Assembly (NCBI RefSeq): GCF_019966595.1
Contig: NZ_JAINFJ010000001.1
Span: forward strand, 310,001 to 374,000
From: Oricola indica
GTDB taxonomy: Bacteria; Pseudomonadota; Alphaproteobacteria; Rhizobiales; Rhizobiaceae
Direction of reading: 5' to 3'
DNA length: 64,000 nt
The position numbers and the translations under genes were made by a program. Below the pieces are notes generated by a model. The model did no database searches, had not been told where the DNA came from, and worked only from the letters and a program-made list of their open reading frames with translations. Position 1 is the first letter of the stretch, and each line of letters opens with the position of its first letter. This document shows positions 1 through 64,000 of this stretch, piece by piece.

Positions 1-1904
1 AAATAGGCGGCCAGTTCGCCATGCGCATCCAGCGGCAGCACATGCGCGATATACTGGTCGGGACGCACGATCACCATGCAGCCGCTCGCCCTGTCGATGC
101 CGCGCATATCGAAAATGTCCCCTGCCCTTGGATCGGCGCAGAACATCTTCTCGAAATCGACCAGCCCGTAGCGGCCCTTGCGCGGCCTGAGGAACGCCGG
201 CATCTCTTCGATGGAGAGTTGCCGATAGGGCTGCTGGAAGACGGCACGCACATCGATGAGCGAATCTGGATCGGCGCCGGAAGGCGTGTATTTCTGGATC
301 GGCGATCCGGGATCGTCCGCAAGGAAATCGCACAGGCCGCGGATTTTCGAGTACTCGCCGGCCGGGGCCTCCGCGCCCGAAAAGGCGAACACGCGCCAAC
401 GACCGTCCGCTTCGACCACGTGGCCGAGATGCATCGGCTTGGCGTCTCCGAGTCGGATGACCGGTGCGGAGTGAAACCGGGTGCCGACCGCGAACCCCTT
501 TGCGAGGTCCTGGTGCGTGGATGCGCCCGTCAGGACGGACGGCGCATAGACGGTTGCCGTGCCTGCCGTATAGCGCCCGTGCTGGACGAAATATTTCTGT
601 ACTTCCGCCGGATCGACACCATCGGGATTGTCGGCCGATTTGGTCGGCGCACTCAGCATCCGGGCCCAGCGGCTGTCGAAGTCGATCAGATCCTGCGCGA
701 TGGCCTTCCGCTCCGCCGTATAGCTGTGCAGCAGGTCCGGGCCGGCCTTGCCATGAAGCACATGGGCGAGTTTCCAGCCGAGGTTGAACGTGTCCTGCAT
801 GGAAACATTCATGCCCTGCCCCGCCTTCGGGCTGTGGGTGTGGCAGGCATCGCCGGCAATGAACACGCGCGGAAGGCGGGTGTCGATATCCTCCGCCGGA
901 ACATCATCGAACTTGTCGCAGATGCGGTGACCGATCTCGTAGACCGACCACCAGGCGATCTCCTTCACGTCGAGCGTGTAAGGGCTGAAAACACGGTTTG
1001 CCGCGTCGATCAGATATTCCGAGGTGATGTTGCGATTGGCGACGCGCTCGTCCTCGGCCAATTCGTCGAGTTCCACATAGACGCGGAAAAGGTAGCCGCC
1101 CTCGCGTGGGATGAGAACGATCGAACCTCCTTCGGCCGACTGGATCAGCGACTTCATGCGCACATCCGGGAAATCGGTGACGGCGAGTATGTCCATCACG
1201 CCCCACGCCTGGTTGGCCGCCTCGCCCTTGAGCGACCGGCCGATCGAGGCGCGCACCGCGCTGCGCGCGCCGTCGCAGCCGACGACATATTTCGCCTTTA
1301 CGGTCTCGATCTCGCCCTTGTGGGCGTCATCCGTCCGCTCGATGCGCACGCTCACCGGATAGTCGCCGGCATCGGCAGCGGTATCGACCGAGAGATCGAG
1401 CAGCTTGCGCGAGTAATTCGGCTCCAGCCGGTTCGGCGAATTTTGCATGATCTCCAGATAGGCGTCGTGAACGCGCGCCTGGTTCAACACGACATGGGGA
1501 AACTCGGACAACCCGTCCTCGACATCCTGGATCCGGTCGGAACGCGAAATATGCGCGCGGTTCGCCTCGTCGGGCCGCCAGAAGGTCGTCTCGCTGATCC
1601 AGCAGGCTTCGCGGGCGACGCTGTGGGCAAAGCCGAAGGCCTGGAACATCTCCATCGTCCTGCAGGCAATCCCGTCGGCCTGGCCATGCGTCAGCCGTGC
1701 GTCCTTCTGCTCGACGATCCGCGTCCGGATATCGGGAAACTTCGAAAGCTGCGCGGCGAGCGTCAGCCCGGCCGGGCCGCAGCCGACGATCAGGACATCC
1801 ACCTCCTCGGGAAGCATGTCGGTATTGGCCAGCGCCGAAATGTCTTCCGACTGGCTCGAGACCTCCGGATCACCCGTCGTGAAACCGTTCAAGTGAAATT
1901 GCAT
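1..1904 (-). CDS. FAD-dependent aromatic-ring monooxygenase, phenol 2-monooxygenase-like (3' end outside window)
   Basis: This gene reads leftward and runs off the window, leaving about 634 codons. The start ATG at 1904 is preceded by a good ribosome site (GGAGGAGA, near 1914-1921). The N-terminus holds the FAD dinucleotide fold (VLIVGCGPAGLTLAAQLS, about residues 38-55), then the DG motif (VVGCDGARSAVRASIG, about 215-230) and the second FAD motif (FIAGDACHTHSPKAGQGMN, about 330). These are the three hallmarks of class A flavoprotein hydroxylases. After about residue 420 comes the extra C-terminal region typical of phenol 2-monooxygenase and 3-hydroxybenzoate 4-monooxygenase (thioredoxin-like dimerisation domain). 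The family hydroxylates a phenolic ring with NAD(P)H and oxygen in the cytoplasm. The exact substrate cannot be told from the sequence. An operator-like palindrome overlies its promoter. Confidence 0.9.
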   Translation of the reverse strand, partial: MQFHLNGFTTGDPEVSSQSEDISALANTDMLPEEVDVLIVGCGPAGLTLAAQLSKFPDIRTRIVEQKDARLTHGQADGIACRTMEMFQAFGFAHSVAREACWISETTFWRPDEANRAHISRSDRIQDVEDGLSEFPHVVLNQARVHDAYLEIMQNSPNRLEPNYSRKLLDLSVDTAADAGDYPVSVRIERTDDAHKGEIETVKAKYVVGCDGARSAVRASIGRSLKGEAANQAWGVMDILAVTDFPDVRMKSLIQSAEGGSIVLIPREGGYLFRVYVELDELAEDERVANRNITSEYLIDAANRVFSPYTLDVKEIAWWSVYEIGHRICDKFDDVPAEDIDTRLPRVFIAGDACHTHSPKAGQGMNVSMQDTFNLGWKLAHVLHGKAGPDLLHSYTAERKAIAQDLIDFDSRWARMLSAPTKSADNPDGVDPAEVQKYFVQHGRYTAGTATVYAPSVLTGASTHQDLAKGFAVGTRFHSAPVIRLGDAKPMHLGHVVEADGRWRVFAFSGAEAPAGEYSKIRGLCDFLADDPGSPIQKYTPSGADPDSLIDVRAVFQQPYRQLSIEEMPAFLRPRKGRYGLVDFEKMFCADPRAGDIFDMRGIDRASGCMVIVRPDQYIAHVLPLDAHGELAAY

Positions 1905-1966
1905 GGCCGTCTGTCTCCTCCAACCGCTGCCGCCCGCGATGAGCCGCCCATGGGCATCGCGTTAGT

Positions 1967-1999
1967 TGATAAGTATACTTATCATATGTTGACTGTCAA
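1967..1999 (-). promoter_or_regulatory. Sigma70-type promoter with overlapping palindromic operator for the monooxygenase gene
   Basis: On the minus strand TTGACA (1999-1994) is followed after 16 bases by TATACT (1977-1972), a near-consensus housekeeping promoter about 70 bases before the monooxygenase start. A perfect 18-base palindrome TGATAAGTATACTTATCA (1967-1984) covers the -10 box. A second short palindrome TTGACTGTCAA (1989-1999) covers the -35 box. A protein bound here would block RNA polymerase. The symmetry fits a MarR- or GntR-type dimer, but no such regulator gene lies next to it in the window. Confidence 0.7.
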
Positions 2000-2145
2000 T
2001 ATGCCGTGGCCGTGCGATTACGGTCCGGAGCGCCGGCGGAATGCCCAGAATCCGGCTGCGCAGGAAAAAATTTTCGCAAAAGTGAAACTCGATCGCCGCG
2101 GTCTTCGTCCCTTGAAGCGCAACGTCCAAACAGGAGGATATACTC

Positions 2146-2556
2146 ATGAAGAAATTTCTTATTGCTCTCGCCGCGACCGGTATCATGTCGTCTTCGGCTT
2201 TCGCGATGGATCATGCGCTCAAGGTCGAAGGCATGGATCAGGATGTCTCCGGCGGAACGGTGACCGCGTCAAAGATCATGGCTGACAGCAATGGTTGGCT
2301 GGTCGTGCACCGCACCGGCGACGACATGAAGCCCGGCCCGGTGGTCGGTCATGCTCCGCTGAAGGCCGGAGAGAACACCGATGTCGCAGCGATCCTCACG
2401 GAGGAAGTGAAGTCCGGCGAAAAGCTGATGCTCATGCTGCATGGCGAGGATGGCGGCACGCAGACCGGAATCTTCGAATATACGCTGGGCGCGAAGGAAG
2501 ATGGCCCGGTGAAGGTCGACGGCAAACTCGTCATGACCGTCGTCACCGCCCAGTAA
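2146..2556 (+). CDS. Small exported protein, DUF7282-like
   Basis: The protein has 136 residues. A clear signal peptide (MKKFLIALAATGIMSSSAFA) is followed by about 115 residues of predicted beta-rich domain. The pattern of a GWLVVHR segment, a later GEN.DVA.IL segment and a closing KLVMTVV strand resembles the DUF7282 beta-sandwich family found in exported proteins. The ribosome site AGGAGG sits 8 bases before the ATG. The mature part contains no cysteine and no catalytic motif that I recognise, so a structural or binding role in the periplasm is more likely than an enzyme. It ends in its own intrinsic terminator and stands alone between two leftward genes. Function unknown. Confidence 0.8.
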   Translation: MKKFLIALAATGIMSSSAFAMDHALKVEGMDQDVSGGTVTASKIMADSNGWLVVHRTGDDMKPGPVVGHAPLKAGENTDVAAILTEEVKSGEKLMLMLHGEDGGTQTGIFEYTLGAKEDGPVKVDGKLVMTVVTAQ

Positions 2557-2581
2557 GCTCTCCTTCCCTTTCGAGAGCGGA

Positions 2582-2615
2582 AAGCCGCCCGTGGCCGACA
2601 CGGGCGGCTTTTTTT
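2582..2615 (+). terminator. Rho-independent terminator after the DUF7282-like gene
   Basis: A perfect stem AAGCCGCCCGTG / CACGGGCGGCTT with a five-base loop (GCCGA) is followed by a run of T. It starts 26 bases after the stop codon. Confidence 0.9.
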
Positions 2616-2631
2616 GTCAGGCAGGCGGGTG

Positions 2632-3174
2632 TCAGTCGGGATGGATGTCGCGCGGGGTACAACCGGCCGCGAGGACGATGGTTACGCGGTCGATATCGGC
2701 CTCGAGGCCGCGCTCGGCGAGCCATGCCTGCTGGAGGGTGTAGGCGTCCGGTTCCTGGGCCGCCGGACAGTACCAGTGTCGAGCGATCTGGCGGTGATGC
2801 ACCAGCTCGTGGAGCAGCACCGACACGTCGAGCGCGTCTTTGCGCGACCACGGCGCGATCAGGTAGATTCTGCCGGCCTCGGGATCGTAGAGTCCGCGCG
2901 TGCGCGAACCGAAGCTGCTCGCCACCGAGGGGTTCATGGCAATTGTAATCGGATCGGCGATCTCGATCGCCAGCGGCGCTGGGTTTCGCGGATAGTCGCT
3001 GTTGGCGTCGAGCCAGTCATCGAGGACACCCGCGAGATCGTCGAGAGAGCCGGCGTCACGCCAGGCGGGATCGGGATCGGGCACGCCGGTGTTTTCGAAG
3101 CCGGCGGCCGGGAGAATGAGCGTCAGCAAAACGGCAAACGCCGCCGCCGCGCCGGCAAAGTGCCGTTGCGTCAT
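2632..3174 (-). CDS. Exported putative zinc-binding protein with HELVHH motif (DUF6647-like)
   Basis: The 180-residue protein begins with a hydrophobic signal segment (residues about 8-26). Its centre carries HELVHH (about residue 123), the HExxH zinc motif of metallopeptidases, in an LLHELVHHRQ context. The C-terminal part has three cysteines, in YCPA, LAAGC and nearby, which may form a disulfide. The combination matches the small exported DUF6647 family. No third zinc ligand can be assigned with certainty and no substrate is known, so peptidase activity is only an inference. The gene is divergent from the LysR-type regulator at 3289, with a palindrome in the shared 114-base gap, so the regulator may control it. 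Confidence 0.75.
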   Translation of the reverse strand: MTQRHFAGAAAAFAVLLTLILPAAGFENTGVPDPDPAWRDAGSLDDLAGVLDDWLDANSDYPRNPAPLAIEIADPITIAMNPSVASSFGSRTRGLYDPEAGRIYLIAPWSRKDALDVSVLLHELVHHRQIARHWYCPAAQEPDAYTLQQAWLAERGLEADIDRVTIVLAAGCTPRDIHPD

Positions 3175-3231
3175 TTTCGCCTCCGAATTGTGGCCGATTG
3201 GACGCGTTCATGCTAGGTTCGGGAGACGAGG

Positions 3232-3247
3232 AAGGTCAAAAGACCTT
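3232..3247. promoter_or_regulatory. Candidate operator palindrome between the HELVHH gene and the LysR gene
   Basis: AAGGTC-AAAA-GACCTT is a perfect inverted repeat in the divergent gap, 42 bases before the LysR start codon. LysR regulators normally bind such dyads in the intergenic region they share with a divergent target. Confidence 0.45.
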
Positions 3248-3288
3248 TGTTCAACGACGCGTGAAAAGGATTCAGCCAGGGAGCACAG

Positions 3289-4197
3289 ATGGGCCGCCGC
3301 TTTCCGCCATTCGCCGCCGTGCGCGCCTTCGAGGCGACGGCCAGACGGCTGAGCGTCAAGGACGCGGCAGACGAGCTCTGCGTCACGCCTTCCGCGGTCA
3401 GCCACCAGATCCGGGCGCTGGAGGAATTCCTCGACACCGCGCTTTTCGAGCGCAGGGGCAACCGGCTGAACCTGACATTCACCGGCCGGGCCTATGTCGG
3501 CAAGCTAACGGCGCTGCTTGATGCGCTGGACGAGACCACACGCGAATTGAACGACGCCGAAAGCGAATTGCGCGTCCTGTGCACGCCCGGTTTCGCGGCG
3601 CGCTGGCTGGTGCCCCGGCTGAACCGCCTGCCCTTCGGAAACGCGATCCGGCTCCGGGTCTCGGAAGGCGCGCCGGACACGGATTTCGGCCGCAACGACG
3701 CCGACGTGGTGATCCACTGGGGCGGCGCGCCGGTCGACGGGCTCATCGTCGAACCCTTCATGGCCTCCAACCGCTTTCCCGTCGCCTCGCCGGAACTGAT
3801 CCGGCGCGAGGGGCTGGAAACGCCGCGCGACCTGCTGGGCGTCACACTCATCCACGACGAGGTGATGGACGCCTGGGACGAGTGGTTCCGCCTTGCCGGC
3901 ATGACCGTGCCCTCGATGCCGCGCGGACCGCGCTTCCCTCATTGCGAAATCGCGACGACGGCGGCCGAACGCAGCCAGGGCGTGTCGCTTGCCTATGAGG
4001 CAATGGTGGCCGACACGCTGGCCCACGGCAGCCTCGTGCGGCTGTTCGACACGGTGACCATGCCGGTCACGCTCTACGCGGTCGCCTACCCCGAAAACCG
4101 CGCCACCCACCCGCGCATTCGCGCCTTCCGGGACTGGATCTTCGCCGAGGCCGACGCCGCCCGGGTTCTGCCGCGAGAAAGCGTCGAGCCGGCCTGA
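3289..4197 (+). CDS. LysR-family transcriptional regulator, GcvA-like
   Basis: The 302-residue protein has the usual LysR layout. A winged helix-turn-helix lies at about residues 8-66 (AFEATARRLSVKDAADEL, then VTPSAVSHQIRALEEFL), and a substrate-binding domain runs from about 90 to 295. The opening RRFPPFAAVRAFEA and the TPSAVSHQIR recognition helix are typical of the GcvA subgroup, whose members control amino-acid or beta-lactamase genes. The start ATG follows a weak purine-rich site (CAGGGAG). It is divergent from the HELVHH gene and has no same-strand partner downstream, so its natural target is probably that neighbour or its own promoter. The effector is unknown. Confidence 0.9.
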   Translation: MGRRFPPFAAVRAFEATARRLSVKDAADELCVTPSAVSHQIRALEEFLDTALFERRGNRLNLTFTGRAYVGKLTALLDALDETTRELNDAESELRVLCTPGFAARWLVPRLNRLPFGNAIRLRVSEGAPDTDFGRNDADVVIHWGGAPVDGLIVEPFMASNRFPVASPELIRREGLETPRDLLGVTLIHDEVMDAWDEWFRLAGMTVPSMPRGPRFPHCEIATTAAERSQGVSLAYEAMVADTLAHGSLVRLFDTVTMPVTLYAVAYPENRATHPRIRAFRDWIFAEADAARVLPRESVEPA

Positions 4198-4562
4198 CGC
4201 CTTCGCGCGGAGACCGCGCGCCGACGCCCCGCACGCCTTCCGGACGCCGGATTTCTAGGACAACGCTGTCTTGTGCGTCAGGATATGTCGGAGCGCGCAA
4301 CCGCGTAACGCCGCCGCACAAACAAAAAAAGCGGGCCAAAAGCCCGCTTCCCTCGTTCCCCGAGACTTGCATGGCGCCAGTACTTCCGTGGTCACCAGGC
4401 TATCAATCGGAAATGAACCAACCTCGCCCGCAAACCTCACAACCTATCTGGAAGGAGCCTTACACAGCGGCAGCCGGTTAAGGCGTAGATGGGGATGGCG
4501 GGAGCGGGATTCAAGGGTCGGGCGACTGCAAGACCTTGATGGACCTCCGCGTCGGTTCCGCT
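4198..4562. other. 365-base gap without a protein gene
   Basis: This region lies between the end of the LysR gene and the end of the leftward gene that stops at 4563. The only clear element is a minus-strand intrinsic terminator at 4324-4349. The 200 bases upstream of that terminator are non-coding on inspection. They could be the 3' untranslated tail of the gene above or a separate small RNA. I found no cloverleaf, no SRP-RNA core and no convincing promoter. Confidence 0.6.
4324..4349 (-). terminator. Rho-independent terminator, minus strand
   Basis: The stem AAGCGGGC / GCCCGCTT with a five-base loop is followed, reading leftward, by a run of seven T. It lies about 215 bases past the stop codon of the gene at 4563-5507, an unusually long distance. 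The hairpin lacks a T run in the rightward direction, so it is not a normal terminator for the LysR gene. Confidence 0.75.
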
Positions 4563-5507
4563 TCACTCTCCACCCGTCTCCCCGCGGCATGCACCAAGGA
4601 AGCGGCCAAGCGGCTCGCCAACGCCTTCGAGCGGGATCACGCGGGCCTCCTCGCCAGCGATACCGTATGCGAGCGTTTCCGCCCCCGCCAGCGCGGCCCA
4701 GAACCCGTCTTCCATGCCGATCCTCGTCTCCACGCCGGCATATTCGCTGCTCTGGATCGATACCGTGCCGGACAGATCGGCCGCGTAGTCGCCGGCTTCG
4801 ATGCGGATGCCGGCCGCCTCCCCGTCCTCGCGCTCCCCGAAAGAGAGGGCGAGCATCACGGTGGCTCCGGCCTCCACACTGCCGGGCTCGCAGGTGACGT
4901 TCAGCGCCCAAGCATCGGTTTCGGGAATGCCGAAGGTCAGCACCTGGTCCCGACCGCCGTCGTCATTGTCGAACGCATAATGCTGCCACTCGGCGTCGCT
5001 CATGCCAGCCTCGGAAGGCGCGGCCTCCCCTCCTTCCCCCCAGGGACAAGTCCGTGCAAAGGCGGCCAAAGCCACCCACGAACCTTTCAACGGCAGTTCC
5101 ACGGCTGCGTCGCCAAGCGCGATGCGCACCATCCGACCGGCCCGCAAGGCTTGGACCAGCGGATCCGACGGTTTCAGCGCGATCCTGGGTACGTGTCCGA
5201 TCATCCCCCAGAGTTCGAACTCCGGCATATAGGAGAACGGCTCTCCATCGACAGTGAAGACGATCTCGCGCGGCTCCGCGTCTTCGGCAGGAGCCTCCTC
5301 CAGCGCCTGGAACGGCACATATAGGGTCGCCGGCACGCCGGCCGCCTCGCAACGGACAAGAAGGCCCATATCCTCCTCGCAATCCGTGCAATCGGTGACG
5401 GTGGCTTCCGCCCCGGTTCCCGTCACGCTCCATCGTTCGGTGCGCGCGGACGCGGGAAGCGTGATGGCCGCAATCGCGATCATGGCGAGTATCTGTCGGA
5501 CGAACAT
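4563..5507 (-). CDS. Exported two-domain protein with an internal duplication, function unknown
   Basis: I start the gene at the ATG at 5507, which has AGGAGA upstream and opens a signal peptide (MFVRQILAMIAIAAITLPASA). This gives 314 residues; the frame is open further upstream, but that extension would bury the signal peptide. The mature protein is two tandem copies of one domain. Copy one runs from about residue 25 to 160 and copy two from about 185 to 310. Both begin with a strand ending in VRCE or VTCE. Both end with a motif of the form (L/I)PL(K/E)G followed by a conserved cysteine (ARTC, LGAC). The pattern is reminiscent of small periplasmic beta-rich proteins such as the IalB/DUF1176 type, but I cannot assign a family with confidence. 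Copy one has extra cysteines (DCTDCEED). Confidence 0.75.
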   Translation of the reverse strand: MFVRQILAMIAIAAITLPASARTERWSVTGTGAEATVTDCTDCEEDMGLLVRCEAAGVPATLYVPFQALEEAPAEDAEPREIVFTVDGEPFSYMPEFELWGMIGHVPRIALKPSDPLVQALRAGRMVRIALGDAAVELPLKGSWVALAAFARTCPWGEGGEAAPSEAGMSDAEWQHYAFDNDDGGRDQVLTFGIPETDAWALNVTCEPGSVEAGATVMLALSFGEREDGEAAGIRIEAGDYAADLSGTVSIQSSEYAGVETRIGMEDGFWAALAGAETLAYGIAGEEARVIPLEGVGEPLGRFLGACRGETGGE

Positions 5508-5633
5508 GCCTGTCTCCTGTCTGAACGGCGCGGACTGCGCCCTGAGCCGGTTTCGTGTCGCCCGGCAGATTTTCACCGCAAAGCTGTATGCCCGCTGAAC
5601 GGCCATAATTCGTGGGATTGGAGGTTCCCTCGC

Positions 5634-6707
5634 CTACCAGACTGACTTTCCGAGAATGACGCTTTCGAGATCCATGCGGATCTCTCCCACGACCGACGCC
5701 ACATCCTCGCCGTCGACGCGGACCATGCCGAAATTTGCCCGGTAATCGCTGGGCGCCACGCCAAGCCGGCGCGCGAAGGCCCGGCGCAACGTCTTCGCGG
5801 TGCCGAACCCGCTCTTCGTCGCGATCGCCTGAATGGGCAGATCAGACGTTTCGAGGAGCCGGCGCGCGACGTTCAGCCTTACGTCCTCGATATAGCGGAA
5901 GATCGTCGTGTTGGTGACTTCCTTGAAACGTCGTTCCAGCGACCGCTCGCTCATCGCAGCGTAGCTGGCGAGCTTGCCGATCGAGTAGTCCAGGCCCGGG
6001 TTTTCCCAGATATACAGTTGCACCCGACGAATCCTGGCATCCTCGGTGGCGTCGGCCATGAGATGCGTGCTGAACTGGGTCTGGCCGCTCTGGCGGCGCA
6101 GGACAAGCACCATGAAGCGCGCGACGTCGAGCGCCAGCTGGCGACCGTGGTCCTCCTCGATCAGGGCCAGTGCGAGATCGATGCCGGCAAGCATGCCGGC
6201 AGAGGTCCAGAACTTGCCCGAATTGACGAAGATCGCATCGGAATCGACCTGGCCGGCGATGTTCTCATCCGCCTCCAGGCGCATCGCCTCCAGCCAGTGG
6301 GTCGCAATGCGGTGGCCATCGGTGACGCCCGACGCCAGCAACACCGTCGACCCGGTGCACACCGACCCCATGCGGTCGCAGCGCGGCTCCAGCTTGCGGA
6401 TCCAGCCGGTGATCTCCTCGTTCTCGGAGGCGGCGAAACAACCCGGGCCGCCCGCGACCAGCAGAAGGTCGAGATTTTTCGGCAGGTTCTCGCAGCTGCA
6501 GGTCGGCTCTATCCGCAGGAAGCTTCCCGCCACCTCCACCGGCCTCCCGTCGACGGAGACGGTGATCGGCCGGTAGAGCGGCCGGCCCGTGAGAAAGTTG
6601 GCGACTCCGAATGGCTCCAGCGGCCCGCAGACGTCAACGGAAGCGACATGATCATAGACCAGCATCGCAACATAGCGCGTGGCTAAAGGCAGTACCTCGC
6701 GCTTCAT
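5634..6707 (-). CDS. GlxA-type transcriptional regulator (DJ-1/PfpI domain plus AraC helix-turn-helix)
   Basis: From the ATG at 6707 the protein has 357 residues. Residues about 8-180 form a DJ-1/PfpI amidotransferase-like domain, with the nucleophile-elbow cysteine in the segment GSVCTGSTVLLASG. Residues about 230-325 are an AraC-type double helix-turn-helix (MSERSLERRFKEVTN, then AIATKSGFGTAKTLRRAFAR). This is the GlxA architecture. Members sense small metabolites, often betaine, carnitine, dimethylglycine or arginine derivatives, and activate catabolic genes. No such catabolic gene lies next to it here. An in-frame ATG 19 codons upstream exists but adds an unconserved arginine-rich extension. 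The ligand cannot be inferred. Confidence 0.88.
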   Translation of the reverse strand: MKREVLPLATRYVAMLVYDHVASVDVCGPLEPFGVANFLTGRPLYRPITVSVDGRPVEVAGSFLRIEPTCSCENLPKNLDLLLVAGGPGCFAASENEEITGWIRKLEPRCDRMGSVCTGSTVLLASGVTDGHRIATHWLEAMRLEADENIAGQVDSDAIFVNSGKFWTSAGMLAGIDLALALIEEDHGRQLALDVARFMVLVLRRQSGQTQFSTHLMADATEDARIRRVQLYIWENPGLDYSIGKLASYAAMSERSLERRFKEVTNTTIFRYIEDVRLNVARRLLETSDLPIQAIATKSGFGTAKTLRRAFARRLGVAPSDYRANFGMVRVDGEDVASVVGEIRMDLESVILGKSVW

Positions 6708-6946
6708 GAGATTGCACTCATAGCCAACATTTCCCCGGTTTCCCGCCCGAACGCGGTGCCGCAAGGAAAGCCGATTGAGGCGTTCGGGACAAGAGGACCC
6801 ATATCGCCAAATACGGAACCATCACCGCCAAACGTCCAATTGGCGTCCGGCGAGGCTTTTATCCGTGACCCGGTACTTTCATAAGACCATCGAAGGGGCA
6901 ACCTGAAACGATCCGGACAGTGAAATCCGGAACTGGAGATGCTTTC

Positions 6947-8023
6947 ATGAATATCAATTCGTGCGGCATGCTGGGCAAGATTTGCTTTGGCGTGCTCTTC
7001 ACACTGAGCACTGTTTCGACATCTTACGCCGTCGACAAGAAGCAGGCGGATGTTGTCGTCAGCAACAAGACCGGCAAAACCATCCTTAGCGTTACCGTCG
7101 CCCACAAATACAGCGACGAATACGAGCATCAGCTGGATTGGCCAGGCGTCCTCGCTGACGGTGCAAAAACTTCGGGACAACCCGTCACCTACAATACCGG
7201 GTTCGGTACGACCGGGAGAGACTGGTGGTATGTTTCGTGGGTCTATACCGACAGCTCGACAATCTACTATTCCGATCCGAACAATTTTCGCGGCGCAATC
7301 GACTTCATGGAAAAAGCGAGCAAGATCGCAATTCCCGTAGGCACATCCATCGCGGCAACCGTTTTCGGCGCGGTTTGCACTGCCAGCACCGCTGGAGCAT
7401 GCGGTCCGGCCGCAACGGCTGCAGTCGTTACGACCATGGCCGCCGCGAGCGCGACCATCGCCTCGGCAGCGGCTGGCGAGTTGCTCGCGAATGGCGGTAC
7501 CAAAGGCTTCAAGCAGCACATTCTCAGGGATGACGATGCCGGCAAGACGGTCACGATCGAACTTCAGAAGAACAACCAGATCCTGATCACGTCGCCGTCG
7601 GGAGATTCGCGCACTGTGTACGCCTCCAAGCCGACCGAAAGCACGCCGTCGCAACTCGAGGCGATCAACGCCGCGATAAGTGATTTCAAGGCGAAAAAGG
7701 CACCTGACCTCTCCGGAACCTGGGATTCCAGTTACGGCCCCATCAATTTCGCCAACAACACCTATTACGACGGCGACGGATATATCGAACTCAAGGGTTA
7801 CGACTGGGATGAAGGTCGCCAGGCCGTCGTCATTTGGGGTGCATACGGGAAGACCAAGCAGAAATACGATCCCACGACGAGCGGTGTCTTCACCTGGTAT
7901 TTCAAGGACAAGTGCAGTTTTTCGGGCACCTGGAGCAAGCTTATCCCGGAGTTTGTAAAAACGAAGTCGGGTGGCCTGATGCAGAAGACAACCCCGTGGA
8001 CCGGCAAGAACCCGAACTGCTGA
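6947..8023 (+). CDS. Exported protein with an N-terminal domain like 'up-regulated in Daf-2' (PUD1_2)
   Basis: The start at 6947 follows CTGGAG and gives 358 residues with a signal peptide (about residues 1-28, ending STSYA). Residues about 30-105 (DVVVSNKTGKTILSVTVAHK, then a WWYVSWV strand) resemble the PUD1_2 domain known from nematode and fungal proteins and some bacteria. A long alanine- and threonine-rich hydrophobic stretch follows (about 125-185, with PVGTSIAATVFGAV and ATAAVVTTMAAASATIASAA) and could insert in a membrane. The C-terminal 100 residues (LSGTWDSSYGPINFANNTYY onward) look like a separate lipocalin-like beta domain. Codon use is less GC-biased than in the neighbours, with more asparagine, lysine and tyrosine. 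Function unknown. The hydrophobic middle with flanking beta domains would suit a membrane-active secreted protein, but that is inference. Confidence 0.7.
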   Translation: MNINSCGMLGKICFGVLFTLSTVSTSYAVDKKQADVVVSNKTGKTILSVTVAHKYSDEYEHQLDWPGVLADGAKTSGQPVTYNTGFGTTGRDWWYVSWVYTDSSTIYYSDPNNFRGAIDFMEKASKIAIPVGTSIAATVFGAVCTASTAGACGPAATAAVVTTMAAASATIASAAAGELLANGGTKGFKQHILRDDDAGKTVTIELQKNNQILITSPSGDSRTVYASKPTESTPSQLEAINAAISDFKAKKAPDLSGTWDSSYGPINFANNTYYDGDGYIELKGYDWDEGRQAVVIWGAYGKTKQKYDPTTSGVFTWYFKDKCSFSGTWSKLIPEFVKTKSGGLMQKTTPWTGKNPNC

Positions 8024-8059
8024 TGACATAATGCTACAGCAGGGCTGCGCCCCTGCCAT

Positions 8060-8084
8060 GGCCGCGACGCTCGCCGTCGCGGCC
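8060..8084 (+). terminator. GC-rich hairpin after the PUD1_2-like gene
   Basis: A perfect 10-base stem GGCCGCGACG / CGTCGCGGCC with a five-base loop lies 36 bases past the stop codon. There is no strong T run after it, so it may only weakly terminate transcription or protect the mRNA end. Confidence 0.5.
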
Positions 8085-8139
8085 CGTTGCTGTCCAGCCC
8101 GCGGCTACGGCTGCGAAAATCACGATCCCGGAGATCCGC

Positions 8140-9060
8140 ATGACGACCAGAATCCGCCTCAAGCGCGGGCTCATCGCCCTGTGCCTTACGTTCACGGCCC
8201 TGTGGAGCGGCGCCCTGAAGCAGGCAAGCGCCAGCAGCTCCGGCAATGTCTGGGCATTCACCACGGACGGCACCCACGCGCTGCTTTCGGTCCGGCATGT
8301 GCGGAGCTTCCTGAATTCGCCGGAGGGCACGAGTGTCGTCCTGATGACCGCGCGGTGCAATCGGGACGCACCGGAGCCGGAGGTGACAGTCCTGCTCCGC
8401 CTCGACGTGCGGGCCAATGCCCAGCCGCGAGAGGAACTGTTTGTCAAGGCAAGGCGCGATAGCGCCCTTTCGGTCATGGGCACTTATGACCGGGACGCAT
8501 CCTATGACGCGGGCGAAAACCGCGCCCGCTACCGCTTCATGCTCAACACCCGTTCCGACTTTTTCGCGGAACTGATCTCCCCCACGACCCGGTTCAAGCC
8601 GACCGTGGACGCGGCCAGGTGGGGCGGCGGCTTCGATCTGTCGGCCTCCATACAATCGGACAGGCAGGACATCGCGGACTTTGTCGAAACCTGCAACCGG
8701 TACCGTCAAGCATCCGAAACCGCCTCGGTGCGCCCAGGCGCAAGCGACGTCTGCGCCAACGTACTCAAGGGGCCCAACCAGTTCGCCAACAATACGGCGC
8801 GTTCCTATCGCGACGAGACCGTCGGCCGCGTCTGCGGCAGGAACGGGCAATCGACGGAACCCGCGATCTGCATGCATTTCGTGGTGAGTGGCCGGTTCCC
8901 CAGTAATCTCGACGGTTCAGCCAACTGGACGGTCGACGACGCAGCCCGGTTGTGCAGCAACTCCAACAATGCGGAGGCCCGGCTTACCTGTTTCCGCCAG
9001 CAGCTCGCGCTGGGCGCGACACAGGCGCAGGCCATCGCGGCCTGCAGCGACGTTGGCTGA
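8140..9060 (+). CDS. Exported protein of unknown function
   Basis: The 306-residue protein starts behind GGAG and has a signal segment (residues about 8-32, ending KQASAS). I do not recognise a family. The first 180 residues look beta-rich, with regular hydrophobic strands (NVWAFTTDG, ALLSVRHVRSF, VTVLLRLDVRA). The last 120 residues contain eight cysteines spaced so that pairs could form disulfides (ETCNR, SDVCANV, GRVCGR, AICMHF, ARLCSN, LTCFR, AACSD), which fits a periplasmic or secreted protein. It follows the PUD1_2-like gene in the same direction, 116 bases apart with a hairpin between, and may share transcription with it. Confidence 0.65.
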   Translation: MTTRIRLKRGLIALCLTFTALWSGALKQASASSSGNVWAFTTDGTHALLSVRHVRSFLNSPEGTSVVLMTARCNRDAPEPEVTVLLRLDVRANAQPREELFVKARRDSALSVMGTYDRDASYDAGENRARYRFMLNTRSDFFAELISPTTRFKPTVDAARWGGGFDLSASIQSDRQDIADFVETCNRYRQASETASVRPGASDVCANVLKGPNQFANNTARSYRDETVGRVCGRNGQSTEPAICMHFVVSGRFPSNLDGSANWTVDDAARLCSNSNNAEARLTCFRQQLALGATQAQAIAACSDVG

Positions 9061-9084
9061 TCACGCCGAAGGGGAACCGCGCGC

Positions 9085-11216
9085 CTACCTGTTCCGCCTC
9101 AGCCCCTCCACCTGCGCCAGCACCGCATTCGCCGCTTCCAGCACGTTCGATCCGGGGCCGAAGATCTCCGCCACGCCGGCAGCCCTTAGCTCCGCATAGT
9201 CCTGTTCCGGGATGACGCCGCCGCAGACGACCTTGATGTCGCCGGCATCAATGGCCTTCAGGCGGTCGATCAGTTCCGGCACCAGCGTCAGGTGGCCGGC
9301 GGCGAGAGAGGAGACACCGACGACGTCGACGCCCATGGCCTTGGCCTTCTCGGCTACCTCCTCCGGCGTCTCGAACATGTCCGACAGATCGACCGTGAAG
9401 CCCATGTCGGCAAAGGCCGTGGCGATGACCTTGGCGCCGCGGTCATGGCCGTCCTGGCCCATCTTGGCGACGAGGATATGCGGCTTTCGGCCCATCGTCT
9501 TCGCCACCTCGGCGAGGCGCGCCTGGATGGCCTCGTATTCGGTATCGCCGCGATAGGCCTCGCCATAGACGCCGGAAATGACGCGGGTCGTGGCGTGGAA
9601 GCGTGCGAAGGCGCTCTCCATCGCGTCGGAAATCTCGCCCAGCGTCGCGCGGGCGCGCGCGGCCTCCACAGCTGCCTCCAGCAGATTGCCCTTGCCTGAC
9701 GCGGCGACGGCCTGAAGGTTTTGCAGGGCGCTCTCGGCGGCGCTCTGGTTGCGCGTCTCGCGCACCTTCTTCAGCTTGGCGATCTGCGAGGCGCGAACCT
9801 TGGTGATGTCGATGGCGAGAATATCGACCTTGTCCGGATCGGCGGGGCGGAAGCGGTTGACGCCGACGATTACCTCTTCGCCCTTGTCGACGCGTGCCTG
9901 GCGCCGCGCGGCGGCCTCCTCGATGCGCAGCTTTGGCAGCCCCTCCTCAACGGCCTTGGTCATGCCGCCATGCGCCTCGACCTCCTGAATCAGTTCCCAG
10001 GCCTTGTCGGCGAGGTCCTTCGTCAGCGCCTCGACATAATAGGACCCGCCGAGCGGATCGACGACATTGGCGACGCCGGTCTCGTGTTCGAGGATCAGCT
10101 GCGTGTTACGTGCAATGCGGGCGGAGAAATCCGTCGGCAGTGCCATCGCCTCGTCGAAGGAATTGGTGTGCAGCGACTGCGTGCCGCCGAGGATCGCGGC
10201 AAGCGCCTCATAGGCGGTGCGCACGATGTTGTTGTAGGGATCCTGCTCGGTGAGCGAGACGCCCGAAGTCTGGCAATGGGTGCGCAGCATCTTGGAGCGG
10301 TCGGACTTCGCGCCGAAATCCGTCATGATCTTCGCCCAGAGCTGGCGCGCGGCGCGCAGCTTGGAGGCCTCCATGAAGAAGTTCATGCCGATGCCGAAGA
10401 AGAAGGACAACCGGCCGGCAAACGCGTCGACATCGAGGCCGCGCGAGGTGGCGGCGCGGACATATTCCATGCCGTCGGCCAGGGTATAGGCAAGCTCCTG
10501 CGCCAGCGTCGCCCCGGCCTCCTGCATGTGGTAGCCGCTGATCGAAATGGAGTTGAACTTCGGCATCTCGCGCGCCGTGTAGTCGATGATGTCCGCGACG
10601 ATGCGCATCGACGGTTCGGGCGGGTAGATATAGGTATTGCGGACCATGAACTCCTTGAGGATGTCGTTCTGGACCGTGCCTGTGAGCTGCGCCTTGTCGA
10701 CGCCCTGCTCCTCGCCGGCGACGATGAACATGGCGAGCACCGGAATGATCGCGCCGTTCATGGTCATCGAGACCGACATTTCGGCCAACGGGATGCCCTC
10801 GAACAGGATCTTCATGTCCTCGACACTGTCGATCGCAACGCCCGCCTTGCCGACATCGCCGGAAACGCGCGGATGGTCCGAGTCGTAACCGCGGTGGGTC
10901 GCGAGGTCGAAGGCGACGGAGAGGCCCTTCTGGCCGGCGGCGAGGTTACGCCGGTAGAAGGCGTTGGACTCTTCCGCAGTCGAGAAGCCCGCATATTGCC
11001 GGATCGTCCACGGCCGTCCGGCATACATGGTGCCCTTCACACCGCGTGTGAACGGCGCGAAGCCGGGTAACTCATCAGCAGCGCCCTCCGGCACGTCCTC
11101 CGCCGTGTAGAGCGGATGGACGGTGATGCCCTCCGGCGTATTCCAGTCCAATTCGGACGGGTCGCGGCCCTTGAGTTCCTTCGAGGCGAGATCCAGCCAA
11201 TCGCGTTTTGTCCTGC

Positions 11217-11220
<4 letters not shown>
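9085..11220 (-). CDS. scpA: Methylmalonyl-CoA mutase, single-chain type
   Basis: This adenosylcobalamin enzyme converts (R)-methylmalonyl-CoA to succinyl-CoA, the last step of propionyl-CoA use. At 711 residues it is full length for the single-polypeptide form (ScpA of Escherichia coli, BhbA of rhizobia). The N-terminal TIM-barrel domain is recognised by [19 protein letters not shown] (about residue 65) and the [15 protein letters not shown] region. The C-terminal B12-binding domain begins near residue 580 with the [10 protein letters not shown] motif, whose histidine is the cobalt ligand, and ends with [11 protein letters not shown]. Its ATG overlaps the stop of pccA by four bases, so the two are translationally coupled. 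No meaB chaperone or epimerase gene is visible in the window. Confidence 0.97.
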
Positions 11221-13310
<2,090 letters not shown>

Positions 13311-13348
13311 TTTTATCCACCCATTCGATTGGTATTTCCGCCGGATCG

Positions 13349-13828
13349 TCAGCCGAAGCCGTATCCGGCTACGACGACGACAAGCACATGGACCGCCATG
13401 TATATGACCGCGAGAGAACCGAGCGTGTAGAACGTCGCCCTGACCTCGTGGGATTGTTTGGTCGCGTAGGCGGCGGCATGGCATGCCCGCGCCAGAACGA
13501 AACCGTACATCAGTATTTGCGCCAGAAGCAGTGGCGGCTCCGTCAGCGCGAACAGGAGACCGATTGCCAGAAATGCCGGAATATTCTCGAGATCGTTGCG
13601 ATGCATGCGCCGCGAGCGGTCGACGTAATCATCGATATCGAGCTGTTCCGGACGGGGCGCCCTGTTGAGCGGGCCGGGCCTTAGGTCCTCGGGGCTGGCC
13701 AGGCCCGAATTGCTCTTCATCATGCGATAGACAGTCATCCAGCCCTGCCCCATGAGCTTCAGCACGGCAAGCGACGCGCTGATCGCATAAACCTGCATGG
13801 CCGGATTGCTGGACTCGAGCACGCTCAC
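13349..13828 (-). CDS. MAPEG-family membrane protein
   Basis: The 159-residue protein has four predicted membrane segments (about residues 12-30, 85-105, 106-124 and 130-155). The RRMHRNDLENIPAFLAIG segment is the glutathione-binding signature of the MAPEG family (microsomal glutathione transferase and prostaglandin E synthase type). Such proteins are trimeric membrane enzymes that conjugate glutathione or reduce lipid peroxides. Its ATG overlaps the stop of the 125-residue gene above by four bases (ATGA), so the two are co-translated. A YghU-type glutathione enzyme nearby hints at a small glutathione-linked group inserted between pccB and pccA. Confidence 0.85.
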   Translation of the reverse strand: MSVLESSNPAMQVYAISASLAVLKLMGQGWMTVYRMMKSNSGLASPEDLRPGPLNRAPRPEQLDIDDYVDRSRRMHRNDLENIPAFLAIGLLFALTEPPLLLAQILMYGFVLARACHAAAYATKQSHEVRATFYTLGSLAVIYMAVHVLVVVVAGYGFG

Positions 13829-14202
13829 ACCTCCAGCACATCCGCGAAAGCCTCGGGGAAATTCGCCCGGGCCACGTCTTCGTCGATTTGCAGCAGCGCT
13901 TCATAAGAGGCTGGATCGAAAGGTTTTTCGGCCGGCACGACCTCGCGGCCAAACAGCAGCGACAGTCGCCCGGCGTCGAGATTGCCGCGCTCGAAGGGTT
14001 CGCTGCCGAACTGGTGCCACAGCGAATGCAGGAAGGCGGTATCGGCCAGCTTTTCGATCGGAAGGGCGTCTCGCTTGCGCTCGCGGCGCACGATCGGCGT
14101 CACGCCCTTCGGATTGGCCCGCCGGATGGTGAACTGATAGCCGGTGCCCGGCAGGCCGGAGGGAAATCCGCGATGCTTCGTCATGTTGGGGAGCTTGGGC
14201 AT
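13825..14202 (-). CDS. Conserved-looking protein of unknown function
   Basis: The protein has 125 residues and no signal peptide or membrane segment. The N-terminal 50 residues are basic (TKHRGFPSGLPGTGYQFTIR, then RRERKRDALP), while the C-terminal half is acidic (DPASYEALLQIDEDVA). I recognise no domain. It overlaps the MAPEG gene by four bases and so probably acts with it or is co-regulated. The upstream side is a dispersed inverted repeat at 14221, which marks the edge of its transcript. Coding is supported by the coupled overlap and by GC-rich third positions. Confidence 0.6.
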   Translation of the reverse strand: MPKLPNMTKHRGFPSGLPGTGYQFTIRRANPKGVTPIVRRERKRDALPIEKLADTAFLHSLWHQFGSEPFERGNLDAGRLSLLFGREVVPAEKPFDPASYEALLQIDEDVARANFPEAFADVLEV

Positions 14203-14220
14203 CAGACCAGGCTCCCTTTC

Positions 14221-14272
14221 TTCCTTCTCCCCGCCTGCGGGGAGAAGGTGGCCCGAAGGATCGGATGAGGGG
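14221..14272. repeat. Dispersed rhizobial intergenic inverted repeat
   Basis: CCTTCTCCCCGC and GCGGGGAGAAGG form perfect 12-base arms around two central bases (14223-14248). They are followed by TGGCCCGAAGGATCGGATGAGGGG. This composite is a highly abundant intergenic palindrome in Rhizobium, Mesorhizobium and Brucella-type genomes, belonging to the family often called RIME. Only one copy was noticed in this window. It lies between two leftward genes and could act as an mRNA hairpin or weak terminator. Confidence 0.75.
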
Positions 14273-14317
14273 CCAGCGCCGGATCAGCCCCCCTCGCCCA
14301 GCTGCGGCTAACGCTCG

Positions 14318-15229
14318 TCACTCCGCGACCTCCAGCTTGTCCTGCGTCTTCGTCTCGAAATCCGACGCGTCATGGCGTTCGTGCAGTTGCGTCGCCTTGT
14401 CGCCCATCGCCTTGTTGACCATCTTGCCCCGCTTCACGGCTGGACGCGCATCGATCATCTTCATCCACCGCACAACATTCTCGTAGGAGTGGACCTGCAG
14501 GAATTCGCCGGACTCGTAGGCCCCGCCCTCGACCAGCCTGCCGTACCAGGGGAAGATCAGAATATCGGCGATCGTGTACTCGTCGCCAGCGATGAACTCG
14601 TTGTTCGCCAACTGCTTGTCGAGCACGTCGAGCTGGCGCTTCACCTCCATGGAGAAACGGTCGATCGCATACTTAATCTTCATCGGCGCATAGGCATAGA
14701 AATGGCCGAAGCCGCCGCCGAGATAAGGCGCCGCGCCCATCTGCCAGAACGCCCAGTTCATCGTCTCGGCGCGCTTGCGAACATCGGTCGGCAGGAACGC
14801 GCCGAATTTTTCCGCCAGGTAGAACAGGATCGAGCCGGACTCGAACAGCCGCACGGGCTCACCGCCACCCTTCGGCGCGTGGTCCATCATGGCCGGGATC
14901 TTGGAGTTCGGGTTGATATCGACGAAGCCCGAACCGAACTGGTCGCCCTCGTTGATCTTGATCAGCCAGGCATCGTACTCGGCGTCGGAATGGCCGGCGG
15001 CGAGCAGTTCCTCCAGCATGATGCCGACCTTGACACCGTTCGGCGTGGCCAGCGAGTAGAGCTGGTGCGGATGCTTGCCGACCGGAAGCTCCCGCTCGAA
15101 CTGCGCGCCTGCGGTCGGCTTGTTGATCGAAGCGAACGCGCCGCCGGACGAGGTGTCTTCCCAAACCTTCGGCGGAACGTAGCCGGCGGGAAAATTGTTC
15201 TCGGGCGGGAATTTGTTGTCGTCACTCAT
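14318..15229 (-). CDS. yghU: Glutathione S-transferase-like disulfide-bond reductase, YghU type
   Basis: From the ATG at 15229 (MSDDNKFPPENNFPAGYVPP) the protein has 303 residues, slightly longer than ordinary glutathione transferases and typical of YghU/YfcG-like Nu-class enzymes. A thioredoxin-like N-domain (about 50-140) includes NPNSKIPAMMDH and the glutathione-binding FESGSILFYLAEKFG motif. An all-helical C-domain follows (about 160-290, with GDEYTIADILIFPWY). Nu-class proteins reduce organic hydroperoxides and disulfides with two bound glutathione molecules. It sits on the same strand as pccB and pccA but is 190 bases or more from each, so separate transcription is possible. Confidence 0.9.
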   Translation of the reverse strand: MSDDNKFPPENNFPAGYVPPKVWEDTSSGGAFASINKPTAGAQFERELPVGKHPHQLYSLATPNGVKVGIMLEELLAAGHSDAEYDAWLIKINEGDQFGSGFVDINPNSKIPAMMDHAPKGGGEPVRLFESGSILFYLAEKFGAFLPTDVRKRAETMNWAFWQMGAAPYLGGGFGHFYAYAPMKIKYAIDRFSMEVKRQLDVLDKQLANNEFIAGDEYTIADILIFPWYGRLVEGGAYESGEFLQVHSYENVVRWMKMIDARPAVKRGKMVNKAMGDKATQLHERHDASDFETKTQDKLEVAE

Positions 15230-15406
15230 GAGACCAGTGCTTTCTTGAGTTTGAAAATTGGAACGATGCGAAGAATATCGCACCTTTCCATATGGTCCCT
15301 CTCAGCCTGACTAAAAGACTGCACACATCGTTCAGACTTCCGCGCCCCACTTGTGGCGAGGCCATCTGCGGCGTGAATATGAGAGTCTCTCGCCACGCCC
15401 CTTCCC

Positions 15407-16939
15407 TCACAACGGAATGTTGTCGTGCTTCTTGACCGGCGCGGTCACCTGCTTGCCCTTCAGCATCTCGAAGGCCTTCGCCACGCGCCGCCGTGTTGAG
15501 TGGGGCATGATGACCTCGTCGATGAAGCCGCGCTCGGCGGCGACGAAGGGATTGGCGAAGCGATCCTCATATTCCTTCGTGCGCGCGGCGATCTTGTCCG
15601 GGTCGCCGAGTTCGGAACGGTAGAGGATCTCGGTCGCGCCCTTGGCGCCCATCACCGCGATCTGCGCGGTCGGCCAGGCATAGTTGACGTCGGCGCGAAT
15701 ATGCTTGGAAGCCATCACGTCATAGGCGCCGCCATAGGCCTTGCGGGTGATGACGGTCACCTTCGGCACGGTCGCCTGGGCGTAGGCGAAGAGGAGCTTC
15801 GCACCGTGCTTGATGATGCCGCCATACTCCTGTGCGACGCCCGGCAGGAAGCCCGGCACATCGACAAAGGTGAGGATCGGGATGTTGAAGGCGTCGCAGA
15901 ACCGCACGAAGCGGCCAGCCTTCTTGGATGCGTCGATGTCGAGGCAGCCTGCCAGCACCATCGGCTGGTTGGCGACGACGCCGACAGTCGAGCCGTTCAG
16001 CCGGATGAAACCGCAGAGGATATTGCCCGCATGGTCCTTCTGGATCTCGAAGAACGAGCCTTCATCGGCGACGCGCGTGACAACCTCGTGCATGTCGTAG
16101 GGTTTGTTGGCGTTGTCCGGCACAAGCGTGTCGAGCGCCGTCTCGATGCGGTCGCCCGGATCGGCGGTCGGGATCAGCGGCGGCGTCTCGCGGTTGGAGG
16201 ACGGCAGGAAGTCGAACATGCGGCGCACTTCCAGAAGCGCCTCCACATCGTTCTCGTAGGCCCCGTCGGCGACCGACGATTTCCGTGAATGGGTCGATGC
16301 GCCGCCCAGTTCCTCCGCCGTGACGATCTCGTTGGTGACGGTCTTCACCACGTCAGGACCGGTGACGAACATGTAGCTCGTGTCCTTCACCATGAAGATG
16401 AAGTCGGTCATCGCCGGCGAATAGACCGCGCCGCCCGCGCACGGCCCCATGATGACGGAAATCTGCGGAATGACGCCTGAGGCCTGCGCGTTGCGCCAGA
16501 ACACCTCGGCATAGCCGCCCAGCGAGGCGACACCTTCCTGGATACGCGCACCGCCGCTGTCATTGAGCCCGATGATCGGCACGCCGTTCTGTATGGCGAG
16601 GTCCATCACCTTGCAGATCTTCTCGGCATGGGTCTCCGACAGCGAGCCGCCGAAGACGGTGAAATCCTGGCTGAAGACGTAGCAGGGCCGGCCGTTGATC
16701 GTGCCCCAGCCGGTCACGACGCCATCGCCCGAGATCTTTTGTTCGGCCATGCCGAAATCGGTGCAGCGATGGGTCTTGTAGGTGTCGTATTCCTCGAAAG
16801 AACCCTCGTCGAGCAGCACATCCAGCCGCTCGCGCGCCGTCAGCTTGCCCTTGGCATGCTGGGCGTCGATGCGCCGTTGCCCGCCGCCGAGACGCGCTGC
16901 GGCGCGATGCTGCTCGAGCTGTTCCAGAATATCCTGCAT
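15407..16939 (-). CDS. pccB: Propionyl-CoA carboxylase beta (carboxyltransferase) subunit
   Basis: This subunit transfers CO2 from biotin to propionyl-CoA, giving methylmalonyl-CoA. The 510-residue length is standard. The start ATG at 16939 has GGAGG eight bases upstream. The two crotonase-like carboxyltransferase halves are visible. The first has the oxyanion-hole region [20 protein letters not shown] (about residue 120). The second has [20 protein letters not shown] (about 385) and [14 protein letters not shown] (about 425). The short upstream gap is shared with the divergent pccR and contains repeated ATTGCAAA-like elements, so the gene is very probably induced by propionyl-CoA through PccR. 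Confidence 0.97.
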
Positions 16940-17030
16940 GAAGTGTCCTCCGAATGGCACCGATTAGGCTGAAAACAGCCTGTCGGGCTAGGGTTGAAAA
17001 AGCAAGCAAGTGGATTTAGTAAAAAATCAA

Positions 17031-17053
17031 ATAGCAAACTGCGAAATTGCAAA
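17031..17053. promoter_or_regulatory. Putative PccR binding repeats between pccB and pccR
   Basis: Two direct repeats, ATAGCAAA (17031-17038) and ATTGCAAA (17046-17053), read TTTGC-type on the minus strand. They are separated by seven bases containing a third related element (GCGAAAT). PccR of Rhodobacter is reported to bind TTTGCAAA-type repeats, recalled here from general knowledge. The repeats end one base before the pccR start codon, leaving no Shine-Dalgarno sequence there. Confidence 0.6.
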
Positions 17054-17054
17054 C

Positions 17055-18467
17055 ATGCGCGCACGCAAGGTATTCGCCGGTCGCAAGATCCGCACCATCC
17101 GACAGGGCCACGGGCTGACGCAACAGGCCTTCGCCGCGCAGCTTGGCATCTCGACCTCCTATCTCAACCAGCTGGAAAACAACCAGCGCCACGTCACCGC
17201 GCCGGTTCTGCTGGCATTGGCCGACGTTTTCGCCGTCGATATCAAGGACCTGTCGGGCAATGAGGACGACAGGCTTCTGGCCGATCTCGCCGAAGCCCTC
17301 GCCGACCCGATGTTCTCGGGAGAGCCGCCGCCCTCGCCCGACCTGAAGCTGGTGGTGCAGAACGCGCCATCTGTCGCGCATGCCTTCCTGTCGATGCACC
17401 AGGCGCTGCGGCGCGCCGGCGAGCGGCTGGCGGAACTGGACGACACGCTGGAACGCACAGGCGCGCAGTCCGACCCGACGCCCTATGAGGAGGTGCGGGA
17501 CTTCTTCCACTACCTGGACAATTACGTCGACTGGCTCGACCGTGCGGCGGAAGACCTGGCCGGCCAACTGCGCGGTGCGATCTCGGCACGCGCCCTGGCG
17601 GAGCATATCGAGCGCGAACACGGCGTGCGCGTGGTCATCGGCGGCGACGCGGCGCGAACCGGCGGGCTGAGGCGCTACGACGCGCAGGCGCGCGTGCTAT
17701 CGCTCAACCCGCGCTCGTCGAACGCGACGCAAGGCTTCCAGATCGCGCACCAGATGGCGCTGATCGCCCATTCCGACGCCATCGACGAGATTGTGCGCAA
17801 GGCCGATTTCCGCTCCGCCGATGCCGGGGCGATCTGCCGGATCGGGCTCGCCAACTATTTCGCCGGCGCGGCGGTTCTGCCCTATGCCGCCTTTATGGAA
17901 GCCGCACGGGAACTGCGCCACGACCTCGAATTGCTGGCGGAACGCTTCGGCGCGTCGCTCGAGCAGGTGGCGCATCGCCTGTCGACGCTGCAAAGGCCGG
18001 GGCTGAAGGGCGTGCCCTTCTTCTTCGCCCGCGTCGACCAGGCCGGAAACATCACCAAACGCCATTCGGCGACCAAGCTGCAATTCGCGCGTTTCGGCTC
18101 GGCCTGTCCGCTCTGGAACGTGCATTCGGCTTTCGAGACGCCGAACCGGATCATCAGGCAATTGGCGGAAACCCCTGACGGGATTCGCTATTTGTGCCTC
18201 GCGACGACGGTGACGAAGCCCGGCGGCGGCTATCGCGCCCCGGTGCAACGCTACGCGCTGGCTCTCGGCTGCGAGGTGCGCCATGCCTCCGAACTGGTCT
18301 ATGCCGACGATCTCGACATCGTCCGCGATGAGGCATTCGAGCCGATCGGCATTTCGTGCCGCATCTGCGAGCGCCACAACTGCCACCAGCGCGCTGTCCC
18401 GCCGCTCAAGCACAAGCTGACGGTGGACGAACAGGCGCGCGACACGGTGCCTTACGGGTTCGAGTAG
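17055..18467 (+). CDS. pccR: PccR-type short-chain acyl-CoA responsive regulator (XRE helix-turn-helix plus DUF2083)
   Basis: The protein (470 residues from 17055) opens with an XRE helix-turn-helix (RQGHGLTQQAFAAQLGISTS, about residues 12-60). A central region follows that belongs to the ImmA/IrrE-like fold (EHIEREHGVRVVIGGD, then FQIAHQMALIAHSD) but lacks a clean HExxH. The C-terminal DUF2083 domain has the cysteine set GISCRICERHNC. Homologues (PccR, MccR, ScfR) sense propionyl-CoA and activate the propionyl-CoA pathway. Location next to divergent pccB fits this exactly. No ribosome site precedes 17055; a leaderless mRNA or the in-frame GTG at 17010 are alternatives. Its 3' end overlaps the convergent sensor kinase gene by 16 bases. 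Confidence 0.92.
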   Translation: MRARKVFAGRKIRTIRQGHGLTQQAFAAQLGISTSYLNQLENNQRHVTAPVLLALADVFAVDIKDLSGNEDDRLLADLAEALADPMFSGEPPPSPDLKLVVQNAPSVAHAFLSMHQALRRAGERLAELDDTLERTGAQSDPTPYEEVRDFFHYLDNYVDWLDRAAEDLAGQLRGAISARALAEHIEREHGVRVVIGGDAARTGGLRRYDAQARVLSLNPRSSNATQGFQIAHQMALIAHSDAIDEIVRKADFRSADAGAICRIGLANYFAGAAVLPYAAFMEAARELRHDLELLAERFGASLEQVAHRLSTLQRPGLKGVPFFFARVDQAGNITKRHSATKLQFARFGSACPLWNVHSAFETPNRIIRQLAETPDGIRYLCLATTVTKPGGGYRAPVQRYALALGCEVRHASELVYADDLDIVRDEAFEPIGISCRICERHNCHQRAVPPLKHKLTVDEQARDTVPYGFE

Positions 18468-20509
18468 GGCATCTCCCCTTCGCCGGCCGCCAGCGGAATA
18501 GTGAGACCGACCGATGTCCCCGACCCGGTCCGGTTCAAGAGTTCGAGCGCGTAGCCGTGACGCCGCGCAAGTTCGACCACGATCGCCAGCCCATATCCCT
18601 CTCCGTCACTGACAGTCAGCGCGGAAGCGAGCCGCGCCCCTCGTCCGCAGGCCGTTTCGAATTCCTCCGGCGTCAGGCCCGGGCCAGTATCGTGGAGTTC
18701 GATCCGCACGGTGTCGCCACGGCGGCGCACGCCCAGAAGCACCTTTCCCGACGGCGTGTACTTGATACTGTTCGACACCAGGTTGGAGAAGATGCGCATG
18801 ATGGCCAGCGGCTGGATCCGCACCGCGACGCTGGTCGGAACGTACTGGAACAACAAACCCTTGGCCTTCGCGTCCGGGAGAAACATCTCGTAGACGCTGC
18901 CCAGGATTTCGCCGAGCTTCATGTCGGCAACGGTTTCCTCGGGACCGTCTGATCCCTGATCCTCAAGATGACCGGCGACCAGCGACTCCAGATAGTCGAA
19001 ACTGTCATAGACGTCGCTGTAGGATGTCCCCGACATCTGTTTTCTGTCGTTCATGATACCCTGCACCGCCAGCCGCAATGCGCGGAGCGGCTGGCGAATA
19101 TCGTGGACCGTATTCTCCATGAGGCGTTGATGCTTGCTGGAGGTTTCAAGCGCCAGTTCGTAGCGCGCCTCCAGATTGCGGAGGCGCGTGTTCATGTCGA
19201 GATTGCGCTCAGCCTGTTCCAAGCTCAGGCGAAGTGCTTTCTGGCGCTCCTGGCGCAGTTGGTTGAAGCGGTCCACGATCGCGAGCCCCAACATGACCGC
19301 GTCGAAGAGCATGACGACGCGCATGCTGTCGTACTGGAACTCCTGCGAGACTTCGACGCCGAACCAGTGCCGAGCCATCATCAGCGCCGCGGAAATCGTC
19401 GCGCCCAGCCAGGCGAAGACGTAAAACCGGACCTGTTTGAAACGATGGCGCGCGGCAAGCAACGCCGCGACGCAGAACAGCCCGACCGCGAACAATACCA
19501 CCAGGATGAGAGACTTCTTGATGAAACGCGGATCGCCGAAGAGACCGCCCGCCATCATGGTCGCGGTTACCACGATGACCGTAATAAGAAGCTTGTCGAC
19601 AATCGGATGGTACTTGGGCGTATTCAGGAAGATGCGGGCAAAGACAGCCCCAAACACCGCGTAGGAGCCGCCGGTGACGACCGACGCGTAGCTGTTGAAG
19701 GCAGGAAAGTCCGGCCACAGGTACTGGAAGGCCACGCCGTCGGAGTGCATGAGATAAAGCAGCGTCGCGCCAGCGTAAGCGATATAGGCCGGAAAGATCG
19801 GGTGACCGAGGACCGCCCAGGCCATCAACGCCGCGACAATCAGGATGATCATCATGCCGTAGAAGATGAACTGCTTGGCGGCGTTGCGTGTCGATATCTC
19901 GTTAAAGCTGGAAGCCGTCTCAATCGCCAGAGGCAAGTTGGTCGAGCCCTCGGTCCAGAAGCGGACATAGACCGTTGCCCTGTTCCCGGGCGCGAGCATC
20001 ATCGGCACGACGACTTCCGGATAGGCGATCGGACGCGTCGTAAACGGCGAGTCGATGTCCTGCGCCAGGGCATGGATCGGCACTCCGTCCGCGCCAAGGA
20101 TGTAGACGTGGAAAATTTGCTTGAAGTTCTCCTTGAAATAGAGACGCCAGTCAGTGGTCGTTTCAGTTGCGTTTTCGAGCCTCAGGCGTAGCCATACGAC
20201 AGCGTCGGAATAACCGAGATCGGCCACACGGGTGGTAATCGGCCTGAAGTCGCTGGCCCGGGCGCCCGCAGCATCGCCGACGTGCAGCGTATGGTCTTCG
20301 TCGAGCAGCAGATCGATGCTCCGGGCGACGGTGTCGGCATCGACGGGACCGTCGAGAACAAGGGTCCGGTCCTGCGCGTGCGCGCCCGATGGCTGGCACA
20401 GCACACCCAGACATGCGAAAAGAACGGCCACGAGCACCGCGAACCGGCGCTCACCACGTTTCGGGGGAGACGCCGTATTTCGACGAAAATTGTCATTGCC
20501 GACGATCAT
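18452..20509 (-). CDS. Sensor histidine kinase with 7TMR-DISM sensory module
   Basis: From the ATG at 20509 the protein has 685 residues. A signal segment ends near residue 48 (PSGAHAQD). A periplasmic 7TMR-DISM extracellular domain follows (about 50-200, including DAVVWLRLRLEN and WRLYFKENFKQ), then seven membrane helices (about 205-420) and a coiled coil (430-470). The dimerisation/phosphorylation helix has HDIRQPLRALRLAV near 480, and the ATPase domain has NSIKYTPSGKV and DTGPGLTPEEF near 600-650. It should signal to the head-to-head response regulator. A GTG at 20437 would make a shorter, more usual signal peptide and would remove the overlap with the regulator. The ligand is unknown; DISM proteins often sense carbohydrate or cell-wall cues. 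Confidence 0.88.
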   Translation of the reverse strand: MIVGNDNFRRNTASPPKRGERRFAVLVAVLFACLGVLCQPSGAHAQDRTLVLDGPVDADTVARSIDLLLDEDHTLHVGDAAGARASDFRPITTRVADLGYSDAVVWLRLRLENATETTTDWRLYFKENFKQIFHVYILGADGVPIHALAQDIDSPFTTRPIAYPEVVVPMMLAPGNRATVYVRFWTEGSTNLPLAIETASSFNEISTRNAAKQFIFYGMMIILIVAALMAWAVLGHPIFPAYIAYAGATLLYLMHSDGVAFQYLWPDFPAFNSYASVVTGGSYAVFGAVFARIFLNTPKYHPIVDKLLITVIVVTATMMAGGLFGDPRFIKKSLILVVLFAVGLFCVAALLAARHRFKQVRFYVFAWLGATISAALMMARHWFGVEVSQEFQYDSMRVVMLFDAVMLGLAIVDRFNQLRQERQKALRLSLEQAERNLDMNTRLRNLEARYELALETSSKHQRLMENTVHDIRQPLRALRLAVQGIMNDRKQMSGTSYSDVYDSFDYLESLVAGHLEDQGSDGPEETVADMKLGEILGSVYEMFLPDAKAKGLLFQYVPTSVAVRIQPLAIMRIFSNLVSNSIKYTPSGKVLLGVRRRGDTVRIELHDTGPGLTPEEFETACGRGARLASALTVSDGEGYGLAIVVELARRHGYALELLNRTGSGTSVGLTIPLAAGEGEMPYSNP

Positions 20510-21094
20510 GCACTGACCGTCGACGGCACCCGTTCGGTGATCGAATCCATGCACGGTTACGAGGTCGTTGGCATTGCCGCCAACGGGATCGAGGCGATCT
20601 CGTTGATCAAGCGCCTGTCGCCCGATTGCGCCCTGCTGGATCTGGTCATGCCCGGCGCCTCCGGGCTCGAAGTTCTGATCGAGGCGCGCCGCTGGAGCCC
20701 GCGAACCAAGGTCGCCATTGTAACCGGAAGCCCTGCCGCCAACGCGTTGCGCCAACTCGTCGATGCAGGCGCCGCGGGCATCTTTCTCAAGACCGGCCCC
20801 GTCGGGGAACTGATCGCCGGCCTGCGCGATATCGTGGCCGGCCGCAATTTCGTCAGCGCGGACGCGAGCCGCTACATCGACGAGCACCAGGCGCGCGAAA
20901 GGCTTACCGGCCGTGAGATCGAGGTATTGCAGTGCATTGCGCGGGGCCTTTCCAACAAAGGCATCGCGGAGCGCCTCGGCATAAGCCCGAAAACGGTCGA
21001 CAACCATCGCACGAACCTGATGCGCAAACTCGACGTACATTCCACGGCCACCCTGTTGGTTCGCGCCATACGTGACGGTCTTATCGACGTTTAA
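20477..21094 (+). CDS. NarL/FixJ-family response regulator, apparent ATT start codon
   Basis: Response-regulator homology begins exactly at STKIVIADDHALTVDGTR. The only well-placed start is the ATT at 20477, six bases after a strong GGGGGAGA ribosome site; no ATG or TTG lies near. This gives 205 residues. The receiver domain has the acidic pair ADDH, the phosphoacceptor in LLDLVMPG (about residue 55) and the conserved lysine in FLKTGP (about 105). A LuxR-type helix-turn-helix follows (LTGREIEVLQCIARGLSNKG, about 140-195). The gene is divergent from the DISM kinase and their 5' ends overlap by up to 33 bases, so they form a two-component pair. The first ATG further upstream (20282) would add 65 unrelated residues read from the kinase antisense. 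Confidence 0.85.
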   Translation: MSTKIVIADDHALTVDGTRSVIESMHGYEVVGIAANGIEAISLIKRLSPDCALLDLVMPGASGLEVLIEARRWSPRTKVAIVTGSPAANALRQLVDAGAAGIFLKTGPVGELIAGLRDIVAGRNFVSADASRYIDEHQARERLTGREIEVLQCIARGLSNKGIAERLGISPKTVDNHRTNLMRKLDVHSTATLLVRAIRDGLIDV

Positions 21095-21182
21095 TGTGCG
21101 GCACTTCTTCGAAGCGATCAAATCAGGGGCATCGTACACGCGTCGTTAGGTAGCCGGGATGGTGCCGCCTCCTGGTTTGAGA

Positions 21183-21210
21183 AGCCCGCCGGAACACTCG
21201 GTCCGGCGGG
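21183..21210. terminator. Bidirectional hairpin between convergent genes
   Basis: A perfect 10-base stem GCCCGCCGGA / TCCGGCGGGC with an eight-base loop lies between the stop of the response regulator (21094) and the stop of the lipoprotein gene (21230). There is no long T run on either side, so termination strength is uncertain. Confidence 0.55.
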
Positions 21211-21229
21211 CATAGAGGCAAATCGGGTC

Positions 21230-21640
21230 TTAGTCATTCATCGTCACGTTACCGAACGGCCCGTTCCAGACGAAGCTGCGCGACGATGTGACCGTCACAG
21301 AATATCCTCCGGACCTGTAGGTGTTGCCGCTTGTGTAGCGATAGTTCTGCGAGAAGTTGCGACCGGTCTTGGAATCGACGCGAATGATCTCGCCCGAGCG
21401 CGCCACGAAAGCCCGGATGTTCTTCCCGCTACCGTCGCGCCCGCTGTAGAAGGACGACGCCTGCAGCAGGATGCTCGGCCCTGAAGGCTGCGGAGCGGGC
21501 GCAGGGCCCGGCGACGGCGACGGACCGCCGCCCGGAGGCGGATAGCCACCGTTTTCCGGCACGGTCACGGTGCATCCGGCAAGCGCGAAAGCGCCGATCA
21601 TGGCGATGATGGTAGTGCGTCTGATATGTCTGATTTGCAT
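21230..21640 (-). CDS. Small lipoprotein with proline-rich linker
   Basis: The start at 21640 (MQIRHIRRTTIIAMIGAFAL, lipobox LAGC at residue 23) gives 136 residues with a GAGG ribosome site. After the lipidated cysteine comes a flexible Pro/Gly/Ser linker (about 30-55, PPPGGGPSPSPGPAPAPQPS). A small domain follows (55-136) rich in serine, glycine and aromatic residues, with repeated short strands (IRAFVARSGEIIRVDS, GGYSVTVTSSRSFVW). The layout suggests a beta-rich domain held off the membrane by a tether. No family is recognised and the function is unknown. Confidence 0.75.
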   Translation of the reverse strand: MQIRHIRRTTIIAMIGAFALAGCTVTVPENGGYPPPGGGPSPSPGPAPAPQPSGPSILLQASSFYSGRDGSGKNIRAFVARSGEIIRVDSKTGRNFSQNYRYTSGNTYRSGGYSVTVTSSRSFVWNGPFGNVTMND

Positions 21641-21660
21641 GGTGAAGGGTCCTCGCTTGA

Positions 21661-21870
21661 TACGCGGCGGACTATGCGGATGCCACTTCGGCACCGCCAT
21701 GGGGTGAATCCCTCAATTGCCACGAGGCCTTCGAGCCGATCGGCATATCGTGTCGTATCTGCAAGAGGATGGATTGCCACCAGCATGCCGTGCCTCCTCC
21801 GAAGCAACGGATGGCAGCGACAGCAAGAGACCGCGACGACAGGGACTACGAGATCCGAACGCCCTGCTGC
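21661..21870 (+). pseudogene. Relic of a second PccR-like regulator (C-terminal DUF2083 end only)
   Basis: Read in the frame of 21721, this stretch encodes HEAFEPIGISCRICKRMDC then HQHAVPPPKQRM. It matches the C-terminal cysteine motif of the intact regulator at 17055-18467 (DEAFEPIGISCRICERHNC, then HQRAVPPLKHKL) almost residue for residue. Similarity also shows in the DNA (about 37 of 44 bases around the core motif). Upstream, only a faint YAD echo remains and there is no helix-turn-helix or start codon. The most likely reading is a decayed paralogue whose 5' part was deleted. It now lies in the promoter region of the lipoprotein gene. Confidence 0.75.
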
Positions 21871-23213
21871 TCAAGCATCTTCTGCACCTGGCCGAGATCG
21901 ACGTCCGCGAAATCCTTGCTATTCTTCACTGACCATGCCGCTGCAACCCCGCCGCCCTGCCCGGCCACGGCGCAGCATGCCATGTTGCGCGTCGCCGCAT
22001 GCGCAATGCGGTCGCCGCCGATGGCGCGGCCGGCGACGATCAGGTTTTTCACGCCCTTCGGCAGCATCGAGCGGTAGGGAATGTGCATGTAGCGGCCCGT
22101 CGTCGGCAGGATCAGGACGCCGTAGCCGTCGATGAATTCCGGATAGATGCCGATCGTATCGTCGAAGCGGCCCTCGCCGCGCGCATCCGCCTCCGTCATG
22201 TTGTAATGCGCATCGATCTTGCGGGTGTCGCGGATGCCGATGGACATGCCGAAATTGCGCAGCCGAATGCCCTCGCAGCCTGGCGTGTAGTGCCGCAGCG
22301 CCTTGATGGCGTGCATCGCCTGCTTCCGGCCCTCGATCTCGAAACGGGTCATCGACGCAGGGTCCGTTCCGTCGCAACCGGCCAGATGGACAAGGTTCAT
22401 GTAGGTCATCTCGCCGTGATCGTGGACCGCACCCCAGGTGCCGCCAATCGTGTTGAGATGCGCCGGGATGATGCCGTCGCGGATCGCCTGTGCAAAGGGC
22501 TTGCCGAGGAAGGGCGAATACATCTCGTCCTCCTTGCCGTCGGTCTCGACCTGCCATTCGCCCGTCGACCAGTCGGCATAGGTCTGCGGGTCGGCCTTCA
22601 CGCCCGCCATGAACGCGGCCTTGTCGACGCCCGCGACATGGAACATCACGCTCGCTGCCTGCATTTCCTCGACAGGGGTCTTGAAGGTCGGCGCGCCTGC
22701 GCGGTGGGCGACATCGGCATCGCCCGTCGCATCGATGACGCGTTTGGCGAGGATGGCCTCGCGGCCGGCCTTCGACTCGACGATGACGCCGACGATCGCA
22801 TCGTCCTCCATGATCGGCGCAACGAACTGGCGGTGGAGCATCGGGTGTATACCCGCTTCCTCGACCAGAGCGTCTGCGACGAGTTTGAAGCCCTCGCTGT
22901 CGAGTTCGTAGGAGAGCGACTGGCTTTCCGGTACCGCCGCGCCCATTGCCTTAGCCCGCTCCTCGAATTCCCATCCGATCCCGCCGGCCTCGACGGTTTT
23001 CTCATGGCGATACCAGGCGAACCCTTCCACTCCAACCACGGTGATGTTGCCGCCGAAACAGCCGAACCTTTCCAGCAGTGTCACCTCGACCCCGCAACGC
23101 GCCGCGGCCAGCGCGGCAGCCAGCCCGCCCGGGCCGGACCCGACGACAAGCACGTCGGTGCGATGCACCACCGGCGTTTCACGGGCGGGTTCGCTGATCG
23201 TGGACTGGCTCAT
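21846..23213 (-). CDS. FAD-dependent oxidoreductase (FAD_oxidored / PF12831 type)
   Basis: The 455-residue protein has an N-terminal FAD-binding fold (VLVVGSGPGGLAAALAAARC, about residues 21-40). The LLERFGCFGGNITVVGVEGF segment is typical of the PF12831 group, which includes reductase-like proteins and some pigment and thiazole-related enzymes. A second FAD contact near the C-terminus (VKNLIVAGRAIGGDRIAHAA, about 395) closes the fold. The tail is a short helix (VDLGQVQKMLEQQGVRIS). The protein is probably soluble and cytoplasmic. It is divergent from the EamA exporter at 23340; a shared job is possible but cannot be shown. The substrate is unknown. Confidence 0.85.
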   Translation of the reverse strand: MSQSTISEPARETPVVHRTDVLVVGSGPGGLAAALAAARCGVEVTLLERFGCFGGNITVVGVEGFAWYRHEKTVEAGGIGWEFEERAKAMGAAVPESQSLSYELDSEGFKLVADALVEEAGIHPMLHRQFVAPIMEDDAIVGVIVESKAGREAILAKRVIDATGDADVAHRAGAPTFKTPVEEMQAASVMFHVAGVDKAAFMAGVKADPQTYADWSTGEWQVETDGKEDEMYSPFLGKPFAQAIRDGIIPAHLNTIGGTWGAVHDHGEMTYMNLVHLAGCDGTDPASMTRFEIEGRKQAMHAIKALRHYTPGCEGIRLRNFGMSIGIRDTRKIDAHYNMTEADARGEGRFDDTIGIYPEFIDGYGVLILPTTGRYMHIPYRSMLPKGVKNLIVAGRAIGGDRIAHAATRNMACCAVAGQGGGVAAAWSVKNSKDFADVDLGQVQKMLEQQGVRIS

Positions 23214-23339
23214 TCTCGTCTCCCGGCGACCTGAAGAATTCCGCCCGTCTAGGGGGCCGGCCTGCCGCTGTCGAGAGCGGATCCCGAAATCGGCCCCACC
23301 GATGGCGTTTCAAAGCGGAAAGGGATAAGCCGGACTTGC

Positions 23340-24254
23340 ATGACCCACCCCAACGTGCCCGTCGCGACAGCCGAACCGCCGCAATCCAGCAATACCCTGC
23401 TCGGGATCGGGCTGATGGCGCTCGGCTTCCTGTTTTTCTCACTCACGGACGCGACGGCGAAGTACCTGACCGAGGACTTTTCGGCATTCCAGATCGCGTG
23501 GTTCCGCCAGTTCGGATTGTTGAGCGTCGCATTGTGGTTTCTGGCAAGGCGCGGCCTGCCGGTTCTCCGCACCAGACGTCCGGTGCTGCAGGTCCTGCGC
23601 GGCTCGGCCGCCGCATTGTCCGCAACCGGCTTCATCTTCGCGGTCAGCTACGTTCCCCTGACCGACGCGGTCGCGGTGAGCTTCATTGCGCCGTTCGCCG
23701 TCACGATCCTTGCAGCCGTCGTGCTGCGCGAAACGGTCGGAATCCGGCGCTGGACCGCGGTGACGATAGGCTTCATCGGAACGCTGATCGTGATCCGGCC
23801 GGGGCTCGGCCTGTTTCATCCCGCGATCTTCGTGGTCCTCGGCGCGGCCTGCCTGTTCGCTGCGCGCCAGATCATGTCACGCCTTCTCGGTCCCGTGGAC
23901 CAGACCGTCACGACCATCATCTACACCGCGATCAGCAGCGTCGCTTTGCTGACCATACCGATGCTCTTCATCTGGCAGACGCCCACGAGCTTCCAGCAGG
24001 TGTTCCTGATTGTCCTTCTCGCGTGTACCGCGGGAACCGGCGAGGTCCTTATCATTCGCGCGCTCGAACTCGCCGAGGCGGCGACCCTCGCGCCGCTGCA
24101 ATACACGATGATCATCTGGAGCACGGGGCTGAGCTGGCTGATCTTTTCGCAGCTGCCGGACGGCTGGACCCTGCTCGGTGCCGCCATCATCATGGCGTCC
24201 GGCATCTATACGTTGCACCGCGAGAGATTGAAGGCGCGGCAGCGAAAGCCATAG
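23340..24254 (+). CDS. EamA/DMT-superfamily transporter
   Basis: The 304-residue membrane protein has ten hydrophobic segments in two five-helix halves, each an EamA domain (about residues 20-150 and 160-295). The opening LLGIGLMALGFLFFSLTDATAK and the conserved IAWFRQFG stretch identify the drug/metabolite transporter superfamily. Members export or import small metabolites such as amino acids, riboflavin or S-adenosylmethionine. Substrate is not predictable. It ends 15 bases from the convergent MDR gene and stands alone on its strand. Confidence 0.9.
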   Translation: MTHPNVPVATAEPPQSSNTLLGIGLMALGFLFFSLTDATAKYLTEDFSAFQIAWFRQFGLLSVALWFLARRGLPVLRTRRPVLQVLRGSAAALSATGFIFAVSYVPLTDAVAVSFIAPFAVTILAAVVLRETVGIRRWTAVTIGFIGTLIVIRPGLGLFHPAIFVVLGAACLFAARQIMSRLLGPVDQTVTTIIYTAISSVALLTIPMLFIWQTPTSFQQVFLIVLLACTAGTGEVLIIRALELAEAATLAPLQYTMIIWSTGLSWLIFSQLPDGWTLLGAAIIMASGIYTLHRERLKARQRKP

Positions 24255-24269
24255 CGCGCAATCGAGGCG

Positions 24270-25223
24270 CTACGGCAGGATTACCAGCTTTCCTCGGACT
24301 TCGCCCGCTCCGGTCCGCCGCAGTGCGTCCGGTACGGCGGAAAGCGGCAGCACATCCTCCAGATGGGGCACAATCCTTCCCTCCACGGCCATCCGCGCCA
24401 CGCGGGCTGTCAGGTCACGGCCGGACGGAACGAGCAACATACCGAGGGACTTGTCCCTCAATCGATAGAGCGGATTCGCAGAAAGCAGCGACAGCAACAC
24501 GCCCACCTCCCCGCCGACGGCCCGATAGCTGCCGCCCGGAGCGAGCGCCCGCGCGATCCGGGCCGGGCCGCGCGTGGCGACCATGTCGAGGACCCGGTCC
24601 CATCGCTCGCCGGTCTCCGTGAAGTCCGTCTCCCGAAAGTCGATCACCGCATCCGCGCCGAGCGACGACAGCCAGCCGATCTTGCCCTTGTTGTCGACCG
24701 CGGTGACCCACGCGCCAGCGGCCTTCGCCAGTTGCAGCGCCATAGTGCCCGAGCCGCCACCCGCACCATTGATCAGGACATTCGCGCCAGCCGCCAGATC
24801 GCGAGTACCCCAGACCGCGATGCCGCCCGCCTGCGGCAAGCAGGCCGCGACCTCGTCGGACAGATCGTCGGGTGCTTCGATCATGTGGTCGGCGGACACG
24901 CAGGCATATTCCGCGAAACCGCCGCGCGTCATGACGAAATCGCCCATGATCCGCTGCCCCGGCTCGAAACCGGTGACGCCCGGACCAAGCCGGTCGATCA
25001 CCCCGACGATATCCGAGCCCAGCACCGATCGCTTCGGTCGCCGCAAGCCGCCCACCATGCGGGCATAGAACGGCGAGCCGGTCAGATATTCCCAGTCAGA
25101 CAGATTGACCGCGCAGGCGAGCACCCGCACCCGCACCTCACCCTTTCCCGGTTCGGGAACGGGGATATCGGCAAGCGCAAGCTCATCCGGCCCGCCATAT
25201 CGATGATGCACGATCGCTTTCAT
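24270..25223 (-). CDS. Zinc-independent MDR-family NAD(P)H oxidoreductase (quinone oxidoreductase-like)
   Basis: The 317-residue protein has the medium-chain dehydrogenase/reductase layout. A GroES-like N-domain (about 1-125, PGKGEVRVRVLACAVNLSDW) is followed by a Rossmann domain (about 130-270, with GAGGGSGTMALQLAKAAGA). The zinc-binding cysteine and histidine pattern of alcohol dehydrogenases is absent, which places it near NADPH:quinone reductases. It follows ccoS on the same strand after an 86-base gap, so it may be read through from the cco operon, although a functional link is not evident. Confidence 0.85.
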   Translation of the reverse strand: MKAIVHHRYGGPDELALADIPVPEPGKGEVRVRVLACAVNLSDWEYLTGSPFYARMVGGLRRPKRSVLGSDIVGVIDRLGPGVTGFEPGQRIMGDFVMTRGGFAEYACVSADHMIEAPDDLSDEVAACLPQAGGIAVWGTRDLAAGANVLINGAGGGSGTMALQLAKAAGAWVTAVDNKGKIGWLSSLGADAVIDFRETDFTETGERWDRVLDMVATRGPARIARALAPGGSYRAVGGEVGVLLSLLSANPLYRLRDKSLGMLLVPSGRDLTARVARMAVEGRIVPHLEDVLPLSAVPDALRRTGAGEVRGKLVILP

Positions 25224-25309
25224 TCCGGATCCCGTTCAACCAGGCTTTGCCCGCGAAGATTGATGTCGAATGCCATCATCTTAATGACGTTAGGGCAACC
25301 GGCGAACGG

Positions 25310-25465
25310 TCAAAGCGGCTTTTCGTCGCCTTCCTCGTCCAGAATGCGCTCCGCCGCACCGTCGAGGTCCTGATACTGGCCGGTTTTCATGGACCAGAGA
25401 AAGGCGCCGAGACCGAGCGCTCCGAGCGCAAGCGCAAGCGGGATGAGATAGATCAGGACATTCAT
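25310..25465 (-). CDS. ccoS: cbb3 oxidase assembly protein CcoS (FixS)
   Basis: A 51-residue single-helix membrane protein. It opens with the hydrophobic segment MNVLIYLIPLALALGALGLG, continues with AFLWSMKTGQYQDLDGAAER and ends in an acidic tail. The FLWSMKTGQYQDLDGAA block is the CcoS signature. Its ATG overlaps the stop of ccoI by four bases. CcoS is needed to insert haem b and copper into CcoN. It is the last gene of the ccoGHIS assembly operon. Confidence 0.95.
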   Translation of the reverse strand: MNVLIYLIPLALALGALGLGAFLWSMKTGQYQDLDGAAERILDEEGDEKPL

Positions 25466-27765
25466 GCCAGCGCCTCCCTGCTCTCATCGGCGGTCTCTTT
25501 TGACCGCTTGAAGGTCGGCAGCAGGCTGCCGCCGCGCGCCAGGCGCATCGAGTTCGTCACCACCACGATGGAGGAGCCGGACATTGCCAGCGCCGCGATC
25601 AACGGCGTGACGAAGCCGGAAACGGCGAGCGGCACCGCGATGATGTTGTACAGCACCGCAAGGCCGAAATTCTGCCGCACCAGCTTGCCGGCCTTGATGG
25701 AAATCTCGCGGGCGAAGGGAACCGACATCATCGTGTCGCGGGTGAAGACGAAATCGGCGGCCATGCGGCCGATATCGGACGCCGAGGCAGGCGCCATGGA
25801 AACATGGCCCGCCGCCAGCGCGGGCGCGTCGTTCAGCCCGTCGCCAACCATCATCACGCGGTGGCCCTCGGACTGCAGCGCCTTGATGCGGGCGATCTTG
25901 GCCGCCGGTGTCGCATGGGCGCGGAACGCCTCGATCCCGACACGACCGGCGATCTCGCGCACCGCCGCAACGCTGTCGCCGGAAAGTAGCTCGATACCCA
26001 TGCCCTGCTCGCCAAGCGCGTAGACTGCTTCGGGTGTGCCCTCGCGCAACGCTTCGGACAGCGTAAAGCCGGAAGCGGCCCCGCCTTCGCGTGCAAAGGC
26101 CAACCCGCTTCCGGTTACGGCGTCCCCCGCCGTATTCGCGATTTCTCCGACCCAGTCGGCGCGGCCGAGCCGCACCACGGTGCCGTCCAGAACACCCTGC
26201 ACGCCGAAGCCCGGAACTTCCTTGATCTCGGACAAATCGGCAGCCGGCTCATCACCGAAATATGCGGCGATGGCGCGCGACGCCGGGTGGATAGAATGAA
26301 GCGCCAGCGCCTTCGCGGCCGATATGTCGGCCTCCGCAATCCCCGCCTCGGCGATGCGCGGTGTGCCGGTGGTCAGCGTGCCCGTCTTGTCGAAGACGGC
26401 GGTATCCGCCTCCGCGAGGCGTTCCAGCGCGGAGCCGTCCTTCATCAGTATGCCCTGCCGGAACAGGCGCGCCGCCCCGATGACGTGGACAACCGGCACG
26501 GCAAGGCCGAGCGCGCAAGGACAGGTGATGATCAGCACCGAGATCGCCGTGTAGAGCGAAGCGTGCCAGTCGCCTTTGGTGGCGATCATCCAGCCGAGGA
26601 AAGCGAACAGCGCGAGAAGATGCACCGCCGGCGCGTAGATCCGCGCCGCGCGGTCGGCGATGCGCACATAGCGCCCGCGTCCGTTCTCTGCCGCCTCCAT
26701 CATCTGCATGACTTCGGCGATGAAGGATTCGTCCGCCTTGCGGGTGACCGTGATGTCGATCGGCCCCGTCAGGTTCAAGGTGCCGGCCTCGACATCGGTG
26801 TTGAGCGCGACGGAAACCGGCGCACTTTCGCCGGTGACCAGCGACCTGTCGAGGTCGCTCGCGCCCTTGACGATGCGGCCGTCGGCGGGGATCCGCTCAC
26901 CCGGGGCTACGCGCAGAACCATGCCCGGTTCGATCTCGTCGACCGGCACATAGGTGAGCGTGCCTCCCGCTCCGACCACGGACCCGCCTCGCGCGGTCAT
27001 CCGCGACAGACCAAGAACGGCGGAGCGCGCGTGATCGCGCATCAGCTGATCGAGATAGCGGCCGATCAGCAGGAAGAACAACAGCGTTACCGCCGCGTCG
27101 AAATAGGCTTCCGCGCCACCCGTCACGCTTTCATAGACGCTCATGGCGAGAGCCAGGATCACCGCGAGCGAGATCGGCACGTCCATGTTGAGGCGACGCG
27201 CGGCAAGCGCCCTGTAAGCCGAAGCAAAAAACACCTGCCCTGAATAGGCGACGACCGGAATGGCGATCAGGCCGGAAACCAGGTGGAACAGGTCCCGCGT
27301 CGCGCCCGATGCGCCGGACCAGACCGAGACCGAGAGTAGCATGATGTTGCCGGCGGCAAATCCCGCGACGGCGAGTGATTTCAAAAGGCGGTCAGCCTTG
27401 CGCCGTTCATCGGAATTCCCGAGATCGCCGAGATCGACCGGCGTCGCCGCATAGCCAAGCTGGTCGAGCCGCGCGAGGACGAAATCGGGCGAACGGTCAG
27501 GCCCGTCGAGAATGACGGTGACGCGGCGCAGCGACAGGTTGACCCGCGCCGAAACGATACCCTCGAGCCCGTTCAGCCCGCGTTCGATCGCCGAGATGCA
27601 GGCACCGCAATGGATGTCGGGCACCGAGAGGACATAGCGGACCGTGCCGTCGTCTTCCGCGTGACCGGCGCGCTGCAACTCCTCGACACGGTTGAAATCG
27701 CGGATGCCTGCGGAGCACATCGCATTGTCGACTCCGAGATCTCCGCCGCAACAGCTTCCCGCCAT
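25462..27765 (-). CDS. ccoI: Copper-translocating P1B-type ATPase CcoI (FixI) for cbb3 oxidase maturation
   Basis: The 767-residue ATPase delivers copper for the CcoN active site. The N-terminus has a cysteine-rich start (GSCCGG) and a heavy-metal-associated domain with HCGACIS (about residue 52). Further along are the transmembrane copper motif CPCALG (about 420), the phosphorylation site DKTGTLTTG (about 462) and the hinge GDGLNDAPAL (about 665). This CPx set and the location between ccoH and ccoS identify CcoI rather than a general CopA exporter. The gene starts six bases after ccoH. Confidence 0.96.
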   Translation of the reverse strand: MAGSCCGGDLGVDNAMCSAGIRDFNRVEELQRAGHAEDDGTVRYVLSVPDIHCGACISAIERGLNGLEGIVSARVNLSLRRVTVILDGPDRSPDFVLARLDQLGYAATPVDLGDLGNSDERRKADRLLKSLAVAGFAAGNIMLLSVSVWSGASGATRDLFHLVSGLIAIPVVAYSGQVFFASAYRALAARRLNMDVPISLAVILALAMSVYESVTGGAEAYFDAAVTLLFFLLIGRYLDQLMRDHARSAVLGLSRMTARGGSVVGAGGTLTYVPVDEIEPGMVLRVAPGERIPADGRIVKGASDLDRSLVTGESAPVSVALNTDVEAGTLNLTGPIDITVTRKADESFIAEVMQMMEAAENGRGRYVRIADRAARIYAPAVHLLALFAFLGWMIATKGDWHASLYTAISVLIITCPCALGLAVPVVHVIGAARLFRQGILMKDGSALERLAEADTAVFDKTGTLTTGTPRIAEAGIAEADISAAKALALHSIHPASRAIAAYFGDEPAADLSEIKEVPGFGVQGVLDGTVVRLGRADWVGEIANTAGDAVTGSGLAFAREGGAASGFTLSEALREGTPEAVYALGEQGMGIELLSGDSVAAVREIAGRVGIEAFRAHATPAAKIARIKALQSEGHRVMMVGDGLNDAPALAAGHVSMAPASASDIGRMAADFVFTRDTMMSVPFAREISIKAGKLVRQNFGLAVLYNIIAVPLAVSGFVTPLIAALAMSGSSIVVVTNSMRLARGGSLLPTFKRSKETADESREALA

Positions 27766-27771
27766 CGTTTG

Positions 27772-28263
27772 CTACTCCTTGACGAGGAACCGGATCGAGT
27801 GGGTCCATACCTCGCCCTTCGGTCCGGTCACCGAGAGATCCACGTTCCAGATGCCGGAATCGAGCATGACATCACCCGCATAGCGCGCACCGCCCTCGGC
27901 AAGCAGCGTCACTGTCTTGTCGTTGCGGTCCTGCACGGGATGCCCAATCAGCGCCGTGACAACCGCGTCACGGATCGCGATGCCCTCGTCGTCGGTCAGA
28001 TCGAGCGAAAAGACGCCGTTCTCATACGATGTACTGGCGGACCAGCCGAGCGCCGCCTGGCGCCGCTTTTCCGCCGTCACGTCGTTGAAACGCTGGCTCT
28101 CCACATAGGAGTTCTTGACGACGAGACCGGTCCAGCTGGAATTGGCGTAATAGGCCAGCGTGAGATTGACGCTGATGATGGTGCCGAAGAACAGGAACAG
28201 CACGCCAAGCATGTGCCAGCCCGTGAAATGTTTAAGCCCGAGGATTCTCTCGATCGTGGTCAT
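27772..28263 (-). CDS. ccoH: cbb3 oxidase assembly protein CcoH (FixH)
   Basis: The 163-residue protein has one N-terminal membrane anchor (about residues 17-37, HMLGVLFLFFGTIISVNLTL) and a periplasmic immunoglobulin-like domain. That domain has the family features SWTGLVVKNSYVESQRFN and closes with VWTHSIRFLVKE. CcoH stabilises the assembling CcoNOQP complex and interacts with CcoP. Its start overlaps the end of ccoG by four bases and its end is six bases before ccoI, so the operon is tightly coupled. Confidence 0.93.
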   Translation of the reverse strand: MTTIERILGLKHFTGWHMLGVLFLFFGTIISVNLTLAYYANSSWTGLVVKNSYVESQRFNDVTAEKRRQAALGWSASTSYENGVFSLDLTDDEGIAIRDAVVTALIGHPVQDRNDKTVTLLAEGGARYAGDVMLDSGIWNVDLSVTGPKGEVWTHSIRFLVKE

Positions 28264-29849
28264 TCTTCAGGGGCCTCGAAAACAGCGTCATAGGTGTCCG
28301 ACTCGAAGGACTGCTTGTCCTCGGCGATGAAGTGGAAGCCGGTCTGGCCTTCCGTGACAAACTGCGTCGGCTGCGAGACGAAGACACGCAGCGAACGGAG
28401 CTTGTCCGGTTCGACCGGGATCGCGTAGGAAACGCCATCCGGCTGGTCGAGTCCGTTGATGCTCATCGTAGCACCCGGCAGCCCTTCGAGCGACAGGAAG
28501 ATCACGCGGGGCTCGGGTATCATATTCAGCAGCTTGACCGTGAAGCCGTTGCGGATCGAGCCGTCGGAGAGCGTCACGAAGACCGGATTGCGGTCGTGCT
28601 GCACGTTGACTTCCAGCCGGTCGCGGCTGAGCAGCGCATAGAGCATGACGACGCCGATCAACGCCCAGGCCCCGATGTAGATCAGCGAACGGACGCGGAA
28701 GATGATCTTCCAGTTGAAGTGACGGACCCGGTCGTCGAACTTGCCGTCCGCGTCGCGCACCCGTGACGGGTCGATCGCGCCGGTTTCCGGATCGGTGGCG
28801 ATGGCCATGTTGTGGTTGTATTCGTGCAGCGTCGCATAGGAGATCAACCCCCGCTCGCGGCCTGTCTTGTCCATGATGTTGTCGCAGGCGTCGATGCACA
28901 GCGCACAGGTGATGCATTCCAGCTGCTGGCCATCGCGGATATCGATGCCCATCGGGCAGACAGCGACGCAGGCGTTGCAGTCGACGCAATCGCCGACAAC
29001 CTTGCCCTCGGCGGCCGCCTTCTTGGCATGGCGCGAACGCGGTTCGCCGCGCCAGTCATTGTAGGTGACGACGAGCGAATCCTCGTCGAGCATGGCCGCC
29101 TGGATGCGCGGCCACGGGCACATGTAGATGCAGACCTGCTCGCGCATCAGCCCGCCGAAAACATAAGTCGTCCCGGTCAGCACGGCCACGGTCGAATAGG
29201 CGACGAACGGCGCCTGGAAGGTCACGAAATCACGCAGGAGCGTCGGAGCGTCGGCGAAATAGAAGATCCATGCGCCGCCCGTCGCGACCGAGATGACGAT
29301 GAATGTCGCGTGGGTGGCGACGATCTTGCGCACCTTCTCGAACGACCAGGGCGCATTGGCGAGGCGCATGCGCGCGTTGCGGTCGCCCTGCCAGAAGCGT
29401 TCCACCGCGACGAAGAGATCGGTCCAGACCGTCTGCGGGCAGGTGTAGCCGCACCAGGCGCGCCCGACGATGGAGGTCACGAGGAAAAGACCGACGCCCG
29501 CCATGACAAGAAGGCCCGCGACATAGAAGAATTCCTGCGGCCAGATTTCGACGAAGAAGGCGTAGAAGCGGCGATTCGCCATGTCGATCAGGATCGCCTG
29601 GTCCGGCGCATGTTCGCCGCGGTCCCAACGGATCCAGGGAGTGACATAATAGATGCCGAGCGTGATCAGCATGATGATCCACTTCAGCTTGCGGAAATTG
29701 CCTTCCGCGCGCTTCGGGAAAATCTGCTTGCGCGCGGCATAAAGCGGCTGCGCCTTCTGCTTCGCGCCAACATTAACAGCCTCGACGTCGAGGCGTTCGA
29801 CCGTGGCGTTCTTGTCGGATGTTTCAGGCACGGCGGTATGTTCGTTCAT
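28260..29849 (-). CDS. ccoG: CcoG (FixG), membrane iron-sulfur/copper reductase for cbb3 assembly
   Basis: The 529-residue protein is the first gene of the assembly operon. It has five membrane segments. A cysteine pair occurs in a membrane loop (WCGYTCPQTVW, about residue 130), and a second CxxxC follows (CIYMCPWPR). Two [4Fe-4S] ferredoxin motifs come next (CVDCNACVAVCP and CITCALCIDACD, about 290-325). The C-terminal periplasmic domain has an immunoglobulin-like fold. CcoG reduces Cu(II) to Cu(I) for the oxidase. A perfect FNR box lies 54-67 bases upstream of the ATG, so the operon should be induced at low oxygen by the FnrL protein encoded at 35480. Confidence 0.96.
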   Translation of the reverse strand: MNEHTAVPETSDKNATVERLDVEAVNVGAKQKAQPLYAARKQIFPKRAEGNFRKLKWIIMLITLGIYYVTPWIRWDRGEHAPDQAILIDMANRRFYAFFVEIWPQEFFYVAGLLVMAGVGLFLVTSIVGRAWCGYTCPQTVWTDLFVAVERFWQGDRNARMRLANAPWSFEKVRKIVATHATFIVISVATGGAWIFYFADAPTLLRDFVTFQAPFVAYSTVAVLTGTTYVFGGLMREQVCIYMCPWPRIQAAMLDEDSLVVTYNDWRGEPRSRHAKKAAAEGKVVGDCVDCNACVAVCPMGIDIRDGQQLECITCALCIDACDNIMDKTGRERGLISYATLHEYNHNMAIATDPETGAIDPSRVRDADGKFDDRVRHFNWKIIFRVRSLIYIGAWALIGVVMLYALLSRDRLEVNVQHDRNPVFVTLSDGSIRNGFTVKLLNMIPEPRVIFLSLEGLPGATMSINGLDQPDGVSYAIPVEPDKLRSLRVFVSQPTQFVTEGQTGFHFIAEDKQSFESDTYDAVFEAPEE

Positions 29850-29902
29850 GGTTCTTTTCCAAATGGATGGCCGACAATGCCGTTTCCGCTTGCCGAACTT
29901 CC

Positions 29903-29916
29903 TTGACCTGCATCAA
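29903..29916 (-). promoter_or_regulatory. FNR/FixK-type box upstream of ccoGHIS
   Basis: TTGACCTGCATCAA fits the TTGA-N6-TCAA consensus exactly. It lies 54 bases before the ccoG start codon, a position normal for an activator site centred near -41. Confidence 0.88.
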
Positions 29917-29936
29917 GGATAGATGAGAACCGCTCT

Positions 29937-29976
29937 AAAAAATGCATATGCCCTGCAGCTTTTGGCCGCAGGGCAT
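29937..29976 (-). terminator. Rho-independent terminator of ccoNOQP
   Basis: Reading leftward, ATGCCCTGC pairs with GCAGGGCAT across a loop of 11 bases, followed shortly by TTTTTT. It starts 22 bases past the ccoP stop codon and separates the structural operon from ccoGHIS. Confidence 0.85.
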
Positions 29977-29997
29977 GTCTTGCAGTCGTGAACGGCC

Positions 29998-30870
29998 TTA
30001 CTGGCCGCCGCCGAGTCCGTGTACGAAGACCGCCAGTTGCTTGACCGTGGTCTCGCCGAGACGGTCGCCCCAGGCCGGCATAACGCCTTGGCGCGGATTG
30101 GTAACCTGGGCAACGATGTCGGCATGGGTGCCGCCATAGAGCCAGATCGCATCCGACAGGCTCGGAGCACCGACCTCGGCCATGCCCTCGCCCTGCTCGC
30201 CATGGCAGAAGCCGCAGTTTTCCTCGAAGACGACCTGACCACGCTCGGCATTGGCCTCCTCGTAGTCCTGCCCGGAGAGCTTGCGGACATACCAGGCGAC
30301 ATCGACGATCGCGTCACGCTCCAGCAGTTCGTCGCGCCCGAAGGCCGGCATCTCGGAGATGCGCGTGTCCTCGTCAGCCTCGTAACGCACACCATGCATC
30401 AGCGTTGTGTAGATGTCGTCGATGGTGCCGCCCCAGATCCAGGCATCGTCATTGAGGTTCGGATAACCCGGACCGCCCTGCGCGCCGGAGCCGTGGCACT
30501 GCTCGCAATAGACCTTGAAGGTCGATGCACCGCCGGCCGTGGCGAACTGCACGAGGTCAGGATCCGCGCTGACTTCCGCGATGTCGGTCGCGGCGAGCTT
30601 GTCCAGGTAGACCGCCTGGGAGGCCTTGGCGGCGGCAACGTCCTGATGCAGGTCGGCGCGGCTCGACCAGCCGAGCACGCCGGCCGTCGCGCCGGTGATG
30701 CCCGGCCACGCCGGATAGGCGATGGTGTAGCCGATCGTCCAGATGATCGTGGCGTAGAAGGTCCACAGCCACCACCGAGGCAGAGGATTGTTCAGTTCCT
30801 TGATTCCGTCCCACTCGTGACCCGTGGTCTCGACGCCGGAGACTTCATCGATTTCCTTTTTGTCGGCCAT
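29998..30870 (-). CDS. ccoP: cbb3 cytochrome oxidase subunit III, di-haem cytochrome CcoP (FixP)
   Basis: The 290-residue subunit brings electrons from soluble cytochrome c or the bc1 complex to CcoO. An N-terminal CcoP domain with one membrane helix (about residues 30-52) carries the PLPRWWLWTFYATIIWTIGY signature. Two cytochrome c domains follow, with haem motifs CEQCH (about 135) and CGFCH (about 220) and axial methionines in the EMPAFGR and VMPAWGDRL contexts. Its start lies three bases from the ccoQ stop. It is the last gene of ccoNOQP and is followed by a terminator. Confidence 0.97.
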   Translation of the reverse strand: MADKKEIDEVSGVETTGHEWDGIKELNNPLPRWWLWTFYATIIWTIGYTIAYPAWPGITGATAGVLGWSSRADLHQDVAAAKASQAVYLDKLAATDIAEVSADPDLVQFATAGGASTFKVYCEQCHGSGAQGGPGYPNLNDDAWIWGGTIDDIYTTLMHGVRYEADEDTRISEMPAFGRDELLERDAIVDVAWYVRKLSGQDYEEANAERGQVVFEENCGFCHGEQGEGMAEVGAPSLSDAIWLYGGTHADIVAQVTNPRQGVMPAWGDRLGETTVKQLAVFVHGLGGGQ

Positions 30871-30873
30871 TGA

Positions 30874-31029
30874 TCAGTCCTCCTTGAAGGGGATGCGGGC
30901 CGCATCTTCACTGGATTTTCTTGCACCTGGACGCATGATCCACACGACGACCGCGAGGAAGATCGCGAACATGTAGACCAAGCCCCAACTGTCGGCGAAA
31001 GCGCGCATGGAGTGATAGTCGAGTTCCAT
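30874..31029 (-). CDS. ccoQ: cbb3 oxidase small subunit CcoQ (FixQ)
   Basis: A 51-residue one-helix protein (MELDYHSMRAFADSWGLVYM, then FAIFLAVVVW). The tail is RPGARKSSEDAARIPFKED, ending in the FKED motif usual for rhizobial CcoQ. It lies between ccoO and ccoP with spacings of nine and three bases. CcoQ stabilises the association of CcoP with the CcoNO core. Confidence 0.95.
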   Translation of the reverse strand: MELDYHSMRAFADSWGLVYMFAIFLAVVVWIMRPGARKSSEDAARIPFKED

Positions 31030-31038
31030 TTTCGCCCC

Positions 31039-31770
31039 CTACCGGAAGTTTTCTTCGGGTTCATAGACCGAGAAGTCGACCAGCGTGCCGAGCATCTGCA
31101 GATAGGCCACAAGGGCGTCCATCTCCGTCAGCGTCGTCGGGTCGCCGTCGAAATCGCCGAGCACGGCCTTCGGATACCGCTCCTCGACGCCCGACCAATC
31201 CGCATCGGGATCGGCCTGCGCCATCAGATCGGCCTCGGCGTTCTCCACCATCTCGTCGGAATAAGGCACTCCGACACGACGGTTGGCGATCAGGTGACCG
31301 GACACGTTCTCGATCTTGAGTTCCGTGTTGGCGAGGAACTCGTAGGAGGGCATGACCGATTCCGGCACCACCGACTGCGGGTGGATAAGGTGCTCGACAT
31401 GCCACTCGTTGGAGTAGCGCCCGCCGACCCGGGCCAGATCAGGCCCGGTTCGCTTGGAACCCCACTGGAACGGGTGGTCGAACATCGACTCCGCCGCGAG
31501 GCTGTAATGGCCGTAGCGCTCGACCTCGTCGCGGAACGGGCGGATCATCTGGCTGTGGCAGAGGTAGCAACCCTCGCGCACATAGATGTTCCGGCCGGCC
31601 AGTTCGAGCGGCGAGTAGGGCCGCATCCCCTCCACTTTCTCGATTGTGTTCTCGAGGTAGAAGAGCGGGGCGATCTCGACGATCCCGCCGACCGTCACCA
31701 CCGCGAAGGAGGCGACGAACAGGAGCGAGACGTTCTTTTCGAGTATTTGGTGTTTATCAATAAGACCCAT
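31039..31770 (-). CDS. ccoO: cbb3 oxidase subunit II, mono-haem cytochrome CcoO (FixO)
   Basis: The 243-residue subunit has an N-terminal membrane anchor (about residues 12-35). The single haem c site is [20 protein letters not shown] (about 68-87), with the axial methionine likely in one of the later VMPSYEFL or ERYP regions. The conserved [13 protein letters not shown] segment is characteristic of CcoO. It passes electrons from CcoP to the CcoN haem b. It is encoded 12 bases after ccoN in the ccoNOQP operon. Confidence 0.97.
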
Positions 31771-31782
31771 TTTCTCAGCTCC

Positions 31783-33402
31783 TTATTCCGCCGGTGCCAG
31801 CGCTTCCGGCTGCTCGGCGCCCATGGGCACCTCGGACCGGACATCGCCGCGGATGGTCTTGTAGATGTTGAAAGCCATCACCAGCGCACCCGTGAGGTAC
31901 AGCAGGCCGCCAACCATGCGCAGCACGTAGTACGGATGCATGGCCGCGATGGACTCGGCGAAGGAGTAGACCAAGTAGCCCTGATCGTCGTACTCGCGCC
32001 ACATCAGGCCCTGCATGATGCCCGACACCCACATGACGGCCGCGTAGACGACGATGCCGAGGGTAGCGAGCCAGAAGTGCCAGTTGACGAGCCGCAGGCT
32101 GTAGAGGCGCTGACGGTTCCAGAGTTTCGGCGTGAGGTAGTAGATCGCGCCGAACGAGATCATGCCGACCCAGCCGAGCGCACCGGAATGCACGTGACCG
32201 ATGGTCCAGTCCGTGTAGTGGCTCAGCGAGTTGACCGCCTTGATCGACATCATCGGCCCCTCGAAGGTCGACATGCCGTAGAAGGCGACCGAGATCACCA
32301 GCATGCGCAGGATCGGGTCCGTACGCAGCTTGTCCCATGCGCCCGAAAGCGTCATCAGGCCGTTGATCATGCCGCCCCAGGAGGGCATCCACAGCATGAT
32401 CGAGAACACCATGCCGAGCGTCTGCGCCCAGTCCGGCAGAGCCGTGTAGTGCAGGTGGTGCGGACCGGCCCAGATGTAGAGGAAGATCAGCGCCCAGAAG
32501 TGGATGATCGACAGACGGTAGGAGTAGACCGGACGGCCTGCCTGCTTCGGCACGAAATAATACATCATTCCGAGGAAGCCAGCAGTCAGGAAGAAGCCCA
32601 CCGCGTTGTGGCCGTACCACCACTGCGTCAAGGCGTCCTGAACGCCCGAGAAGGCGGAGTAGCTCTTGGCGCCCAGAAGCGAGACCGGCATCGACAGGTT
32701 GTTGACGATGTGCAGCATCGCGATCGTCACGATGAAGGCGAGATAGAACCAGTTCGCCACATAGATATGCGGCTCCTTGCGCTTGAAGATCGTCCCCATG
32801 AACACGATCAGATAAGCGACCCAGACCACGGTGAGCCAGAGATCGACGTACCATTCCGGCTCCGCGTATTCGCGCCCTTCGGTGATGCCGAGAAGATAGC
32901 CGGTAGCCGCCATCACGATGAACAGCTGGTATCCCCAGAAGACGAACCAGGCGAGACCGCCGCCGAACAGGCGTGCGCGCGTGGTCCGCTGGACGACATA
33001 GAAGGAGGTTGCGATCAGCGCGTTACCGCCAAAGGCGAAGATGACCGCCGATGTGTGCAGCGGACGCATCCGACCGAAATTGAACCAAGGCTCGATATTG
33101 AGCTCCGGCCAGGCCAGCTGCGAGGCCACGACGACGCCGACCAGAAAGCCCACGATGCCCCAGAACAGCGTGATGACCGTGCCGTAGCGGATCACCCCGT
33201 CCATGTAGCCGGACGTATCGACCGGAGCGGCAGCAGCCGCAGAAAACTTCATGTTCCGCAACATCACGATCGTCGCGATGGCGAGAACGAAAAACACGAC
33301 CCAGGCATGCGTTTGGAACGCCGCATCCTGGGCGAATGCCGCGCCGAGCAAGGCGAGGAAAGCTCCCAGCCCTACCAGCGCGGTCGCTAAGCTATTATTC
33401 AT
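31783..33402 (-). CDS. ccoN: cbb3 oxidase catalytic subunit I CcoN (FixN)
   Basis: The protein reduces oxygen at the haem b3-CuB centre and pumps protons with high oxygen affinity. I start it at the ATG at 33402 ([20 protein letters not shown]), preceded by a GGGGG-rich ribosome site, giving 539 residues. Twelve or more membrane helices are visible. Key histidines are in [20 protein letters not shown] (low-spin haem), [15 protein letters not shown] (CuB ligand and tyrosine region), [16 protein letters not shown] (CuB histidine pair) and [13 protein letters not shown] (haem ligands). A perfect FNR box sits about 106 bases upstream in the gap shared with the hemerythrin gene. Confidence 0.97.
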
Positions 33403-33507
33403 GGGTAAGACCCCCTTCGGACATGCGTATTGGTCAGTTACGGCTGTCCCGGCCGTCCGACCCCCTTTTCGCACCTTGGTTATGTCTACGGTTCGTGTCC
33501 AGCCGCC

Positions 33508-33521
33508 TTGACCTGGATCAA
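33508..33521. promoter_or_regulatory. FNR/FixK-type box between ccoNOQP and the hemerythrin-hemN genes
   Basis: TTGACCTGGATCAA matches TTGA-N6-TCAA perfectly. It lies 106 bases before ccoN and 64 bases before the hemerythrin start, so one dimer could serve both directions. Confidence 0.88.
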
Positions 33522-33584
33522 TGCAGCAACGCCGACTGACAAGCGATGTTGGCCGACAGCTAACGACGTCCCGCGAGAAAAGCG

Positions 33585-34097
33585 ATGATGAAATTCGAAG
33601 AATCCAGCTCCGAAGACAATATTATCGTGCTGCCCAAAGCTGTCGCGGCCAATATCAAAATGGTCTGCTCCACAATGCTTACCCATCACGAGGAACAGAT
33701 CGCGCTGTGCCGCAAGCTCGAGGAAATCGCCGACGAGCTGCCGGAAATTTCCGACACGCAGATGTGCCTCAGATTGGCGCGGCAGATCCATCCGATGATT
33801 CGCAGCGCGCATGACTACGAGGAAAAAACCCTGTTCCCGATGCTGATGACGATCGAAAACCTCGACGACTCGCTGAAGTCCACGGTCGAGCGGCTTCGTT
33901 ACGAGCACTGGGAGGACGAGAGCTTCGCCGACGAGGTCGCCGACGCGCTGATTCGATTCGTCACCGACAAGGCATCCTCGAACGCCGAAACGCTCGCCTA
34001 CATGCTGCGGGGCTTTTTCGAGGGCCTGCGCCGCCACATCGCCTTCGAGCGCGAACACATCGTTCCGCTTCTTTGCAAGCGGAAGGTTGCTCACTGA
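33585..34097 (+). CDS. Hemerythrin HHE domain protein
   Basis: The 170-residue helical protein has the histidine and glutamate spacing of bacterial hemerythrin-like di-iron proteins. The relevant stretches are [17 protein letters not shown] (about residue 25-42), [19 protein letters not shown] (about 66-84), [14 protein letters not shown] (about 104) and [15 protein letters not shown] (about 150). Such proteins bind oxygen, sense oxidants or help repair iron centres. It shares its promoter region and FNR box with ccoN. Its stop overlaps the hemN start by one base (TGATG), so it is part of the low-oxygen set. Binding chemistry is inferred from the ligand pattern only. Confidence 0.85.
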
Positions 34098-35449
34098 TGG
34101 ACGCTGAAACGATCCTCGCAAGCCAGCGCGGCAGCGTGCCGCGCTATACGAGCTATCCCACCGCACCGCATTTCACGGATCAGGATGGGCTGACGATCGC
34201 GCGCTCGCGCATCGAATCGCTGCCCGATGACGAGGCCATCTCGCTCTACCTGCATGTTCCGTTCTGCGACCGGCTGTGCTGGTTCTGCGGCTGTCACACG
34301 AAACACACACTCAAATACGCGCCGGTCGAGGCCTATCTCGGCGCGTTGATCAAGGAAATGGCGACCGTGCGGGCAACCGCGGGCCGTCGTCTCCGGCTGG
34401 CGCAGGTGCATCTCGGCGGGGGGTCTCCGAGCATGCTGCGCCAGCCGGATTTTATCCGCCTTTCCAGCGCCTTGCGCAGGGAATTCGAAGTCGATGACGA
34501 CACCGAAATCAGCGTCGAGATCGACCCTTCGGACGTAACCGAAGAAACGCTTGAGGGGCTTGTCGCACTTGGCGTAACGCGTGCCAGTGTCGGCGTGCAG
34601 GATTTCTCGGAAGCCGTGCAGGAAGCGATCAACCGGCCGCAGACCTTCGAGCAGACGCGCGACGTGATCACCGCGCTGCGCGCCACCGGTATCCATTCGC
34701 TGAATATCGACGCGCTGTACGGCTTGCCGTTGCAGACCGAGGAACGTCTCGTCTCGACGATCGACCAGGTCCTGTCGCTTGCGCCGGACCGCATCGCGCT
34801 GTTCGGCTACGCCCACGTGCCGTGGCTGAAGAAGCATCAGACGCTGATCAGGGACGAAGACCTGCCCGGCACGATGGAGCGATTCCACCATGCGGCCCTG
34901 GCCGCCGACCGCATCGCCGCGGCCGGCTATGACCGCATCGGCATCGACCATTTCGCCAAGCCCGGCGACACGATGGGAATCGCGGCGCGCGAAGGCCGCC
35001 TCTTCCGCAATTTCCAGGGCTACACCACCGATGCCTGCCGGACGCTGATCGGCCTCGGCGCATCGTCGATCAGTTCATATGGCGATGCCTATGTGCAGAA
35101 CATCGTGCCGACGAGCCAGTACGAGAAAACCGTCCTCGACGGCAGGCTCTCGGCGATGCGCGGCGTCAAGCTCACCCTGGACGACCGGATTCGCGCCTAC
35201 ATAATCGAACGCCTGATGTGCGATTTCGCCTTCTCGTTCGATGCGCTGGAGGAGAAGTTCGGATACGCCGCCCGGCCTTATATCGCCGAGGCGCGGCTGG
35301 TGGCGGCCAATGACCGGTTCGGCCTGTGCGACGCCTCGTCCAACCGCTTCGCGATTCGCGACGAGGCCCGCGCCTTCACCCGGATCGTGGCGAGCTTCTT
35401 CGACGCCTATCTGGACAATGGAACGGTTCGCTATTCGAAGGCAGTCTAG
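34097..35449 (+). CDS. hemN: Oxygen-independent coproporphyrinogen III oxidase HemN
   Basis: This radical SAM enzyme decarboxylates coproporphyrinogen III to protoporphyrinogen IX without oxygen, supplying haem for the cbb3 oxidase. The 450-residue length is typical of true HemN. The [4Fe-4S] motif CxxxCxxC is present (CDRLCWFCGC, about residues 60-69), with the preceding YLHVPFC. The HLGGGSPSMLR SAM-binding segment and the YGLPLQTEERL motif follow. The N-terminal ASQRGSVPRYTSYPTAPHF trip-wire region is also present, which separates HemN from HemW-like proteins. Translation is coupled to the hemerythrin gene upstream. Confidence 0.95.
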   Translation: MDAETILASQRGSVPRYTSYPTAPHFTDQDGLTIARSRIESLPDDEAISLYLHVPFCDRLCWFCGCHTKHTLKYAPVEAYLGALIKEMATVRATAGRRLRLAQVHLGGGSPSMLRQPDFIRLSSALRREFEVDDDTEISVEIDPSDVTEETLEGLVALGVTRASVGVQDFSEAVQEAINRPQTFEQTRDVITALRATGIHSLNIDALYGLPLQTEERLVSTIDQVLSLAPDRIALFGYAHVPWLKKHQTLIRDEDLPGTMERFHHAALAADRIAAAGYDRIGIDHFAKPGDTMGIAAREGRLFRNFQGYTTDACRTLIGLGASSISSYGDAYVQNIVPTSQYEKTVLDGRLSAMRGVKLTLDDRIRAYIIERLMCDFAFSFDALEEKFGYAARPYIAEARLVAANDRFGLCDASSNRFAIRDEARAFTRIVASFFDAYLDNGTVRYSKAV

Positions 35450-35479
35450 CGCGGTGCCCTGCCCCGTCGGAAAGCCGTA

Positions 35480-36217
35480 TCAGGATTCGATTTCGCAGGC
35501 CGAGCGCAGCCGCTCGAGATCCGGAACCACGACGGTGCGATTGTTTTCCACCTGAATCACGCCCGCCTTGCGAAGCTTGGTGATCTGGCGGCTGACAGTC
35601 TCGATCGTCAGGCCGAGGAAATCGGCGATATCGGAGCGTTTCAGCGGCAATTCGAACTCGATCGAGCCTTCATGCACGTCGATTTCCGGGTCGATATGCG
35701 AAGCGATCAGGAACAGGAAGCTGGCGACCTTTTCCGACGCGGACTTGCGGCCAAGTGTCAGCATCCAGTCGCGCGCCTCGTCGAGTTCGTCGAGCGCCTG
35801 TTCATGCAACTTGTGCTCGAGATCCGGCGATTCGCGGATCATGTCCTCCATGACCGATCTGGGGAACGAACAGACACGTACATCGGTGGCCGCATCGGCG
35901 ATCACGTTGCTCTGGTCACGAAAGGGCCGGCCCATGAAATCCGGGGCGAATTGCAGGCCGACGATCTGCTGGCGTCCATCGGCGAGAAGCTTGGAGAGCT
36001 TAACCACGCCGCGCAGGATGTTCGAGTAGCGGTGCACATCCTCGCCGGCCGACAGCAACTCATTGCCGCTCTGGTAGCTGTATTGCTTGGTGTATTTGTT
36101 CAGCTTGGTCAGCTGTTCAGGGGTCAGCGCCCCGCAAATACCCTTGTGGCGCGCCTCGCAGGCCCGGCAGATCGCCGGGATATCCGAATTGTGAATGTCC
36201 TTACGCGCTGTGTTCAT
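35480..36217 (-). CDS. fnrL: Oxygen-sensing Crp/Fnr-family regulator FnrL/FnrN
   Basis: The 245-residue protein has the FNR cluster cysteines near the N-terminus (CRACEARHKGIC, about residues 18-29) and the fourth cysteine in the beta-barrel (DVRVCSFPR, about 114). It can therefore hold an oxygen-labile [4Fe-4S] cluster. A cyclic-nucleotide-like barrel (about 45-150) and a long dimer helix are followed by the helix-turn-helix LKRSDIADFLGLTIETVSRQ (about 192-211). The E..SR recognition pattern is that of TTGA-N6-TCAA binding proteins. The two FNR boxes at the cco operons are its obvious targets. The gene is convergent with hemN. No FNR box was seen in its own upstream region. Confidence 0.94.
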   Translation of the reverse strand: MNTARKDIHNSDIPAICRACEARHKGICGALTPEQLTKLNKYTKQYSYQSGNELLSAGEDVHRYSNILRGVVKLSKLLADGRQQIVGLQFAPDFMGRPFRDQSNVIADAATDVRVCSFPRSVMEDMIRESPDLEHKLHEQALDELDEARDWMLTLGRKSASEKVASFLFLIASHIDPEIDVHEGSIEFELPLKRSDIADFLGLTIETVSRQITKLRKAGVIQVENNRTVVVPDLERLRSACEIES

Positions 36218-36394
36218 CTCGTCCGGTTCTCCACCGCGAATGCCTTAGTATCGGCAACCTTGTGTTGCGCGCACACGATACGGTCAAGAGCCGCCCATGC
36301 AAGCAAAGGCGACTCTTGCATATTTCTTATTCGGAAAAAATGCCGCAGCGACCGCAAGATGTCGCAGTGGTGGCAGCGGGGCTCCGACCGAAGG

Positions 36395-37174
36395 CTAGGA
36401 AAGAGCCCCCGGACCGGGTACCGCGTTGGGCGGGTTCTTGCCGGCGATGATCATGCCGAGCATGTCATCCTCGGTCACCTCATCCACCTTCACCGTGCCG
36501 ACCAACTGCCCGTTTTTCATGACGTTTGCCCGATCGCACAGATTCTTCACCTGATGGATATCGTGGTCGATCAGGAAGATGCCGATACCATCGCGCTTCA
36601 ACTCCTGGATCAGGTCGGCAACCATCTTGGTCTCGTGCGGTCCGAGCGCCGCGGTCGGCTCGTCCATGATCAGGATCTTGGCGTTGAAATAAACCGCCCG
36701 CGCGATAGCGACCGATTGTCGCTGACCGCCGGACAACCCCGAAACCGGCGTGGAAAAACGGCGGAAATTGGGATTGAGGCGGTGCATGATGGTGCGCGTT
36801 TCCGCCTCCATCGCATTGTCGTCGAGCATCCCGGTCGCGCTGACGATTTCACGGCCGAGAAAAAGGTTCGAGGCCGCGTCGAGATTATCGGCCAGCGCAA
36901 GCGTCTGGTAGATGGTCTCGATGTTGTAACGGCGCGCGTCGCGCGGGTTATTGATAACCGCCTTTTCCCCATTGATGTAGATCTCGCCGCCATCGCGCTG
37001 GATCGCGCCGGAAAGCATCTTCATGAGGACCGATTTGCCTGCGCCGTTGTGACCGAGGACGCCGACGACTTCGCCTGGATTGACGTCGATCGTCACGTGA
37101 TCGACGGCCTTGATGCCGCCGAAGGTTTTCTGCATGTCGCGCAGTTCGACGAGGGGCGTACCGTTGCTGCTCAT
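36395..37174 (-). CDS. xylG: Xylose-type sugar ABC transporter ATPase
   Basis: From the ATG at 37174 the protein has 259 residues and a single ABC domain. Motifs are Walker [12 protein letters not shown] (about residue 40), signature [11 protein letters not shown] (about 147) and Walker [13 protein letters not shown] (about 168), with the switch histidine in FLIDHD. The E. coli XylG has two fused ABC domains; this single-domain form is usual for the alphaproteobacterial FrcA/XylG branch and works as a homodimer. It overlaps the stop of the permease gene by four bases. It powers the XylF-XylH importer. Confidence 0.92.
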
Positions 37175-38484
37175 ATTTTCGCCCCCGTACGCCTGCGATA
37201 AATGATGTCGATCAGCACCGCCACGACAAGGACCGCGCCGACGACGATGTTCTGGAACGGAGCATCGACACCAACCATGGCCATGCCGGATTGGAGCGAC
37301 TGCATGATCAGGGCGCCCAGTATGGCGCCGTGAATTGTTCCCAGCCCGCCCGACAGCGCAGTACCGCCAATGACGGCCGCCGCGATGACGCGCAGTTCGT
37401 CCAGCGTACCGATGTCGTTGGAATGGAAGGACAGGCGCGCCGAGGCGACGACACCCGCCAGCGCGCACAGAGCGCCCATGATGGCGAAGACCTTGACCGT
37501 CAGAAGCCGGGTGTTGATGCCAGACAGTTCCGCGGCATCGGGATTGCCGCCAGTCGCAAAAATGTATCGCCCGAGCCTGGTCCGCTGCGCCACGACCGTC
37601 ATCATGACCGCCACGGCGATGAGCAGAAGCACGGAGATCGGCAATCCGTATCCGGAGGTATAGCCCTCCGGCATGGTTTCGCCGCGCGCCTCGAAGATGC
37701 GCTCGAGACGCGGCGTGGGCACCTGATAGGCGTTCAGAATCGCTACGAAACCGAGGATGGCGACCGAAACGAGCGCTGCGAGCAGGACCTCGGCCCAGAG
37801 CGGCTTGACCGGGAATTCATGCGCGATCTTGTTCGCGCGCCCCCGCCACATCGCATAGATGGAGAAAACGACGGCAACGATGCCGAAGATCCAGCTCCAT
37901 GTCGGGCCGAGCGTTCCGTCGATACCACCGAAAAGCGTGAAGTTCTCGTCCAGCGGACCGATCGTCTGGCCCGTCGTCAGGTACCAGGCGACGTTCCGCC
38001 AGACCAGCAGACCGCCCAGCGTCACGATAAAGGCCGGAACGCCGAGATAGCCGACGATATAACCGTGAAACGCCCCAATCAGCGTTCCGGTCAGAACACC
38101 GACGAGAATCGCGATCGGCGCGGTCGCGGGATGATTGAGGCCGAGGCCGAGCCATTCGGGCGTCACGACCGTCTGGGTCATGGCCATCATGGCGGAACAG
38201 GTCGCCAGCAGCGAACCCACCGACAGGTCGATGTGGCGCGTCACGATGATGAAGACCATGCCGGTCGCCATGATGGCGACGGAGGCGGTCTGGATCGTCA
38301 GGTTGAATACGTTGCGCGGCGTCAGGAACCGGCCGTCGAAGAGACCGCCCGTCAAGAGATTGAAGATCAGGCAGATTACAACGAATGCGCCAATCATGCC
38401 GAGCAGGCGCGTATCGAGTTCGAGAGCGGCGAAGAAGTTGCGCGGTTTGGCCTGCGCACTCGCTGCGGGGGACGTGTCGGTCAT
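37171..38484 (-). CDS. xylH: Xylose-type sugar ABC transporter permease
   Basis: The 437-residue integral membrane protein belongs to the BPD_transp_2 permease family of pentose and ribose importers. The TRHIDLSVGSLLATCSAMMA segment (about residue 80-100) is the family signature. A second one, GINTRLLTVKVFAIMGALCA, occurs later, with AAAVIGGTALSGGLGTIHGA near residue 375. A long cytoplasmic or periplasmic insert (about 200-265) distinguishes XylH from the shorter RbsC. It lies between xylF and xylG. The 94-base gap to xylF holds a strong hairpin that could lower permease relative to binding-protein expression. Confidence 0.92.
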   Translation of the reverse strand: MTDTSPAASAQAKPRNFFAALELDTRLLGMIGAFVVICLIFNLLTGGLFDGRFLTPRNVFNLTIQTASVAIMATGMVFIIVTRHIDLSVGSLLATCSAMMAMTQTVVTPEWLGLGLNHPATAPIAILVGVLTGTLIGAFHGYIVGYLGVPAFIVTLGGLLVWRNVAWYLTTGQTIGPLDENFTLFGGIDGTLGPTWSWIFGIVAVVFSIYAMWRGRANKIAHEFPVKPLWAEVLLAALVSVAILGFVAILNAYQVPTPRLERIFEARGETMPEGYTSGYGLPISVLLLIAVAVMMTVVAQRTRLGRYIFATGGNPDAAELSGINTRLLTVKVFAIMGALCALAGVVASARLSFHSNDIGTLDELRVIAAAVIGGTALSGGLGTIHGAILGALIMQSLQSGMAMVGVDAPFQNIVVGAVLVVAVLIDIIYRRRTGAKI

Positions 38485-38509
38485 GGCCTATTCCAGCTGC
38501 ATGTGTCGA

Positions 38510-38542
38510 GACGTCCCCATCCGCAAACCGGATGGGGACGTC
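38510..38542 (-). other. Strong intercistronic hairpin between xylF and xylH
   Basis: GACGTCCCCATCCG and CGGATGGGGACGTC form a perfect 14-base stem around a five-base loop. There is no T run, so it is not a classical terminator. Hairpins in this position stabilise the 3' end of the binding-protein message in many ABC operons. Confidence 0.8.
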
Positions 38543-38578
38543 AGTCTAGCACTGTTTACATGTAACAGACGGAATAGG

Positions 38579-39613
38579 TCAGTTACAGGGGGACGGACCG
38601 TTCTCGACGCCCTGGCAGAGGTCTTCCTTGGAAATCCAGCCGGCATCGACGACAACGTCGAGGTTGTCGGCGGTCACCGGTACCGGAGCCAGGAACTTCG
38701 CGGTCATGGTCGTGCCGGAAGGCGAGGTCCATTCAGCCGCACCGTCGATATCGGCCATCGCCGTGCCATCGGCCAGCTGTGCGGCAATCTCGCCGGCAGC
38801 CTTGCCGAGTTCACGGGCGTCTTTCCAGACGCTGACCGTCTGGGTGCCCTTGGCGACACGGTTGAGAGCCGCATGGTCGCCGTCCTGTCCCGATACCGGG
38901 ATGCCTTCCATGCCCTGCGCGGTCAGCGCAGCGACAACGCCGCCGGCGGTGCCGTCGTTGGAGGCAACCACCGCATCGACATTGTTGTCCTGCGCGGTCA
39001 GGATCTGCTCCATGTTGCGCTGGGCGTTGGCCGGAAGCCAGCCGTCGGTGTAGGCCTCACCGACGATGGTGATGTCACCGGCGTCGATCGCGTCCTGAAG
39101 GATTTCCTGCTGTCCGCCGCGAAGGAAGTCCGCGTTCGGATCGGTCGGCGACCCCTTGATCATGACGTAATTGCCGGTCGGCTGCGCCGCGAAGACAGCA
39201 CGCGCCTGCATGCGGCCCACCTCGACGTTGTCGAAGGTCAGGTAGAATGCACGATCGTCTTCGATCAGGCGGTCATAGGCGATGACCGGAACGCCCTCGT
39301 CCGCAGCGGCCTGAACGGCCGGAATGATAGCCTGGGTATCCTGCGCCAACACGATCAACGCATCGACACCCTGCGCCATCAAGCTCTCCACGTCGGAAAG
39401 TTGCTTGGCCGAGGACGACTGGGCGTCTGCGGAAATATAGGTGTCGCCATTCGCTTCGATGGCGCCCTTCATTGCGGCTTCGTCGGTCTTCCAGCGTTCT
39501 TCCTGGAAATTCGACCATGACACGCCGATTGTCTTGCCTTCGGCCCAGGCGGAACCCGCCATGGCAACCGACATCACTGCGCCCGCTAGGAGCGCGCTCG
39601 TAAACTTCTTCAT
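38579..39613 (-). CDS. xylF: D-xylose ABC transporter periplasmic binding protein
   Basis: From the ATG at 39613 (GGGAGGT ribosome site) the protein has 344 residues with a signal peptide (MKKFTSALLAGAVMSVAMAG, cleavage after SAWA). The mature part is a type I periplasmic binding protein. The XylF-like features are GVSWSNFQEERWKTDEAAMK near the start, DALIVLAQDTQAIIPAVQAA (about 85-105), VIAYDRLIEDD (sugar-binding arginine-aspartate region, about 113), KGSPTDPNADF and VVASNDGTAGG. It captures xylose and delivers it to XylHG. The promoter region carries two TTGCAnTGCAA palindromes that the divergent ROK regulator probably binds. No xylose isomerase or kinase gene is in the window. Confidence 0.94.
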   Translation of the reverse strand: MKKFTSALLAGAVMSVAMAGSAWAEGKTIGVSWSNFQEERWKTDEAAMKGAIEANGDTYISADAQSSSAKQLSDVESLMAQGVDALIVLAQDTQAIIPAVQAAADEGVPVIAYDRLIEDDRAFYLTFDNVEVGRMQARAVFAAQPTGNYVMIKGSPTDPNADFLRGGQQEILQDAIDAGDITIVGEAYTDGWLPANAQRNMEQILTAQDNNVDAVVASNDGTAGGVVAALTAQGMEGIPVSGQDGDHAALNRVAKGTQTVSVWKDARELGKAAGEIAAQLADGTAMADIDGAAEWTSPSGTTMTAKFLAPVPVTADNLDVVVDAGWISKEDLCQGVENGPSPCN

Positions 39614-39757
39614 AATTACCTCCCGGTGCATCGAAATGCAGGTACAAGGGTCGGATCACAGATCCGCGCCCCGTTTGCGAAGCCCTTTAATTCAAGCCTC
39701 AAAAAAAATCGTGACTCAAAACAGCTTGCGTGTCAACATGAACCAAAGTGGAATAAC

Positions 39758-39789
39758 TTATTGCAATGCAATAATTTTTTGCATTGCAA
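39758..39789. promoter_or_regulatory. Twin operator palindromes between xylF and the ROK regulator
   Basis: TTATTGCAATGCAATAA (39758-39774) is a perfect odd-centred palindrome, and TTGCATTGCAA (39779-39789) is a second copy of its core TTGCAnTGCAA. Their centres lie 18 bases apart. They sit 28-60 bases before the ROK start and about 145 bases before xylF, a fitting place for ROK-family XylR control of both directions. Confidence 0.75.
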
Positions 39790-39817
39790 CCGGGCATGGG
39801 AGGAGGAAGCCGGTACG

Positions 39818-41041
39818 ATGACCACGGTTCTCCGTTCCGACGACATGCGCAGGCGCAACCGTAATCTGATCATGGAAATCGTGCGTCGCAAGGGTGCGAT
39901 CAGCCGCAGTGCGATAGCCCAGACCGCCGCCCTGAGCCCGGCCACCGTATCAACGATCTCCAACGATCTGATCGCCGAGGGCGTCCTCGTCGCGCAAGGC
40001 AACGGGTCGGCCGCCAGCAGCGGGCGCGGCCGTCCGAGCGTGCACCTGTCGATCAACCCGGAATTTCGCCATGCCGTGTTGATCATCCTGAAGATCGGCG
40101 CGCTCAACGTCTCGATCATCGACTACGCCGGCGCTGTCGTCGCCCACCAGGACTTCCATATCGACATGGCCAATATCCGGGCGGAGGAATTCCGCCGCAC
40201 GCTGATCGCCGAGGTTCGCCAGACCTGGGACACATCCGGCCTCGACGAAGCCCAGCTCGCGCGTATTTCCGTCGCCATCCAGGGCACGACCGACACTGCC
40301 GGCGTCCACATGCTCCGCTCGCCCATGACGCCCTTGACCGACGTGCCGATCGGCCCTTGGCTGGAAGAGGCCTTTGGCGCGCCCGTTCGCCTTGCCAATG
40401 ACTGCGACCTGATCGCCCGCGCGCTCAACTGGCGCGATCCGGAACGCTATTCGGACAATTTCGCCGCGATCCTGCTGGCGCACGGCGTCGGCATGGGCCT
40501 TTTCCTGCGCGGCCAGATCATCAACGGTACCAAATCGTCGGGTACGGAATTCGGCCATATGCTCCACCGCCCGGACGGAGCGCTGTGCCGTTGCGGGTCG
40601 CGCGGTTGCATCGAGGCGAATGCCGGCGATTATGCGATCCTGCGCCGATATCGGGGCGACCCGGCGGACAGCGCCCCCGCGAGCCGTGTCTCCGCTAGGG
40701 AAATCGCCGCAATCGCCGAAGCCGGCCGCGCCGGCAACGAGCGCGCGCTGGACGCACTGGCTGCAGCAGGGCGCGCGCTGGGATCGGGCCTTGCCGGCAT
40801 TTACGCCCTGGTCGATCCGTTCCGCATCGCCTTCGTCGGACACGGCGCCGCAGCCTTCAGCCTTATGGAACCCGCACTGCGTCAAACACTGGAGAACTCC
40901 AATGCAAGAGCTGCCAGGGATGTCCCCATCGACCTATTTCCCGACGAGATGCCGCTGGTTCGCGAGGGCTGCTGCATCGACGCGCTGTCGGATATCGATG
41001 CGCGCCAGGCCGCCAAGGTCAATGACTTTGCCCGGGCTTGA
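39818..41041 (+). CDS. xylR: ROK-family transcriptional regulator, XylR-like
   Basis: The 407-residue protein starts behind AGGAGG. The N-terminal winged helix-turn-helix (RKGAISRSAIAQTAALSPAT, about residues 25-50) is followed by a ROK sugar-kinase-like domain. That domain has the zinc motif CRCGSRGCIEANAG (about 260) and the GVGMGLFLRGQI segment that in kinases forms the phosphate region. ROK repressors bind sugars, here presumably xylose, and release DNA. Position divergent from xylF with twin operators supports this role. Its last 20 bases overlap the di-haem oxidoreductase gene, so that gene is co-transcribed with the regulator. Confidence 0.9.
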   Translation: MTTVLRSDDMRRRNRNLIMEIVRRKGAISRSAIAQTAALSPATVSTISNDLIAEGVLVAQGNGSAASSGRGRPSVHLSINPEFRHAVLIILKIGALNVSIIDYAGAVVAHQDFHIDMANIRAEEFRRTLIAEVRQTWDTSGLDEAQLARISVAIQGTTDTAGVHMLRSPMTPLTDVPIGPWLEEAFGAPVRLANDCDLIARALNWRDPERYSDNFAAILLAHGVGMGLFLRGQIINGTKSSGTEFGHMLHRPDGALCRCGSRGCIEANAGDYAILRRYRGDPADSAPASRVSAREIAAIAEAGRAGNERALDALAAAGRALGSGLAGIYALVDPFRIAFVGHGAAAFSLMEPALRQTLENSNARAARDVPIDLFPDEMPLVREGCCIDALSDIDARQAAKVNDFARA

Positions 41042-42458
41042 GGCCAGACGCCGGCTCGCTGCGATCCTCGCGGCGCTCGCCTGCGGCGTAGCCGCGCCCG
41101 CCATGGCCGACGACGTGCCTTGGGCCGAGCGCGCCATCACCGAACATGTGGACCAGTCGGCACTGAAAGGAACGCTCGACCGCGAAACGCTTCTCGACCT
41201 GATCGACAAGGGCGAGAAACTGTTCACCGCAAAGTTCACCGAACTCGACGGCGCGGGACGCAAGATGGCGACCCAGGCGATCATCCCGACCAAGCGCAAG
41301 AGAGCGCCCGATGCCGCGTTCCAGCGCATCGCCGGCATGGACGCGAATGCGTGTTCGAGTTGCCACAGCCAACCCGTCATCGGCGGTGCGGGCGACTTCA
41401 CGGTCAACGTCTTCGTCAATGAGGGCTTTACCAACGCCGATTTCGACACGGTCGATCCGCAGTTCTCCAACGAGCGCAACACCAATCACCTTATGGGCGC
41501 CGGGCTCGTTGAGCTGGTGGCGCGCGAGATGTCTGACGACCTTCAGGCGATCCGGCGCGACGCACTGAAGAAAGCCCTCGAAGCCGGTGAGCCAGTGACG
41601 GCCGCGCTTGTCAGCAAGGGCGTCTCATTCGGCAAGATCACAGCAGAACCGGACGGCATCCTGGACATATCCGGGATCGACGGTGTCGATACCGACCTCG
41701 TGATCCGCCCCTTCTCGCAGAAGGGCGTGATGACATCCCTGCGCCAGTTCGCCGTCAATGCAATGAACCAGCACCACGGCATGCAGGCCGAGGAGCGGTT
41801 CGGCGCGCGCTGGACCGGCGAGGACGATTTCGACGAGGACGGCCATGCCGGCGAACTGACCGACGGAGACATCTCGGCGCTGGTTGCCTGGCAGGCGACC
41901 CTGCCGCCGCCGATCCGCGTGACACCGCAGAACGAGGCGTGGCGGAACGCCGCCGATGCGGGGTCAGCAACCTTCGACGCCATCGGCTGCAACAGTTGCC
42001 ATATCCGCGCCCTGCCCCTGTCGAGCCTCGAATTCGCCGATCCCGGACCGCTCGACGCGGCAGGCACGCTGCGCGACGGCGAGATCGAGGGCGCTGTCTA
42101 CGACCTCGCGCTGACCGAATGGGCCGAGACGCTGGAGCGCGACGCCGACGGCAACTATCTCGTGCCGCTATTCGGCGACCTGAAGCGCCACGTCATGACC
42201 GACCGGCAGGTCGCCGCGCTCGGCAATGAATTGCTGGCGCAGCGCTTCGTCGAGCGCAACCAGTTCCAGACCGCCGAATTGTGGGGCATCGGCTCGACCG
42301 CGCCCTATGGCCATCGCGGCGACTTCACGACGCTGGACGGCGTGATCCGCGCGCATGGTGGCGCGGCGCGGCCCGCCCGCGACGCCTATCTTGACCTCGC
42401 CGATACGGAACGCAGCGCACTCGTCGCCTTCCTCAAGACACTGGAGATCCCGCAATGA
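41022..42458 (+). CDS. Di-haem c-type oxidoreductase (DHOR / DUF1111 family), exported
   Basis: I start the gene at the ATG at 41022, inside the end of the ROK gene. It gives a signal peptide (LAAILAALACGVAAPAMA) and 478 residues. Two haem c motifs are present, CSSCH (about residue 107) and CNSCH (about 325), the spacing of the DHOR family of MauG/cytochrome-peroxidase-like proteins. Other family features are GAGLVELVAREM, KGVMTSLRQFAVNAMNQHHG (about 229-248) and the closing TAPYGHRGDFTTLDGVIRAH. It should act in the periplasm in electron transfer or peroxide-linked oxidation; the substrate is unknown. Its stop overlaps the next gene by four bases. Confidence 0.88.
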   Translation: MTLPGLEARRRLAAILAALACGVAAPAMADDVPWAERAITEHVDQSALKGTLDRETLLDLIDKGEKLFTAKFTELDGAGRKMATQAIIPTKRKRAPDAAFQRIAGMDANACSSCHSQPVIGGAGDFTVNVFVNEGFTNADFDTVDPQFSNERNTNHLMGAGLVELVAREMSDDLQAIRRDALKKALEAGEPVTAALVSKGVSFGKITAEPDGILDISGIDGVDTDLVIRPFSQKGVMTSLRQFAVNAMNQHHGMQAEERFGARWTGEDDFDEDGHAGELTDGDISALVAWQATLPPPIRVTPQNEAWRNAADAGSATFDAIGCNSCHIRALPLSSLEFADPGPLDAAGTLRDGEIEGAVYDLALTEWAETLERDADGNYLVPLFGDLKRHVMTDRQVAALGNELLAQRFVERNQFQTAELWGIGSTAPYGHRGDFTTLDGVIRAHGGAARPARDAYLDLADTERSALVAFLKTLEIPQ

Positions 42459-44110
42459 CCCGCACGCTTCTCCTGTCCACCCTTCTGGCTGCCCTGTTCG
42501 CGACGCCGCTGGCCGCACAGGACGCGCCTCCCACCCTTTCCATGGACATTCCGGTCATGGTCGAGGAGGCGGCGGCCGCCGGCATCGACCACAGCTATAC
42601 CGGGCCGTGGGAGTATTTCGTCGGCGGTGGCGCGGCGGCCTTCGACTGCAATGGCGACCGCCTTCCCGACCTTGCCGTGGCGGGCGGCACCTCGAAAGCC
42701 AGCCTCTATGTCAATCGCAGCGCGATCCGCGGCGAGCTCGCCTTCGAGGAAAAGAAGGACGCCCTGCCCGACGACACGCGCGACAAGGTGACCGGCCTCT
42801 ATACGCTCGACATCGACAATGACGGCCATCGCGATCTCGTCATGCTGCGCGTTGGCGAGAACATCATTTTGAAGGGCGGCCCCGACTGCAGTTTCACGGA
42901 AGCCAACCGCGCATTCGCCTTCGACGGCGGACGCGCATGGTCGACGGCGTTTGCCGCGACCTTCGAGCCGCATCTGCCCTTCCCGACGCTCGCTTTCGGC
43001 AATTATGTTGATCGCTCCGCGCCGGGCTCTCCCTGGGGCACCTGCCACGACAACGTGCTGCTGCGCCCGCAAGGCGCGGGCGGCGAACGGCCGGACTATT
43101 CGGAGCCGAACGTACTGACGCCGGGCTACTGCGCCCTCTCGATGATCTTCACCGACTGGAACCGCTCCGGCGAACCGGCGCTGCGCGTCACCAATGACCG
43201 GCAATATTACCGCGAAGGCCAGGAACAGCTCTGGCGCGTTTCGCCGGACCGCCCGCCGCGCCCCTATCGGCGTGCTGACGGCTGGCGGCGCGTGCAGATA
43301 TGGGGCATGGGCATCGCCGAAGCGGATCTGAACGCCGACGGCTATCCAGAATACGCGCTGACTTCGATGGGCGACACCAAGCTGCAGACCCTGGATGACG
43401 AGGCCGAGGCGGACCGCCCGGTTTACCGCGACATCGCCTTTGACGAGGGTGCGACCGCGCACCGGCCCTATACGGGCGACGATCTGAAACCCTCGACCGG
43501 CTGGCATGCCGAATTCGACGATTTCAACAATGACGGGCGGCTCGACCTGTTCATCGCCAAGGGCAATGTGCAGCAGATGCCGGACTTCGCGGCCTTCGAT
43601 CCGGACAATCTTCTGCTCGGCAATGCCGGCGGCGGGTTCTCGGAAGCCGGCGACAAGGCGGGCATCGCCCTGCCCCGGCGCGGACGCGGCGCAGCTGTGG
43701 CCGATTTCAACCTGGACGGCATGCTGGACCTCGCCGTAGTCAATCGCGAGGCGCCGATGAGCCTGTTCCGCAATGCCGGCGCGCGCACCGCAGACGGCAG
43801 CGCGCGGCAGACCGGCAACTGGCTGCAGATCGAATTGCGTCAGGACGGCATCAACCGTGACGCCATCGGCGCGACGGTCACGGTCAAGTCGGGCAACGAA
43901 ACCCGCACCCGCAAGGTGCATGTCGGCGGCGGCCACGCCTCCGGCTCGGCAGGCTTCATCCATGTCGGCACCGGCGTTGCAGAGCGCGCGCAGATCCGCG
44001 TGCAATGGCCCGACGGCGAATGGAGCGCACCGTTCCGGGTCTTCGCCAACAATTTCGTTGTCATCGAACGCGGCGCGGCGCAGGCGCAATACTGGTATCC
44101 GCCGGAATAG
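42455..44110 (+). CDS. Exported CRTAC1-like protein with FG-GAP/VCBS repeats and ASPIC/UnbV domain
   Basis: The 551-residue protein has a signal peptide (MTRTLLLSTLLAALFATPLA). Calcium-binding FG-GAP/VCBS-type repeats follow, with the motifs AAFDCNGDRLPDLAVAGG, LDIDNDGHRDLVML, ADLNADGYPEYALT, DFNNDGRLDLFIA and DFNLDGMLDLAVV, probably making a beta-propeller. The end (about 455-540) is the ASPIC/UnbV domain, with IGATVTVKSGNETRTRKVHV and ending in ARIRVQWPDG-like sequence. Such proteins are secreted or surface-associated. It is translationally coupled (ATGA) to the di-haem oxidoreductase, which suggests a working pair: perhaps a redox enzyme and its binding or scaffolding partner. Confidence 0.88.
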   Translation: MTRTLLLSTLLAALFATPLAAQDAPPTLSMDIPVMVEEAAAAGIDHSYTGPWEYFVGGGAAAFDCNGDRLPDLAVAGGTSKASLYVNRSAIRGELAFEEKKDALPDDTRDKVTGLYTLDIDNDGHRDLVMLRVGENIILKGGPDCSFTEANRAFAFDGGRAWSTAFAATFEPHLPFPTLAFGNYVDRSAPGSPWGTCHDNVLLRPQGAGGERPDYSEPNVLTPGYCALSMIFTDWNRSGEPALRVTNDRQYYREGQEQLWRVSPDRPPRPYRRADGWRRVQIWGMGIAEADLNADGYPEYALTSMGDTKLQTLDDEAEADRPVYRDIAFDEGATAHRPYTGDDLKPSTGWHAEFDDFNNDGRLDLFIAKGNVQQMPDFAAFDPDNLLLGNAGGGFSEAGDKAGIALPRRGRGAAVADFNLDGMLDLAVVNREAPMSLFRNAGARTADGSARQTGNWLQIELRQDGINRDAIGATVTVKSGNETRTRKVHVGGGHASGSAGFIHVGTGVAERAQIRVQWPDGEWSAPFRVFANNFVVIERGAAQAQYWYPPE

Positions 44111-44130
44111 GCACGGTAGACGTTCAGCCG

Positions 44131-45291
44131 TCAGCCCCGGTCCAGCACCTCGACGGCAAGAATAGTCGGCATGTGGCGGGCGATTTCCTGCCATGTCTCG
44201 CCTTCGTCGGCGGTGGCGAAGACCGATCCCGAATTGGTGCCGAAATAGACACCGGCGGGATCGCGGCGGTCGCCGCCCATCGCCTGGCGCAGAACCGTGA
44301 AATAGCAGGCTTCCTGCGGCAGGCCCTTGCGCATGTCCTGCCATGTCTGGCCGCCGTCGCGCGAACGCCAGACCGCCGCCGCCGCATCCGGCGGGAAGCG
44401 GCCCTCCATGTCGCCATTGAGCGGCAGCGTGAAGATGGTTTCGGGATCGCGCGGATGGACGCGGATCGGGAAGCCGAAGGTCGACGGCAAGCCCGCCGTG
44501 ATGTCGTCCCAGCTTCGCCCGCCATCGGTGGACCGCCAGACGCCATGATGGTTCTGCTGATAGAGCAGGTCGCCGTCGCCTGGCGCGCGCATCATGTTAT
44601 GAACGCAGTGCCCGATATCGCCGTCGCGCGGCGCGGCGGGATGATCGTGATGGGCGCATGACTCGGCATTGGACAGCCGATTGCGGCGCTCCCACGACGT
44701 GCCGCCATCCTCGGTAGCGAAGACGCCGGCCGCCGAGATGCCGATCCACATCTTGGCCGGATCGGACGGATCGGAGACGATTGTGTGCAGCACCAGCCCG
44801 GCCGCGCCGGGGCTCCAGGAGTCGGCCGTGGGGTGATTGGCCAGCCCTTCCAGATGGTCCCAGGTTCTGCCGCCATCCTTGGAGGCAAGCAGGCGAGCCG
44901 GCTTCGTGCCCGCATAGAGCGTGCCATGCGCGTAATGCAGCGACCAGATCTGCGAGAACTTGTCCTCGAAGGGTGGCGGCGTGTCGGTCCAACCGATCAT
45001 CGCCGCGAATTCCGGATCGTTGGCGGCCCACTCGTCCATGGTGCCCTTGGTGAGCTTTGTCAGCTCCCAGGTCTCGCCGCCATCCTCGGAGCGCCAGACA
45101 CCCGCGCCGTGCCAATCCCCACCGCCCCCGGCCCATAGCGTGCCGGTCTCCGGGTCGCCGATGACATGGTTGATCGGCCAACCGCCGCAATGCGGCCCCG
45201 TGACCGACCAACCGGAGCGATCCGCGCCGCCCGAAACAAGAAATGCACCCTTCGTGGTTCCGACCAGAACCGTAACCGTGCCATCCGCCAT
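44131..45291 (-). CDS. BNR/WD40-like beta-propeller protein (exo-sialidase-like fold)
   Basis: The 386-residue protein is built from repeated BNR (Asp-box) motifs of the form S.DGG.TW: RSEDGGETWELTK, ASKDGGRTWDHLE, ATEDGGTSWERRN, RSTDGGRSWDDIT, RSRDGGQTWQDMR and ATADEGETWQEIA. Six or more blades of a beta-propeller are therefore visible. It has no signal peptide at the chosen ATG, so it may be cytoplasmic. Similar proteins are often named glycosyl hydrolase or sialidase-like, but the catalytic residues of true sialidases are not recognisable. Role unknown. It ends 20 bases from the convergent CRTAC1-like gene. Confidence 0.8.
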   Translation of the reverse strand: MADGTVTVLVGTTKGAFLVSGGADRSGWSVTGPHCGGWPINHVIGDPETGTLWAGGGGDWHGAGVWRSEDGGETWELTKLTKGTMDEWAANDPEFAAMIGWTDTPPPFEDKFSQIWSLHYAHGTLYAGTKPARLLASKDGGRTWDHLEGLANHPTADSWSPGAAGLVLHTIVSDPSDPAKMWIGISAAGVFATEDGGTSWERRNRLSNAESCAHHDHPAAPRDGDIGHCVHNMMRAPGDGDLLYQQNHHGVWRSTDGGRSWDDITAGLPSTFGFPIRVHPRDPETIFTLPLNGDMEGRFPPDAAAAVWRSRDGGQTWQDMRKGLPQEACYFTVLRQAMGGDRRDPAGVYFGTNSGSVFATADEGETWQEIARHMPTILAVEVLDRG

Positions 45292-45425
45292 GCACCTGAC
45301 CCTCCGCGACGGAAGGAGCGTATCGCAAGATAGATTGATGTCAACGTAATTTCAGTCTCCGATCTCTGTGTCACGCGCAACGCGCCTATATCCGCCCGAC
45401 GCCGGACAAATCACCCGGCGCTATG

Positions 45426-46448
45426 TCAGCGCCAACCGAGCGCCGGGGCGACATGGGTCAGGATCGCCTCGATGACATGGGCGTTGTAGTCGACGCCGAG
45501 CATGTTCGGCACGGTGAGGAGCAGCGTATCCGCCTCGGCGATTGCCTCGTCGCCCTTCAACTGCTCGATGAGCCGGTCCGGCTCGTCGGCATAGCTGCGG
45601 CCGAAGATTGCCCGCATGTCCTGATCGATGTAGCCGATCTGGTCGCTGTCCTTGCCGCCCCTGCCGAAATACATGCGGTCCATATCGTTCATAAGAGCGA
45701 AGATAGACCGGCTGACGGAAACGCGCGGCGTGCGGGCATGCCCCGCTTCCTGCCATGCGGCACGATAGGCGCGAATCTGCTTTGCCTGCTGAACGTGGAA
45801 AGGTTCTCCCGTCTCGTCGACCTTGAGCGTGGAGCTTTGCAAATGCATGCCGAGTTTCGCCGCCCACACGGCGGTCGCGTCGGAGGCGGCGCCCCACCAG
45901 ATGCGCTCCCGCAACCCTTCCGAATGGGGCTCCAGCCTCAGCAGGCCGGGCGGATTGGGGAACATCGGGTTCGGATTGGGCTGGGCGAAACCCTTTCCGC
46001 TCAGATGCTCGAGAAAGATCTCGGCATGGCGGCGGGCCAACTCGGCGTGGGTCTCCCCCTCGCCCGGCTCGTATCCGAAATAACGCCATCCATCGATCAC
46101 CTGTTCGGGCGAACCGCGGCTGATGCCGAGTTGCAGCCGACCGCCGGCGATCAGATCGGCCGCACCGGCATCCTCGACCATGTAGAGCGGGTTTTCGTAG
46201 CGCATGTCGATCACGCCGGTGCCGATCTCGATCTTCGAGGTCCGCGCGCCGACGGCGGCGAGAAGTGGAAAGGGCGAGCCGAGCTGGCGCGCGAAATGGT
46301 GGACGCGGAAATAGGCCCCGTCGAGACCCAGTTCCTCGGCGGCGACCGCCAGGTCGATCGATTGCAGCAGGGCGTCGGATGCGGTGCGCACCGGCGCGCC
46401 ACTGTCGGGCGACCAGTGGCCGAAGGAAAGAAAGCCGATCGATTTCAT
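45426..46448 (-). CDS. Luciferase-like (LLM-class) flavin-dependent oxidoreductase
   Basis: The 340-residue protein has the bacterial-luciferase TIM-barrel pattern: an N-terminal SIGFLSFGHW-type strand, the DGAYFRVHHFARQLGSPFPL segment (about 40-60) that replaces the usual catalytic HH region, and IEIGTGVIDMRYENPLYMVE (about 73). The sequence GGRLQLGISRGSPEQVIDGW follows. The enzyme should use FMNH2 or F420-like reduced flavin to oxidise an unknown organic compound. It stands alone on its strand with no flavin reductase next to it. Confidence 0.87.
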   Translation of the reverse strand: MKSIGFLSFGHWSPDSGAPVRTASDALLQSIDLAVAAEELGLDGAYFRVHHFARQLGSPFPLLAAVGARTSKIEIGTGVIDMRYENPLYMVEDAGAADLIAGGRLQLGISRGSPEQVIDGWRYFGYEPGEGETHAELARRHAEIFLEHLSGKGFAQPNPNPMFPNPPGLLRLEPHSEGLRERIWWGAASDATAVWAAKLGMHLQSSTLKVDETGEPFHVQQAKQIRAYRAAWQEAGHARTPRVSVSRSIFALMNDMDRMYFGRGGKDSDQIGYIDQDMRAIFGRSYADEPDRLIEQLKGDEAIAEADTLLLTVPNMLGVDYNAHVIEAILTHVAPALGWR

Positions 46449-46562
46449 GATTGCGTAACTCCAGCAAACGGGCGCGCCGACAAGGCGCGTTGTTGCTCGT
46501 TACCTAGGTAGCCGCCTCGGCGACACGCAAGGGAGACAGATCGTTCAGCAAAAGAACGGCCT

Positions 46563-47777
46563 TCAACCGCCCGCCGGAATGCCGAGCAGGGCGACCGCGA
46601 AGGCGACCGCCGCCAGTGTTCCGAACAGGGCGACCCTGCCCTGCTCGCCTCGTCTGCGCGCCACGAACACCGCGACCATGCATTGCATCGCGTAGAACAG
46701 CGCGAAGGCGCGCGACGCCAGCGCGACGATTGAAACCACGTCGGTGGCCCAGATCACCAGCAACGAGACAGCGCCGATCAGGACATAGGCATGGCGCGCA
46801 TTGACGTATTTGTGCGTCGTTTCCGAAATCAGACCGCTTCCGCCGATGGAATCAGCGACCGCCGCGCTGAACTGGCTGGCGATCGCCCCGCCCGCGACCA
46901 CGAAGGGCAGCCAGGGCGAGACATTTCCGACGACCTCGATAAAGGCCGCCACGTCGGTGCTCGACGTGAACAGCGGATAGAGCGGCACGGCCAGGATGAA
47001 GAACGCCAGATAGACCAGCGACGAGGAAATCTGCGCGCGCCGCATCGCGGAGATCCTTGTATCGGCATCATAGAGATCGCCCATGAACCGCGTCGTCTCG
47101 AAGCCCTGCACGATGATCAGCAGCCCCATCAGGAAGCGCAGCGTGTCCCAGTCGAATGTGTGTTTTTCCTGGAGCGCCGCCGTCCAGCTGTAGTCGGACG
47201 GCAGGGCCAGCCCGAAGATGAGGAGCGAAACCAGCAGCGCGGTGATTGCGGCCAGATTGGCGCTGACGGTGAAGGTCTCGGCCTTTTCGACGCCATGCAG
47301 CCCGCGCACCGCGCCGACGAGGCAGATTGCGGAGACGATGACGGTGGCGACGACCTTGCCCAGATTCGGATCAGTATATCCGAGCAACTTCATGCCGAAG
47401 GCCGCCAGCAGCACGAGATAGTAGGACACGGAGATGAAATAGGCGCCGATCAGGACGATCTGCGATACCGTCTCGACGGACTTGATGACGTGGCCGGGCT
47501 TCGCGCCATCGAGAAGCGGTTCGGCGTAGCGGATATTGTAGCGGATCGCGCCGCCGATCAGGTAGGCGAGCCCGGTCAGGCCCAGCACCGCGGCAATCGC
47601 CCAGACGCCAATCGCGCTGGCCATCAGCGGCACGGACACAAGGAATCCGCTGCCGATGATCGACGCCAGCGGCGTCACCGTCGCCGCCCAGCCGGTATTG
47701 CCGCGAACGCGCGGAGTGATGAGAATGACGAAAACCGCGACCAGCGTGCAGCCCATCGCGATGTCGAGAAAGTTCAT
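46563..47777 (-). CDS. Integral membrane transporter, APC-superfamily-like
   Basis: The 404-residue protein has about 11 hydrophobic segments. The first loop after helix one, VTPLASIIGSGFLVSVPLMA (about residues 34-53), resembles the unwound GSG helix of APC-fold permeases. Other features are GGAIRYNIRYAEPLLDGAKP and SQFSAAVADSIGGSGLISET late in the protein. The APC fold covers amino-acid and NRAMP-type metal transporters, and the NRAMP DPGN and MPH motifs are absent, so an organic substrate is more likely. Not linked in an operon to its neighbours. Substrate unknown. Confidence 0.75.
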   Translation of the reverse strand: MNFLDIAMGCTLVAVFVILITPRVRGNTGWAATVTPLASIIGSGFLVSVPLMASAIGVWAIAAVLGLTGLAYLIGGAIRYNIRYAEPLLDGAKPGHVIKSVETVSQIVLIGAYFISVSYYLVLLAAFGMKLLGYTDPNLGKVVATVIVSAICLVGAVRGLHGVEKAETFTVSANLAAITALLVSLLIFGLALPSDYSWTAALQEKHTFDWDTLRFLMGLLIIVQGFETTRFMGDLYDADTRISAMRRAQISSSLVYLAFFILAVPLYPLFTSSTDVAAFIEVVGNVSPWLPFVVAGGAIASQFSAAVADSIGGSGLISETTHKYVNARHAYVLIGAVSLLVIWATDVVSIVALASRAFALFYAMQCMVAVFVARRRGEQGRVALFGTLAAVAFAVALLGIPAGG

Positions 47778-47967
47778 CGTGTCACTCCCGGCGCCGGACT
47801 TCCCTGGTGTCGAATCGTAGAGTTTGGATTAACGGACGGACAAGGCGATGGACACCATTGCACGCCCGCACAAAAAAGGTGGACGCGAAAACGCCCACCC
47901 TCGAAACTCTCGCCAAGTCAAAAGGTTGCGCCCGCCGGATGATTCGATGCCGCAACCGCGTTCAGGA

Positions 47968-49323
47968 TCACTTCTTGCCCGGCGTGCCGTCGAACTTCTT
48001 TTCAAGCGAGTCCCAGCAGTCGATATAGTCGTCCTGCAGGGGCGCTTCCTTTGCCGCGAATTCTGTCAGGTGCTGCGGAAAACGCGTCTCGAACATGAAG
48101 CTCATCGTGTTGTCGAGCTTTTCCGGCTTCAGGTCGGAATTCGACGCTTTCTCGAAGGCATCGCGGTCCGGCCCGTGCGGCAGCATCATGTTGTGCAGAC
48201 TGATGCCGCCCGGCACGAAGCCCTGCGGCTTGGCGTCGTATTGGCCGTAAATGTTGCCCATCAGTTCCGACATGATGTTCTTGTGGTACCAGGGCGGACG
48301 GAACGTGTCCTCCATCACCATCCAGCGCTCGCGGAACAGCACGAAATCGATATTGGCCGTGCCCGGCACGCCGGACGGCGCGGTCAGCACCGTGAAGATC
48401 GACGGATCCGGGTGATCGAACAGGATCGAGCCGATCGGGCAGTAATTGCGCATGTCGTATTTCACCGGCGCGTAATTGCCGTGCCAGGCAACCACGTCGA
48501 GCGGCGAATGACCAATCTTCGTGACGTGGAACTGGCCGCACCACTTGATGGTCAGCGTGGACGGAACTTCGCGATCCTCATAGGCGGCTACCGGCGTCTT
48601 GAAGTCGCGGCGGTTGGCCATGCAGTTCGCGCCGATCGGGCCCCTGCCCGGCAGTTCAAACTTCTGGCCGTAATTCTCGCAGACGAAACCGCGCGCCGGC
48701 CCGTCGACCAGCTCGACACGATAAACCAGTCCGCGCGGGATGATCGCGATCTCCTTCGGCTCCAGCTCGATGACGCCGAGCTCGGTGCAAAAGCGCAGGC
48801 GCCCTTCCTGCGGTACGACCAGGAGTTCGGAATCGGCCGAGTAGAAATACTCGTCCACCATCGATTCGGTGACGAGATAGATGTGGCTCGCCATACCGAC
48901 CTGGGTATTGACGTCGCCGGCCGTGGTCATCGTGCGCATGCCAGTCAGCCAGTTGAACGACTCGTCGCCATGGGGAACGGGGTCCCAGCGATACTGGCCA
49001 AGCGAGATCACGTCCGGATCGACGTTTGGCGCCGATTTCCAGTAGGACAGGTCGATCTTCTCGTAACGGCCGGAATGCTTCACCGAGGGGCGGATGCGGT
49101 AACACCATGTCCGCTCGTTCTGGTGGCTCGGCGCAGTGAAGGCCGTGCCCGACAGTTGTTCGCCGTAAAGCCCGTAATTGCACTTCTGCGGCGAATTCAT
49201 GCCTTGCGGCAGCGCGCCGGGCAGTGCTTCGGTCTCGAAATCATTGCCGAATCCCGGCATGTATTGCAGGTCGTTGGCGCCGGCCTTCTGACCGGTTGCA
49301 GTTTCGGGTGCCTTGTCGAGCAT
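47968..49323 (-). CDS. hmgA: Homogentisate 1,2-dioxygenase
   Basis: This iron enzyme opens the ring of homogentisate to maleylacetoacetate in tyrosine and phenylalanine breakdown. From the ATG at 49323 (AGGAGG ribosome site) it has 451 residues, normal for the family. Signature regions are [20 protein letters not shown] near the start, [10 protein letters not shown], the metal-ligand segment [16 protein letters not shown] (His and Glu ligands) and [15 protein letters not shown] with the third ligand region. The other pathway genes (maiA, fahA, hpd) are not in the window. A MarR-like inverted repeat lies 42 bases before the start codon and probably controls it. Confidence 0.97.
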
Positions 49324-49364
49324 GAGTATCCTCCTCGCCGGGTTTTCGAATTGGCGTAAAGGTA

Positions 49365-49384
49365 ATGGTTGCATTTGTAACCAT
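49365..49384. promoter_or_regulatory. Candidate MarR-type operator upstream of hmgA
   Basis: ATGGTTGCA-TT-TGTAACCAT is an inverted repeat with one mismatch in nine-base arms. It sits 42-61 bases before the hmgA start, over the likely promoter. This is the usual size and shape of a MarR-family site. Confidence 0.6.
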
Positions 49385-49508
49385 CAACGATGCCACACGA
49401 CCGATTCCGCGCAGCCGAAATCAGCGTTCACGACAATCATATAGGCGAAATTTTGCGGTCTGCAGCCATCCTACAACCCTCCCGCAAGCCTCGCGCGATA
49501 ACCTTTCG

Positions 49509-49522
49509 TTAACCATCCTTAA
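49509..49522. promoter_or_regulatory. CtrA-like TTAA-N6-TTAA element upstream of minC
   Basis: CGTTAACCATCCTTAACG contains two TTAA half-sites separated by six bases, one short of the CtrA consensus of seven, and includes the TTAACCAT core. A further TTAACC half-site lies at 49547-49552, just before the minC start codon (49556). In Sinorhizobium CtrA is known to control the min genes. Confidence 0.5.
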
Positions 49523-49555
49523 CGTAGTCATTCTGGAAACGGAAAATTAACCAAG

Positions 49556-50287
49556 ATGACCGAAGTGTTGACCGCTCCGCAGCCGATACGCCTCAAGGGC
49601 CGCTCTTTCCTGGCGCTGGTTCTCAGCCCGGAAATGCCCTTCGGAGACTGGCTGATGCGGCTCGACGATCTCGCGGAACGGTCAGCCGGTTTCTTCCTTC
49701 AGCGCCCCATTGTCCTCGATCTCGACGGACTGGACGTGGACCGCGAGCAATTGCGCGATCTTCTTGAACGGCTGGACGAGCGAAACGTGCGAATCATGGG
49801 GATCGAAGGCGCGCGGCCTTCCATCCTGGGACCCGACACGCCGCCGGCCATGTCGGGCGGACGTCCGGCCTCCGATATCGAGGCGCCGGAAACCGACAAA
49901 CGCGCGGCGGCCACGACGAACGCGAAGCCCGCGGCGCCGGAATGGAAGCCCGGACGCTCGGTCCCCTCCATCATCGTGTCGGAACCCGTGCGTTCCGGGC
50001 AGTCTTTGATGTTCGAAGGCGACATCACAGTGGTCGGGTCGGTCTCGTCGGGCGCGGAAATCGTCGCCGGCGGTTCGATCCATATCTACGGAACGCTGCG
50101 CGGACGCGCGGCGGCCGGCTCGATGGGCGACACCTCGGCGCGCATCTTCTGTTCGAAGCTCGAGGCGGAACTCGTCGCGATCGCCGGCCTCTACAAGACA
50201 TCCGAGGACATGCAGCCCGAGCTGCGCGGAAAATCCGTGCAGTTCTGGCTCAAGGACGATGCGTTACTGGCGGAAAAACTAGGCTGA
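49556..50287 (+). CDS. minC: Septum site-determining protein MinC
   Basis: MinC inhibits FtsZ assembly away from mid-cell. The 243-residue protein has the N-terminal FtsZ-inhibiting domain (about residues 8-85, [15 protein letters not shown], then [10 protein letters not shown]) and a flexible linker rich in Pro/Ala (about 95-135). The C-terminal beta-helix domain (about 140-240) has [20 protein letters not shown], the MinD-binding and dimer surface. Gene order minC-minD-minE is conserved, with minD starting 33 bases later. The upstream TTAA-type sites suggest cell-cycle control. Confidence 0.96.
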
Positions 50288-50320
50288 ACCGGCACCTGGC
50301 CGGGAAAAAGGGAGACAGGA

Positions 50321-51136
50321 ATGGGAAAGGCGATAGTCGTGACGTCCGGCAAGGGCGGAGTCGGCAAGACAACGACAACGGCGGCACTCGGTGCGGCGCT
50401 GGCGCAGCGTGGCGAGAAGGTCGTGGTGGTGGATTTCGATGTCGGCCTGCGCAATCTCGACCTCGTCATGGGTGCGGAACGGCGCGTCGTCTACGACCTG
50501 ATCAACGTCATCCATGGAGAGGCCAAGCTGCAACAGGCCTTGATCCGCGACAAGCGGCTAGAGACGCTCTACCTGCTGCCCGCCTCGCAGACCCGCGACA
50601 AGGACAAGCTGACGCCCGAAGGCGTCGAACAGGTGATTTCCGCACTGAAGAAGAATTTCGACTGGGTCATCTGCGACAGCCCGGCCGGCATCGAACGCGG
50701 CCCGACCATGGCGATGCGCCATGCCGATATCGCGATCATCGTCACCAATCCAGAAGTCTCCTCGGTGCGCGATTCGGACCGTATCATCGGCCTGCTCGAC
50801 GCCAAGACGGTCAAGGCGGAACGCGGCGAGCGCGTGGAAAAGCACCTGCTCGTGACGCGTTACGACCCGGCGCGCGCCGAAGCCGGCGACATGCTGCAGG
50901 TCGACGACGTTCTCGAGATCCTGTCGATCCCGCTTCTCGGCATCATCCCCGAAAGCACCGACGTGCTGCGCGCGTCCAATCTCGGCACGCCGGTCACGCT
51001 GGCCGACAAGCAGAGCGAGACGGCACAGGCCTATTTCGAAGCTGCGCGACGGCTCACGGGCGAGATCATTCCGGTCACCATCCCGAGCGACCGGCGGAGC
51101 TTCTTCGGCAAATTCTTCGGAAGGAAAGCCGCATGA
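50321..51136 (+). CDS. minD: Septum site-determining ATPase MinD
   Basis: The 271-residue ParA/MinD ATPase carries the deviant Walker A motif [11 protein letters not shown] (about residues 9-18), switch segment [15 protein letters not shown] (about 38-52) and the DSPAGIERG motif. The C-terminal amphipathic helix ([10 protein letters not shown]) inserts into the membrane in the ATP state. It recruits MinC and is released by MinE, giving the pole-to-pole oscillation or polar gradient that places the division site. GGAGACAGG ribosome site; stop overlaps minE by four bases. Confidence 0.97.
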
Positions 51137-51396
51137 ATATCCTCAGGCTCTTTCGCAAGCCGAAATCGGCTTCGACTGCGCGCGACCGATTGCAGGTGCT
51201 GCTCGCCCACGAACGGGCTTCGGTGGGCGGCAACGATCTCGTGGGCCTGCTCAGGGACGAAATCCTCGCCGTCATTTCCAAACACGTGCAGGTCGACAGC
51301 AACAAGGTCTATGTGAAGATGGAGCGCGGGGCACAGGTCTCGACGCTCGAGGTCGATGTGCAAATCCCATTCGACACTGGCGTCAAGGCGGCCTGA
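51133..51396 (+). CDS. minE: Cell division topological specificity factor MinE
   Basis: The 87-residue protein has the short N-terminal membrane-targeting helix ([20 protein letters not shown]), the MinD-contact region ([10 protein letters not shown]) and the C-terminal dimerisation domain ([20 protein letters not shown]). MinE stimulates MinD ATPase and restricts MinCD to the poles. Translation is coupled to minD by an ATGA overlap. It ends six bases from the convergent diguanylate cyclase gene. Confidence 0.96.
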
Positions 51397-51402
51397 GGCC
51401 GC

Positions 51403-54072
51403 CTACGCCACCTTCCGCCAGCGCTCCTCGCGCACGAATTTCATCAATTCCTCGGACGGCATCGGCATTGCGAAGGCATAGCCCTGCAAGGCGTCGCAGC
51501 CCAGATCACGCAATATCCTGGCGTGTTCCACGCTCTCCACGCCCTCGGCTATGACCTTCACGCCGAGCGACTGGCCGATATCGATGATCGAGGCGACGAG
51601 ACGGCGCTGGCTATCGGAGTCGACGATCGGCGTGATCAGCCGGCGATCGATCTTCAGCCGCGACGGACGCAGGTGAATCAGGCTGATGATCGACGCGTAG
51701 CCGGTGCCGAAATCGTCCAGTTCGATGTCGATGCCAAGACCCTTCAGCCGTTCGATATTGTCCGCGATCGTGTCGTTGCCCTCATCGAGGAAGATCGATT
51801 CCAGCAATTCGAACGATAGCGTGTTCGGTTCGATCGCGAGCCCGTCGAGCCGCGTAATCAGATCGACGTCCTGCAACTGGCCCGCCGACACGTTGACGGA
51901 CATTTTCGGGATCGAGATACCGGCCGCTTCCCAGCGTTTCGACTGCCAAAGCGTCTGTTCCAGGATCGTGCGGTCGATCAGCGGCACGACATTGAGCTCG
52001 TCGGCAATCTTGAGGAACACTTCCGGCGCCAACACGCCCTCACGGGGATGCTCCCAGCGCGCAAGCGCCTCGACGCCCACGATTTCAAGGCTTTTTGCGT
52101 CGAACTGCGGCTGGAACCAGGGCAGGAATTCCTGCCGTTCGAGACCGTTCAGAATATCGTCGGCGACGCTCTTGTTGCGCACGATCTCGGCCTTCAGCGC
52201 GGCGGAGAAGAACTCGAAGCGGTTGCGGCCGTTGCTCTTGGCCCGGTAAAGCGCGATGTCCGCGTCGATCAGCAGCCGCCGACCGTAATCGCTCGCGCTG
52301 TCATCGGCCATTGCGACACCGATACTCACGCCGAAACGGCATTCGTGTCCCTCATAGGGAACCGGCTGGCGCATTTGTTCGATGATGCGGCCGGCAAGCA
52401 CCGATAGATGTGCCTCGTCAGTCGGCGTCGTCGTCGCGATGACGAACTCGTCGCCGCCGATCCGCGCGACGAAGTCTTCGGACCGCGTGTTTGCCCGCAG
52501 GACCCTGGCGGCATGGACCAGCATGGCGTCTCCCGCCGCATGGCCCAGCGTGTCGTTGATCTGTTTGAAGCGGTCCAGATCGATATGCAGCAGCGCCGTG
52601 GCCTTCGGCCCGGCGCGCCCGTTGAGAAGCCGCTCGTCGAGGAAACGCCGGTTCGGCAGACCGGTCAGGCTGTCATGCAGCGAATTGCGCTCCATTTGCG
52701 CACGCGCATCTTCCAGTTCGCGGTTACGTATCTCGGCATTCTGCTTGGCGATCAGAAGGCGGGTCTTGAGTTCGAAATCCGCCGAGACGTCCCAGTTGAC
52801 GCCAACGATGTAGCGCTGTCCGCCAATATCATTGTGCACGGCTCCAATGGCCCTGATCCAGCGTGTCATGCCATTGGCCAGAAGCACACGGAACTCTGAC
52901 GCATACCGACCGCCCGCTTCGATCGCCTCCCTGAACTCCTCTTCCGCCTGTTCGCGATCTTCGGGGTGAAGGGCTTTCGACCAGTAGTCGTATTCGTTCG
53001 CATCGACTTCCGGGGGAACGCCGTAGAGTTCCTTCATCCGATCGTCCCATTTCATCTCGCGCGTATCAAGATTGAGTTCCCAGATGCCGATCCGCGACGT
53101 ATCCAGAGCGAGTTTAAGGCGGCGCGAGAGCTTTTGAAGCTGGTCCTGACGCCGACCCAGTTCGCGAATGTGCGAACGCCTCTGGTCATAGAGATGCCCG
53201 GCGATGGAGATCGGGAGTACAACAAGCAGGCCAGCGATCACAGTGAAGAGACGAAGCTGCCAGACACCATCCGGCACATCCGACCAGCCGCCTTTCGGCA
53301 CCGCGGCGAGCCGCCAGCGGCCGCTCGGCAACGAGACCTCGGACAAGACCGGATCGTTCTCGAAAATCGCTTCGTCCCCGAAGAAGACGGTGCCATCCGT
53401 CGCAGCCGCATCCCTGCCTGAAATGGCGATCTCGATCGAAAGATCGGGGTCGAGCAGTCCGCTGTCAGCATAGAGGCGGTCCACATCAACAACTGCAGAG
53501 ACGAGGCCCCAAAGCATTGAATTGCCCTCGACGTCCTCGGTAAAGACCGGGAACCTGCCGATGAAGCCGCGCCCGCCCTGCAGGAGATTTACCGGACCGG
53601 CAAGGATCATCTCGCCGGAGTCGACGGCGCGGAGGGCCGCCTCGCGCTGCAACTCGTTGTTCCTGTAATCCAGACCGATCGCCTTTTCGTTCCCTTCGAT
53701 CGGATGCATCAGGCTGATGACCAGATCGGGCGCCGCCGCGATGTTTCGGAGTTGAGAGTGCGAGCCTATCAGGCTGTCCGCGATGCGACTGAATCGCCGT
53801 TGGTCGATGTCGGGCTGCGTCGCGATGACCGCGACGAGGCCGCGCACGAGCTGGATATTGCTGTTGATGTTGCCCTCGAGCCTGGCACGGACGAGACCCA
53901 GTTGCTCATTGACGTCGGCGCGGAGCCGCTGATGGTGGACGATGCGGTTCTGATATTCCGCGAACATCCCGGTCGCTATCGTAACGAAGAGCGCGATCCC
54001 GCCGGCGACGATGCTGGGCCGCCAAAAAAGCTGGCCATTGCTGGATCGGTTCATCAAATTCAACGGCATCAA
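51403..54072 (-). CDS. Membrane CHASE-PAS-GGDEF-EAL protein (cyclic-di-GMP turnover)
   Basis: The 889-residue protein has a membrane helix near the N-terminus (about 20-40), a periplasmic CHASE sensory domain (about 45-270) and a second helix (about 275-300). A PAS/PAC domain follows (about 335-450, IGIWELNLDTREMKWDD). The GGDEF domain (about 480-640) has the intact active site ARIGGDEFVIA. The EAL domain (about 655-885) has EALARW, FELLES and LDDFGTGYAS. Both enzyme motifs look intact, so it could make or break down cyclic-di-GMP depending on its signal. Which activity dominates cannot be read from the sequence. Not in an operon. Confidence 0.92.
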   Translation of the reverse strand: MMPLNLMNRSSNGQLFWRPSIVAGGIALFVTIATGMFAEYQNRIVHHQRLRADVNEQLGLVRARLEGNINSNIQLVRGLVAVIATQPDIDQRRFSRIADSLIGSHSQLRNIAAAPDLVISLMHPIEGNEKAIGLDYRNNELQREAALRAVDSGEMILAGPVNLLQGGRGFIGRFPVFTEDVEGNSMLWGLVSAVVDVDRLYADSGLLDPDLSIEIAISGRDAAATDGTVFFGDEAIFENDPVLSEVSLPSGRWRLAAVPKGGWSDVPDGVWQLRLFTVIAGLLVVLPISIAGHLYDQRRSHIRELGRRQDQLQKLSRRLKLALDTSRIGIWELNLDTREMKWDDRMKELYGVPPEVDANEYDYWSKALHPEDREQAEEEFREAIEAGGRYASEFRVLLANGMTRWIRAIGAVHNDIGGQRYIVGVNWDVSADFELKTRLLIAKQNAEIRNRELEDARAQMERNSLHDSLTGLPNRRFLDERLLNGRAGPKATALLHIDLDRFKQINDTLGHAAGDAMLVHAARVLRANTRSEDFVARIGGDEFVIATTTPTDEAHLSVLAGRIIEQMRQPVPYEGHECRFGVSIGVAMADDSASDYGRRLLIDADIALYRAKSNGRNRFEFFSAALKAEIVRNKSVADDILNGLERQEFLPWFQPQFDAKSLEIVGVEALARWEHPREGVLAPEVFLKIADELNVVPLIDRTILEQTLWQSKRWEAAGISIPKMSVNVSAGQLQDVDLITRLDGLAIEPNTLSFELLESIFLDEGNDTIADNIERLKGLGIDIELDDFGTGYASIISLIHLRPSRLKIDRRLITPIVDSDSQRRLVASIIDIGQSLGVKVIAEGVESVEHARILRDLGCDALQGYAFAMPMPSEELMKFVREERWRKVA

Positions 54073-54232
54073 GTCCCGCGATCATCGGTCTCGGCGCGCA
54101 TTCACCGGGACCCGAATTCAAGATTCAGGCCAGTCTAGACATGAAATCTGAAACAAATGACTAAGGGGAAGCCCCGATCATTCAGGGAATTAGAACGCTT
54201 TGAAGTGCCGCAATCGCCGAACAACGCGCATA

Positions 54233-55309
54233 TCACACGGCATCGAAATCGAGCACCAGTTTGCCGGAAGCGGGTCTGGACTGACAGGCCAACACATAGC
54301 CCGCCTCCGTTTCCCACGGCTCGAGCGCGTAATTGACATCCATCTCGGCGGAACCCTCGATGACCTTGCAGCGGCAAGTGGCGCACATGCCACCGGCACA
54401 GGAATAGGGCAGATCGAGCCCCTTGGCCGCTGCCGCATCGACGATCCGCTTCGACGGATCGTCATAGGAGAAGCTTTTCGACACACCGTCGAGCACGACC
54501 TCGACCGTGACACCCTTTTCCGCCGCGTCCCGCGCAGCCTTCGAGGCCGCCCGTGGCACGCCATCGGTGGTAAAGCGCTCGAAATGAATACGAGCCCTGT
54601 CGGCGCCGAGCGTTTCCAGCGCTTGCGCCGCCTCGTCGATCAGTTCGCCCGGCCCGCAAATATAGATACCATCGGCTTCAACCGGCCGGATCAGACCCGC
54701 ACGTGCCAGCTTTGAAAGCCGTTCCGCATCGATGCGTCCGTTGAACAGGGGCACGTCCTGCGTCTCGCGGCTGAGAACATGAACGGTGCGAAAACGATCG
54801 AGGAAGCGGTCTTTCAGGTCTTCCAGTTCCTCCCGGAACATGATCGACGCCGTCTCGCGGTTTCCGTAGACCAGCGTCACCTCGCTCGCGAGCTCGCCTT
54901 CAAGCGTTGAGCGGATGATCGAAAGGATCGGCGTTATGCCTGAACCGGCGGCGATCATGAGGTAGTCATGCGCGCCGCCCTCGCTGACATCGACCGCGAA
55001 ACGGCCTTGCGGCGGCATCACCTGGATGATGTCGCCGGCACTCAGCCGGTCGTTGACGAAAGCGGAGAAGACGCCACCATCGACCTTTTTGACGCCAACG
55101 CGCAGGCGGCCTTCGTTCAGGCCCGAACAGATCGAATAGGACCGGCGCACATCCTGTCCGCCGATCGTCGCACGCAATGTCAGATGCTGGCCCGGCCGGT
55201 AGCGGAAGGAGTCACGCAATCCCTCGGGCACATCGAATGCGATGCAGACGGAATCGGCTGTCTCGCGCGTTACATCGGCGACGGAAAGATCATGGAATTG
55301 CAGCGACAT
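54233..55309 (-). CDS. paaE: Phenylacetyl-CoA epoxidase reductase PaaE
   Basis: PaaE passes electrons from NADPH to the PaaABC(D) di-iron oxygenase that epoxidises phenylacetyl-CoA. The 358-residue protein has an N-terminal ferredoxin-NADP reductase-like part (FAD motif RRSYSICSG, about residue 55; NAD segment IAAGSGITPILSIIRSTLEG, about 122). The C-terminal plant-type [2Fe-2S] domain has cysteines in SCAGGMCATC and the final LACQSRP (about 305-345). It is the last gene of paaABCDE, 12 bases after paaD. Confidence 0.96.
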   Translation of the reverse strand: MSLQFHDLSVADVTRETADSVCIAFDVPEGLRDSFRYRPGQHLTLRATIGGQDVRRSYSICSGLNEGRLRVGVKKVDGGVFSAFVNDRLSAGDIIQVMPPQGRFAVDVSEGGAHDYLMIAAGSGITPILSIIRSTLEGELASEVTLVYGNRETASIMFREELEDLKDRFLDRFRTVHVLSRETQDVPLFNGRIDAERLSKLARAGLIRPVEADGIYICGPGELIDEAAQALETLGADRARIHFERFTTDGVPRAASKAARDAAEKGVTVEVVLDGVSKSFSYDDPSKRIVDAAAAKGLDLPYSCAGGMCATCRCKVIEGSAEMDVNYALEPWETEAGYVLACQSRPASGKLVLDFDAV

Positions 55310-55321
55310 GGGACTGTCTTC

Positions 55322-55813
55322 TCAGATGCACTTGAAATAGTCGAACGGCTCCAGGCAGGCCTCGCAGCGGTAATGCGCCTTGCAGGGCGTCGAGCCGAAT
55401 TCGGAGATACGGGCGGTATCGGTCGAGCCGCAGCGCGGGCACGCGACCTCGGTTTCGCCGAACAGCGCGCGGATCGTTCCCGAAGCCTGAACCGGCGGCG
55501 CGATACCGTATTTGCGAAGCTTTTCCCGCGCCGCCTCGCCGATCCATTCGGTCGTCCATGCCGGCGACATGACGCGCTCGACACGCGCCTCGAACCCGGC
55601 CCGCCTCAGGGCCGCCTCGACCGACAGCTCAATCGCCAGCGTCGCCGGACAGCCGGAATAGGTCGGCGTCACCCGGGCGATCGCAACGCCCTTGTCGTCG
55701 ATCTCGACGGACCGCAGGATCCCGAGATCCGCAACCGTCACGCAGGGCACTTCCGGGTCCGGCACGGAAGCCGCCGCGTTCCATGCCTTCCTTTGAAGGA
55801 CGGCACGATCCAT
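55322..55813 (-). CDS. paaD: Phenylacetyl-CoA epoxidase assembly protein PaaD
   Basis: The start ATG at 55813 has a CGGAGG site five bases upstream that follows the paaC stop, giving 163 residues. The N-terminal two thirds form a MIP18/DUF59 domain (VPDPEVPCVTVADLGILRSV and TPTYSGCPATLAIE). The C-terminus is a zinc-ribbon-like cysteine set (ACPRCGS, then YRCEACLEPFDYFKC). DUF59 proteins help build iron-sulfur or di-iron centres, and PaaD is needed for an active PaaABCE complex. An in-frame ATG six codons upstream lies within paaC and lacks this ribosome site. Confidence 0.94.
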   Translation of the reverse strand: MDRAVLQRKAWNAAASVPDPEVPCVTVADLGILRSVEIDDKGVAIARVTPTYSGCPATLAIELSVEAALRRAGFEARVERVMSPAWTTEWIGEAAREKLRKYGIAPPVQASGTIRALFGETEVACPRCGSTDTARISEFGSTPCKAHYRCEACLEPFDYFKCI

Positions 55814-55824
55814 GGTGGCCTCCG

Positions 55825-56595
55825 TCACCATGTCATGCCCGGATAGGCGCGCTGTATGTATTGCAGGTCGGCGAGCAGATAGCCCATTTCCTCGCCATGC
55901 CGGCCCCTGCGGCCGCCGGTCTGTTGCCACGCCTGCGCATCGGGCACGTCCAGCGTCGCTTCCGTGAAGACCTCCGCAATAACCCGCTCCCATCCGGCTT
56001 TCAGCATTGCCGGGTCGGGAGCAACACCCGCGCCCGCGAGGGCATCGGTCACCGAATCCGTCTCGAACAATTCCCCGGTGTAAGACCACAAAGCATCAAC
56101 GGCAGCAGCCATGCGGCGCGAACTTTCCTGCGTGCCGTCACCGAGACGGATGGTCCACTCGGCGGCATGCCGGACATGATAGTCCGCCTCCTTGACAGCC
56201 TTGGCGGCGATGGCGGCCAACGTCTCGTCGGCCGAGCCGACCGCCTCGCGCCACCACGCCTGCATGTAGACCGAGAAGAACAGCTGGCGCGCGATCGTGT
56301 GGGCGAAATCGCCATTCGGGCGCTCGACAAGCAACACATTGCGGTATTCGCGCTCGAGGCGAAGATAGGCAAGCTGATCCTCGTCGCGGCCCCTGCCCTC
56401 GATTTCGCCGGCATATGTGTAGAGAGCACGCGACTGGCCGATCAGATCCAGCGCGATGTTCGGCAGCGCCAGATCCTCCTCCAGCATCGGCGCGTGGCCG
56501 CACCATTCCGAAACACGGTGCCCCAGGATCAAGTGATCGTCGGCAAGTCGCAGCAAAAGCTCGAACAGGTCTTCTTTCATGGCTGCGTCCGTCAC
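55825..56595 (-). CDS. paaC: Phenylacetyl-CoA epoxidase structural subunit PaaC
   Basis: PaaC is the non-catalytic helical partner of PaaA in the epoxidase. I start it at the GTG at 56595, which overlaps the paaB stop (GTGA), giving 256 residues; the ATG at 56580 is an equally possible start five codons in. The ferritin-like core includes FELLLRLADDHLILGHRVSE (about residue 15-34), ALDLIGQSRALYTYAGE (about 50) and ADYHVRHAAEWTIRLGDGT (about 140). The ending is MGYLLADLQYIQRAYPGMTW. Metal ligands are degenerate relative to PaaA, as expected. Confidence 0.95.
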   Translation of the reverse strand: MTDAAMKEDLFELLLRLADDHLILGHRVSEWCGHAPMLEEDLALPNIALDLIGQSRALYTYAGEIEGRGRDEDQLAYLRLEREYRNVLLVERPNGDFAHTIARQLFFSVYMQAWWREAVGSADETLAAIAAKAVKEADYHVRHAAEWTIRLGDGTQESSRRMAAAVDALWSYTGELFETDSVTDALAGAGVAPDPAMLKAGWERVIAEVFTEATLDVPDAQAWQQTGGRRGRHGEEMGYLLADLQYIQRAYPGMTW

Positions 56596-56876
56596 ATGTG
56601 CCCCACATCGTCGGGAATGTCGTAGAAAGTGGGGTGCCGGTAGATCTTGTCGGCGGTCGGCTCGAACAGCGCATCCTTGTCCTTCGGATCGGAGGCCGTG
56701 ATCTCGGCAGACGGCACGACCCAGATCGACGTGCCCTCGCCACGCCGCGTATAGACGTCGCGCGCTGCCTGTAGCGCCATTTCGGCGTCCGCCGCGTGCA
56801 GCGATCCGCAATGGCGATGCGCGAGGCCGTTACGTGGCCGAATGAAGACTTCCCAGAGGGGCGTTTCGTTGGTCAT
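56592..56876 (-). CDS. paaB: Phenylacetyl-CoA epoxidase subunit PaaB
   Basis: The 94-residue protein starts MTNETPLWEVFIRPRNGLAH and contains the family blocks HCGSLHAADAEMALQAARD and YTRRGEGTSIWVVPS. PaaB is a small subunit that bridges PaaA-PaaC heterodimers. It begins four bases after the paaA stop, within the operon. Confidence 0.96.
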   Translation of the reverse strand: MTNETPLWEVFIRPRNGLAHRHCGSLHAADAEMALQAARDVYTRRGEGTSIWVVPSAEITASDPKDKDALFEPTADKIYRHPTFYDIPDDVGHM

Positions 56877-56880
56877 GGGG

Positions 56881-57876
56881 TCACTCCGCCGCGATCTTTG
56901 CGGCCTGCTTGCGGGCCTTGCGCTTGGCGGCGTAGGCGTTGGCCGCCTCGCGCACCCACGCGCCTTCCTCATGCGCCTTGCGGCGCGCTTCCAGCCGTTC
57001 CCGGTTCATGGGACCATTGCCCTTCACCACCCGCCAGAACTCATCCCAGTCGATCGGACCAATGTCGTAGCCCTGCTTTTCCTCGTTCCACCGGCACTCG
57101 GGATCGGGAACCTTCAGGCCGATGAACTCCGCCTGCGGAACGGTCGCGTTGACGAATTTCTGGCGCAGCTCGTCATTGGTGAAGCGCTTGATCTTCCACT
57201 TCGCCGACTGGTCGCCATGCACGCTGTCGCCGTCATGCGGGCCGAACATCATCAGCGACGGCCACCACCAGCGGTCGAGCGCATCCTGCGCCATCTCCTT
57301 CTGCGCGTCGGTTCCGCGCGCCAGCGTCATCATGATCTCGTAGCCCTGGCGCTGATGGAAACTCTCTTCCTTGCACACCCGGATCATGGCCCGCGCATAG
57401 GGCCCATAGGAACAGCGGCACAGCGGAATCTGGTTCATGATCGCCGCCCCGTCGACCAGCCAGCCAATGGCGCCGATATCGGCCCAGGTGAGAGTCGGAT
57501 AGTTGAAGATGGAGGAGTATTTCGCCTTGCCGGCAAGCAATTCCTCACTCATCTGCTCGCGCGTGACACCGAGCGTTTCCGCAGCCGAATAGAGATAGAG
57601 CCCGTGCCCTCCCTCGTCCTGCACCTTGGCGAGCAATGCCGCCTTGCGACGCAGCGTCGGCGCGCGAGTGATCCAGTTTCCCTCCGGCAGCATGCCGACG
57701 ATCTCGGAATGGGCATGCTGGCCGATCTGGCGGATCAGCGTGCGGCGGTAGCCTTCCGGCATGTCGTCTGTCGGCTCGATCTTCTCCTCGGCGTCAATTC
57801 GTTCCTGAAACCGCGCGAGAAAAGCCTCGTCCTCCTCCGTCGAGGTTTGCGCCCCGATCAGTCCCTGGCTGTACAT
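56881..57876 (-). CDS. paaA: Phenylacetyl-CoA epoxidase catalytic subunit PaaA
   Basis: PaaA holds the di-iron centre that inserts oxygen into the aromatic ring of phenylacetyl-CoA, giving the 1,2-epoxide. The 331-residue protein has the ferritin-like ExxH pairs in [19 protein letters not shown] (about residue 88-106) and [20 protein letters not shown] (about 168-187). The substrate-pocket segment [20 protein letters not shown] is also clear. It is the first gene of paaABCDE. An operator-like inverted repeat lies 37-59 bases upstream of its start. Confidence 0.97.
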
Positions 57877-57912
57877 CGCTCCTCCGGTCGATTGTGATGG
57901 CCGACATTAATA

Positions 57913-57935
57913 TGTGACAGAATTTTTCTATCACA
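57913..57935. promoter_or_regulatory. Inverted-repeat operator candidate upstream of paaABCDE
   Basis: TGTGACAGAA-TTT-TTCTATCACA has nine of ten arm bases paired. It begins 37 bases before the paaA start codon, where a repressor such as PaaX or a CRP-like protein would act. No copy was seen at paaX, paaZ or paaG. Confidence 0.6.
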
Positions 57936-58128
57936 ACTCTATTTCGTAACACAACAGCAAAGGACGCCCGATTGGGCTAAGCGAAGCGAACGAGATCAGT
58001 GCGACCGTACGCTCCACCGGCAAGCGCATGACCTGCGAGCAAGCCGATATCGCGATCTGCGGACAGGGTGAAAAACCGTGGTAACGTCGATAATGTCACC
58101 TGATTACATGGAAGACTGAAGTCGCGGC

Positions 58129-59994
58129 CTAATCGCGGCCCTCGCGGATCGCCTGCAAGCGATCCTTCACATCCGTTTCCCAGCTTGCGAACACCTCGCG
58201 CACGCGGGCGATATAGGCCTCGTTTTCCTCAACAGGCACGCCGACCTGATAAACATCAGCGACCGAGACCATCGCCTCGCGATCCTTTTCGTTGAACGCG
58301 TCAACCATCTTCTGCGCGGCCGAAGGCTCGATGCCGAGCGCCACGAAGGCCGAACGGCCCATGCGCAAAGTTCCGTCATAGGTCTCGCGGATGATGTCCC
58401 GACAGCCATGGGCCCAAAGATCGTAGACATGATCGCGATCCGTCGCCCGCGCCATCACGTGAAGATGCGGATAGTTGGCAACCGCGTATTTTACGAGTTC
58501 CGAGATCTGCTCGCGATCGTCGATCGCGACGATCAGCAACTTCGCCTCGGCGATGCCCGCCGCATGCAACAGGTCGGGACGTGTCGCGTCACCATAATGG
58601 TGGCGAACGCCGAACCGCGCCATCGCATCGAGACGTTTTGTCGAGTAGTCGATCACCACGGAATCGAAACCGCCGACCCGCAGGATCCGGTTCAACAACC
58701 CGCCGACCCGGCCCGCCCCGGCGATGATGATCCGGCGGCCTTCCGGCATCGTGTCGGGCTCACGCTCCTCCGTCGCGAAATAGCGCGGTGCGATCAACTG
58801 TTCGTACAAAATGAACAGGAGCGGCGTCAGCAGCATCGACAGGGCAACGATCAGGAGCAGTCGCCCCGCCAGTTCGTCCGGGATGACGCCGTTCGAGACC
58901 GTGAAGGAAAGCAGCACGAAGCCGAATTCGCCCGCCTGCGCCAGCCCGAGAGCGAAGAGCCACTTGTCCGCGCCCTTCACCCTGAAGACGTATCCGAGAG
59001 CGAGCAGCACCGCGACCTTGACGAGGATCAGGCCGAGGGTCAGTCCGACGATCGGCAGGAAATTGGCAAACAGAAGTCCGAAATCGATGCCCGCGCCCAC
59101 CGTCATGAAGAAGAGGCCGAGCAGCAGCCCGCGAAACGGATCGACGTCGCTTTCCAGTTCGTGCTTGTAGGGCGAGTTGGCAAGGAGAACGCCGGCGATG
59201 AAAGTGCCCAGCGCCGGCGACACGCCCACAAGCGACATCAGCAGCGCGATACCGATGACGAGAAGCAGCGCGCCCGCCGTGAACAGTTCGCGCAGCTGGG
59301 CGGCCGCGATGAAGCGGAAGATCGGCGAAACGAGATAGCTTCCGCCGACGACAACCACGCCGATCGCGCCGAGGGTGACAAGCGCCGTCTGCCAGCCATT
59401 GAGGCCATCGACCAGGCTGAGCGAACCGCCGTGGCCGCCCGCCTCCGCGCTCGCGCCCTGATGCAGAGCTTCGACCAGTTCGGGCATGGCGAGCAGCGGA
59501 ATGAAGGCCAGCATCGGGATAACGGCAATGTCCTGCATCAACAGGACCGAGAACGAGGACTGCCCGCCGTCGGATCGCATGAGGCCTTTCTCGTTCAGGG
59601 TCTGGAGCACGATCGCGGTCGACGACAGTGCGAGGATCATGCCGACGGTGAGTGCGACCGTCCATGACAGGCCGAACGCCATGGCGATCCCCATCACGGC
59701 AAGCGCGGTCAGGACCACCTGCCCGCCGCCCAAACCGAGAAGCCGGGCACGCATCGACCACAACATTTTCGGTTCGAGCTCGAGGCCGACGAGAAACAGC
59801 ATCATCACAACGCCGAACTCCGCGAAGTGCTGGATCGACACCACATCGACATGGAGAAGGGCCAGCACCGGACTGATCGCGATGCCGGCGATCAGGTAGC
59901 CAAGCACAGAACCGAGTGCGAGCCGCGACGCGATGGGCACGGTCACCACGCCGGCGACGAGGAAGATAAACGCAAGAAGAAGGAAATCAGTCAT
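58129..59994 (-). CDS. Monovalent cation:proton antiporter, CPA2 family (KefB/KefC-like)
   Basis: The 621-residue protein has a Na+/H+ exchanger domain with about 12 membrane helices (residues 1-390). Typical CPA2 features are VLGYLIAGIAISPVLALLHV and LALSSTAIVLQTLNEKGLMR (about 120-140). A cytoplasmic RCK_N/TrkA-N NAD-binding domain (about 415-535) follows, with the Rossmann motif IIIAGAGRVGGLLNRILRVG. No KefF/KefG-type accessory gene is adjacent. It probably exchanges K+ or Na+ for protons in pH or stress control. It splits the paa cluster between paaA and paaX, with no obvious metabolic link. Confidence 0.9.
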   Translation of the reverse strand: MTDFLLLAFIFLVAGVVTVPIASRLALGSVLGYLIAGIAISPVLALLHVDVVSIQHFAEFGVVMMLFLVGLELEPKMLWSMRARLLGLGGGQVVLTALAVMGIAMAFGLSWTVALTVGMILALSSTAIVLQTLNEKGLMRSDGGQSSFSVLLMQDIAVIPMLAFIPLLAMPELVEALHQGASAEAGGHGGSLSLVDGLNGWQTALVTLGAIGVVVVGGSYLVSPIFRFIAAAQLRELFTAGALLLVIGIALLMSLVGVSPALGTFIAGVLLANSPYKHELESDVDPFRGLLLGLFFMTVGAGIDFGLLFANFLPIVGLTLGLILVKVAVLLALGYVFRVKGADKWLFALGLAQAGEFGFVLLSFTVSNGVIPDELAGRLLLIVALSMLLTPLLFILYEQLIAPRYFATEEREPDTMPEGRRIIIAGAGRVGGLLNRILRVGGFDSVVIDYSTKRLDAMARFGVRHHYGDATRPDLLHAAGIAEAKLLIVAIDDREQISELVKYAVANYPHLHVMARATDRDHVYDLWAHGCRDIIRETYDGTLRMGRSAFVALGIEPSAAQKMVDAFNEKDREAMVSVADVYQVGVPVEENEAYIARVREVFASWETDVKDRLQAIREGRD

Positions 59995-60074
59995 GTCGCC
60001 GCTCCGCCATGGGCACTTCGTCGGCGGAGACTAGCGAGAGGTCAGTCGATTGGGAACTGTCCGGTGAAACCGTA

Positions 60075-60947
60075 TTAAGCTTCCGCGGAACCGCCGAACC
60101 GTGCCGCAAAGGCTTGCGGATCGCTTTGCGGCGGAAGCCCGATCTCGTCGAGCCATCTTTCGCTGGCGCCAGCCAGCTTTCCATAGACGGCGCCAAGCCG
60201 CACCCGGCCCTCGAGCGCCGGCCAGGACGGCGGCAGCAATTCCACCGGTAAAGCCGGCGCGCGCAGCACGATACGCCGCCACTCGTGAATGACGAGCGTT
60301 CTGAGCGCCATCGCATCCAAGGGTCCGGGCTGCTGCCCGGCGTCCAGCGCGGCCGCCAGCGGTTTGAGTGTGTCGATGAAAATTCCCACGGCTTCCGCGA
60401 CCCCGTCGAGATTCCAGAATTTGTACGCGTCGCCCGGCGCGCTTCCCGGCTGGCCCTTGATGACGAGATAGTTGCCGAGATTGTCAGGCAACGGACGCGC
60501 GCCAACGCTTTCCGGCCTGATCCACGTGCCGTTGCGCGAAGCAAATCCGGCGGTCCTCAGGTCCGCCCCGGCGGCGTCATCGCCAACCATCGGAACGACC
60601 ACGGTCCAGCGGCCGTCCCATTTCGGCGGTCCCGGCGCATAGATTCGCTGGGTCGCCTCGTCGAAAGCGCGCCGGCCGCTCCGGTCGAGGCTGTAATGGC
60701 TGAGACGGCCCTGCCGCTCGCGAATTACCCAACCTTCCGAGGCCAGCCGCGACAGGGCGGTGCGGACAGCGCCCGATTCGATGCCCAGGCGACCCATGAT
60801 CTCCTGCAACGATTGCAGCGGAATGCTGCCGCCGCGCGGCACGATCGAATCCCCGAAAACGGTGATGATAACGGACCAGACGCGCAAGCGGTTTTGCCCG
60901 CGCAGTCCGTCCAGGATCGTGTCCCAATTCTCTCGTATGTCCTGCAT
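60075..60947 (-). CDS. paaX: Phenylacetate-responsive repressor PaaX
   Basis: From the ATG at 60947 (GGTGGGAG ribosome site) the protein has 290 residues. The N-terminal winged helix (about 25-90, SVIITVFGDSIVPRGGSIPL and GIESGAVRTALSRLASEGWV) and the central PaaX domain (about 95-250) are family-typical. PaaX represses paa genes and is released by phenylacetyl-CoA. The gene lies downstream of paaZ on the same strand with an 83-base gap, so it may be expressed from the paaZ promoter. Confidence 0.95.
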   Translation of the reverse strand: MQDIRENWDTILDGLRGQNRLRVWSVIITVFGDSIVPRGGSIPLQSLQEIMGRLGIESGAVRTALSRLASEGWVIRERQGRLSHYSLDRSGRRAFDEATQRIYAPGPPKWDGRWTVVVPMVGDDAAGADLRTAGFASRNGTWIRPESVGARPLPDNLGNYLVIKGQPGSAPGDAYKFWNLDGVAEAVGIFIDTLKPLAAALDAGQQPGPLDAMALRTLVIHEWRRIVLRAPALPVELLPPSWPALEGRVRLGAVYGKLAGASERWLDEIGLPPQSDPQAFAARFGGSAEA

Positions 60948-61030
60948 GCTCCCACCGGATCGCTTCGCGCGGAAGGGATACAGCGACTTGGCAGCAATGA
61001 GCAACGCCCTGCGGGCGTTTGATCGGCCCG

Positions 61031-63067
61031 TCAGCCGTTCCGGTAGGCATTCATGGTGTGCAACTCATAGGTTGCAACGGTTTCGCCGTCCTGATTGGCG
61101 ACGACTACATGCCAGCGCACCTCGCCATAGCTGTCGGTGCGCTTCGTCTTGCGCTTGACCGTGAGCGTCACGCGAATCGAATCGCCCGGCGATACCGGTT
61201 TCTGGAAGCTCAACCCGTCGAGACCGACATTGGCAAGAACCGGGCCCGGCGACGGTTCCACGAACAGGCCCGCCGCGAAAGACAAGAGCAAATAGCCGTG
61301 CGCGACCCGGCCGGGGAAGAACGGATTGGCCTTCGCCGCCTCCTCGTCCATGTGGGCGTAGAAAGTGTCGCCGGTGAATTGGGCGAAATGCTCGATGTCC
61401 TCCAGCGTGATCACGCGGGATTGCGTATGCAGCGTGTCGCCGATGGCGAGATCCTCGAAATGCCGCCGGAAGGGATGGGTTTCGGTCTCCACCGTCTTTG
61501 AGCCCGGCACGTAGACCCCGGTAATCGCGGTCAGCATGTCCGGGCTGCCCTGCACCGCCGTGCGCTGCATGTAATGCATCACGCCGCGCACGCCGCCCAT
61601 TTCCTCGCCGCCGCCGGCCCTGCCCGGCCCGCCATGCGTCATGTGTGGCAGGGGCGAACCGTGCCCTGTCGCCTCGCCCATGGAATCGCGATCGTTGATA
61701 TAGATGCGGCCGTGCCATGCACCGGCTCCCGATGTCACGGCGCGCGCGACTTCCGGATCATGCGAGATCAGCGACATGACGAGGCTGCCGCCGCCCCGAT
61801 TGGCAAGCGCCACTGCGTCGTCCAGCGTATCGTAGCCCATGACCGTCGAGACCGGACCGAAGGCTTCCGTGTCATGAACGGCCGACGCGCCGGACGGGTC
61901 GGTGCAATGAAACAGCATCGGCGGCACGAACGCGCCTTTCTCCATATCCGCGCCCTCGACGGTAAAAGATGCCGGATCGCCGAACACGCAATGGGCTTCC
62001 GTCGCGATCGTCGCGACCTTTTCGAGAACGTCGCGGAGCTGCGCCTGCGAGGCAAGCGGCCCCATGCGCACGCCCTCCAGCGCCGGATCGCCGATGACGG
62101 TCTTTTCCAGCTTCGCACGGATCGCCGCGATGACGTCGTCCTCGAAAGCGCGCGGCGCGATGATGCGACGAATGGCCGTGCATTTCTGCCCGGCCTTGAC
62201 GGTCATCTCCTTGACCGCCTCCTTGACGAAGAGGTCGAACTCCGGCGTGCCCGGCGCCGCATCCGGTCCGAGAATCGAGGCGTTGAGGCTGTCCTGCTCG
62301 GCGATGAAACGGATCGAGTGACGCAGGATGTGCGGGCTGGAGCGCAGCATCAGCGCCGTTTGAGCGGATCCGGTAAAGGAGACGACATCCTGCGGCGTCA
62401 GCCGGTCAAGCAGATCGCCCGTCCCCCCGGCGATGAACTGCACCGCGCCCTCGGGCAGGATGCCGCTCTCGACGATCATGCGGAAGCAGGCTTCGGCAAC
62501 ATAGCTCGTGGCCGTCGCCGGCTTGACGATGGCGGGAACGCCCGCCAGCAGCGTCGGGGCGAGCTTTTCCAGCATGCCCCAGACAGGAAAGTTGAAGGCG
62601 TTGATGTGCACCGCCGCGCCGTGCAGCGGCATCGCCACATGGTGGCCGAGAAAGGTGCCGTTTCGCGACAACTGCTCGACATTGCCGTCGAGATAGACAT
62701 GCCCGTCGGGCATTTCGCGCCGCCCCTTGGAAGCGAAGACGAAGAGCGTGCCGATACCGCCATCGATGTCGATCCAGCTGTCGGCCTTCGTGCAGCCCGC
62801 ATGCAGCGACAGGTCATAAAGCGCTTGTTTGCGTTCGCCGAGCCAGCCGGCCAGCGCCTTGAGCATGCGAGCCCGGTCATGGAAGGTCAGTGCGCGAAGA
62901 TTGGGGCCGCCAACGCCCCGCGCATGGTCGAGCATTGCCTGGAAATCGAGCGCCGACCCCGCTTTGGCGACATCCTCGCCAGTGACCGCCGAGGCGATCG
63001 TGCGGGCTTCCTCGCCCGGTCCGATCCAGCGGCCCGCGGCGAAGCTTTCCAGCGACAAGGCGGTCAT
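61031..63067 (-). CDS. paaZ: Bifunctional oxepin-CoA hydrolase / 3-oxo-5,6-dehydrosuberyl-CoA semialdehyde dehydrogenase PaaZ
   Basis: PaaZ opens the oxepin-CoA ring and oxidises the resulting aldehyde. The start ATG at 63067 (GGGAGG site) gives 678 residues, the full fusion. The aldehyde dehydrogenase part (about 1-520) has the NAD-binding [16 protein letters not shown], the glutamate segment [14 protein letters not shown] and the catalytic cysteine in [12 protein letters not shown]. The C-terminal R-specific hydratase (MaoC hot-dog, about 535-675) has the catalytic pair in [20 protein letters not shown] and [13 protein letters not shown] perfect TetR-type palindrome lies in the gap to the divergent paaG. 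Confidence 0.97.
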
Positions 63068-63105
63068 GACGCATTCCTCCCTCTGCGTATCCTCAAACAA
63101 TATTG

Positions 63106-63119
63106 ACCGACCGGTCGGT
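63106..63119. promoter_or_regulatory. TetR-type operator palindrome between paaZ and paaG
   Basis: ACCGACCGGTCGGT is a perfect 14-base palindrome. It lies 39 bases before the paaZ ATG and 47 bases before the paaG GTG, so it can control both divergent genes. The shape suits a TetR-family regulator such as PaaR, which is known to control paa genes in some proteobacteria, rather than PaaX. No TetR gene is in the window. Confidence 0.8.
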
Positions 63120-63166
63120 TTATGCAACGGTTTTCTCGACGATCCGAATTCCTGGGAGGCGAAGGC

Positions 63167-63958
63167 GTGAGCGAAACGATCCTGACAGAAAGCCGTGACG
63201 GCTGGTTGGAAATCACCCTCAACCGGCCCGACCGGCGCAATGCGCTGAACGAGGAGATGCATCTCGCCCTGCGCGCGGCGCTCGAAGCCGCGGCCAGTGA
63301 CGAAGACTGCCGGGCGATCCTTCTGACCGGCACCGGCAAGGGATTTTGCGCCGGACAGGATCTCGGCGACCGCGACCCGCGCAAGCTGGGCGGTCCGCCG
63401 GATCTTTCAGACACGATCAACCGCTTCTACAATCCGCTTGTCCGGCTGATCCGTTCCACGCCGAAGCCAATCGTCTGCGCCGTAAACGGCGTCGCGGCAG
63501 GCGCCGGCGCCAACATCGCGCTGGCCTGCGACATCGTGCTGGCCGCCGACTCCGCCTCCTTCATCCAGGCCTTCTCGAAGATCGGCCTGATCCCGGATGC
63601 CGGCGGATCGTGGATGCTCACCCGTCTACTCGGTGAGGCGCGCGCCAAGGGTCTTGCGTTGACCGGAGAGCCCCTGCCCGCCGCAAGGGCCGCCGAATGG
63701 GGCCTGATCTGGAAAGCGGTTTCCGACGACAAATTGATGGACGAGGCACGTGCATTGGCCGCCTCCTTCTCCAAGGGACCGACCGCCGGCTATGCGCTGA
63801 CCAAGGAACTGATCCACGCCGCATCCAGCAACGCGCTGGACTCCCATCTGGAGATGGAGGCGGACTATCAGGGCCGCGCCGGCCGCACGCCGGACTATGC
63901 CGAGGGCGTCATCGCCTTCTTCGACAAGCGCCCTCCGAACTTCACCGGCAGGGAATGA
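63167..63958 (+). CDS. paaG: 1,2-epoxyphenylacetyl-CoA isomerase PaaG
   Basis: This crotonase-fold enzyme turns the epoxide made by PaaABCE into oxepin-CoA. I use the GTG at 63167 with GGGAGG upstream, giving 263 residues; the ATG at 63122 would overlap the promoter region. Oxyanion-hole motifs are GKGFCAGQDLGDRDP (about residue 58-72) and NGVAAGAGANIALACDIVLA (about 107-126). The catalytic aspartate is in GLIPDAGGSWML (about 143-154). Only six bases separate it from the next paa gene. Confidence 0.93.
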   Translation: MSETILTESRDGWLEITLNRPDRRNALNEEMHLALRAALEAAASDEDCRAILLTGTGKGFCAGQDLGDRDPRKLGGPPDLSDTINRFYNPLVRLIRSTPKPIVCAVNGVAAGAGANIALACDIVLAADSASFIQAFSKIGLIPDAGGSWMLTRLLGEARAKGLALTGEPLPAARAAEWGLIWKAVSDDKLMDEARALAASFSKGPTAGYALTKELIHAASSNALDSHLEMEADYQGRAGRTPDYAEGVIAFFDKRPPNFTGRE

Positions 63959-63963
63959 CGGCC

Positions 63964-64000
63964 ATGGCAATCAGCGACCAGCAGCGCGCGGAAAAAAGCG
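63964..64000 (+). CDS. paaI: Start of a PaaI-type thioesterase gene (3' end outside window)
   Basis: Only 12 codons are visible (MAISDQQRAEKS). The gene begins five bases after paaG, in the same direction. N-termini of PaaI hydroxyphenylacetyl-CoA thioesterases look like this, with an AERSA-like motif, and paaI often follows paaG. The assignment rests mainly on position. Confidence 0.5.
   Translation, partial: MAISDQQRAEKS

Follow-up and report, generated by a model that had tools for sequence, protein, structure and literature searches.

Genomic support for a linked, undescribed system comprising a diheme enzyme and a CRTAC1-type FG-GAP/ASPIC protein at a D-xylose locus of Oricola indica

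The window analyzed here is a stretch of 64,000 nt of the Oricola indica genome (contig NZ_JAINFJ010000001.1, positions 310,001 to 374,000), within which three forward-strand genes form an overlapping chain. The first (39818..41041, +) encodes a ROK-family transcriptional regulator that is XylR-like (PF00480, 105 bits), and GGAGGAGG precedes its ATG on the upstream side. It is followed by the gene for a putatively exported diheme enzyme of 478 aa with two CxxCH motifs, related to DHOR (DUF1111) and referred to here as DH (41022..42458, +), and by the gene for a putatively exported CRTAC1-type FG-GAP/ASPIC protein of 551 aa, referred to here as ASPIC (42455..44110, +). The original prediction had described overlaps of 20 bases between ROK and DH and of 4 bases between DH and ASPIC; both were found, and all three genes are open frames. 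The 4-base overlap occurs in 25 of 32 loci having both genes (the window included, with start codons picked by script), and the neighborhood recurs across genera that we take to be Alpha- and Gammaproteobacteria. Because both features recur across loci and genera, the arrangement is not a product of chance.

Divergent from this chain are the genes of a sugar transporter, which had been overlooked in the original prediction. XylF (38579..39631, -) is a D-xylose ABC transporter binding protein, scoring 458.5 bits against the equivalog cut-off of 389.55 (TIGR02634) and matching the D-xylose-binding protein structure 3m9w with an E-value of 1.1e-65. The permease XylH (37171..38484, -) matched PF02653 with 132 bits and had GguB as its best NCBIfam model, at 291.5 bits and under the cut-off of 450. 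XylG (36395..37174, -), whose orthologues adjoin XylH, is a single-domain sugar ABC ATPase of about 259 aa and thus half-length; RbsA/XylG-family models matched it under cut-off and in the first half only (XylG 189 vs 723.65 bits), so that neither XylG nor XylH reaches its equivalog cut-off. Likewise overlooked was a gene for xylose isomerase, which lies on the same contig roughly 25 kb beyond, at 379101-380399 (TIGR02630, 686.8 bits), and the XylA and XylB proteins of the survey representatives exceed their own equivalog cut-offs. The locus would serve the uptake and use of D-xylose, or possibly of xylose/glucose.

Lying between the divergent xylFHG genes and its own operon, the ROK regulator probably controls both, and the two may be co-regulated through a candidate shared operator, TTTAATTCAAGCCTCAAAAAAAATCGTGAC (39686..39715, +), located between xylF and ROK. 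This site scored 40.0 bits with a matrix trained on the same regions. All 120 of 120 regions were over the threshold for the 30-base motif, yet four MauG-type loci scored only 3.5 to 7.3 bits; because of these low scores and of the origin of the matrix, the count is not independent evidence. A related 10-mer, AAAAATAGTG, was present in 37 of 121 xylF-ROK regions, with the window having a one-base variant. The palindrome TTGCAWTGCAA was rejected as the operator, as it was exact in only 8 of the 121 regions, all with DH, and the 30-base motif was better. A search with a guessed 13-base operator pattern gave nothing beyond chance.

We surveyed other genomes for DH-ASPIC pairs and their neighbors, as had been proposed, and found that both the pair and the xylose genes recur. 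Neighbors were counted by tblastn because a crude GC-position gene caller missed or mis-stranded genes. A pair not conserved together had been among the refuting conditions of the original prediction, and this refutation failed: all 80 loci of the best named DH relatives have ASPIC nearby, as do 31 of 34 loci of a second set, which overlaps the first (e.g., L035/L079 and L038/L135) so that the two are not additive. The suggested link to a xylose-type regulator also held, with ROK near DH in 72 of the 80 named loci, and it can be widened to the transporter, isomerase and kinase genes: XylF was present in 69, XylA in 35 and XylB in 33, although the XylB counts may take in other FGGY kinases. Across 297 genomes of the order, of which 95 have XylF, XylF was present in 35 of 35 genomes with DH and in 61 of 63 with ASPIC (Fisher p-values of 3e-20 and 6e-36, each genome being counted as independent). 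This search scored no more than a few top candidates in each genome, which makes its absences soft. ASPIC was not found in 34 of the 95 XylF genomes, so that xylose uptake in itself can do without it. In two genomes DH adjoins XylF, with ASPIC on a different contig, and in three genomes with distant DH relatives (31-40% identity) there was neither ASPIC nor xyl genes in the stretch examined. In Phaeobacter the locus is on a plasmid, with the annotations 'D-xylose ABC transporter substrate-binding protein', 'CRTAC1 family protein' and 'cytochrome c peroxidase'.

Some DH-ASPIC pairs had no xylFHG in the stretch even though the contig continues (L039, L041, L045, L047, L073, L074 and L101, and L075 on one side). 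One could imagine from these that a mobile xylose operon has captured two exported proteins unrelated to each other or to xylose. However, the four of these genomes that could be checked (L039, L041, L045 and L047) have XylF elsewhere, the overlap couples DH to ASPIC, and the replacement of partners at one position, described below, is hard to explain by capture, which we consider very improbable.

The N-terminus of DH resembles a Sec signal peptide as judged by eye, consistent with export. Its CxxCH motifs are at residues 111-115 and 323-327, and its C-terminal heme region reads APYGH...H445. The curated Pfam score for DHOR is exceeded (PF06537, 31.9 bits against a cut-off of 22), with the match spanning positions 429-499 (71/499) and thus far from full length, while a canonical DHOR elsewhere in the same genome scored 336 bits. 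DH resembles DHOR in its C-terminal heme domain, where a His occupies the position that it has in the canonical DHOR of this genome, but differs in that everything outside the 71 matched positions is unrecognized by PF06537. As this model covers the C-terminal heme part only, we do not regard DH as a plain DUF1111 protein. Nor is it MauG or MbnH, on the grounds of both model scores and heme-ligand position. It scored 23.5 bits against a cut-off of 443.85 with the MauG model (TIGR03791) and 27.8 bits against 362.85 with the MbnH model (TIGR04039). The distal ligand of the C-terminal heme is Tyr in MauG and Met in CcP; DH has neither, and in a profile alignment the CcP Met position is occupied by His. 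The pattern P-[YF]-GH with a His 14 residues on was present in 115 of 115 intact DH proteins (117 DH loci minus two that were cut or broken). For DH, P-aromatic-GH was dropped as a mark of ASPIC pairing, since two unpaired DH relatives have P-Y-GH.

ASPIC has the FG-GAP repeats and the UnbV_ASPIC domain of CRTAC1/ASPIC proteins, both over cut-off (FG-GAP_3, PF13517, 71.2 bits; UnbV_ASPIC, PF07593, 40.7 bits), and its N-terminus, too, resembles a Sec signal peptide by eye. Its sole match with E < 0.7 among PDB sequences was cartilage acidic protein 1 (9etn, E-value 4e-20). We know of no function for bacterial CRTAC1 proteins. What sets ASPIC apart from other members is that it belongs to a clade tied to xylose loci and has invariant residues of its own. 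Across 152 homologues, a count that excludes L233 (37% identity), many residues are invariant, with polar, Met, His and Trp residues among them. Met 285, 305 and 375 and Trp350 were present in 152 of 152 and His351 in 151 of 152.

These Met, His and Trp residues could belong to a copper site. Known pairs of a diheme enzyme of the CcP/MauG superfamily with an adjoining partner, both exported, include CorA/CorB and MopE/SACCP (PMC3912023) and MbnP/MbnH (PMC3621798), in which the enzyme is known or thought to act on its partner. By analogy with MopE/SACCP or MbnP/MbnH, the diheme enzyme would convert a residue of ASPIC to kynurenine and so aid copper binding, the xylose locus being merely a convenient place. 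We hold this to be quite improbable, as ASPIC is tied to XylF (61/63 genomes) and the MbnP model TIGR04052 was absent from its NCBIfam matches at E 0.1; for want of that match, ASPIC was also discarded as an MbnP relative. The invariant residues of ASPIC also include R, D, E, K, N, Y and W, and these resemble a site for ligand binding or catalysis. They would fit a side-by-side action of ASPIC and its peroxidase on a substrate outside the pair, by which xylose is freed for XylF. ASPIC would bind or cleave a xyloside or a glycan that carries xylose; the peroxidase would oxidize the rest, or else consume H2O2 produced by ASPIC as a sugar oxidase. A periplasmic source of free xylose would suit a locus made of uptake, isomerase and kinase genes, but searches of Pfam, NCBIfam and PDB sequences with ASPIC gave no family that is catalytic or binds carbohydrate.

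Further evidence comes from 45 (31+14) ASPIC loci without DH alongside, 36 of which have XylF nearby. In 14 of them (12+2) the neighbor is a vanadium-haloperoxidase-like (VHPO-like) protein and in 17 (8+9) a MauG-like diheme protein. We kept 153 ASPIC sequences, leaving partial or duplicate ones out of the trees (including the MauG-type L237 and L261), and built a tree of 63. It comprised all 43 that lack DH and a selection of 20 from the 110 that have it, and L233 served as the outgroup. The 14 sequences with VHPO-like neighbors formed one clade (SH-aLRT 97), and the 15 with MauG-like neighbors formed another (SH-aLRT 100) together with six that have no neighboring peroxidase; for three of these six, the genome has a MauG-like gene elsewhere. 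Similarly, for 11 ASPIC loci of the order without an adjacent peroxidase, a MauG-like gene was found elsewhere in five genomes and DH elsewhere in two. In three genomes of one genus (71-94% complete), ASPIC is at the xylose locus and DH, MauG-like and VHPO-like genes were not found, the VHPO search having been run without a positive control. Within the module, it is ASPIC that appears to stay constant.

The VHPO-like partners combine similarity to a solved enzyme (one representative against 4cit, E-value 2.6e-76) with what we take to be the vanadate-site residues, the marks that were looked for in a vanadium haloperoxidase: K-x6-RP and SGH are kept in 14 of 14, and the strict pattern R-[LMI]-YGG-x-H-x-R in 11 of 14. 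Three of three representatives were over the cut-off for PAP2 and under that for VCPO_2nd, and these proteins had no NCBIfam match; they could be phosphatase-like instead of haloperoxidases. The MauG-like partners were under every NCBIfam cut-off, and 17 of 17 adjacent ones have P-[YW]-GH with a His 14 residues on. In the L272 genome, a MauG-like gene with this motif is present in addition to DH. Since different types of peroxidase stand, by lineage, beside the same protein, an unrecognized oxidation step tied to xylose use is indicated.

Partner replacement also bears on the alternatives. Each of the three partner types has enzymes that use H2O2 among its relatives, and several hosts are marine by record, as others presumably are, judging by genus. 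The peroxidase might therefore be a defense that clears H2O2 encountered or formed during sugar use in sunlit sea water, with ASPIC as a calcium-stabilized scaffold. We find this improbable, because it leaves unexplained why ASPIC is the constant and highly conserved part, why it is linked to xylose genes and why it stays where there is no adjacent peroxidase. That any peroxidase-like partner seems to suffice would be better explained by a shared small molecule than by a specific protein substrate, a point in favor of side-by-side action on an outside substrate, which nonetheless seems rather unlikely. We also know of no kynurenine formation by vanadium-type partners, which we count against a copper pair.

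Taken together, the gene order, the co-occurrence across genomes, the replacement of partners and the conservation of residues support, at the genomic level, a linked and undescribed system. The original prediction had put it outside any nameable pathway, and literature searches aimed at the system likewise found no paper describing it. Our tentative reading, which we put somewhat short of an even chance, is that DH and ASPIC serve the D-xylose locus as its periplasmic arm, with the peroxidase oxidizing the propeller. As ASPIC is tied to the xylose genes and has invariant polar, Met, His and Trp residues, its propeller would be the functional core, and DH would be one of three alternative exported peroxidase-like helpers recruited by it. 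Using H2O2, and presumably in physical contact with ASPIC, the helper would oxidize or mature it in the periplasm to a modified residue or to a radical or metal active form, and the oxidized protein may then bind a substrate that carries xylose, or act on it. The original prediction, supported in part, had the enzyme perhaps oxidizing a sugar or modifying the propeller as MauG does its partner; a MauG-like action of the diheme enzyme on the propeller is the leading inference here, although DH lies outside the MauG family by model score and partner replacement had not been foreseen. Points against our reading are the three genomes in which no peroxidase was found with ASPIC, the two with DH and ASPIC on separate contigs, the XylF genomes lacking ASPIC, the distant DH relatives without ASPIC or xyl genes, the possibly phosphatase-like nature of the VHPO-like partners, the low NCBIfam scores of the MauG-like ones, the P-Y-GH motif of unpaired DH relatives and the MauG-like gene of the L272 genome. 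Somewhat less probably, this would be a new type of enzyme system at a sugar locus, in which ASPIC is an unrecognized periplasmic enzyme whose propeller holds a redox site, either metal-based or protein-derived, and which works on xylose or on a compound containing it. A dedicated peroxidase would switch it on, and evolution would have drawn on peroxidases unrelated to one another, from two families of diheme enzymes and one of vanadium enzymes, for the same step.

Precedents for such activation would be MauG, MbnH and SACCP, which act on partners, and the tandem peroxidases of fungi, which act on copper radical oxidases. DH and ASPIC resemble the systems of MauG (with methylamine dehydrogenase), MbnH, SACCP and CorB in that an exported diheme enzyme adjoins an exported partner (export being putative in the window). 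They differ in that the partner is an FG-GAP/ASPIC protein, the locus concerns xylose rather than copper or amine, and a vanadium-type protein replaces the enzyme in a sister ASPIC clade. In the fungal case, a peroxidase and a copper radical alcohol oxidase are cosecreted metalloenzymes encoded by adjacent genes, and the peroxidase activates the oxidase (PMC9770985). The likeness lies in two side-by-side genes, with a peroxidase activating the other product, and we claim no relation in sequence. Clusters of hydrazine synthase homologues have a diheme CcP-like chain and a CRTAC1 FG-GAP gene, in one clade with ABC binding proteins (PMC12758564). Their propeller-diheme chain is a relative of hydrazine synthase, whereas DH of the window had no match to the hydrazine synthase gamma model NF052341 at E 0.1.

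The system is testable in cultured Phaeobacter. If our reading is true, xylose use in these bacteria would have an oxidative step, of which literature searches aimed at it found no description. These results connect CRTAC1/ASPIC, a widespread and unexplained kind of bacterial protein, with a partner enzyme and with one defined sugar pathway, and the finding of either a heme or a vanadium-type enzyme next to this one protein limits the chemistry to what both could do with peroxide.

The window sequence bore out the original prediction of a chain of three genes, at their predicted positions on the forward strand and with both overlaps: a XylR-like regulator of the ROK family (39818-41041) comes first, followed after a 20-base overlap by DH (41022-42458), a diheme enzyme related to DHOR (DUF1111, PF06537) with two CxxCH motifs, and after a 4-base overlap by ASPIC (42455-44110), a CRTAC1-type FG-GAP/ASPIC propeller protein. 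Both DH and ASPIC have Sec-signal-peptide-like N-termini, as judged by eye. Divergent from ROK lie the D-xylose transporter genes xylF (38579-39631), xylH (37171-38484) and xylG (36395-37174). XylF passed the D-xylose equivalog cut-off, is close to 3m9w, a solved D-xylose-binding protein, and is the sole strong XylF of this genome, the next-best match being 35% identical. With one ATPase domain and about 259 aa, XylG is about half as long as the 500-position XylG model, and the transporter is of the short-ATPase type. The same contig also encodes a xylose isomerase above cut-off, some 25 kb past the DH-ASPIC pair. A regulator of Crp/Fnr-like appearance, judged by eye, flanks xylG (35480-36217, reverse strand), and 4 of 80 named DH loci have an apparent relative in that position. 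Downstream of the pair, a sortilin/BNR-repeat protein (44131-45291) and a luciferase-like monooxygenase (45426-46448, reverse strand) look like local neighbours: of those 80 loci, only 4 and 2, respectively, have them in the surrounding stretch.

The original prediction had proposed a survey of DH-ASPIC pairs, and this survey found ASPIC near DH almost throughout. A protein search of 297 genomes of the order detected DH relatives, aligned over most of the protein's length at 51-70% identity, in at least 34 genomes beyond the window's own, one being truncated at a contig end and one split into two frames; the remaining matches among those listed were short and covered the C-terminal haem part. 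The split frame of DH in one related locus, L066, may reflect decay or sequencing error. By tblastn, the stretches around these 34 loci contained ASPIC in 31, XylF in 29, XylH and XylG in 28 each, ROK in 24, and xylose isomerase (XylA) and kinase (XylB) in 10 each. Of the 32 loci that have the two genes, the window among them, 25 keep the exact 4-base overlap. The best 80 of 354 relatives in named genomes, a set sharing species with the first, included Oricola, Ahrensia, Hoeflea, Aurantimonas, Mesorhizobium, Kiloniellaceae, Rhodobacteraceae, Granulosicoccus, Thiothrix and others. Here ASPIC was present in all 80, ROK in 72, XylF in 69, XylH in 68, XylG in 64, XylA in 35 and XylB in 33, with many stretches cut by contig ends; representatives of XylA (TIGR02630) and XylB (TIGR01312) scored over cut-offs. 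Among 398 genomes sampled across the phylum, 8 (the window's genome included) matched DH at E 1e-90 or better. Two of these matches are distant (about 34 and 40% identity), and neither they nor a further, partial relative (31%) showed ASPIC or xyl genes in the surrounding stretch. The DH-like protein of an Antarctobacter plasmid (L281; 36% identity) is flanked by a response-regulator region on one side and a YHYH protein on the other; ASPIC is absent from the genes listed there, and the protein represents an unpaired branch of the family. In two genomes of one genus (L059/L060, L239/L240) the pair is split, DH lying beside XylF and ASPIC on another contig. The canonical DHOR gene of the window's own genome (L067) is followed by two more genes with overlaps of 4 and 1 bases, a second tight chain.

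The association with XylF holds genome-wide. Across the 297 genomes, XylF (E 1e-80) occurred in 95, ASPIC (E 1e-30) in 63 and DH in 35; XylF was present in 35/35 DH genomes and 61/63 ASPIC genomes, and ASPIC in 34/35 DH genomes. Exact-test p-values (DH-XylF 3e-20, ASPIC-XylF 6e-36, DH-ASPIC 4e-26) overstate the significance, as genomes were taken as independent. Where the pair lies away from xylFHG (L039, L041, L045, L047), all four genomes still have XylF. Since 34 XylF genomes lack ASPIC, the module is dispensable for xylose use as such. By analogy, the transporter may serve glucose as well: in Ruegeria pomeroyi, xylFGH was assigned to both glucose and xylose on the strength of how mutants grew and drew down these sugars, though a pooled screen did not recover the genes for xylose (PMC10130141).

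The xylF-ROK intergenic region contains a recurring 30-base motif (39686-39715), a 10-mer from its core being present in 37 of 121 such regions; the matrix test of this motif is circular, and weak for some loci of the MauG type described below. Just 5′ of ROK are the 11-base palindromes TTGCAATGCAA (39761-39771) and TTGCATTGCAA (39779-39789), whose exact pattern occurs in 8 of the 121 regions, every one with DH.

Carriers of ASPIC outnumber those of DH, and ASPIC looks like the constant part of the module, with the peroxidase swapped. ASPIC occurred in 20 of the 398 phylum genomes, and we compared 31 ASPIC loci from the order and 14 from the phylum sample without adjacent DH, of which 23 and 13 had XylF within the stretch. 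In 12/31 and 2/14 the neighbour has a PAP2 domain (scanned on three representatives); for the one representative searched, the best solved relative was the vanadium-dependent haloperoxidase 4cit (E 2.6e-76). All 14 vanadium-type partners keep K-x6-RP and SGH, two elements of the vanadate site. L256, from another class of the phylum, shows the vanadium version most plainly as a single operon, reading xylB-xylA-xylF-xylH-xylG-ASPIC-haloperoxidase-like on one strand throughout. In 8/31 and 9/14 loci ASPIC adjoins a MauG-like diheme protein; four of four representatives exceeded the PF03150 cut-off, and every NCBIfam score was under cut-off. This MauG version is found on the 256-kb plasmid of Phaeobacter inhibens P78 (ATPase, permease and xylF, then ROK, CRTAC1, cytochrome c peroxidase and aldose epimerase), with a like arrangement in P. 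porticola; Ruegeria TM1040 has ROK-CRTAC1 listed and no adjacent peroxidase. For the other 11 order loci, a full-length MauG-like gene (44-61% identical) lies elsewhere in five genomes and DH elsewhere in two, three genomes of one genus yielded neither a DH, a MauG-like nor a haloperoxidase-like gene, and the last locus, L233, encodes a CRTAC1 protein of only distant relationship (37%). The haloperoxidase query gave zero matches in 13 genomes, a set holding no positive control. The other three phylum loci (L260, L262, L263) have neither partner type as the neighbour.

A quick maximum-likelihood analysis covered 63 ASPIC rows: the 14 haloperoxidase-associated rows form a single clade (SH-aLRT 97), 15 MauG-associated rows share another with 6 rows lacking a neighbouring peroxidase (SH-aLRT 100), and DH rows fall outside both. 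Partner labels change 8 times, versus 34.8 in shuffles, and each replacement may have happened once. With the root set by a single, very long outgroup row, DH is likely the older partner.

Invariant across 152 ASPIC homologues are C65, C145, C197, C226, W162, Y184, R244, M285, S304, M305, S347, T348, W350, K369, N371, M375, D382 and R411; H351 is kept in 151, and D248, R249, Y251 and E257 in 151/151 with a letter there. FG-GAP blades bring the segments flanking each calcium loop together on one face, where these conserved residues could form a single pocket. On the enzyme side, H445 of DH aligns, by profile, with the Met of a solved diheme CcP. P-[YF]-GH with a His 14 positions on occurs in 115/115 intact DH, and P-[YW]-GH with the same His in 17/17 adjacent MauG-like partners and in six non-adjacent MauG-like genes (five from genomes with an ASPIC that lacks a peroxidase neighbour, and one, L272, from a DH-carrying genome). 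Six other diheme proteins (the second of L101, the first of L180, and L275-L278) have PYMH or PYFH and a Tyr or Met 14 on, L101, counted by eye, having YMH. A simple reading of the motif is weakened because the canonical DHOR has His at the same place and the ASPIC-less DH relatives L179 and L181 have PYGH; a third, L180, has PYFH.

We infer that the peroxidase partner would use H2O2 to oxidise ASPIC or its metal site, given the precedents of MopE/SACCP and CorA/CorB (PMC3912023), MbnP/MbnH (PMC3621798) and a fungal copper radical alcohol oxidase activated by a peroxidase (PMC9770985). The CorA precedent is itself tentative, since work cited in the CorA paper (PMC3912023) had the knock-out of the diheme partner growing faster, not slower, on methane. 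That peroxidase and ASPIC both act on a small molecule seems to us less likely, but it keeps weight because a vanadium-type partner is harder to reconcile with a specific protein substrate. Searches of open-access full texts for the pair, its partners or its hosts yielded no paper on the pair or the partner swap; the nearest statement found, in PMC12758564, is that CRTAC1 FG-GAP genes adjoin hydrazine-synthase homologues in some bacteria, with ABC binding proteins adjoining too in one clade of those clusters. As far as searched, the module is undescribed. While oxidative activation of the propeller is our inferred function for it, the module itself, as observed in gene linkage, co-occurrence, partner replacement and residue conservation, is real and widely conserved.
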